From a virus, in IMG/VR virus record IMGVR_UViG_3300040960_000575, positions 1 to 27,553 of that record: a stretch of 27,553 nt of DNA. The stretch is one strand, 5' to 3'. Within the stretch, counting starts at the first letter, position 1, and each line of letters opens with the position of its first letter. The position numbers were made by a program, and so were the translations under genes. The notes under the pieces were generated by a model. It had not been told where the DNA came from. It worked only from the letters and a program-made list of their open reading frames with translations, and searched no databases. Shown piece by piece: positions 1 through 27,553 of the stretch.

Positions 1-132
1 CATTTTCTGCTGCGTCCCCGCGTCAACGAGATGACGCGCAAGGAAAAGATCACCGCTGGCCAGGCGCGGTCGCTCTTGCGCCGCAAGGTCAAAGTCACGT
101 TACCTAAATCACCTTGGGAGAAAAACAAATGA
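1..132 (+). CDS. C-terminal end of an unidentified small protein (5' partial)
   Basis: Frame 1 is open from the window edge to a TGA at 130-132, giving the last 43 residues of a basic protein (many Lys and Arg, ending SPWEKNK). Its stop overlaps the ATG of the next gene in an ATGA junction, the same junction used by most later genes of this plus-strand string. That supports real coding. The fragment shows no recognisable domain, and its start lies outside the window. Confidence 0.5.
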   Translation, partial: HFLLRPRVNEMTRKEKITAGQARSLLRRKVKVTLPKSPWEKNK

Positions 133-341
133 CCGACTACAATGAAGCCCTTCATGAATTGAATGACGTAATCTATCGCGTCATTCGTGCCGCTGACAGC
201 GAAGACGGTGCGCCAGTGGCAGCACTGAAAGAAATCGCCGCAGACATCGACTGCCTGATCGACCACGGCATGACGCGTCGTGCGTTCGAAGATGCCAAGG
301 CCCTCTACGAGGGCGCAAAGCTGGCGGGGTTGACGGGATGA
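129..341 (+). CDS. Small acidic hypothetical phage protein (70 aa)
   Basis: I chose the ATG at 129 because GGGAG (116-120) sits 8 bases upstream and the start overlaps the previous stop (ATGA). A TTG at 114 is in frame but lacks a ribosome site. The product is predicted to be helical and acidic, with a run rich in Asp, Glu and Ala (about residues 15-45) and no signal peptide or membrane segment. Its stop overlaps the next ATG. It belongs to a string of at least eight tiny cotranslated genes of the kind that fill early regions of alphaproteobacterial phages. I recognise no family and assign no function. Confidence 0.7.
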   Translation: MTDYNEALHELNDVIYRVIRAADSEDGAPVAALKEIAADIDCLIDHGMTRRAFEDAKALYEGAKLAGLTG

Positions 342-607
342 CTGACGATCTGGCGAAGCGTCTGCGCGACCACATAGCTGTGTCCTTTGACGACAGAGGG
401 CATGTATTTGAGGATGAGGTGCTTTGCGACGACGCAGCCGACCGCATCGAAGAACTGGAGGCCAAGCTGGCGAAGGCGATGGATGTCATTGATTGGGCTT
501 TGATCTGCTGGGATGACCATCAAGAGCACGGCTACAACATGCAAGGTGATTGGGTTTCTGATGCCCGCGCCACCATCGCAGAACTGACAGGAGGCAAGGA
601 TGAGTAA
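338..607 (+). CDS. Hypothetical protein with RIEELEAKLAKA helix, paralogue of the next gene
   Basis: This 89-residue acidic protein starts in an ATGA overlap with the previous gene. Residues about 36-48 form an amphipathic helix (DRIEELEAKLAKA). It is followed by a Trp-containing stretch and a closing helix with ARATIAEL. The next gene has the same three elements in the same order, and the DNA of the first helix is repeated there almost exactly (443-478 versus 795-830). The two genes therefore look like diverged duplicates sharing a C-terminal coiled-coil module. Such modules usually mediate oligomerisation, but the function is unknown. Confidence 0.7.
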   Translation: MTDDLAKRLRDHIAVSFDDRGHVFEDEVLCDDAADRIEELEAKLAKAMDVIDWALICWDDHQEHGYNMQGDWVSDARATIAELTGGKDE

Positions 608-971
608 AGCACCCGAGTGGATTTATCTTGATGGGGATGTTGAGGCGGGCGACGGCATGTTCCCAAGATGCTTTGAGAACCCTAAGTATGCAAGCGAACC
701 GCAGGTTGAATACGTCCGAGTCGATCTGGCGGAGGCTGCGGAACAACAAGGCTACGCCAGCGCAATGGAAGATGCGCGTAAGCTACACGAGGCCCGCATC
801 GAGGAACTGGAGGCCAAGCTGGCGAAGGCGGTGGAGGCCCTAACAAAGGCGGCTGAATACCACGAAGATGAGCGGACGTGGTGGGATATTGACCGTAGCA
901 AGGATATACGCGCCATCCTCGCAGAACTAGGGGAGGGCGAGAAGGGCGAGAAAGGTGGCCACGATGACTAA
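600..971 (+). CDS. Hypothetical protein sharing the coiled helix module (123 aa)
   Basis: The ATG at 600 lies in a GGAGGCAAGG context (591-600) and overlaps the previous stop by 8 bases. The N-terminal half (residues 1-55) contains PEWIYLDGD and VEYVRVDLAEAA. This looks like the short beta-rich domain of many phage proteins that read roughly YVR.D, a resemblance drawn from memory. The second half repeats the RIEELEAKLAKA helix of the upstream gene, followed by a Trp-rich segment and RAILAEL. The tail is very charged (GEGEKGEKGGHDD). It has no membrane segment, and its role is unknown. Confidence 0.72.
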   Translation: MSKAPEWIYLDGDVEAGDGMFPRCFENPKYASEPQVEYVRVDLAEAAEQQGYASAMEDARKLHEARIEELEAKLAKAVEALTKAAEYHEDERTWWDIDRSKDIRAILAELGEGEKGEKGGHDD

Positions 972-1173
972 GTTCTGGACCTTCCTGATCCTGACCTACC
1001 CGGTCCTCGGCGAGGATGCTCAAGGGGTTATCGTGTTCCCCAGCATGAAAGAGTGCGGCGATGCGATGCCCGCGATCTACGAGCCGATCCACAAGGTCTA
1101 CCCCGACAGCATGGCCCAGTGCCGAGAGACAAACTTGATTTCGTCATCACCTAGGCCGAGGATGAGGCCATGA
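964..1173 (+). CDS. Small protein with hydrophobic N-terminus and two cysteines (69 aa)
   Basis: I prefer the ATG at 964 over an in-frame GTG at 955 because AAAGGTGG (951-958) then sits at ribosome-site distance. Residues 4-16 (FWTFLILTYPVLG) are hydrophobic and could act as a short membrane anchor or weak signal. Residues 25-53 contain FPSMKECGDAMPAIY and a second Cys at 53. Two cysteines in a possibly exported small protein suggest a disulfide, but this is inference. The last 12 residues are low in complexity (SSSPRPRMRP). The gene overlaps its neighbours by 8 and 4 bases. Confidence 0.6.
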   Translation: MTKFWTFLILTYPVLGEDAQGVIVFPSMKECGDAMPAIYEPIHKVYPDSMAQCRETNLISSSPRPRMRP

Positions 1174-1406
1174 CCGATCTTTCCAGCGTCAGCACAATCA
1201 AGGATTTCGCAGAATGGATCAAATCCGCTGAGCCTGGCGATGCCGTGATTTACCATATTGGGAACAACGTGGGCGGTGATATTTGCCGCTTCGCCATGCG
1301 CATGTGCGATGAAAGCTACATCGCCCTTGTCCGGCGTCGGATTGACACCGAGGGCCTGAGCCGGTTTCAATTCGAGGCGCAGCGCACGCGGAAGAGGATG
1401 CGATGA
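1170..1406 (+). CDS. Hypothetical phage protein (78 aa)
   Basis: This ATG start overlaps the preceding stop (ATGA, 1170-1173), and the stop overlaps the next gene the same way (1403-1406). The order appears to be an N-terminal helix (TIKDFAEWIKSAEPGD), a short strand (AVIYHIG) and a basic C-terminal helix (RFQFEAQRTRKRMR). The SAEPGDAVIYH.G pattern is common in small phage proteins of unknown function. The very basic tail could bind nucleic acid, but nothing else supports that. Confidence 0.68.
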   Translation: MTDLSSVSTIKDFAEWIKSAEPGDAVIYHIGNNVGGDICRFAMRMCDESYIALVRRRIDTEGLSRFQFEAQRTRKRMR

Positions 1407-1582
1407 GCGGCGGCAGCGAGCTCAAAGGAAGATCGGCTCAAGCCTTGCGGGCGGCTGGCTTTCTACCCTTGCCGCGCCTGTGGGTGACACCGGATCAGAT
1501 GGAGGTCATCGTGCGCATCGCCGAAGGCAACAAGGACGTGGTTAACGAGATAAGGGCGCAGGCAAGAAAGGGTGCCGAATGA
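1403..1582 (+). CDS. Very small hypothetical protein (59 aa)
   Basis: The frame opens with an ATG overlapping the previous stop (ATGA, 1403-1406) and closes with a TGA at 1580-1582 that overlaps the next ATG at 1579. The junctions on both sides make it very likely to be a gene despite its 59 residues. It has a basic, Ala-rich start, then LPLPRLWVTPDQMEVI and a charged helix (NKDVVNEIRAQARKGAE). A LPRLWVTP-type segment near the N-terminus recurs, from memory, in small proteins of rhodobacterial phages. No function is assigned. Confidence 0.7.
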   Translation: MSGGSELKGRSAQALRAAGFLPLPRLWVTPDQMEVIVRIAEGNKDVVNEIRAQARKGAE

Positions 1583-1788
1583 TAAAGCTAAAGATCATGG
1601 CCTATCTGCAAGACATTCAGGTGGCAGCGCGGGTGCCGCGCATCGCTCAGGTGACGGGCGAGCGGGATCGGGACGTGCAATCAGCACTGATTGAATTGGA
1701 TGACGAAGGCATGGTGATCATGCGCAATGGTTGGTATCTTGCCAGTGCGCAGGGCATGAATTACAATACCAACAAGCGCGGGCCATAG
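1579..1788 (+). CDS. Small winged-helix-like DNA-binding protein (predicted)
   Basis: The 69-residue product has the order of a minimal winged helix. Helix 1 is about residues 3-12 (KLKIMAYLQD), helix 2 about 18-26 (ARVPRIAQVTG) and recognition helix 3 about 29-43 (DRDVQSALIELDDEG). A short hairpin follows (MVIMRNGWYLAS). This layout matches MarR/ArsR-like phage regulators or accessory proteins. The fold call is by eye. It is the last plus-strand gene before the convergent late operon, and its stop lies 4 bases past the left arm of an 11-bp inverted repeat, so it could help separate the two transcription units. Confidence 0.65.
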   Translation: MIKLKIMAYLQDIQVAARVPRIAQVTGERDRDVQSALIELDDEGMVIMRNGWYLASAQGMNYNTNKRGP

Positions 1789-1864
1789 TATTCATCTTGC
1801 GAGGGACAAGCCGAAGCGGGGGTGGATGCGCTACCGAATGCGCCACATTCACCGGCCCGCGCTT
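1774..1864. repeat. Perfect 11-bp inverted repeat spanning the convergent gene junction
   Basis: AAGCGCGGGCC (1774-1784) is matched by its exact reverse complement GGCCCGCGCTT (1854-1864), with 69 bases between. The left arm overlaps the end of the last plus-strand gene, and the right arm abuts the stop of the last minus-strand gene. After the right arm the plus strand reads TTAATTATTCC, only loosely T-rich. The element may be a bidirectional transcription stop or protein site. The long loop makes a simple intrinsic terminator uncertain. Confidence 0.45.
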
Positions 1865-1866
1865 AA

Positions 1867-2649
1867 TTATTCCTTTTCATTTTTTGACGCCATGCAAACC
1901 TCGTGGCTTTCAGCATGTTCATCCCAGACTTCTGACCAGCAATTGTCGTCAAGAAACTGCCGGACTTGAAAGAATGGGATGGCCAGACCAAGATGCCCGT
2001 TGCCCGGCACGCCAGCCGCAGGCACGCCGATTAGTTCACCAGACGAATTAAATAGAGCGCCGCCGCTATTGCCGCCCGTGATGCCCGCGTCGATCTGAAT
2101 GAATGGCACCTCTGCTTCTGCCCACGAAACTCGAAACATTCGATTGGTGGATGAAATCACACCTCGCGTGACGGTGGCATCAAGGCCGAGCGGGTTGCCG
2201 ACAACAGTGACCTCCTCGCCGCGCTGCACCACATCGCCCGAAAATACGGTGGCAGCAATGGAGTTTGGCAACTCTGCCCGAACCTGAAGCAAGGCCAGAT
2301 CACTTTCCTGCCAACGGGCGATAAGCTGGGCTTTATATCGCGCCTCACCGACAAGCCTGTAATCCTCATACATTCGTTGCGACACGTCCATGTCGCGCAG
2401 TTCTTCGACCTGCTTTTGCACGACCGTGCCATCGTCCTCGACCACTTCCTTGCGGCGCTTGATGACAGCGTCTCCGATGCAGTGATGATTGGTCAGGATC
2501 AGCCTGTGTTCGAGCGAGATCAGGGTGCCGCTGCATCCCCTGCCGACGATGAAGTTGGCGCTGTTGATCGTCTTGTTCATGTCATCAACAGTCCAGGCCA
2601 AGGCTGGGGCGGCAAGACATACGGCCAAGGCCGCTATGCGCATGATCAT
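1867..2649 (-). CDS. Secreted trypsin-like serine protease
   Basis: This 260-residue protein starts at an ATG with AGGAGG (2656-2661) 6 bases upstream. Residues 1-18 form a classical signal peptide with ALA cleavage. The chymotrypsin/HtrA-fold triad is complete: His56 in LTNHHC, Asp117 in SDLALL and Ser195 in GGNSGGAL. Cys39 and Cys57 flank the catalytic His as in the conserved chymotrypsin disulfide, and Cys237 and Cys252 could form a second. No PDZ domain follows, and the protein is about the length of a bare protease domain. It closes the late operon directly after the spanin genes, so it is probably made late and exported to the periplasm. A role in lysis, in degrading envelope proteins or in superinfection control is inference. 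The family call is strong. Confidence 0.9.
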   Translation of the reverse strand: MIMRIAALAVCLAAPALAWTVDDMNKTINSANFIVGRGCSGTLISLEHRLILTNHHCIGDAVIKRRKEVVEDDGTVVQKQVEELRDMDVSQRMYEDYRLVGEARYKAQLIARWQESDLALLQVRAELPNSIAATVFSGDVVQRGEEVTVVGNPLGLDATVTRGVISSTNRMFRVSWAEAEVPFIQIDAGITGGNSGGALFNSSGELIGVPAAGVPGNGHLGLAIPFFQVRQFLDDNCWSEVWDEHAESHEVCMASKNEKE

Positions 2650-2665
2650 GTTTTACCTCCTTCGG

Positions 2666-2875
2666 TTAATTTCGATCAGTCTTGCAAAGCGCCGCCCACG
2701 TTTCATTCGCAATGATGATGTCTCGCAGTAGATCGTCGTCATTCTCCGACAGCCAGATCACAGTGCGACTGTCGTCGAAATACAGCGGCGAAGCTATATC
2801 GCAGTAGCTATTCGTCGTTGTTACGCACCCAGCGCTGAGCGCGAGCGGCAAGATCATTATCACTTTCCACATCAT
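2666..2875 (-). CDS. Rz1-like outer-membrane spanin lipoprotein
   Basis: The chosen ATG at 2875 has AAAGGA (2884-2889) 8 bases upstream. The in-frame extension to 2992 is only the Rz reading in another frame. The first 17 residues are a lipoprotein signal ending in LSAGC, and lipidation is expected on Cys17. The 53-residue mature part contains YCDIASPLYF, a segment rich in Asp and Glu, and IIIANETWAALC. That fits the alphaproteobacterial o-spanin type, which reads roughly 'DPI ... ARQIIAHNE ... C'. The gene starts inside the Rz gene in another frame, as in lambda Rz/Rz1. Together with Rz it would span the periplasm and disrupt the outer membrane after endolysin acts. Confidence 0.85.
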   Translation of the reverse strand: MMWKVIMILPLALSAGCVTTTNSYCDIASPLYFDDSRTVIWLSENDDDLLRDIIIANETWAALCKTDRN

Positions 2876-3032
2876 CACGCACATCCTTTGCTGTTTGCAT
2901 GGCCTCGATCCGGCGGCGCACATGCCGGTCACGCTCTGCATCGGCCCCGTCTGACCTTCCGCGCCAGTAAATGCCAAGCAGGCCCAGAACAAAAGCAGCG
3001 CCAGCGGCGAGGTATAGCTTTATCCGCGCCAC
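2808..3032 (-). CDS. Rz-like inner-membrane spanin
   Basis: This 74-residue protein begins with GTG (3030-3032), 3 bases after the endolysin stop, with GGTGA in the preceding bases. Residues 6-23 are a single N-terminal membrane segment (LYLAAGAAFVLGLLGIYW). After it comes a charged, mainly helical periplasmic domain rich in Arg, Asp and Glu. The last 68 bases overlap the lipoprotein gene in a different frame. Position after the endolysin, topology and overlap identify the i-spanin of a two-component system, although Rz sequences are too variable for a motif-based call. It is shorter than lambda Rz (153 aa). Confidence 0.8.
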   Translation of the reverse strand: MARIKLYLAAGAAFVLGLLGIYWRGRSDGADAERDRHVRRRIEAMQTAKDVRDDVESDNDLAARAQRWVRNNDE

Positions 3033-3035
3033 GCT

Positions 3036-3653
3036 TCACCGCCACCCAGAAGCCCAAGCCATGAGCCGTTCGCGCAGGATGAACATTGCCAGACCAATGA
3101 TGATCAAACAGCCTCCGATGGCCACGATCTGAGCAGTGCCGTCAAGCGCCTGAAAGGCCGCTACAGCGCCACCAACAGCCGAAGCACCCTGCACCACCGA
3201 AGCCTGCACAGTGCGGCTCTGCGCGGCGCTACGGCGTGGCTCCGGCGCAGGCTGGCCGGTTGTCCAGTCGCTTGCCGGATAGACTTCGCGCTTCAGTTCG
3301 AAGTGTGGGCCATCGCGAAACTTCGACCAGCGCCCGCCCCATGTAATCTCTACGCCCTCAGCCTTTGCCGCAGCCTCTACAGCAGGGCCAAGTTTATGAT
3401 AGAGAGGCCATGCAAACTCGGGACCGTTGGAGCCAATGGGCAGAAGATCAACGGCGTGTCCCGTGATGTGACGGCTGTTCATGGTCTTGGATGCACCCGA
3501 TGCGACCAGTTCAGCTTGTCGTTTCTTGCTGCGGACACCCTCGATGACGATGAAATCCAGCGGGCTTTCCTGCAAGGCGCGATCAATCACCCGCCGAAGA
3601 TCAGGATGAATTCCCTTCAGACTGGCAAGACTGCGCGCGCTGTATCGTCTCAT
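3036..3653 (-). CDS. M15-family peptidase endolysin with C-terminal membrane segment
   Basis: Residues 1-125 form a peptidase M15 (VanY/CwlK-like L-Ala-D-Glu or D-Ala endopeptidase) domain. It has the zinc motif SRHITGHAVD (His62 and Asp69) and the second part WSKFRDGPHFEL (Asp114 catalytic candidate, His117 ligand). A Pro/Ala/Ser-rich linker (about 130-160) follows, then a hydrophobic segment (about 175-193, IVAIGGCLIIIGLAMFIL) and a short basic tail. The enzyme would cut stem peptides of peptidoglycan at lysis. There is no N-terminal signal. The C-terminal anchor is unusual and would hold the enzyme at the inner membrane until release. The start overlaps the upstream holin-like gene by 4 bases, and the spanins follow. 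Confidence 0.87.
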   Translation of the reverse strand: MRRYSARSLASLKGIHPDLRRVIDRALQESPLDFIVIEGVRSKKRQAELVASGASKTMNSRHITGHAVDLLPIGSNGPEFAWPLYHKLGPAVEAAAKAEGVEITWGGRWSKFRDGPHFELKREVYPASDWTTGQPAPEPRRSAAQSRTVQASVVQGASAVGGAVAAFQALDGTAQIVAIGGCLIIIGLAMFILRERLMAWASGWR

Positions 3654-3880
3654 TTGCCCACCTTGGCGATCAGGGCTTTGATATCGTCGCGTATCTCGGC
3701 CAGCATTGCGTTGGTGTCTTCGCGCGCCTGTTTCGATATCTCCATGTCCTCTCTGCGTTGGTTCCAGAGCCGCTTGATTTCCTTCGTGTTCTCAACCGAC
3801 CTAGCCTCAAGCCGAATGAGCCACACAAGAAAGCCAACGAAGCCGATGGCTACTGGCCAGAATTTCAATACCACGTCCAT
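3650..3880 (-). CDS. Holin-like small membrane protein (one TM plus coiled coil)
   Basis: This 76-residue protein has one N-terminal membrane helix (about 5-22, LKFWPVAIGFVGFLVWLI). A long, strongly charged amphipathic helix follows (about 25-74) with the heptad-like look of a coiled coil. This is the general plan of small phage lysis accessory proteins and some class III-type holins. It lies immediately upstream of the endolysin with an ATGA overlap, which is the usual place of a holin. No other holin candidate is visible unless the endolysin anchor itself does the job. The call is from topology and position, not sequence homology. Confidence 0.6.
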   Translation of the reverse strand: MDVVLKFWPVAIGFVGFLVWLIRLEARSVENTKEIKRLWNQRREDMEISKQAREDTNAMLAEIRDDIKALIAKVGK

Positions 3881-3881
3881 G

Positions 3882-3986
3882 TCACGCTCGCCTCTGTCGA
3901 TTGCACTCCACCCAGATGTAACTCGCTCCCGGAGAAACCTGTAACTTGCCGCAGCCCGTCAGCGTGAGAGTGGTATTTTGTGCTAT
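3882..3986 (-). CDS. Possible 34-aa ORF with a non-canonical ATA start
   Basis: Between the fibre-chaperone gene and the holin-like gene, a frame runs from a stop at 3999-4001 to TGA at 3882-3884, one base before the next ATG. It has no ATG, GTG or TTG at its start. An ATA codon (3984-3986) stands 6 bases after GGAG (3993-3996), exactly where a start should be. The translation (AQNTTLTLTGCGKLQVSPGA, then SYIWVECNRQRRA) looks like a small beta-rich protein. It could be a rare ATA start, a gene that lost its ATG, or chance. A competing ORF begins at ATG 4003 in another frame but lacks a ribosome site. Confidence 0.33.
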   Translation of the reverse strand: MAQNTTLTLTGCGKLQVSPGASYIWVECNRQRRA

Positions 3987-4021
3987 GTTGGTCTCCGTTC
4001 ATTTCGGTTAAGGTGAGTGTA

Positions 4022-4264
4022 TCACGGTTGCTCTGGCCAAACAACGCTGCCGGGAAAGCCGTCTTGCTGCGGAACATCGCGCAGGGCCTGACGATAGGTC
4101 GCCCATGCGGCTTGATCCACAGGTGCATCCGCCACTTGCGTCCAATCTGAATCGGCAAGAATAGCATTGCGCATTTGCCTGATCTCGGCCTCGCTCACAA
4201 CGGGCGTATAGTCCTGCTGCGTTGTTTCGCCGGTCTGGGCATTGATGATGATTTCAATTGCCAT
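4022..4264 (-). CDS. Tail-fibre assembly chaperone domain protein (Phage_tail_APC-like)
   Basis: This 80-residue protein consists of a short beta-like start (AIEIIINAQTGET) and a domain with RNAILADSDWTQVADAP, AWATYRQALRDVPQQ and GFPGSVVWP. This is the signature of the phage tail assembly chaperone family (Phage_tail_APC type), which helps trimeric fibres fold or attach. The same domain closes the 172-residue protein at 17181-17699, also next to fibre-like genes. Here it follows the putative fibre at 4264-4800 with a 1-base stop/start overlap (TAATG), so the two are probably partners. Confidence 0.8.
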   Translation of the reverse strand: MAIEIIINAQTGETTQQDYTPVVSEAEIRQMRNAILADSDWTQVADAPVDQAAWATYRQALRDVPQQDGFPGSVVWPEQP

Positions 4265-4800
4265 TATTTCACCCCATAGACGTTGATAAGTCCGCCATCG
4301 AACACAACACCGGCTGGCAATATGATTTCGACCGAAACAGATGTGCTGGCCGTTGTCAGCGTTGATGTAAATACACTGCTCGTCGCAGTTCTTGGATCGC
4401 TGCTTGCCAAGTCCGCCAATTGAGACATTCCGACGGATGTAGCCAAGTCAACACGAACAAAGCCACAGATATTATTTGCGCTATCAGAAGTTGATGTAAC
4501 CAGTGCGCCCGCTGCCCCCGCAAATTTTATGCCCCGCGCAGCGTTGGAGGATAAATCAACGCCATCAAACACGGCCAGCATGTGAGTAAAGTTGCTCAAA
4601 TCAATGCCCGAAAGCGTAAGCAGCGTCCCACTTGTCGTGTTGATGGTTCCCTGAAGTCCATGCGCCCGCAATGCCACCGGCACGCTCGCGTCATTCTCTG
4701 CAATCGCAATCGGATTATCCCGCAAGGCCGACATCAGCGGCTGCGTTACCGGGCTATCCTGATCAATATCTGCGTCAGGTATTGTCGTATAGGTCGTCAT
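4264..4800 (-). CDS. Putative short tail-fibre or tail-tip protein
   Basis: This 178-residue protein is rich in Ser, Thr, Ala and Asp. It begins with PDADIDQDSPVTQPLMSALR and DNPIAIAE, an N-terminal module that, from memory, is frequent at the start of tail-fibre-like proteins in alphaproteobacterial phages. The rest (about 50-178) is a predicted beta-strand domain ending in VVFDGGLINVYGVK, which resembles a receptor-binding tip. It sits between the tail hub gene and a fibre-assembly chaperone, with overlaps on both sides. The assignment rests on context and composition. Confidence 0.6.
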   Translation of the reverse strand: MTTYTTIPDADIDQDSPVTQPLMSALRDNPIAIAENDASVPVALRAHGLQGTINTTSGTLLTLSGIDLSNFTHMLAVFDGVDLSSNAARGIKFAGAAGALVTSTSDSANNICGFVRVDLATSVGMSQLADLASSDPRTATSSVFTSTLTTASTSVSVEIILPAGVVFDGGLINVYGVK

Positions 4801-6551
4801 GATATTCTCCCGGCTCCTTGCCCATCACTCAGCAAGCCGCTGGCATTGCCGATATAGCAGTTCTTGAATGGCGCGTTGTCATATCCTGGATAGTCCGCCG
4901 CGCCGCTGGCCATGATATAGTAAACCCGGCCATAAAGCGTCGTATCCTCGCAGACATACTCAACCACTTCGCCCGGCACGATCTCCTCGGCGCTGACCAC
5001 CGTCCACTGACGAAGCCGCCGTGCGCCATACTGATCCACATCGAGATAGTGGCTCAGATAGAAGTTGTCCCCGATCCAGTAAGACCGATCTTTCGCGTCC
5101 ATGCGAAATCTGACCTCGCTCGGGACATCGACATAGCGCGTGATGATCTTTGATGCGGTATTGGCCGAAAGCTGTTGGCTGGTCAGGAATTGCGCAAAAA
5201 TCTTCCGAATGGATGGCTCGCCATAAAGTTCATCCGTTTCACTTTCCAGATCGGCGATGATGTAGGCATTGCTGAATGCCTCGGCGTCATCCGGCTGGGC
5301 GATGAAGTCATTCTGCCCATAGTAAACCCAAACCTGGCTGGCCCGCTCGCGTGGCTTTTCTGTAAAGCTGATCGAGCCTGATATGATGTTGGCGCTGTCC
5401 GTGATCGTGGCAGGCTCTTCGTCAACACCCCGAATGGCCTTCAGCTTGACCAGCCGATCCCGCTCATCCCACCAGACGAAAAACAGCATCTGTTCCTGCA
5501 AATCCGAGACCAGCTTGGCAACTGAAGTCGGATCGGTGATCAGGGCATTTGCCCGGTAAAGCGACAAGTAGGTATCAACCTCAGTCGCCCAGCCTGACGT
5601 ATCGAGATAGCTACTATCAATACCGCCATACGTCGTGAGCAGATCATTCAGCACATCGTCGGGCGTTTCATCAGTATAGCGCAGGCACTGCTGCACGTTA
5701 TCCTCTGCCGAATGGCTGTCGGCTGTCGTGTTATCCGTGCCGCGCGTTACGCCGGTAAACTCGATGCCGTTCGTGCTGGTGGCGCGGCCCGTGTAGATCA
5801 TCAGTTCGTCGCCAATGCGCAGCGTGCCGGACGCATCGTAATCAGCCTCAACGGCGTTTGCCACCTCGAAGCTGGTCGCGCTGGCATTGATGTCGGTATA
5901 TAGATTTCCCGGCGAGGCTACGGGAGCCTGCGCCTTGCGCTCTTCAAGCCGCGCCAGAACGTCTTTGCCTCGGATCGTGACGCGGCCACTGCTATCCGGA
6001 CCGATGACTTCTTGCAGAAAATATTGCCGCGAGGTCATCGCCGCCAATGTCTGCCCGACATATCCTTCGTAAACAATGATGATGATATTCTGCCGATACT
6101 TGTTGCGCACCAGCCAGCGCGTCCAGAAGCTACCGCGATCCGCATCGAGCGGGTTCCAGCTTCTACCGCTCACATACGGATCAACGATGCGGTCAGTGTG
6201 CGCATGGTCCTGAAACACAATCGTGCAAAGCGCCCGATTGCCCAAGCCTTGCGCGTCGGGATTGGCGCTGGCCAGATTGATCCGCGTCGGGCTGGTGCTG
6301 ACGCTGACAAGGCTGGGAATGATGTAGCTGGCCAAGCCCTGCTCACCAACGCGCCCTTTGCCGAAATACAGGCTGAGCGGCGTCCCAAGGGCAAAGTTCG
6401 CCGTGTCTTGGCAAGTTGCTCGCGTATTGTAGCACTTGGTGTCTGCCGTGCCTGTAGCCGTGCAAGGGCTGACGCCGAATTCGTTTTCGCAAAGCGGCTG
6501 CTTGATTTCAACGATCTGAATTGGCTCGCGGCCTGGCGTGGTTTCAGTCAT
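4797..6551 (-). CDS. Tail hub / baseplate protein
   Basis: This 584-residue protein lies downstream of tape measure and a distal-tail-like protein, the normal place of the tail hub (gp27/Dit-Tal type). Its N-terminal part contains a Cys cluster (PLCENEFGVSPC, KCYNTRATC, about residues 19-47), suggesting a metal-bound or disulfide-stabilised insertion. The middle has a small beta domain (LRIGDELMIYTGR, TRGTDNTTADSHS, about 245-280). The rest resembles hub domains, with an alternation of strands and YYGQ..F segments. The Cys-rich opening is typical of tail proteins in the class whose relatives in GTA-like tails also carry metal sites, but I cannot name the exact family. Confidence 0.7.
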   Translation of the reverse strand: MTETTPGREPIQIVEIKQPLCENEFGVSPCTATGTADTKCYNTRATCQDTANFALGTPLSLYFGKGRVGEQGLASYIIPSLVSVSTSPTRINLASANPDAQGLGNRALCTIVFQDHAHTDRIVDPYVSGRSWNPLDADRGSFWTRWLVRNKYRQNIIIIVYEGYVGQTLAAMTSRQYFLQEVIGPDSSGRVTIRGKDVLARLEERKAQAPVASPGNLYTDINASATSFEVANAVEADYDASGTLRIGDELMIYTGRATSTNGIEFTGVTRGTDNTTADSHSAEDNVQQCLRYTDETPDDVLNDLLTTYGGIDSSYLDTSGWATEVDTYLSLYRANALITDPTSVAKLVSDLQEQMLFFVWWDERDRLVKLKAIRGVDEEPATITDSANIISGSISFTEKPRERASQVWVYYGQNDFIAQPDDAEAFSNAYIIADLESETDELYGEPSIRKIFAQFLTSQQLSANTASKIITRYVDVPSEVRFRMDAKDRSYWIGDNFYLSHYLDVDQYGARRLRQWTVVSAEEIVPGEVVEYVCEDTTLYGRVYYIMASGAADYPGYDNAPFKNCYIGNASGLLSDGQGAGRIS

Positions 6552-7353
6552 ACCCGCGCGCCCTCACATTCATGCTGACGCTCATCAAATCTCGGATACC
6601 GCTATTCTGCGGGATCGGCACCTCATCAACTTGGCAGAAACCCACCTCCCCGAAGCTACTCGGACGCCATGCAATCCAGAACGGCTCGGCCTCAATGCCC
6701 GTTTGCAGGCTGGGCCAGTTTGATCGCACCCATGCTGCGGTGAGATTGTTCCAAGCGAATGACGTGCTGAGATATGTCCGCTGCTTTGTTCGCCCGAGAT
6801 ATTCGCCCGTCTCCGAATAGTTGCTGCGCAGGATTGTCTGCCGCGCCAGTGTGATCGGGCTGTGTCCGCCATAGATAGGCCGTTCCATCTGCAAGGCCGC
6901 GCCGAACTTGATAACGCCGATCTCGGGTTCATTGGTGCCAGCCGTAATATTGATACGCCAATAACGCGCAGTCACCGGCTCGAAGATGGCAAAAATCGGG
7001 CTGTCATCCGCGATGACCGTTGCCGCTGTTAGATCAAACCATAATATATTGTCGGTCGAATATTGCACCTTGATCGTGCAGCCTTCCGTATTGAGCGTAT
7101 GCGCCGCGATGCAGGCATAATCGCATTCAACCGCGCTTCCGTGGTCATAGGCCCACGTTGCAGCAAGCGCTGTTGGCTTCCAGCGTTCATAGGTCAGCGT
7201 ATTGAGCGGAGCATCTGCGTCGTAGCCAGTGGCCGTGCTGCTGGCGCTTGCCGTGCCGCCGCTCAGCCAGTTGTTGCTGTGGGCGATCCGCGCATGGGTC
7301 AGAGGCTCATCGCCGCCCGGCAGGGTGTATCCGGCTTCGAATATGACAGTCAT
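6544..7353 (-). CDS. Distal tail protein with discoidin-like region
   Basis: This 269-residue protein overlaps the tape measure stop (ATGA at 7350-7353) and the hub start. The central part (about 25-155) has the strand order of a discoidin/F5-8C-like jelly roll. It includes ERWKPTALAATWAYDHGSA, DYACIAAHTLNTEGCTIKVQ and ARYWRINITAG, and that fold usually binds sugars. The C-terminal part (about 165-269) contains TKQRTYLSTSFAWNNLTAAW and VRARGYD, typical of a Dit-like attachment domain. Its position and domain order suggest the ring joining tube to hub, perhaps with a carbohydrate-binding decoration. The discoidin call is by eye. Confidence 0.65.
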   Translation of the reverse strand: MTVIFEAGYTLPGGDEPLTHARIAHSNNWLSGGTASASSTATGYDADAPLNTLTYERWKPTALAATWAYDHGSAVECDYACIAAHTLNTEGCTIKVQYSTDNILWFDLTAATVIADDSPIFAIFEPVTARYWRINITAGTNEPEIGVIKFGAALQMERPIYGGHSPITLARQTILRSNYSETGEYLGRTKQRTYLSTSFAWNNLTAAWVRSNWPSLQTGIEAEPFWIAWRPSSFGEVGFCQVDEVPIPQNSGIRDLMSVSMNVRARGYD

Positions 7354-9092
7354 ACCAACCTCACCACAGCACCGTCCTCGACGGCCTCATTTATTCTATT
7401 GATCAGATTGATCACCTGATCGCGGCTGAAGATATCGCCGCCGGTCAAGCTGATCGCCACGTTGCGGGAAACGGACGGAGCGGCTGGCGCTGCTGCTGCT
7501 GCTGTGCCGCCTATAGCACCGGCTGCGCCACCTGTTGCGCCGCTTCCAGCCGTCACCCCCTTGATAGCCTGAACCGCGCCGAGACCAGTGGCCAGAACCT
7601 TTGCAAATGCCGCCAAGTTTTGAGGGAATGGCAATTTAAGGGCTTCTGCCGCGCCTTGCCATGCGCTGATCAATGCTTGCGCCGCCCCGAAGACCTTGGC
7701 GATGCGCAACATCTTTTCATTCCCACCTTGAAAGGCGCTGGCCATATCACCCAAGAATTGGCCCGCCTTATCCAGACCAGTGCCATACCGATACACGTCA
7801 ATCTGGGTCATGCGGTCGGAATGTCTGGATTGCGCCTCTTCCATAAGCGCATTGTATTCCTGCTGCGTCAGTAGCCGCTGCTCCAGCGCCTGTTGCAGTG
7901 TTTCCTGCTGCCGCTCAAAGGATGCAATCTGCGCCTCCTCCTGCGTCATCAGAGCCACCTGGACGCTTTCAAGCTGGGCGATGAGGGGGTTGGTGCGCGC
8001 GCCGCCTCTAGTGCCAGAAGTTCTTGCCGCTCGATCCCTTTCAGTCCTGCGGCGAGAGAAAACTTTTTCAAGAGCCTCTTGGCCCGGCGTCATCGGAAGG
8101 TCCGCAAGCGCTTCTGGTGGAATTGCCCCAGCCTCAACGCCCCTGCGCGCTGCTGCTGCTTGGAATTCCCCGCTCAAATCTGATAGAGCGCCATATGCAA
8201 TATCTGCTTCCGCAGTAATTTTACGAAGTGCCGTTTCAATTCTGTTCAATTGAGAGATTTGCGCATCATATGTCGGATCGTTAAGCGCCTCTAATGCCCG
8301 CCGCGCATTTGCGGTCGCGTCTGCCATTTCTTCAAATGTTCGCTCTGATCCATCCCCAAGATCAGAAATCGCTTTTGCAGCCAATTGAACAATTGGGTCA
8401 AATCCTGAAACAGCGGCCTTTGCACCTTCAAACCGCGTGCCAGCAGTCTGACCAAACCGATCAAATGCGGCGACGGCATCCCCAAGATCGCCCTGAATGC
8501 TTTTCAAGACGATGCTGATATTTTCAAAATCAGCCACCGCATTGCGTTCAGCAAGTTCGATTTGCGATCTTATCAGATCGCGGATTTCATCACTTACGCC
8601 GCCAAATTGCTTTGCGATTTCTGTGTTTGATGCACCAGCCAAAGATTGGATTTCCGCCAATCTTTCAAATGAAGAAATCATTTCATCAAGTGCGTCATCA
8701 AGGCTTTTCGCCTCATCCCCCGCCGCCGCAAAGGCAAACGCCAGCGCCGGAATACCAACGCCCGCCAAGACACCAGCGACCGCACCGACTGCACCAAAGC
8801 CGCCAAGCAACTGCGGAAGCTGCTGCGCAAATACGGTGCTGGCCCGCGTGCCGCTTTGAAGTTGGACTGCGATATCTTGAAGCTGGAATGACGTGTTTTG
8901 TATCTTGGCGCGGGTTGAGCCGGAGACATTGCCCAACCTCGCCAAGCCACCGCTAAAGCCCGCTGCCCCTCGATTGGCTTTATTGGCCTGTGCCTCAAAA
9001 CCGGCAAGCTGTGTCTTGGCTTTTGCCAGATCAGATTGCAGATCGGCGCTGTCGCCATTGATCTTTACGTTAAGGGCTGCGAGTTCCGTCAT
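7350..9092 (-). CDS. Tail length tape measure protein
   Basis: This 580-residue protein starts at ATG 9092, inside the end of the second tail-chaperone frame (23-base overlap). The N-terminus (LAALNVKINGDSADLQSDLA, then KAKTQLAGFEAQANKA) and the GFSGGLARLG motif are standard for siphophage tape measures. A hydrophobic Gly/Ala segment follows (about 95-128, GAVAGVLAGVGIPALAFAFA). Long helical stretches fill the middle, and a Gly/Ala-rich end closes the protein (about 510-545). At roughly 0.15 nm per residue the length predicts a tail of about 85-90 nm. The middle DNA (about 8200-8700) is more AT-rich than the ends, consistent with mosaic exchange. Confidence 0.9.
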   Translation of the reverse strand: MTELAALNVKINGDSADLQSDLAKAKTQLAGFEAQANKANRGAAGFSGGLARLGNVSGSTRAKIQNTSFQLQDIAVQLQSGTRASTVFAQQLPQLLGGFGAVGAVAGVLAGVGIPALAFAFAAAGDEAKSLDDALDEMISSFERLAEIQSLAGASNTEIAKQFGGVSDEIRDLIRSQIELAERNAVADFENISIVLKSIQGDLGDAVAAFDRFGQTAGTRFEGAKAAVSGFDPIVQLAAKAISDLGDGSERTFEEMADATANARRALEALNDPTYDAQISQLNRIETALRKITAEADIAYGALSDLSGEFQAAAARRGVEAGAIPPEALADLPMTPGQEALEKVFSRRRTERDRAARTSGTRGGARTNPLIAQLESVQVALMTQEEAQIASFERQQETLQQALEQRLLTQQEYNALMEEAQSRHSDRMTQIDVYRYGTGLDKAGQFLGDMASAFQGGNEKMLRIAKVFGAAQALISAWQGAAEALKLPFPQNLAAFAKVLATGLGAVQAIKGVTAGSGATGGAAGAIGGTAAAAAPAAPSVSRNVAISLTGGDIFSRDQVINLINRINEAVEDGAVVRLV

Positions 9093-9321
9093 TCATCTTC
9101 GCCTTGTGCCTGGCCCTTGCATCGGCCCATTCAGCTTCCGAAAAGCCGCCCCGCGAAGCGCCGCCCTTCGTTATTTCCTCAATCCGTTTGTTCTCCTTGA
9201 TCTTGGCATCAAGTTCCACCCACCAATCACAAACAGGTAGCGCCCAAAACTCGCTCGGCTGCATTCCCCACGACCGGGCCGCTTGATAAGCGCCGCGCTC
9301 AAAAGCGGCCCACGTTACTCC
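9070..9321 (-). CDS. Second tail-assembly chaperone frame (T), probably reached by -1 frameshift
   Basis: This open frame contains the conserved chaperone core: WAAFERGAYQAARSWGMQP, then SEFWALPVCDWW, then a charged helical tail. It resembles the rcc01693/Phage_TAC type next to GTA g10. The core begins upstream of the only ATG (9264). Between 9264 and the preceding in-frame stop (9334-9336) there is no ATG, GTG or TTG. The frame is -1 relative to the upstream gene 9315-9692, and a G5 run (9320-9324) lies just before that gene's TAA. The likely product is therefore a fusion of 124 residues of the first gene plus 83 residues from here, 207 in all. A short protein from 9264 is the alternative. 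Confidence 0.75.
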   Translation of the reverse strand, partial: GVTWAAFERGAYQAARSWGMQPSEFWALPVCDWWVELDAKIKENKRIEEITKGGASRGGFSEAEWADARARHKAKMNDGTRSP

Positions 9322-9692
9322 CCCGACGACGCATCACCATCCTTGCTGTCCAGTTCTTGCGACTTCGGCGTGACAATCATGGCGATGTAGTCCAGCGCAA
9401 TGGTCTTGGCCTCAAGGAAGCCATTCTCAACCACCATCTCCTGAACTTTTTCCAGAGACATGTCGCGCCCAGCGGCCTTCAGGCCGATGTAGAGGATCGT
9501 CGGCACATTTTTGACGGTGAACTGCCACTTCGGGTGATACACCTGCCCGACACCTGACAGCATGGCCTCAAGCTGCGCCTCGCGGGCGATGGCAAGCGGA
9601 TCACCGACTTGTTCTGATAAATCCGCTGCCGCCCCGAATGTAGCCGCCAGTTCCAGTTCGTGACCGCCAAGCGATGCCTTCAGTTTACGCAT
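9315..9692 (-). CDS. Tail-assembly chaperone, first frame (GTA g10-like, G)
   Basis: This 125-residue protein sits between tail tube and tape measure, the invariant position of siphophage tail-assembly chaperones (lambda G equivalent). Its sequence (LKASLGGHELELAATFGAAA, then LSEQVGDPLAIARE, later VPTILYIGLKAAG and the LDYIAMIV helix) fits the GTA TAC family (Phage_TAC_11). The C-terminus is acidic (SKDGDASSGE). It probably makes two products: itself, and a frameshifted fusion with the downstream frame. Both would coat the tape measure before the tube polymerises. Confidence 0.85.
   Translation of the reverse strand: MRKLKASLGGHELELAATFGAAADLSEQVGDPLAIAREAQLEAMLSGVGQVYHPKWQFTVKNVPTILYIGLKAAGRDMSLEKVQEMVVENGFLEAKTIALDYIAMIVTPKSQELDSKDGDASSGE
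9318..9324 (-). other. Candidate -1 programmed ribosomal frameshift site (G-GGG-GAG)
   Basis: On the minus strand the last codons of the upstream chaperone gene read TCG GGG GAG TAA. The tRNA on GGG (9321-9323) can slip back one base onto an identical GGG (9322-9324). The next codons are then GGA GTA ACG TGG and so on, entering the second chaperone frame. That frame is closed by TGA only four codons upstream, so the shift must occur within about 9315-9333. The second codon of the heptamer re-pairs poorly, so single-tRNA slippage before the stop is more likely than classical tandem slippage. Confidence 0.6.
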
Positions 9693-9700
9693 ATCTCACC

Positions 9701-10105
9701 TTATGCCGAAGATGCGGTGTAAGTGACTGCGCCGCTCGATTGGAACGTAGCCGAGAATTCAACAGCGCCATCGTGTTCGCCGGTCAGTTCAAACGAGGCA
9801 AGATGGAACGTGCCGCTGACATTGCCGGGCGAAGCCAGCGATGACGGCAGATCAACTTTGAGCGTCTCGCCGGTGGTCGATGCGTTGTAAAACTCGGCAA
9901 GCAGAACCTCGTCCGACGAAATGCCGCCGACAGTGACTTCAACCGACTTGATGCCGGGCGTGGCCAGCAAGGTGCGCCATCCGCTGTCGTCATCCGTGGT
10001 TACATCAACCATTTCGTTCGTGTTGGTCATGCCGCGCGTGCGGACGCCGACAAGCGTCGTTGCGTCCCAGTCGATGGTCAGTGACCGCCCGTTAAATCCA
10101 GCCAT
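9701..10105 (-). CDS. Major tail tube protein
   Basis: This 134-residue protein matches the size and pattern of the phage major tail protein 2 family (TIGR02126-like). It starts AGFNGRSLTIDWDATTLVGV, followed by RTRGMTNTNEMVDVTTDDDSG, a Gly-rich loop, and a late strand (VEFSATFQSSGAVTYT). It would form the hexameric rings of the tail tube. It lies upstream of the chaperone and tape measure genes and 1 base downstream of the tail terminator stop/start region, as in HK97-like gene order. The start is an ATG near a ribosome site (AGGAGA). Confidence 0.92.
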   Translation of the reverse strand: MAGFNGRSLTIDWDATTLVGVRTRGMTNTNEMVDVTTDDDSGWRTLLATPGIKSVEVTVGGISSDEVLLAEFYNASTTGETLKVDLPSSLASPGNVSGTFHLASFELTGEHDGAVEFSATFQSSGAVTYTASSA

Positions 10106-10106
10106 G

Positions 10107-10511
10107 TTATGTCTCCTTCTGGATCGTCAATCTAAAGCGCATGACGCCGTGACGGGTTTCGCCATCGGGATCACGCAGGGTTTCCGAAAACTCGCACAAG
10201 CAGTCTACCACATTATAACCCGCTTTGGATAGACTGCCGCGATTGAGGATGTCGTAGATTTCACCCATGATCGCTTTGGTCTGCTTGAAGCCCGCCGTGC
10301 GGCTCCAGATATGCAGGACCAATGTTACCTCTTTGCCAAGCGTGTCGTCCGTATCCCACGGCGCGGTGCTGTCATCGCCGATCACGACATAGGGGAAGTT
10401 CTCGCGCGGCATTCCCTCCGGCAAATATGGAACATCGTCATAAACGCCAGCCGTGATGTTGCCATTCAGCGCATCGAACACGATTTCTTGGGCGACAGTC
10501 TCGAAACTCAT
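10107..10511 (-). CDS. Tail terminator / completion protein (DUF3168 family)
   Basis: This 134-residue protein has the DUF3168 pattern. It includes an N-terminal helix (FETVAQEIVFDALN), a GVYDDVPYLPEGMP segment, FPYVVIGDDS, a strand with TLVLHIWSR, a helix (AIMGEIYDILNR) and a final strand (GVMRFRLTIQK). The family caps the tail tube and joins it to the head connector. It overlaps the HK97 gp10-like gene by 4 bases and is followed by the tail tube gene after 1 base. Confidence 0.9.
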   Translation of the reverse strand: MSFETVAQEIVFDALNGNITAGVYDDVPYLPEGMPRENFPYVVIGDDSTAPWDTDDTLGKEVTLVLHIWSRTAGFKQTKAIMGEIYDILNRGSLSKAGYNVVDCLCEFSETLRDPDGETRHGVMRFRLTIQKET

Positions 10512-10945
10512 AGCCGCGCCTCCAGCTTGGCCTTGAGTTCCTTGGCTACGCCTTCTGCGGCCTTGCGGAAGCTGCGCTCAAGCCACGGACGCGCAGCCAT
10601 TCGGCTGGTGCCAAACTCAAGATAAGCGCCGTAGATGATATTCGTGCCGACTTTGGCCGATAGCTTGGCTGGCGTTGCCAAGATCATATCCACGTTACTT
10701 GCCAGCCGCCCAGTGTCGCTCATTGGGAATTGCCCCGGCGCGGAAGCGGTGTGCGTTGCTGTCCCTCGCTTATATGTCCGCCCACTGGCCGGACCACGTT
10801 GAATTCCCCGGACAGCCTCTTGCTGCGTGTCCATTGCAACATCGTTTATGCTGTCCAAAATCAAATCATCACTGATTTCGCCGAGCCGCTTGAGATCGGC
10901 GAACAGATCATCCAGCCCCTCGATCTTGATCTCCACGCGGCTCAT
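10508..10945 (-). CDS. HK97 gp10-like tail/neck protein
   Basis: This 145-residue protein starts with VEIKIEGLDDLFADLKRLGE and has the conserved central region PYKRGTATHTASAPG-like (here TYKRGTATHTASAPGQFP). It also has GTNIIYGAYLEFGTSRMAARPW, which marks the HK97 gp10-like family, here split across two short quotes: YGAYLEFGTSRM and ARPWLERSF. The family acts in head-to-tail joining or tail completion. Its gene overlaps both neighbours by 4 bases, and the order matches HK97-like connectors. Confidence 0.92.
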   Translation of the reverse strand: MSRVEIKIEGLDDLFADLKRLGEISDDLILDSINDVAMDTQQEAVRGIQRGPASGRTYKRGTATHTASAPGQFPMSDTGRLASNVDMILATPAKLSAKVGTNIIYGAYLEFGTSRMAARPWLERSFRKAAEGVAKELKAKLEARL

Positions 10946-11304
10946 GACGGACTACCTTCGGACAGCATCAGTTCCAGCCATTCGCCCGCGTCATCCACAT
11001 CAATCACCGCCGTGATATTGTAGGTGCGCCCGCGATAGGTCACGCGATCCGCTGCGCTGTAATATGGCGCGCCTTCTGCATCGCCACGAAAGCGGATCAC
11101 GGCGCGCACTGACAGGCTTGGCGACACTCGCATGGCCTGCACCCGCTCGGAGCCGCTCATGGGCTTCCACAGCGCCCATACGTCGTCCCCTGCGCTCCAC
11201 GTCTCGGTCCAGCCACCCATGCCATCACTGGCCTGCGCTTTGCGCTGGATCACGATGCGGCTTTTAAGCTGGCGCGCATTGTATTTGGAGCAGCACTTTA
11301 CCAT
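10942..11304 (-). CDS. Head-tail adaptor / head closure protein (SPP1 gp16-like)
   Basis: This 120-residue protein carries the phage head-tail joining pattern SRIVIQRKA, DGMGGWTETW, VWALWKPMSGSE and YRGRTYNITAVIDVDD. That corresponds to PF05521-type adaptors. It would seal the connector and form the platform for the tail. It lies between the gp6-like connector and the gp10-like gene, with short overlaps. The first five residues contain two adjacent Cys (KCC), unusual but without clear meaning. The N-terminal 11 residues may differ if a later start is used. Confidence 0.88.
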   Translation of the reverse strand: MVKCCSKYNARQLKSRIVIQRKAQASDGMGGWTETWSAGDDVWALWKPMSGSERVQAMRVSPSLSVRAVIRFRGDAEGAPYYSAADRVTYRGRTYNITAVIDVDDAGEWLELMLSEGSPS

Positions 11305-11936
11305 GCTAATTCGTCTGCCCTGCGATACGGCGCGAGAAGCCGCTTGATCTCATCCGTCATGCCTTCGCAGCCATCGTATAGCTGTTCGACATAACTGCGG
11401 ATCGCCTGCAAGATCGGATCAGGAATTGATCCACTGCCGTAGCCCGCAACGTATGTCACTTGAACGGCATCCTGCGCGCGTAGATCAGACGGCCAGACCT
11501 CGCCTTCGTTCAGATAAATGCGCCCGCTTTGCAGATCAACCTGATAGCTGGATGCGCTGAATGTGCTGGCATTGTTGCCTCGATCATAGGTGACAACGCT
11601 GGTGACGCTTTGCAGCGGCGGAAATGGCAGATCGAGCGTTTCGCCGCCGCCCAAAACATAAGGCACGCTTGCCGTGTGAACGCCTGGACCAAGCGCCAAG
11701 AGCCGATCATCAGCGCCCGCGTAGGCAAAGCCGTCAGCCTTGAAAACGAATGTCTCGGTCAGAAGGGCAAGCCGCAGATATTGCTTTACCGCTTCCGTTG
11801 CGGTTGTCACATACGCAGCGATGACGGCATCATCGTCTGCGGTATCCACGCGCAGAAACGTCTTCATATCAGCCGTGCTGATCGCAGGGCTGTCTGCCGA
11901 TGTGGTGACATAGACTGATTTACGATTGAACCTCAT
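11298..11936 (-). CDS. Head-tail connector protein (HK97 gp6-like)
   Basis: I chose the ATG at 11936 because it has AAAGGATGAGG just upstream and gives MRFNRKS. The frame stays open to 12044, but that stretch is the neighbour's gene in another frame. The product (212 aa) contains ISTADMKTFLRVDTADDDAV, then IAAYVTTATEAVKQYL, the usual opening of gp6-like connectors (DUF3199/phage_connect_1 type). A beta region with FPPLQSVTSVVTYD, then DAVQVTYVAGYG and IRSYVEQLYDG, is also typical. It would form the ring below the portal. The first 17 bases overlap the small upstream gene. Confidence 0.88.
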   Translation of the reverse strand: MRFNRKSVYVTTSADSPAISTADMKTFLRVDTADDDAVIAAYVTTATEAVKQYLRLALLTETFVFKADGFAYAGADDRLLALGPGVHTASVPYVLGGGETLDLPFPPLQSVTSVVTYDRGNNASTFSASSYQVDLQSGRIYLNEGEVWPSDLRAQDAVQVTYVAGYGSGSIPDPILQAIRSYVEQLYDGCEGMTDEIKRLLAPYRRADELAW

Positions 11937-12084
11937 CGGCCTCATCCTTTGGCATCGATGCCTTGATTGCCGCTTTGACTTCCTTGAGCAGCGCAGCCTT
12001 GTTAGCTTTATCAATCTGCCGCCAACGCGGCTTGATGGCATCAAGCACGGCTTGGGCTGTCGTCAAAATCTGCTTGTCAGTCAT
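11920..12084 (-). CDS. Small helical protein upstream of the connector (54 aa)
   Basis: The ATG at 12084 follows AAAGG at normal spacing and overlaps the upstream gene's stop by 8 bases, while the longer open frame is a shadow. The 54-residue product is almost all helix and very Lys/Ala-rich: TTAQAVLDAIKPRW, then KANKAALLKEVKAAIKASMP, ending with acidic DEADEVQS. It lies between an AT-hook protein and the connector. I recognise no family. It may be a small structural or assembly helper. Confidence 0.7.
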   Translation of the reverse strand: MTDKQILTTAQAVLDAIKPRWRQIDKANKAALLKEVKAAIKASMPKDEADEVQS

Positions 12085-12307
12085 GTTGCACCTTTCTCGG
12101 GCGTCCGCGCTTACGTTTGATCGGCTCGGCCTTGTTTTCCGGTGCCGCGGCCATTGCTTTTGTCGCAATCTCGCACGCGCCCATATTGATGAGCGCACGC
12201 AGAAGATCGTCGCTGACGATATGAACAGAACCGGCCTGCCAAGTCTCAACGATGAGGCCATTGGGAGAGACGGGAACGGTGCGCAGCATCTTGATTTCAG
12301 TCGTCAC
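12077..12307 (-). CDS. Small protein with C-terminal AT-hook-like motif (76 aa)
   Basis: The start is GTG (12305-12307), overlapping the previous stop as GTGA. The N-terminal part (about 1-50) is small and probably beta then helical, containing VETWQAGSVHIVSDDLLRAL and INMGACEIA. Its HIVSDDLARxLIxxGxxE-like pattern occurs, from memory, in small phage proteins near connector genes. The tail, IKRKRGRPRKVQHD, holds an RGRP core flanked by Lys and Arg, the hallmark of AT-hook minor-groove binders. It could contact DNA near the portal or be packaged. The function is inferred only. Confidence 0.68.
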   Translation of the reverse strand: MTTEIKMLRTVPVSPNGLIVETWQAGSVHIVSDDLLRALINMGACEIATKAMAAAPENKAEPIKRKRGRPRKVQHD

Positions 12308-12882
12308 GGGCTATGCGTCCTTTGCAAAAATATTGCCTTGTCCCAGATGCTAACATTTTCGGAGGCGTTTAGAAAGAACCGCGCGCCATAGCGCGTGAAT
12401 GGCTCAGTGGCAAAGAGCGTGCCGTTGAAAAACACGAAGTCCTCGATGCCGCTGCCCTTGGTGAGCGCCCGCCGATCTCGAGCGATGATCGTGCTATAAT
12501 CGGACCCAATACCCACGTCGACCTCAACGAATGTGTCTGTCGATGTTGCTTTGGATGCTCGGAATGTCAGGTTGATTTCGTATGTCTCGCCAGTGGCAAG
12601 CGGCTGCATCGTGCTGTTGCCAAACACGTCCAGCGGCACGCCGCGACGAAAGTCTGTTGTGCTGCCATCTGCCAGCCCGTCAATGGTTACATGCGTCAGC
12701 GTATCAGCCGTCACGGCCTGCTTGTTGTCGGATGTGTGAACGCTATCAGCCAGATACATCCAGCCACCATCGTATTTTGTGCGCCGCTCCTGGCCGTCAT
12801 CCATGCGGATGAGCATATCGGCTGCACGCTTGTTGTCCTCGGTGGCGTCGGGGATGGTGTCCCACGGTATATTCGATGACAT
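12304..12882 (-). CDS. Capsid-associated beta-rich protein (unrecognised, 192 aa)
   Basis: The first third (about 1-50) has IPDATEDNKRAADMLIRMDD and GGWMYLADS, a short attachment-like segment. Residues about 80-192 look like an all-beta jelly-roll-type domain (TYEINLTFRASKATST, TFVEVDVGIGSDYS, TRYGARFFLNASENVSIWDK). Position between capsid and connector genes fits a head fibre or a decoration protein. I do not recognise the family. A terminator-like hairpin precedes it at 12905-12929, so it may be expressed at a lower level than the capsid. Confidence 0.6.
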   Translation of the reverse strand: MSSNIPWDTIPDATEDNKRAADMLIRMDDGQERRTKYDGGWMYLADSVHTSDNKQAVTADTLTHVTIDGLADGSTTDFRRGVPLDVFGNSTMQPLATGETYEINLTFRASKATSTDTFVEVDVGIGSDYSTIIARDRRALTKGSGIEDFVFFNGTLFATEPFTRYGARFFLNASENVSIWDKAIFLQRTHSP

Positions 12883-12904
12883 GCCGTTCCCCTTTTATGA
12901 AAGG

Positions 12905-12929
12905 ACGGGGCGACCGAAGCCGCCCCGCC
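12905..12929 (-). terminator. UUCG-loop hairpin after the capsid genes
   Basis: On the minus strand, CGGGGCGGC-TTCG-GTCGCCCCG forms a 9-pair stem (one G-T pair) capped by the exceptionally stable C(UUCG)G tetraloop. TCCTTTC follows, a weak U-rich stretch. It lies 7 bases after the stop of the capsid-associated gene 12936-13385 and before the next gene. It may act as a partial terminator or an mRNA-stabilising 3' end for the abundant capsid messages. Confidence 0.6.
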
Positions 12930-12935
12930 ATTGTT

Positions 12936-13385
12936 TTAGGTCGCAGCGGTGCCGCTGTCGATGGTCGCCGTCCCCATGTTCGAGCCTTCACGCTTGATGG
13001 CGTGAACGGTGACTGCGGCATTGGTGCCGGTCGTGCCGGTTGCCACGACGCGAACGTATCGCTTGGAACCGATATAGCCGATGCTGCCGACCATGACGTT
13101 GTCGTCATCGTCAGAGGTCACGGTCAGCGCGCTTTCGAGGCCGATCAGGTCGGCATCAGCCACAGCCGTAGCACCTGCTGCGGTCGTGTCATCGCCTTCC
13201 TGAATTTCGAACGAAAAGCCCGAGGCCGTGCCTGCATCGGTGACAGTGCCGGTCGAGACGGTGAAGGTCACCGACTGCCAGCCCTGCATGTCGATCCAGT
13301 CGCCAGCCGAAGGGGTTGTGCCGGAAAGGGTGGCGCTCAGCGCCAGCCCATATTCGGCATCGTTGCGGGTGTCAAAAACAGCCAT
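12936..13385 (-). CDS. Probable capsid decoration protein
   Basis: This 149-residue protein is rich in Gly, Thr, Ala and Asp with no charged helix. Its segments GWQSVTFTVSTGTVTD, FSFEIQEGDDTTA and YVRVVATGTTGTNAAVTVHA suggest an all-beta fold. It follows the major capsid gene after 14 bases and is followed by a stable hairpin. This is the usual place of head decoration (cement) proteins. From memory, proteins of this pattern (an N-terminal 'DTRxDxxxxxxLxxT' and a final 'VVxxG..N..VT') are frequent next to HK97-type capsid genes, but their exact role is seldom proven. Confidence 0.65.
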   Translation of the reverse strand: MAVFDTRNDAEYGLALSATLSGTTPSAGDWIDMQGWQSVTFTVSTGTVTDAGTASGFSFEIQEGDDTTAAGATAVADADLIGLESALTVTSDDDDNVMVGSIGYIGSKRYVRVVATGTTGTNAAVTVHAIKREGSNMGTATIDSGTAAT

Positions 13386-13399
13386 TGTTCATAGCCTCC

Positions 13400-14623
13400 T
13401 TACTCTGCCACTTTGCCGATGGCGATTGCGTCGAAGCTGGTCACATCTCCGCCAACACGCTGCGTCGTGTAGTAGGTCACGAAGCCTTTGTTGGTGTAGG
13501 GGTCACGCAGCACTTGCAGGCCAACACGGTCGAGGATCGTGTAGGCTACCGAGAAATCGGCATAGACAATGCTCAGCGCGTTTGCAGCGACGGCGGGCAT
13601 GTCATCCATGAAGATGACCGGTTTGCCGAGAAGCTGCATCGTTGCCTGACCATTGGCCAGCAGGACCGGGCTGAAGAAGTAGTTGTCGTTCCCCTTCAGT
13701 TGCAGCGCCGCCCCGAAGGTGGTGCGCTTCATGCCCCAGACTGCGCCAGGCTGATAGGCTTCCTTGAGTGCGTTCTGCACTTCAATCAGGCCGTCGGCAT
13801 TCAGCGCAGCAGCCGTGCCCATGTTGACCTGATTGATCTTGCCGCGCTCATAGGTTCCCGAGACCGCCTGTGCCGGATAGGTCAGGAAGCCGCGAGGCTG
13901 GTTGACGCCCGTGCCGTTGACGAACGCGGTGTTTTGCGTGCGTGCAAACTTGTCGGCGACTTTGCCAGCCAGCCATGCCTCGACATTGAGGTAGGCATCC
14001 TCGATCATCTCAGTCGTCATGCGCGGATCGGCTTCGATCTTGTGCGCAGCGATGACCTTCTGGCCGAGTTGCGGCGTGTCCGTCTGACCGCCCGATGCAC
14101 CTTCGCCGACCCAGCGTGCGGCAGCTTCATCGTCATCAATCAGGATGTCGATGGACTTTGCGCCGGTCTGCTCAACGTTTGCAACACCGCGCAGAGGCGA
14201 CGTTTCAAAGATGCGCGAGACGATGGTTTGCGACAGTTCCGGGCGCACGAGGTAGCCGCCGTCCGGGTTTACGTCGGTGGACATGGCCTTGATTTCGACG
14301 CCTTCCGATCCGGCCTTGAAGCCAGTCGGCAGTGTGCCGTAAGCCATGTATTCGCGCAGGGCGTCACGATGCTTGGCCTCGACTTCTGCGTCGGTGCCTT
14401 TGCCTTCGCCGCCGGGGCGCTGCATTGCAGCTTCCAGCTTGGCCTGCTTGGCTTGCATCTCCGCCATTTTGGCGGTGATGTCGTCGGCCATTTTCTGGTG
14501 CTTTTCTTCGGTCACGACGTCCTTCGGAGCGTCGGCTTTCAGCGCGTCGATCTCCGAGCGGAGTTCAACGAGCGTCGGGTTGATCTTCTCGACCAGCCCT
14601 TTGATTTCCTGAATATCAGACAC
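13400..14623 (-). CDS. Major capsid protein, HK97 family
   Basis: The start is GTG (14621-14623) with AGGAGG (14629-14634) 5 bases upstream. The product (407 aa) has an N-terminal coiled-coil delta/scaffold domain (about 1-95, with DALKADAPKD and AEMQAKQAKLEAAMQ). The mature capsid fold follows with GGYLVRPELSQTIVSRIFET, an E-loop (AARWVGEGA, then KIEADPRMT) and DAYLNVEAWLAGKVADKFA. Later come GTGVNQPRGFLT and the final DFSVAYTILDRVGLQVLRDP. It would assemble into an icosahedral prohead and be cleaved after the delta domain, near residues 100-120, by the adjacent protease. Length fits the family. Confidence 0.95.
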   Translation of the reverse strand: MSDIQEIKGLVEKINPTLVELRSEIDALKADAPKDVVTEEKHQKMADDITAKMAEMQAKQAKLEAAMQRPGGEGKGTDAEVEAKHRDALREYMAYGTLPTGFKAGSEGVEIKAMSTDVNPDGGYLVRPELSQTIVSRIFETSPLRGVANVEQTGAKSIDILIDDDEAAARWVGEGASGGQTDTPQLGQKVIAAHKIEADPRMTTEMIEDAYLNVEAWLAGKVADKFARTQNTAFVNGTGVNQPRGFLTYPAQAVSGTYERGKINQVNMGTAAALNADGLIEVQNALKEAYQPGAVWGMKRTTFGAALQLKGNDNYFFSPVLLANGQATMQLLGKPVIFMDDMPAVAANALSIVYADFSVAYTILDRVGLQVLRDPYTNKGFVTYYTTQRVGGDVTSFDAIAIGKVAE

Positions 14624-15434
14624 GAGTGCCTCCTATGTTTTTCAGGGTTTCAGTGAGCAGGGCTTTGAGTTCGTCAACGTCTCGTTGAACCAGCTCAGGA
14701 TCAGGCGTGTCTGCGTCCCGCAGAACCTCCGCCCGTGCCTTCCATGCGCCACCAGCCATAGCCTTCGCCATGCGGTTCGAGTGGCCCATATCTTTGAACG
14801 CGCGCTCAAGATCGCGCTGCGTCATATCTTCGGCCTTCATCGCGTAGATGTTGGCCATTTCATTCATGGGGAATGTGACAACGGATGTTTCCCATAGGTC
14901 CAGCTTGGTCAGCTTGCGCGCGCCAGCGTCCATGTCCATTTCGTATTCCTGCGTGCGATAGCCGATGCTCAGGCCCTCGATGCCGCCCATTTCGATCAGA
15001 TCGGCAATCTCACCAGCCTTACCCTTGCGGCTGATCCGGCCCTTCATGAATAGGCCGTTTTCGTCCTCACGCATTTGATCCCATGCACCAATCGGCTGTG
15101 CGGGATCGTGGTTCCAAAGCATCTTCGGCTTGCGGCCCTTGGCGATGCACTCCTTGAATGCGCCAGGCATGACAATATCGCCGCCGTTGTCCTTGTTGCC
15201 AAAGACTGAGCCGTAGCCAGAGATTGTAAGGTAGTCGTCGCTTTTATCCTCAATCTTAATCTCAAGAAATGCCAGCTTGGTTTCCAGCGGTTCGCCGCCG
15301 TCCTTGCTTTCCCATTTGGAAACGCAAACAGCGAAGCGTTGGTCTATTTCTGGAAAGTCGCGCACCTGCTCTGCATCGCCCATACAACGCTTGATCCAGT
15401 CGGCGCGGGTTTCACTTGATTGAGGTGTCGGCAT
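14616..15434 (-). CDS. Prohead (HK97-type) maturation protease with N-terminal CMGD domain
   Basis: The ATG at 15434 is chosen because it follows a promoter and AGTGAGG, whereas the longer frame (to 15491) would start inside the promoter. Residues 1-43 form an accessory domain (RCMGDAEQVRDF, DQRFAVCVSKWE) that is duplicated as a separate gene at 20952-21161. The protease core follows, about 50-215: ISGYGSVFGNKDNGGDIVMP, LWNHDPAQPIG (His109) and GLSIGYR (Ser156), the usual U35-family residues. The C-terminal 55 residues are helical. It would cleave the capsid delta domain. The gene overlaps the capsid start by 8 bases. Confidence 0.9.
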   Translation of the reverse strand: MPTPQSSETRADWIKRCMGDAEQVRDFPEIDQRFAVCVSKWESKDGGEPLETKLAFLEIKIEDKSDDYLTISGYGSVFGNKDNGGDIVMPGAFKECIAKGRKPKMLWNHDPAQPIGAWDQMREDENGLFMKGRISRKGKAGEIADLIEMGGIEGLSIGYRTQEYEMDMDAGARKLTKLDLWETSVVTFPMNEMANIYAMKAEDMTQRDLERAFKDMGHSNRMAKAMAGGAWKARAEVLRDADTPDPELVQRDVDELKALLTETLKNIGGTRV

Positions 15435-15463
15435 GTCTGCCCTCACTTTGCAAATTTGCATGC

Positions 15464-15492
15464 AATATATCACAGGTCTGCAAACTTGCAAA
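15464..15492 (-). promoter_or_regulatory. Predicted promoter of the protease-capsid genes
   Basis: On the minus strand a -35-like TTTGCA (15487-15492) and a -10 TATATT (15464-15469) are separated by exactly 17 bases. A TGA immediately before the -10 gives an extended -10. TTTGCA-type words recur: in the -35 itself, in GTTTGCAG just downstream, and in TTTGCAAAG near the ribosome site. They could bind a regulator. A near twin lies at 21190-21218. Confidence 0.6.
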
Positions 15493-15499
15493 GTATGGT

Positions 15500-15628
15500 T
15501 CAGTCAAGCGATGCGATTGCCTCGGCAATCTGGCGGCGAAAGCGGCGTTCCAGAACGTCAAGCATTCGGCTCTGGATTTGCGCCTCACGCTCTCGGCTAT
15601 GACTGATGAATGCAGGCTTACGGAGCAT
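15500..15628 (-). CDS. Small basic helical protein (42 aa)
   Basis: An ATG (15626-15628) overlaps the stop of the upstream BppU-like gene by one base (TAATG), and a TGA at 15500-15502 closes it. The 42-residue product is one long basic, amphipathic helix: SREREAQIQSRMLDVLERR, then FRRQIAEAIASLD. The tight junction and helix pattern suggest a real gene. It resembles, weakly, the first helix of head-morphogenesis or portal-adjacent proteins, so a remnant is possible. Confidence 0.5.
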   Translation of the reverse strand: MLRKPAFISHSREREAQIQSRMLDVLERRFRRQIAEAIASLD

Positions 15629-15951
15629 TATGCTACATCGTCAATTATAACAACTGAAATATAGCCATCGTTCGGGAAGGTCTCTATGCTTGCATCAGCG
15701 TAAGTGACCTCAAATTCAGCTTGATACGACCCCTTTTTTTCTGTGTCATTTTCTGACCAATCATATCTCACAACGCCTGATAAAGCCGTGACAATTGTAG
15801 CTGTCTCATCAACTACTACGGTTGATTTCCCAATGAGGCGCATGTGAAAGCGAACAGATGATCCTGTTAAATTAACCGCATTGCCATTTGCATCTTGCAG
15901 CGTTGCCAGCATTGCCGGACTGGTGTCATTTTGTTTAATATAAAACGGCAT
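15628..15951 (-). CDS. BppU-like baseplate/adhesin N-terminal domain protein
   Basis: This 107-residue protein reads YIKQNDTSPAMLATLQDANG, then VNLTGSSVRFHMR, VDETATIVTALSGVVRYDWS and YQAEFEVTYADASIETFPND. That is the immunoglobulin-like pattern of the BppU N-terminal family (baseplate upper protein or tail attachment domain). Residue order and length match a single domain. Its DNA is only about 40% GC in a counted 60-base stretch, below the capsid genes. It follows the 23-residue-repeat gene with a 1-base overlap and belongs to the adhesin block. Confidence 0.75.
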   Translation of the reverse strand: MPFYIKQNDTSPAMLATLQDANGNAVNLTGSSVRFHMRLIGKSTVVVDETATIVTALSGVVRYDWSENDTEKKGSYQAEFEVTYADASIETFPNDGYISVVIIDDVA

Positions 15952-17177
15952 TATGCGGCCTCATTGGCTTCAGAAACAACGACATTATTTGGCGTGTTCT
16001 CGGTTAAAATACTATAGTTTGTCCCATCTGTCACCACTGCCACGCTATTTGATAGTGCAGAAACATGCACTTCACGGCGGCGGCTTGCGTTGATGAACAT
16101 CGCAGGCACGACAGGATTGCCCGTGGTAATCGCCACCGCGTCGAAGGCGTAGATGACGACGATCTGCGCAGCGCCGACAACAGGCGCGCCCGTGGTGATC
16201 GTCTGCGCGTTCAGGCCATCAACCTGGGCGATGCTGGAGGCACCCAGCGTCGGCTGACCCGTAGTGATGCCGTCAACGTCTATCAGAACCGTGATCTGCG
16301 CCGATGCTTCGCTGACAGTCGGCGGCGCAGTCGTGATGTTGGCCGCTGTTAGATCGTGAACCTGCGCGATGCTGGACGCGCCAATGACAGGCTGACCCGT
16401 AGTGATGCCATTTGGCACAATATCGTGAATTTGTGCTAGATCGGCAGACCCCACCGTGGGAATACCAGACGTGATCGGGTCTGCGTTGAAGGTCTCATCC
16501 CCGGACATCGTAATGCCGGGAATGGTCGGCTGACCCGTAGTAATACCATTGCCCGCGAGGGAATGTTCCTGCTCGATGCTGGAAGCGCCAACAGTCGGGT
16601 TGCCTGTGGCAATGTCGTCGCCGGTAAGGCCGGTTGTCTCGATGAGGCTGGGCGAGCTTACAACAGGCTGGCCCGTCGTGATTGACGTTGCCGATAGCGC
16701 GTGATCCTGAACAACCGTTGATGACTGGATCGTCGGCGATCCTGCCACCAAGCCATCTGCGGCAAGATCATGCTCTTGAGTGATGCTGGATGCACCGACC
16801 ACTGGGCTGGCAGTCGTGATAGGATCAGCGTTAAAGGTCTCATCCTCGGACATGGTGATGCCCGGAACGGTCGGCTGACCCGTAGTAATGGCGACAGGGA
16901 CAAGATCGTGTTCTTGGGCCAGATCGGAAGCACCGACAACAGGCTGACCAGCTGTGATACCTACGGGAGCAAGGTCATGCCCTTGAGCAATAGTGCTATT
17001 ACCGACAGTCGGTTGACCTGTAGTGATAGCCGTAAGAGCAAGGTCGTGAACCTGAGCAATCGCGGGTGACCCAACAACAGGATTGCTCGTGACGATGTTA
17101 TTGCCGACCAATTCGTAGACGACAATTCCCCCATCATCCGCAAGGGGCGCAGAAGCTAGAGGGTTGAAGCCAAGCAT
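15951..17177 (-). CDS. Repeat-built fibre-like protein with fifteen 23-residue repeats
   Basis: This 408-residue protein starts with a GFNPLASAPLAD leader (residues 1-26). Fifteen copies of a 23-residue unit run from 27 to about 365 with no insertions or deletions in register; the consensus is roughly xITTGQPxVGASSIAQxHDL plus three variable residues. Units 4 and 9, five apart, share a PGITMSxDETFNAD variant, pointing to older block duplication. The tail (about 366-408) is a small beta-like cap (SNSVAVVTDGTNYSIL). The regular length suggests a beta-solenoid or stalk in a fibre. No catalytic motif is seen. It lies between a chaperone-domain gene and a BppU-like gene. Confidence 0.75.
   Translation of the reverse strand: MLGFNPLASAPLADDGGIVVYELVGNNIVTSNPVVGSPAIAQVHDLALTAITTGQPTVGNSTIAQGHDLAPVGITAGQPVVGASDLAQEHDLVPVAITTGQPTVPGITMSEDETFNADPITTASPVVGASSITQEHDLAADGLVAGSPTIQSSTVVQDHALSATSITTGQPVVSSPSLIETTGLTGDDIATGNPTVGASSIEQEHSLAGNGITTGQPTIPGITMSGDETFNADPITSGIPTVGSADLAQIHDIVPNGITTGQPVIGASSIAQVHDLTAANITTAPPTVSEASAQITVLIDVDGITTGQPTLGASSIAQVDGLNAQTITTGAPVVGAAQIVVIYAFDAVAITTGNPVVPAMFINASRRREVHVSALSNSVAVVTDGTNYSILTENTPNNVVVSEANEAA
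16083..17099 (-). repeat. Tandem array of 69-bp (23-codon) degenerate repeats
   Basis: Fifteen tandem units inside the fibre-like gene keep a strict 69-base spacing, and all begin with a codon block for xITTGxP. On the plus strand many contain GGCTGACCCGTAGTGAT-like stretches (for example around 16255, 16388, 16528 and 16876). The similarity is diverged at DNA level but clear at protein level. Confidence 0.8.
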
Positions 17178-17180
17178 CGT

Positions 17181-17699
17181 TTACTCCGGTTTAGCGGGCC
17201 AGACGACCGAGTAGGGGAAACCCTCTTGTGTTGGTATATCACGAAGCGCCTGACGATACGATGCCCAAGCTGGCGTCATGGTGTTGTCGCTCAGAGCCAT
17301 CCAGTCGGTGTCGGCCAAGAGGCGGTTGCGCTGGTTTCTGACAGCATCTTCTGCCTGATCCTGCGGCCTGTTCTCAACCGTGTAGCCCACAAGCCATTCG
17401 TTGCCGTAGATGGGCTGCCCGACCTGCGCTTGATCCACCTCACCAGTGACAGGATCGGTTGCATCTTCCTCGGTCTTCAGCCGGATGACTTCCTTGTGAG
17501 GCATGGCATCGCGCTTGAGCGTCTGCACCAGCGGGTCAAAGTCAGGCTTCGGCAACTCAGCCACAGGATACACGCCATAGCGGCGCATGATCTCGTCAGG
17601 GATAACCTTCGGGAAGCTGGTCTGCGGATTATCACGGCGAAATTGCCCGACACTGTAAGGGAATTGGTCAGGCTGGCCGTTTGTTAGTTTGACGAACAT
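17181..17699 (-). CDS. Tail-fibre assembly chaperone-like protein (172 aa)
   Basis: The N-terminal half (FVKLTNGQPDQFPYSVGQFR, DNPQTSFPKVIPDEIM, GVYPVAELPKPDFDP) resembles the N-terminal region of fibre-linked phage proteins. The C-terminal 50 residues repeat the chaperone domain of the 80-residue protein at 4022-4264: RNRLLADTDWMALSD, AWASYRQALRDIP, GFPYSVVWP. It lies between the propeller-like genes and the 23-residue-repeat fibre, so it may assist one of those. It starts at ATG 17699 after AAAGGACTGACACA. Confidence 0.8.
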   Translation of the reverse strand: MFVKLTNGQPDQFPYSVGQFRRDNPQTSFPKVIPDEIMRRYGVYPVAELPKPDFDPLVQTLKRDAMPHKEVIRLKTEEDATDPVTGEVDQAQVGQPIYGNEWLVGYTVENRPQDQAEDAVRNQRNRLLADTDWMALSDNTMTPAWASYRQALRDIPTQEGFPYSVVWPAKPE

Positions 17700-17723
17700 T
17701 GTGTCAGTCCTTTCTGTTCGTGG

Positions 17724-18569
17724 TTATAATAGGTCATATTCGTTAACGTCTTGTCCACTAACCCCTACAATATACATCTTTAGGCCATCAGGCTTGAAGA
17801 AGACTCCTCGTGGACTTGTCTCTTGAGCAGAGACAGAGAAGTTCTGAAGATAAGAAGCTGAAGAAATATCCCAAGCAGTGCTTAGGTCATATTCGTTAAC
17901 GTCTTGTCCACTAACCCCTACAATATACATCTTTAGGCCATCTGGTTTGAATAAGACTCCCATTGGACTTATCTCTTGAGCAGAGACAGAGAAGTTCTGA
18001 AGATAAGAAGCTGGAGTAATATCCCAAGCAGTGCTTAGGTCATATTCGTTAACGTCTCGTCCACTAGCCCCTAGAATATACATCTTTAGGCCATCAGGCT
18101 TGAAGAAGACTCCTCGTGGGGTTTTATCTTGAGCACCTACAGAGGACCTCTGAAGATAAGAAGCTGAAGAAATATCCCAAGCAGTGCTTAGGTCATACTC
18201 ATTTACATCGTCTCCACTAGACCCTACAACATACATCTTTAGGCCATCTGGTTTGAAGAAGAATCCTTGTGGACTTATCTCTTGAGCAGCTACAGAGAAG
18301 TTCTGAAGATAAGAAGCTGAAGAAATATCCCAAGCAGTGCTTAGGTCATACTCGTTAACGTCTCGTCCACTAGCCCCTAGAATATACATCTTTAGGCCAT
18401 CTGGTTTGAAGAAGACTTCTATTGGGACTGTATCTTGGGCAGAGACAGAGAAGTTCTGAAGATAAGAAGCTGAAGAAATATCCCAAGCGCCAACTGGATC
18501 ACCACTACCAGCGCCACCTGAATCACCACTACCAGCCGCTCCCATCTGCATCAGTCGAGCAATACTCAT
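17724..18569 (-). CDS. Beta-propeller-like repeat protein, five near-identical repeats
   Basis: The first 27 residues are a Gly/Ser-rich leader ([18 protein letters not shown]). Five 51-residue units follow with consensus [17 protein letters not shown], a variable stretch, then [13 protein letters not shown] and GQDVNEYDL. This YVTN/SGL-like blade pattern is usual in beta-propellers. The DNA units are exactly 153 bases apart and almost identical, whereas the same repeats in the upstream gene are diverged. The DNA is about 40% GC in a counted stretch, against about 63% for the capsid, suggesting transfer. It overlaps the upstream gene by 4 bases (ATGA). The role is probably as an adhesin, paired with its neighbour. 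Confidence 0.72.
17727..18487 (-). repeat. Five tandem 153-bp near-identical repeats
   Basis: The CCAAG of the plus-strand stretch CCCAAGCAGTGCTTAGGTCA recurs at 17871, 18024, 18177 and 18330, and an edge copy starts at 18483, always 153 bases apart. The units encode the five 51-residue blades. Differences cluster in the variable stretch after FSVSAQ and in one or two codons of the VGVSGQD loop. Such repeats can expand, contract or swap by recombination. Confidence 0.9.
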
Positions 18570-19951
18570 GCCAGTGCATCTCCTGCTTGGAAGCCGTACC
18601 AGTTCGTCCCACTGTCAGTGGTGTAGAACACCAGCACATCTGTCTCACCATCAGCAGGGGCATCAGGGGCTGTGCCTGAGGGCCAATCAACAGAAGCCGG
18701 ATAAGTGATAGTGGCGGGGGCTGATGTGCCTGTGGTGTATTGGTAGATGGTGTCGGTGGCAGAGCCTACGACATACATTTTCGTGCCGTCAGGTTTGAAA
18801 AATACGCCATTTGGTGAAGTTTCTTGAGTGCCGACCCCAAAAGAAATGCTGTTATAGGTTGCGGTCGATATGTCCCAAGCTGCGCTTAAATCATACTCAT
18901 AGACGCTGTTGGCTTGATCCCCAACGACATACATCTTTGTTCCATCTGGGTTAAATAATACATCCTCTGGTGCATTGTCTTGCGTAACAACGCTGAAACT
19001 TTGAACGTATGATGCGCTAGAAATGTCCCAAGCTGTGCTTAAAGAGTATTCAAATACCGCATCGTTTGTTGCTCCAGAGACATACATCTTTGAGCCATTA
19101 GGCTTGAAAAACAAGCCTCTAGGAGTGGCAACCTGTCCAGAAACGCTGAAGTTTTGAAAGTATGATGCAGAAGATACATCCCAAGCCGTGCTTAGGTCAT
19201 ATTCATTCACATCATCCCCGTCAAAACCTGTTATATACATCTTGCTTCCATCAGGCTTAAAAAATAAACCAGATGCACCGAGTTCTTCGGTTGCAACACT
19301 GAAGCTCTGTAAAAAAGAGGCGCTAGTTATATCCCAAGCAGTGCTAAGGTCATATTCGTTAATGTCGTCGCCACTAGCCCCAAGGATATACACCTTCGTG
19401 CCGTCAGGCTTAAAGAAAATGGCCTCAGGGCTTCCCTCCTGCCCCGCCACGCTAAAGCTAACACTATCATAACTCGCATTAGCTAGGTCATACCCAGACA
19501 CAACATTCGTCCCAGTAACAGCCAGAGCAAAGCCAGTGGCAGTGCCAGACGCAGGTGCGTTGCTGAAGGTAAACGTAGTGTTAGCTGTGGGGGTGTATGC
19601 GAAGTAGTTGCCAGTGGAGGCGTCAATATCAGAGCCGCTGATGGTGCCGACACTGCCCTCAAGAAACGAAAGATTTGTGGCCGACGCATAAACTACGGCA
19701 GAACCGCTTAGGCTGATAGCGGCACCAGAATTGCTGCTTTCCTCGACGGAACGTGAAAGCGTAGTGTTAGAAGCAGTATATGTGCCTATTCCGATTTCCC
19801 AGTTGTTGCCGTCCTCGATGACATAGCGAACCTTGTCGCCGTCAGAAAGAACGTCGGAAAATCCTTGATAGCCTGCCTCGGCGGAGCCAAGGGTTATTGT
19901 CCCAGTACCCACAGTAGAGGTTGCGGCCTTTACTCTGTTGACCAGCTTCAT
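18566..19951 (-). CDS. Fibre-like protein with inserted five-repeat propeller-like domain
   Basis: Residues 1-153 and 406-461 align with the upstream 201-residue protein (19948-20553). The first part begins [20 protein letters not shown] and runs to about [14 protein letters not shown]. The last part has [20 protein letters not shown] and GFQAGDALA. Between them, residues 154-405 hold five diverged propeller-like repeats ([38 protein letters not shown]). This is therefore the same scaffold with an inserted array. The repeats resemble those of the next gene downstream. Shared four-base overlaps link the three genes. Receptor or surface binding is inferred from composition and context. Confidence 0.72.
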
Positions 19952-20553
19952 GCCATCGCATCCCCAACTTGGAAGCCATAGTAGGTCGTGCCGCCGTCAG
20001 TGGTGTAGAATGTATATACGTCAGTCTCGCCAGACGCTGGAGCCGTGGGTGCTGTGCCACCTGCCCAATCAACCGAGGCGGGCCAAGTCACTGTCACTGT
20101 CGCAGAGGGCGTCACCTTCAGCGTGAAGCCATATGCTGTGCCAGATGCGGGCGGGTTGCTGAAAACATACGTCACGTTGGCAGATGGTGCGTCAGAAAAC
20201 ACGTTGCCCGTGGACAGGTCCAGAGTGCTGGAGGCGATTGTGCCGACTGTTTCCTCGCGAAAGTCTGCGTCGGTAGCCGACACATAAACCACCGCGCTGC
20301 CGGACAGGTTCAGCGCAGCATCAGCATTGGAACTCTCGCTCACAGTCCGTGTAAGGGTCGTGCCAGAGGCCGTATAGGTGCCTGTGCCGATCTCCCAGTC
20401 AGTACCGTCCTCGATCACATAGCGGACAACCTCCCCGTCAGCCACACCAGCATCAGCAAACGACTGATAGCCGCTTTCAGCGGTGCCGAGCGTGATCGTC
20501 CCCGTGCCAGTCGTGGCCGTGGACATCTTGGCGCGGTTGGCGAGAGTTACCAT
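19948..20553 (-). CDS. Fibre-like protein, scaffold without propeller insert (201 aa)
   Basis: Ser/Thr/Ala/Gly-rich and predicted all-beta. It begins [20 protein letters not shown] and includes [20 protein letters not shown], then [16 protein letters not shown]. It ends with [20 protein letters not shown] and GFQVGDAMA. The YVIEDG..WEIG.GTYT and final W..G.AP motifs recur in tail-fibre N- and C-domains of marine alphaproteobacterial phages. The downstream gene has the same two ends around a repeat array. It overlaps that gene by 4 bases. Its likely role is a structural fibre or baseplate component, unproven. Confidence 0.68.
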
Positions 20554-20593
20554 TGGCTCACCTGTGTTGCTGTCGTTGCTTTAGATCAGTCTA

Positions 20594-20965
20594 TCAGGCA
20601 GGGTCGGGGATACCGATTGCGACCGACGACAGCGTGAAGGTGTTGCCCGAGGTTACCGACTGCGAAGCCGTGAGTGAACCAGTCGCCAGCAGGCGGCTGT
20701 TGCTGGTGTCCACAATCGCATAGTGCGTGGCGGTGCCAGTGCCAGTGACCGAGCCATCGGTGATCGCATCGACGACAACCTCGCGACCTCCACCGGAGCG
20801 ATCTTGCGGTGCGCCGATGGACAGCGAAGTCGAGTTGCCAAGCGTGTAGGTGCTGGTAGCGGCGGCATAAGTCGCCGGCTCCTGCGAGCAGATGTCGATG
20901 CGGTTTGCTTCGGTGTCGAGAACGGTCAGGCCGTTGTCAAACACCCGGTCGTTAAGTGTAGCCAT
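20594..20965 (-). CDS. Small beta-rich structural protein (123 aa)
   Basis: It begins ATLNDRVFDNGLTVLDTEAN, followed by RIDICSQEPATYAAATS, a Gly-rich loop (IGAPQDRSGGGREVV) and VTGTGTATHYAIVDTS, and ends SVAIGIPDPA. Proteins of this pattern are common beside tail-fibre genes in rhodobacterial phages, but I cannot name a function. The start overlaps the CMGD-domain gene by 14 bases. A tail or head decoration role is possible. Confidence 0.65.
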   Translation of the reverse strand: MATLNDRVFDNGLTVLDTEANRIDICSQEPATYAAATSTYTLGNSTSLSIGAPQDRSGGGREVVVDAITDGSVTGTGTATHYAIVDTSNSRLLATGSLTASQSVTSGNTFTLSSVAIGIPDPA

Positions 20966-21161
20966 TATTCATCTCCTTGGCTAAGTTCTCTAGCGCGCGC
21001 CCGATACCAATCACGGCCAGCTGCTCCGATCTTTCTTCCCATTTGGATACGCAAACTGCAAAGCGTTGATCGGCATCAGGAAAATCCGCAACTGCCTCGG
21101 CATCGCCCATGCAGCGGTCAAGCCATTCATCTCGGGCTTCGCCTGATCTTGGTTCTGGCAT
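20952..21161 (-). CDS. Small CMGD-domain protein, paralogue of the prohead protease N-terminus
   Basis: The first 43 of its 69 residues match the protease N-terminus at 30 of 43 positions by my count (RCMGDAEAVADF, DQRFAVCVSKWE). Two conserved Cys are kept (17 and 37). The remainder is a short helix (LENLAKEMNNG). It has its own upstream promoter-like region similar to the protease promoter. It lies between the Mu-F-like head gene and the adhesin block, so it may be a stand-alone helper of the protease or a remnant of an older protease start displaced by insertion. Confidence 0.75.
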   Translation of the reverse strand: MPEPRSGEARDEWLDRCMGDAEAVADFPDADQRFAVCVSKWEERSEQLAVIGIGRALENLAKEMNNGYT

Positions 21162-21169
21162 AATGCCTC

Positions 21170-21181
21170 ACTTTGCAAAGT
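21170..21181. promoter_or_regulatory. 12-bp perfect palindrome ACTTTGCAAAGT (possible operator)
   Basis: The palindrome sits 8 bases upstream of the CMGD-gene start, between the -10 and the gene, and overlaps the AGTGAGG ribosome site. The matching region of the protease gene carries TTTGCAAAGTGAGG in the same place. A regulator or translation control binding here would explain the conservation. No binding protein is identified. Confidence 0.45.
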
Positions 21182-21189
21182 TTGTGCGA

Positions 21190-21218
21190 AGTATAGCATC
21201 AAACTGCAAACTTGAAAA
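21190..21218 (-). promoter_or_regulatory. Predicted promoter upstream of the CMGD gene and adhesin block
   Basis: On the minus strand TTTTCA (21213-21218) and TATACT (21190-21195) are 17 bases apart, and TGC before the -10 gives an extended -10. The surrounding words (AGTTTGCAG upstream, TTTGCAAAGTGAGG downstream) match those around the protease promoter with nearly the same spacing (24 and 23 bases between the two words). It lies in the 59-base gap after the Mu-F-like gene and could drive the adhesin block. Confidence 0.6.
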
Positions 21219-21220
21219 GA

Positions 21221-21970
21221 TCAGCGATCCGCCCGCCGAAACGTCACACTGCACCGGCAGTTGATGACATTGCCAGCCGTGCCGCTGGGATCGCCAGGAT
21301 ACATGATCGGCTCGCGCGTTCCGAAGATCGTCGGGACCATGAATGGTTGTTCCATGGCCACTCGTTCGCCATCCATGATGCGATGATCGTAATTGTCATC
21401 GTCCATAATCGTGCGGGTGCGGGCGTCCTCGACGCTGTTCCACATCTTGACCAGCGGGCGAGTTGATTGCATCGCCGTTCGCATCTGGCCGTATTGGCTG
21501 GAACCATGTGTTTCGGTGCGGGCGATGACGCGGGAACGATAGGCGCTGAACTCTGGAATGGCCTTCCGCAGTGCCTTGGCGATCTGCTCGACACCAAAGC
21601 CCTCACGCTGACCGTCGCGAATGACTTCCATGATCTGGCGGCGTGTCGTCTCAAGGATTTGCTGCACCTTCTGCGCGCCGAATTGCTCGATGAATTCCTC
21701 GATGAACCGCTGAAACAGGCTATCCTCCTCCTGCTTGGTTTGCAGATGCGGAAAGCAGTCCTTCATGTCCTCGATCATCGGCTGGCCACCCATGCGCATG
21801 GCCGTCGCATAGATTTCGCGCAGCATATTCTCGACGCGCTCGCGCCCATCTGGGGGAATGGCTGCGATATCGTCGGCCTCATAGCGATCAACGATGTCGC
21901 GCATCAATGCCGTCAGCGTCCGCTCGATGAGCGGCTGCGTGGCATCTTCCATTTTGTCGAGGTCAGCCAT
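21221..21970 (-). CDS. Head morphogenesis protein (Mu gpF-like)
   Basis: This 249-residue protein has an N-terminal helical half. The C-terminal signature of the phage Mu F / SPP1 gp7 family (PF04233-like) follows: RSRVIARTETHGSSQYGQMR, WNSVEDARTRTIMDDD, a His-containing MDGERVAM and PGDPSGTAGNVINCRCSVTF. The final NCRCSV cysteines are usual. Family members are minor capsid proteins injected or needed for early head assembly. It overlaps the portal stop by 8 bases, as expected. Confidence 0.9.
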   Translation of the reverse strand: MADLDKMEDATQPLIERTLTALMRDIVDRYEADDIAAIPPDGRERVENMLREIYATAMRMGGQPMIEDMKDCFPHLQTKQEEDSLFQRFIEEFIEQFGAQKVQQILETTRRQIMEVIRDGQREGFGVEQIAKALRKAIPEFSAYRSRVIARTETHGSSQYGQMRTAMQSTRPLVKMWNSVEDARTRTIMDDDNYDHRIMDGERVAMEQPFMVPTIFGTREPIMYPGDPSGTAGNVINCRCSVTFRRADR

Positions 21971-23522
21971 AGGCGATCTTATGCAGCAATTCGGCGGCTG
22001 TCAGGCTTTTGTCGTCGTCCATCGCCCGGACCTTATCGCGCGCCCATGACTGGCCTGCATCGCCGCCCCAGAGCGCCCATGCAATGCGCCCTGCGCTCGG
22101 ATAGCCATCCTCGCCGGGACTGAACCCCTCGGCCTGCTTGTCCACCTCGTGGCGGCTGAAGAAGCTGTGCATCCTCTTGACGGTATCGGCAGATAGGTTC
22201 TTGCCGTTCATGATGTCGCGCGCTCGGGCTACACCCACTTCGGTGCCGCCGCGATTGAATTCCTTGCGCCATTCAAGGCCCTTGCGCGCCTCTTCCTTCA
22301 TGCCATCCGTCGGCGTGTAGCCTTCGGCTTTCTGCTCCATAGGTGCGGCCAGAAGCGGCGTGTATTCGCCCTCACCCTCTGCCGGGAAGCCCATCATCAT
22401 CCGGCTTTCCTCGCGGGTCAAAACACCCTTTTCAAAGGCCAGAACAGCGCGATCAAACATGCGCTGCCGGTTTCCCTCAAGGGCCGAGATGCTGTCCAGA
22501 TCAAGCCGGAACTCCAGCCCCTCGCTGTAGCGCGGAAGCAGCCATGCCGACAGTGCGCCCATGAATTCATCCATGAGCGGAATAACGGTGTCGGTGTAAA
22601 GCCGCTCCTTGGCTTGCTCCAGGTTGTTGAAGGTGCTGGCATCGTTGTCAATCAGTGGCAGCGGCACGCCGAATGCGCTGGCGACATACTTGGCCGTTTC
22701 CTTCATCGTGTTGATGAAGTCCATATCCATCGGCGACTTGGACAATTCAACGAATTCGGCATCGTCTGCCAGCATCGGGATTTCCCCGGCATTGCGTTCG
22801 CCAGATAGCGCCGCCTTGAAATATTCGCGCATTCTCTGGATGGCTTCGCCGCCGGGATATCCGCCCTTGAACCGCACAAGCCCGCTCGGGCGGGCGCTGT
22901 TTTTGAGCAGGCTATAGTTCCAGCTTGATCCGGCGTTGTGCGTGTCAGCGGCGAGCGCTGCGGCCATCAGGGGCGATTGCCCGCGCCAATAGTTGTCGGG
23001 GTTGTAGGTCTTGAGGTAAAACACCTCGCTTTGTCCGGTGAGCGGATCAACGGCGAAGCGCGTTTCGTGCTTGCCTCGCTTGTGGGTGTAGGCGCTGGGC
23101 AGACCGTGCGGGCCTGGCGTCACCTCCACGTCAATCGGATTGAGCGGCCAGAGTTCCGCGAATTGGCCATCAGGTGCGCCGACGCAGAAGGTTTCGCCAA
23201 ACAGCAGGCGGTTGACCATCATTTCGGACAGCCATTGATCATAGGCTTGCCACGGGTTGGGGCGGTCGAGCAGATCAAGTGCCGGATGCTGCTCAATCAG
23301 GGTGTCGCCCTGATACAGTTCGATGCTGATGGCCTTGCACGCCTCGACGATCTCGCGGATGGCGCGATAGACGATGACGTTATGCTGATAGCCTTCCTTG
23401 ATGTAGCTGCGCCGATCATTGGCGCGCGACCATTGGGCATTTGAGCCGATCAGGAAGGCTGCGCCCGCTGGATGCTCTTTGATTTCGATTTGCGGCTTGC
23501 GAGAAGGGAATGGCCAGACCAT
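21963..23522 (-). CDS. Portal protein (HK97 type) with a C-terminal extra domain
   Basis: I use ATG 23522, which shares one base with the TerL stop (TGATG). The longer TTG start at 23525 is unnecessary. Residues 1-~395 match HK97-type portals: HNVIVYRAIREIVEACKAIS, YNPDNYWRGQSPLMAAALAA, ETAKYVASAFGVPLPLID and MFDRAVLAFEKGVLTREE. Residues ~398-519 form a separate conserved domain: RKGLEWRKEFNRGGTEVGVA, RARDIMNGKNLS, VKRMHSFFSRHEVDK and GRIAWALWGGDAG. This domain occurs elsewhere in phage genomes as a stand-alone or fused unit. The total of 519 aa is longer than HK97 portal (about 425). The portal forms the dodecameric DNA gate. Confidence 0.92.
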   Translation of the reverse strand: MVWPFPSRKPQIEIKEHPAGAAFLIGSNAQWSRANDRRSYIKEGYQHNVIVYRAIREIVEACKAISIELYQGDTLIEQHPALDLLDRPNPWQAYDQWLSEMMVNRLLFGETFCVGAPDGQFAELWPLNPIDVEVTPGPHGLPSAYTHKRGKHETRFAVDPLTGQSEVFYLKTYNPDNYWRGQSPLMAAALAADTHNAGSSWNYSLLKNSARPSGLVRFKGGYPGGEAIQRMREYFKAALSGERNAGEIPMLADDAEFVELSKSPMDMDFINTMKETAKYVASAFGVPLPLIDNDASTFNNLEQAKERLYTDTVIPLMDEFMGALSAWLLPRYSEGLEFRLDLDSISALEGNRQRMFDRAVLAFEKGVLTREESRMMMGFPAEGEGEYTPLLAAPMEQKAEGYTPTDGMKEEARKGLEWRKEFNRGGTEVGVARARDIMNGKNLSADTVKRMHSFFSRHEVDKQAEGFSPGEDGYPSAGRIAWALWGGDAGQSWARDKVRAMDDDKSLTAAELLHKIAYG

Positions 23523-24742
23523 CAAAGCACCCCGAATATTTGTTGACTTGAACCGCCGATCATCGGCTGGAGGGCATAGCGCAGGGCGTCGATGTAGTGG
23601 TTATTTGCGTCCACGATCTTCGGCATGATGTCTCCCGACAAGCGATCCTGCTTATACGAATAAAGCCGGAACTCGCGGGCGGTTTCCGGGCAGTCGGGAT
23701 GAATGATAACACGATCAAGGGATTTGATAAAGGCTATGCCGTCCTCGACCGATCCGGCCCACTTTTTGACCGGCTTGATGGATGGAATGCCGTGGCGTTG
23801 CAGGTAACTGATGCTTTCGGGGCGTGCGCTATCGGCGCGCACTGTGTGCAGTGGCAGCGTCGGCATACGATCTTGGATGAATGCGGGCGTATCATCCAGA
23901 TCAAGCCCGACCTTGCCAGCTTCTCGGCGGATGTAGAGCCGTTCGTTGTGGATGTAGCATTCGATTGCGGCGGTCGGGTCTTGGGCAAAACCGAAGTCCA
24001 TGCCGAAGTAAGGGCCATCCCAGAGGTGGGTCGGCTCGAAGTCGGCGATTTCAAACTTGCCGCTGAAGACCTGGGCATCGCTGTTTTGCAGGTAAGCCCC
24101 TTCCCAAACGTGGGCATAGGTGGCCGGATCGAGGCGCTGCTGCTCTCGGCGGCGCAGCTTGTCGAGGCCTTCGGGGAAGAAGGGGTTCTCCTGCCAATTG
24201 ACTTCGGCGATCAGCGCATCGGCGGGTGGGTTTTTGCGGAAGCGTTTGTCTACGGGCGATCCATCATCGCGGGGGTTCCATATTGCCCATAACTCGGAGC
24301 GTGCCTGCCGGAAAACGGTAGCCTCAAGGGCAAGCCAGCTATCTTCCGGCACGTCCTCGGCCTCCTCGACGATGGTAAGATCGATCCCGGCCAGCGACTT
24401 GATGCTGGATGTGTTGTGGCGCAGACCGCGAAAGATGAACTCGGTGCCGTTCTTGCCGCGCAGATAGTCGATGCCGACGTCGTAATGGGCTGCCATCCAC
24501 GGTGTGCGCTCGATGGCGTCCTTGAGTTCGCGGTGAAAGCTGTCCTTGATGCTGACCTGCAATTCGCGGGTGCAAAGGATGCGCAGCGGCTCACGAAAGC
24601 CCCAGTAGGCGGCGATCATTGCGGCTGATTGCGATTTCCCTGATCCTCGACCACCATAGATGGCGCGATATTGTGCTGCCCCACGATCCGGCCCGAATAC
24701 GTCCAGGACCGCATCAGGAACATCAATTGTCGCTTGCGTCAT
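23522..24742 (-). CDS. Terminase large subunit (Terminase_3 type)
   Basis: This 406-residue packaging motor has an ATPase domain with Walker A GGRGSGKS (30-37) and Walker B DLTIVEEAED (121-130, catalytic Glu126/127). The C-terminal RNase-H-like nuclease has MDFGFAQDP (Asp249), ADSARP (Asp304) and DANNHYIDALRYAL (Asp378/Asp385). The order and motifs match PF04466/Terminase_3C-type TerL. It overlaps the small-subunit gene by 20 bases and the portal by 1 base. It would cut and translocate phage DNA into the prohead. Confidence 0.95.
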   Translation of the reverse strand: MTQATIDVPDAVLDVFGPDRGAAQYRAIYGGRGSGKSQSAAMIAAYWGFREPLRILCTRELQVSIKDSFHRELKDAIERTPWMAAHYDVGIDYLRGKNGTEFIFRGLRHNTSSIKSLAGIDLTIVEEAEDVPEDSWLALEATVFRQARSELWAIWNPRDDGSPVDKRFRKNPPADALIAEVNWQENPFFPEGLDKLRRREQQRLDPATYAHVWEGAYLQNSDAQVFSGKFEIADFEPTHLWDGPYFGMDFGFAQDPTAAIECYIHNERLYIRREAGKVGLDLDDTPAFIQDRMPTLPLHTVRADSARPESISYLQRHGIPSIKPVKKWAGSVEDGIAFIKSLDRVIIHPDCPETAREFRLYSYKQDRLSGDIMPKIVDANNHYIDALRYALQPMIGGSSQQIFGVL

Positions 24743-25076
24743 CGGGCTTTACGCCACGCAGCACGATGGTTTCGGGCGGGGACATGCTGCCGTCGCTAGA
24801 GATAAAGTCGTGCCGCTCGGCCCAGCGTGCGCGGGTTTTCATCCAGAAGATTTGCGCGGCTGTGTCGCCGCCTTTGGCTTTGTTGAATAGCGCCCCGCCG
24901 ATTGTGGCGTTGGCCTTGTCCATGCCGAGATCAAGTTCATCGCGATAGTGCTTGCGCAGGGTCTTTGGGTCAATGCCTATGATGCGCGCGATGTTTTCGG
25001 ACTTCGTGCCGATGGTGGCGTGTAGCTGGACTAGCTGACGCTGTTCTGGCGTTGGTTCATGCGGGTGGCGCGGCAT
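24723..25076 (-). CDS. Terminase small subunit-like protein
   Basis: This 117-residue protein carries a helix-turn-helix: GTKSENIARIIGIDPKTLRK, with TLRKHYRDELD after it. A helical region follows (ANATIGGALFNKAKGG, QIFWMKTRARWAERHDF), the classic TerS order of DNA binding then oligomerisation. The IFWMKTRARWAE motif is frequent in alphaproteobacterial phage TerS-like proteins. Its position directly before TerL supports the call. It overlaps the methyltransferase gene by 20 bases. Confidence 0.88.
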   Translation of the reverse strand: MPRHPHEPTPEQRQLVQLHATIGTKSENIARIIGIDPKTLRKHYRDELDLGMDKANATIGGALFNKAKGGDTAAQIFWMKTRARWAERHDFISSDGSMSPPETIVLRGVKPDDASDN

Positions 25077-26310
25077 TGCTTAGTTCCTCGTATGTCTTGC
25101 CGGTTTCCTCATGTATAGCACATTCTCCGGTAAAATCCTGCCAGCGTTTGATGATGACGTCGCAGTATTTGGGGTCAAGTTCCATCATGCGGCAGTCGCG
25201 GGCTGTCTTTTCGCAGGCGATGAGGGTGGAGCCGGAGCCGCCGAAGAGATCAAGAACGATGCCTGTATTTTTTGCAACTATTGCAATGCCGCGCTCTGGC
25301 AAATCAACAGGAAAGCAGGCTTTGTGATTTTCTGCTTGCGCACCTGTGTTGCTTACTTGCCAAAAATTGCTTGTTACTTCCTTGACCGCTACAGGCTGCT
25401 TGTTTGTTGAGAACACATAGATAGGTTCCCAATCTCTCATCAATGATCCTTTGAATGGAATTGTGCTGCTTTTTTTCCAGCATATTTGCTCAACAAGATA
25501 TGGAAGCCTGCCCGATATTTGCTGGATGTATTCAAATCTTGATTTAGCGTTATAGCTGACGTTCCAGAAGATGAAGCCATCAGTTACGGCAAAGCATACC
25601 TCCAAAACAGATGCGGCAAAATCAACATAAGCCTGAGATGGTAGGTTATCAGAATATCCGTCTGCATACAGCTTCACGCTTTTTTTCTTGTTGAAAATGT
25701 CTCCCTGACCAGCCTTGGCGTCTGCATTATACGGCGGGGATGTAAACACCATGTCCGCCTTGCGCCCATCCATCAGCTTCTCAACCGCATCAATGCTGGT
25801 GCTATCTCCGCACATCAGCCGATGACGCCCCAGAAGCCACACGTCGCCCTCAACCGTGACAGGCTGCACTGGAACGTCTGGCACCGCGTCCTCATCGGTC
25901 AGGCCCTCGGTGACTTCCTCGGGAAACAGCGCCTGGATTTCGTCTACATCAAAGCCGGTCAGGGATAGATCAAAATCCATCTCTTGCAGGTCTGAGATTT
26001 CGAGCGCGAGAAGTTCGTTGTCCCATTCGGCCAGTTCAGCCACCTTATTGACGCTGAGCCGGAAGGCTTTGATCTGCGCCTCGCTCATGTCATCGGCGAG
26101 GACAACTGGCACCTCGGTGAGGCCCAGCTTTTTGGCGGCTTTCAGGCGAAGATGCCCGTCAACCACGGTGCCGTCACTCTTGGCGCAGATTGGCACGCGG
26201 AAGCCGAACTCACGGATGGCCGCTGCTACCTTATCAACTGCGTGATCGTTTTTGCGCGGGTTTCGCGCGTAATCAACGCAGCGCTCAATGGGCCAATGCT
26301 CAAACTGCAT
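25057..26310 (-). CDS. ParB-domain DNA methyltransferase
   Basis: Residues 1-~125 form a ParB/Srx-type domain (NPRKNDHAVDKVAAAIREFG, DGHLRLKAAKKLGL). Residues ~150-400 are a DNA amino-methyltransferase with TSPPYN (190-195, motif IV) before LDLFGGSGSTLIACEK (SAM motif I, 353-368). That order gives the beta class, and SPPY favours N4-cytosine, but N6-adenine is possible. It probably modifies phage DNA to evade restriction. The start overlaps the HNH gene by 11 bases. GC falls to 21 of 60 bases at 25441-25500 in the middle, against 38 of 60 at 25801-25860, pointing to a swapped target-recognition region. Confidence 0.9.
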   Translation of the reverse strand: MQFEHWPIERCVDYARNPRKNDHAVDKVAAAIREFGFRVPICAKSDGTVVDGHLRLKAAKKLGLTEVPVVLADDMSEAQIKAFRLSVNKVAELAEWDNELLALEISDLQEMDFDLSLTGFDVDEIQALFPEEVTEGLTDEDAVPDVPVQPVTVEGDVWLLGRHRLMCGDSTSIDAVEKLMDGRKADMVFTSPPYNADAKAGQGDIFNKKKSVKLYADGYSDNLPSQAYVDFAASVLEVCFAVTDGFIFWNVSYNAKSRFEYIQQISGRLPYLVEQICWKKSSTIPFKGSLMRDWEPIYVFSTNKQPVAVKEVTSNFWQVSNTGAQAENHKACFPVDLPERGIAIVAKNTGIVLDLFGGSGSTLIACEKTARDCRMMELDPKYCDVIIKRWQDFTGECAIHEETGKTYEELSNAAPPA

Positions 26311-26833
26311 TTTTAACTTCCTTTAGCTTGACAGGGGGAACGCTCACTGTTCGCCACGTTTTCCCAGTTACTGCGTCGTATGCTGTCAGCTTCTTTAACC
26401 CCATGCCTTCAGCGACACTCATGAATGGCTCACCAGCGGCAACCCTCAATCTCATCTCAGATACCAAGGCTTCTGTTAGTTTTGCATTGTGATGCTTTTC
26501 ACCAGGATGCGCACCAAAGGCGGTTCCGTGCTTATACCTATCATGGGCGTTTTCAAGCCTTGTAGCCCAGCGCAGGTTTGAAACGCAGTTGTTCAAGTTG
26601 TTCCCATCGTTGTGTGCAACGTCAAGATTTTCCCATCCTTCTGGAAGACCAATCCATGCCATTGCCACAAGCCGGTGAACGTTTCTCCAGTGATATTTTC
26701 CAGACCTGTAAAGCCCAACACTCTTGTATCCAAATCGGTGCTTTGGCTTCAAAATCTTCTGAAACCGTTTGCTTTTGACATCGCCAGTTGCGCTGACCTC
26801 ATAGCCATCAAAAGTTGGTATTGCCTTGAACAT
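26300..26833 (-). CDS. HNH homing endonuclease with NUMOD4
   Basis: The ATG at 26833 has GGAGG 6 bases upstream, and the longer frame to 26866 is a shadow. Residues 1-22 are NUMOD4 (FKAIPTFDGYEVSATGDVKS), the usual opening of phage HNH nucleases. The HNH domain follows: VHRLVAMAWIGLP (His53), VAHNDGNNLNNCVSNLRW (His74) and conserved Asn. A C-terminal helix-turn-helix (LTEALVSEMRLRVAAGEPFM, SVAEGMGL) would read DNA. It sits between a truncated ParB-methylase N-terminus and an intact methyltransferase, consistent with a homing event. Confidence 0.9.
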   Translation of the reverse strand: MFKAIPTFDGYEVSATGDVKSKRFQKILKPKHRFGYKSVGLYRSGKYHWRNVHRLVAMAWIGLPEGWENLDVAHNDGNNLNNCVSNLRWATRLENAHDRYKHGTAFGAHPGEKHHNAKLTEALVSEMRLRVAAGEPFMSVAEGMGLKKLTAYDAVTGKTWRTVSVPPVKLKEVKNAV

Positions 26834-26960
26834 TGATTGCCTCCACTTCACAGGCACAATAACCAAACTTTAGCCAGTTCGCAAACCTAAACCGAACTTC
26901 CAAGGCATACGGAATGAGATCAGCTACAGAAATTGTTTTATACGCGGGAAAATCACTCAT
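26808..26960 (-). pseudogene. Truncated ParB-methylase N-terminus (50-aa remnant)
   Basis: The ATG at 26960 overlaps the upstream stop (ATGA). The first 19 residues (SDFPAYKTISVADLIPYA) are the usual opening of ParB-domain phage methylases, in which an asparagine-rich ParB core normally follows PYA. Here the frame changes right after PYA into unrelated residues (LEVRFRFANWLKFGYCACEV), which are the AT-rich leader of the HNH gene. The DNA switches from near-backbone GC to AT-rich at that point. It looks like an older methylase start cut off by the HNH cassette. It may still be translated as a tiny peptide. Confidence 0.55.
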
Positions 26961-27259
26961 TCCTCCGCCACCTCTGCTGCAAGGGCGCATTCGTATTCGA
27001 TGCCAGTGTAAGCCATTCCATCGACATAGCTGTCGCGGTGCGTTGGGTTGTGGAACCGGCGTGCGATCTTGGTGGCTTGGTGCAGGAGTGCGACTTCGCG
27101 GGCTGTGATGTCGCGTCCGGTGATGGCGTTGAAGATGTTGGCGATGTGCTGATGGTTTGCGACGGGATCGCCGTAGGCGCGGTTCCGGTCGCCACCTGTT
27201 AGGTCTGCCGCGTCCTCAAGGCAGGCCATGCGCGGTGGAGGGATGTCGTCGTGGGTCAT
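26957..27259 (-). CDS. DUF6378-like small protein (100 aa)
   Basis: I use ATG 27259, with AGGAGG 6 bases upstream, rather than the in-frame ATG at 27280. The 100-residue product reads DAADLTGGDRNRAYGDPVAN, then HQHIANIFNAITGRDITARE, KIARRFHNPTHRDSYVDGMA and YECALAAE. This is the typical order of DUF6378 proteins (YGDP, N.HIA..FNAITG, K.AR, DS.VD), common in phage early regions. DUF6378 has a MazG-like helical fold according to its family description, so a nucleotide-handling role is possible but unproven. Confidence 0.85.
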   Translation of the reverse strand: MTHDDIPPPRMACLEDAADLTGGDRNRAYGDPVANHQHIANIFNAITGRDITAREVALLHQATKIARRFHNPTHRDSYVDGMAYTGIEYECALAAEVAEE

Positions 27260-27351
27260 AGTGCGCCTCCTGCGGGCCATCCTGATGGGTTGGTGCGAGG
27301 GCAGGGAAGTCAGGTTCTTCCGGTTCCCTCCGTCGAGGTAGCCCGCGCCGA

Positions 27352-27543
27352 TCAGCGTATTGCGTTTCTCGGGTCGCTGTCAACACTCTCCGACAGGTAG
27401 GCGATTGCCGTCAGTGCGCCAAGGATGAGCCTATCGAGTCTGACGCCCTGCTCGGCGCAGATTTCGAAGAACTCGAGCGCGAGGTCTGTTTCGTGGATCA
27501 CGTCCTGGCCGGGTTCGAAGGAGATGAAGCATTCGGTTTGCAT
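27352..27543 (-). CDS. Hypothetical protein (63 aa) at the window end
   Basis: An ATG at 27543 gives QTECFISFEPGQDVIHETDL, then ALEFFEICAEQGVRLDRLIL and GALTAIAYLSESVDSDPRNA. The protein is short, acidic and mainly helical, with no signal or membrane segment. Its stop is 92 bases before the DUF6378-like start, in a gap where I see no clear promoter. The upstream sequence is outside the window, so the start context and any operon partner are unknown. Confidence 0.55.
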   Translation of the reverse strand: MQTECFISFEPGQDVIHETDLALEFFEICAEQGVRLDRLILGALTAIAYLSESVDSDPRNAIR

Positions 27544-27553
27544 GGATCGGCCT

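Follow-up and report, generated by a model that had tools for sequence, protein, structure and literature searches.

A phage protein built of gapless 23-residue repeats, probably a fibre shaft that lengthens or shortens by whole units

A repeat protein (REP; 15951..17177, minus strand; 408 aa, ATG start, computed pI of approximately 4.05) is encoded in a 27,553-base virus record, the whole of which is here called the window. We consider it probable that REP forms the shaft of a thin virion fibre used in adhesion, an oligomeric beta structure that gains or loses length by whole units. In the proposed arrangement, the N-terminal tag (MLGFSPLASAPL...) would anchor REP at the virion end, and a row of two-strand beta units of a fixed 23-residue length would make up the shaft, with several identical chains probably wound together (a homotrimer is a guess). 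The far end would be closed by a tail of approximately nine-residue repeats or, in some relatives, by another C-terminal module. In this phage, the BppU_N-domain protein encoded next door would be the best candidate for an attachment partner. With interchangeable units, recombination among them would change the length of the fibre in whole steps, up or down.

The 23-residue array and its variation in length

The N-terminus of REP ahead of the array is 26 residues long and opens with MLGFNPLASAPLADDG (residues 1-16; 17130..17177, minus strand), a tag that is kept in relatives and is the proposed anchor. From residue 27 (17099) through residue 371 (16065), the protein follows a 23-residue register without a single gap, forming units 1-15 (16065..17099, minus strand). 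Self-identity is 0.288 at lag 23 and 0.354 at lag 115, whereas the top value among 2000 shuffles of REP (lags 5-59) was 0.146. The initial annotation had described fifteen 23-residue units in register. The lack of indels and the excess over shuffled sequences bear this out, but unit 15 is half degenerate, keeping only its first half before running into INASRRREVHV, a joint that is alike in many relatives. Fourteen full units plus a half unit is therefore the fairer count. Similarly, the xITTGxP opening ascribed to every unit is exact in only 8 of the 15. It holds as a consensus, and proline at position 7 together with I, L or V at position 2 is found in 15/15 units.

Units 4 (16824..16892, minus strand; E at positions 16 and 18) and 9 (16479..16547, minus strand; G at 16, E at 18) do have the PGITMS variant in common, as first noted, and are identical at 87% of residues (20/23) and 86% of nucleotides. 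From this pair, a shaft built by block duplication had been proposed. However, the neighbouring pairs are only 39-48% identical (48% for units 3/8, 39% each for 5/10, 6/11 and 7/12), and on this low identity we rejected the duplication of a five-unit block within the window. An offset of five units does give the highest identity within REP (mean of 9.7/23, against 7.6-9.1 for the other offsets from 1 to 8), but the excess is accounted for by the unit 4/9 pair (20/23). The duplications seen in relatives are exact and of one or two units.

The array is succeeded by a C-terminal tail of 37 residues (372-408; 15954..16064, minus strand), made of approximately nine-residue repeats and ending NEAA. 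Among 63 distinct tails, 20 are 37 and 10 are 28 residues long, while lengths of 19 and of 55-57 form lesser groups. The 58 tails of at least 27 residues are most self-similar at lag 9 (identity 0.18, as against at most 0.12 in shuffles). The cap domain suggested for this end is indeed a distinct short element, but it looks like a repeat of approximately nine residues and not like a globular domain. Other C-terminal ends occur in some relatives, either WTEQ-type repeats or a phrog_8198 domain (L086, L079, L113). The latter is present in 58 phage records; among the 30 that were listed, 2 (both from one phage, S-SCSM1) are annotated as virion protein, 24 as hypothetical and 4 carry no annotation.

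An ORF with at least three units was found in 117 of the 120 parsed loci. These represent 102 distinct proteins, of which 79 are complete. The three loci with fewer than three parsed units comprise two in which the tag precedes other repeats (L047, L048) and one cut copy (L061). Comparison of unit number in relatives, which had been put forward as a check, was informative: the 79 distinct complete relatives contain from 4 to 24 units, with the length of 23 residues mostly kept. There are no gaps between units in 64/79, and gaps are confined to multiples of 23 in 68/79 (degenerate units falling below threshold). In the other 11/79, a gap may be as small as a slip of one residue or as large as a long inserted domain (L088, L100). 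Stretches of approximately 240-260 residues without units lie mid-shaft in L088 and L100 and after the N-terminus in L120. That of L088 had no PHROG match and that of L100 only a weak one (E = 0.0014).

Unit number also differs between near-identical phages. L076 and L077 have 19 and 18 units, and L018 and L027 have 12 and 10, with both flanks 100% identical in each pair. L034 and L037 have 11 and 10 units, with flanks 99 and 100% identical. In these pairs the extra units are exact nucleotide copies, which makes recent recombination a likely cause of the change, while assembly collapse could mimic a change in length and is a possible source of the apparent difference. A wider set of 26 pairs had flanks more than 90% identical and differing parsed unit counts. 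The length difference is an exact multiple of 69 nt in 10 of them, a non-multiple in 12, and only 0-3 nt in the remaining 4, where it lies in the parsing. Those of the non-multiple pairs that involve L029, L031 or L032 also have a shortened linker ahead of unit 1. For the REP-family pairs computed, dN/dS was 0.10-0.51, demonstrating at the level of sequence that the family is under coding constraint. Moreover, a unit of the E-x-E type stands seventh from the end in 34/60 proteins, the place occupied in the window by unit 9, whereas at any one position counted from the N-terminus such a unit is found in at most 14/63. The last seven units thus tend to keep their order, and growth of the array seems to take place mostly ahead of this conserved end.

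The cassette and its genomic setting

The structural genes of the window lie on the minus strand and include terminase, portal, head morphogenesis, protease, major head protein, head-tail adaptor and tape measure. The cassette containing REP, likewise on the minus strand, opens with a conserved 123-aa protein (20594..20965) that matches phrog_240, 'head protein' (E = 8.8e-7), and in Pfam has a Gp80 match of 19 bits, below the cut-off of 27. This is followed by a short protein matching tail-fibre families (19948..20553; phrog_9017, E = 1.1e-7), a fibre-type protein with propeller-like repeats, matched in both Pfam and PHROGs (18566..19951), and a protein of 51-residue propeller-like repeats (17724..18569). 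Just upstream of REP is a tail fibre assembly or chaperone-type protein (17181..17699; PF16778, E = 2.7e-20; phrog_4912). The gene directly behind REP encodes a BppU_N-domain protein of 107 aa (15628..15951; PF10651, E = 5.6e-9, 36.3 bits against a cut-off of 23.1), and its ATG overlaps the REP stop codon (TAATG).

Several other features of the window were observed in passing. Propeller-like repeats are common to the two adjacent genes at 17724-18569 and 18566-19951 (minus strand), the former consisting of five copies of a 153-nt (51-residue) unit with 88% matches. A second fibre-assembly-type C-terminal domain is encoded at 4022-4264 (minus strand), near the tail end of the structural genes, and compares with that of 17181-17699 (minus strand) at 54% over 57 aa, as seen through L002. 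A stand-alone ORF of 69 aa (20952-21161) has a small domain in common with the N-terminus of the head protease (14616-15491, minus strand; 68% over 44 aa, also seen through L002). At the packaging end, a ParB-like/DNA methyltransferase gene adjoins an HNH endonuclease gene (25057-26866, minus strand).

The synteny of the cassette was followed in relatives fetched by similarity to the window, the per-locus counts including some contigs fetched twice. A BppU_N gene was next downstream of REP in 78/90 loci reaching far enough (66/76 distinct proteins) and was missing in 12/90, even though these are the closer relatives. A fibre-assembly gene lay within 300 nt upstream in 68/98 loci (58/85 distinct proteins), the 123-aa protein was present in 43/45 loci with at least 4.5 kb upstream (39/41 distinct), and all five cassette genes were found in order in 37/117 loci. 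Among the 42 loci with 3.3 kb downstream, only one matched the protease or head gene of the window, and this was L002, a copy 100% identical to the window over the cassette region. Because matches to these genes are so rare, the cassette, judged by its gene neighbours, is not tied to one phage type.

The place of the cassette in the gene order varies. In the window it is flanked by the portal and major head protein genes, and in L077 by portal and a major head protein different from that of the window. In L106 the set, here without the BppU_N gene, comes after a major head gene that is likewise a different one. In the archaeal tailed virus HRTV-25 (L123 290-5330), a laminin G domain protein, gp7 (1569 aa), is followed by a BppU_N protein, gp8, and the pair stands ahead of terminase and portal; no dominant 23-residue period was found in gp7 or in 13 other neighbour proteins tested. 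According to PMC10747895, rings of BppU-kind N-terminal domains hold trimeric tail fibres in TP901-1 and 80alpha, and a ring of neck passage (NPS) proteins of the BppU kind has been modelled at the TP901-1 neck. A BppU_N-type domain is associated with projecting fibres in the TP901-1 BppU and NPS proteins, as it would be in the REP cassette. However, the TP901-1 fibre protein has this domain as its own N-terminus, whereas in the REP phage it is encoded by a separate, overlapping gene directly behind. By analogy with the TP901-1 and 80alpha rings, the 107-aa protein may play a ring-type holding part for the fibre.

Because the cassette is found among head genes, and because BppU_N-like rings may hold neck whiskers, REP could form a fibre of the head or neck (a whisker) instead of one on the tail. 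This is a specific version of the adhesion-fibre proposal, with odds that overlap with it, and we hold it as a tentative option, somewhat short of an even chance. The portal, cassette, head gene order of the window and L077, the HRTV-25 pair and the neck passage proteins of TP901-1 all favour it. Against it, the 123-aa protein, fibre, REP and BppU_N genes of L090 come after a distal tail protein and tail tip J.

The putative fold of the shaft

Unit statistics were drawn from 570 distinct units in 63 distinct gapless complete proteins with at least five units, one of which is identical to that of the window. The consensus has G at position 5, P at position 7 and alternating conservation over positions 13-21. 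Across the 570 units, positions 14/16/18/20 carry 1.77/2.07/2.23/2.76 bits of information, compared with 0.71/0.42/0.76/0.43/0.40 bits at positions 13/15/17/19/21. The even-odd difference is 1.66 (bootstrap over proteins 1.62-1.71; permutation p = 0.008), and the 14 units of the window itself follow the same order of alternation. Such alternation would be typical of a strand conserved on one of its faces, which over positions 13-21 reads I-Q-H-L or M-E-E-F. Of all position pairs, the strongest covariation is of 16 with 18. T, V, A, S, G and I are abundant in the units, Lys and Arg are nearly absent, and T, A, S, G and P make up approximately half of the composition. By charge and hydropathy, the array falls on the folded side (H = 0.526, boundary 0.441).

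AlphaFold2 was run on the full-length REP monomer (28 sequences; pLDDT 33.2, pTM 0.19) and on a monomer of the last seven units (62 sequences; pLDDT 43.3, pTM 0.14), and both models contained little or no secondary structure. Structure prediction had been proposed in the initial annotation as a check, with a disordered outcome counting against a shaft. No confident fold emerged, which touches on that point, but low monomer confidence cannot tell a disordered chain from one that folds only as an oligomer. The pattern of conservation and the position on the charge-hydropathy plot lean towards an ordered, and so perhaps oligomeric, state.

As for the beta-solenoid fibre shaft first pictured for this array, the register, beta pattern and fibre-gene setting uphold much of it, while its single-chain form has fared less well. 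In that form each 23-residue unit would be one coil of a monomeric rod which, with the 4.8 Å rise per coil of beta-solenoids, would be approximately 7 nm long for 15 units. Both the constancy of unit length across relatives and the regular hydrophobic positions 2, 9, 14 and 20 would suit such a rod. However, monomeric solenoids are usually modelled well by structure prediction, yet two AlphaFold2 monomer runs failed, and only approximately four positions in every 23 are conserved and hydrophobic. The failure of the monomer models speaks against an ordinary single-chain solenoid, which we consider unlikely, and would be better fitted by an obligate oligomer.

It is quite unlikely that the array is a disordered or flexible low-complexity linker, its period fixed by recombination between units and not by structure. 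The very low pLDDT of both runs, the preponderance of T, A, S, G and P and the exact unit duplications of relatives are all in keeping with such a linker. Yet unit length is maintained even as the units diverge, conservation alternates and is accompanied by i,i+2 covariation, the array plots on the folded side, and dN/dS is below 1.

Among known fibres, an oligomeric REP shaft finds partial likenesses. Adenovirus-type beta-spiral units are approximately 15 residues long. PMC7565637 describes the shafts of the adenovirus fibre and of reovirus as trimeric beta-spirals of strictly repeated short beta units with Gly/Pro turns. REP resembles these in its short strict units, and with G at position 5 and P at position 7 it may also have comparable beta strands and Gly/Pro turns. 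From the rises that PMC7565637 gives, a shaft of 15 units would measure approximately 30 nm if built like a spiral and approximately 17 nm if built like a triple helix. It differs in having a 23-residue unit without a sequence relative among solved structures, and in that a trimer is, for REP, a guess. The same source gives the Orsay virus delta protein as a pentameric beta-bracelet head fibre with an eight-residue (L/V)x2Vx4V motif. Delta is likewise a repeat-built shaft, and its repeats are near in length to the nine-residue repeats of the REP tail, whereas the 23-residue unit, compared by eye, misfits the motif as given there. Sequences of solved structures, searched with profiles A2 and A3, yielded one chance match (4u08, LIC11098, E = 0.23) and nothing, respectively (profile A2, 27 relatives; profile A4, 61 relatives). 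We take 4u08 to be a leucine-rich repeat protein. The leucine-rich repeat motif is LxxLxL, and such a reading of REP was rejected, as the motif is not found in the unit consensus.

Relatives, the N-terminal tag and other repeat shafts

REP does not convincingly fall into any Pfam or PHROG family on these searches. Its only Pfam match is to Lipase_3 (E = 2.5e-4, 21.4 bits, below the cut-off of 22, over one 21-residue stretch), and its best match in PHROGs has E = 0.18. Lipase_3 also matches 6/28 family members in Pfam, at best with E = 1.1e-8 and probably above the cut-off, but this identity was rejected as an artefact of the repeats. Matches among the same 28 members extend to 7 PHROGs with unknown or unrelated names, each hit by 1-2 members, the best being phrog_14640 (E = 2.5e-8, one member). 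The family as defined here (MLGF-tagged) has an N-terminal tag, a gapless 23-residue array and a short-repeat C-terminal tail ending in Ala, all of which are found in REP. It likely belongs among repeat-built phage fibre shafts, an already known kind; no description of the family itself was found in the open-access literature searched.

A scan of IMG/VR found 43 relatives of REP, and a second scan, using a profile of the N-terminal 104 residues, confirmed at least 312 stretches, the best 80 of which were examined. The sole match to REP among annotated phages is gp57 of the cultured Roseobacter phage CRP-6, deposited as a hypothetical protein (422 aa, 14 units parsed, one 23-residue gap). It is related to REP by sequence and synteny, being followed by a BppU_N-like gp56, but is only 22% identical. 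CRP-6 is reported to have a short tail (PMC6918029). Queries with the consensus, with VTG-22 and with the tag gave no match among annotated phages, for which the low-complexity filter is probably partly responsible. One cultured bacterium, Thalassovita litoralis DSM 29506 (L046), contains a diverged copy of REP (9 units parsed, some gaps). Its neighbours there are genes for the 123-aa protein, for a fibre protein and for a BppU_N protein; a fibre-assembly gene was not matched around it.

The N-terminal tag also heads proteins with other repeats (L047 18-515, L048 8001-9314 and part of L125-L194), and in the IMG/VR set those that are not of 23 residues mostly have a period of 20-22. A BppU_N-like ORF, judged by eye, follows in L048. 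A tag-only scan found at least 120 stretches, 80 loci of which were listed, giving at least 73 distinct proteins. Among the 73 proteins from the matches listed, 36 have at least three 23-residue units and 37 do not. When those of at least 140 aa were considered, again among the matches listed, 64/66 beat their own shuffles and 63/66 had a best period of 20-23 above them (lags 12-35), several being near copies of one another. The best period was 23 in 35 of the 66 listed, 22 in 22, 20 in 5 and 21 in 1. A BppU_N gene came next in 9/28 assessable 23-residue proteins and 3/26 others among the tag-only matches listed. The BppU_N partner is therefore not general across tag-headed proteins, and it is the tag, not the partner, that is the common element.

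A profile comparison over the first 110-115 shaft residues revealed no similarity between the 23-residue class and the other shaft classes, with scores of 7.4-7.7 against the VTG-22, SFALTGQ-22 and 20-residue classes and 4.4-7.4 for reversed controls. VTG-22 and SFALTGQ-22 scored 14.1 with one another (E = 0.12; reversed control 8.1), and on these profiles the two may be distantly linked. L152 and L186 have 22-residue repeats and a short-repeat tail ending NYNKAA, with a BppU_N gene behind, and in at least this one case the short C-terminal tail is common across shaft classes. They also contain an inserted domain of 97 residues, different from the phrog_8198 domain, which aligns at 45% identity with part of a P-TIM68 protein that is annotated tail fiber-like. 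It is very improbable that REP is a secreted or cell-surface protein (a decoy or adhesin) that the phage carries outside its virion: although we only infer its virion location, REP is embedded in a structural cassette with a fibre-assembly gene, and a tag-headed protein has a domain in common with that tail fiber-like protein.

The diversity of tag-headed proteins raises the idea of a plug-in fibre system, in which a tag of approximately 12 residues accepts unrelated beta-repeat shafts, all of 20-23-residue units; we think this doubtful at present. If true, it would mean a common new oligomeric beta fold, with unit number setting fibre length, and the Q-x-H or E-x-E face of the 23-residue class might line the axis with polar or ion-binding layers, one to each unit.

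If REP is indeed the shaft of an adhesion fibre, it would represent a widespread class of phage fibre that has yet to be named and in which the sequence reveals the length, and it would be a candidate for a new fibrous fold. For metagenomic phages in which no receptor-binding parts are annotated, it would also be a likely adhesion module. Moreover, changes of length in exact steps between near-identical phages would be a natural test of the part that fibre length plays in adsorption.
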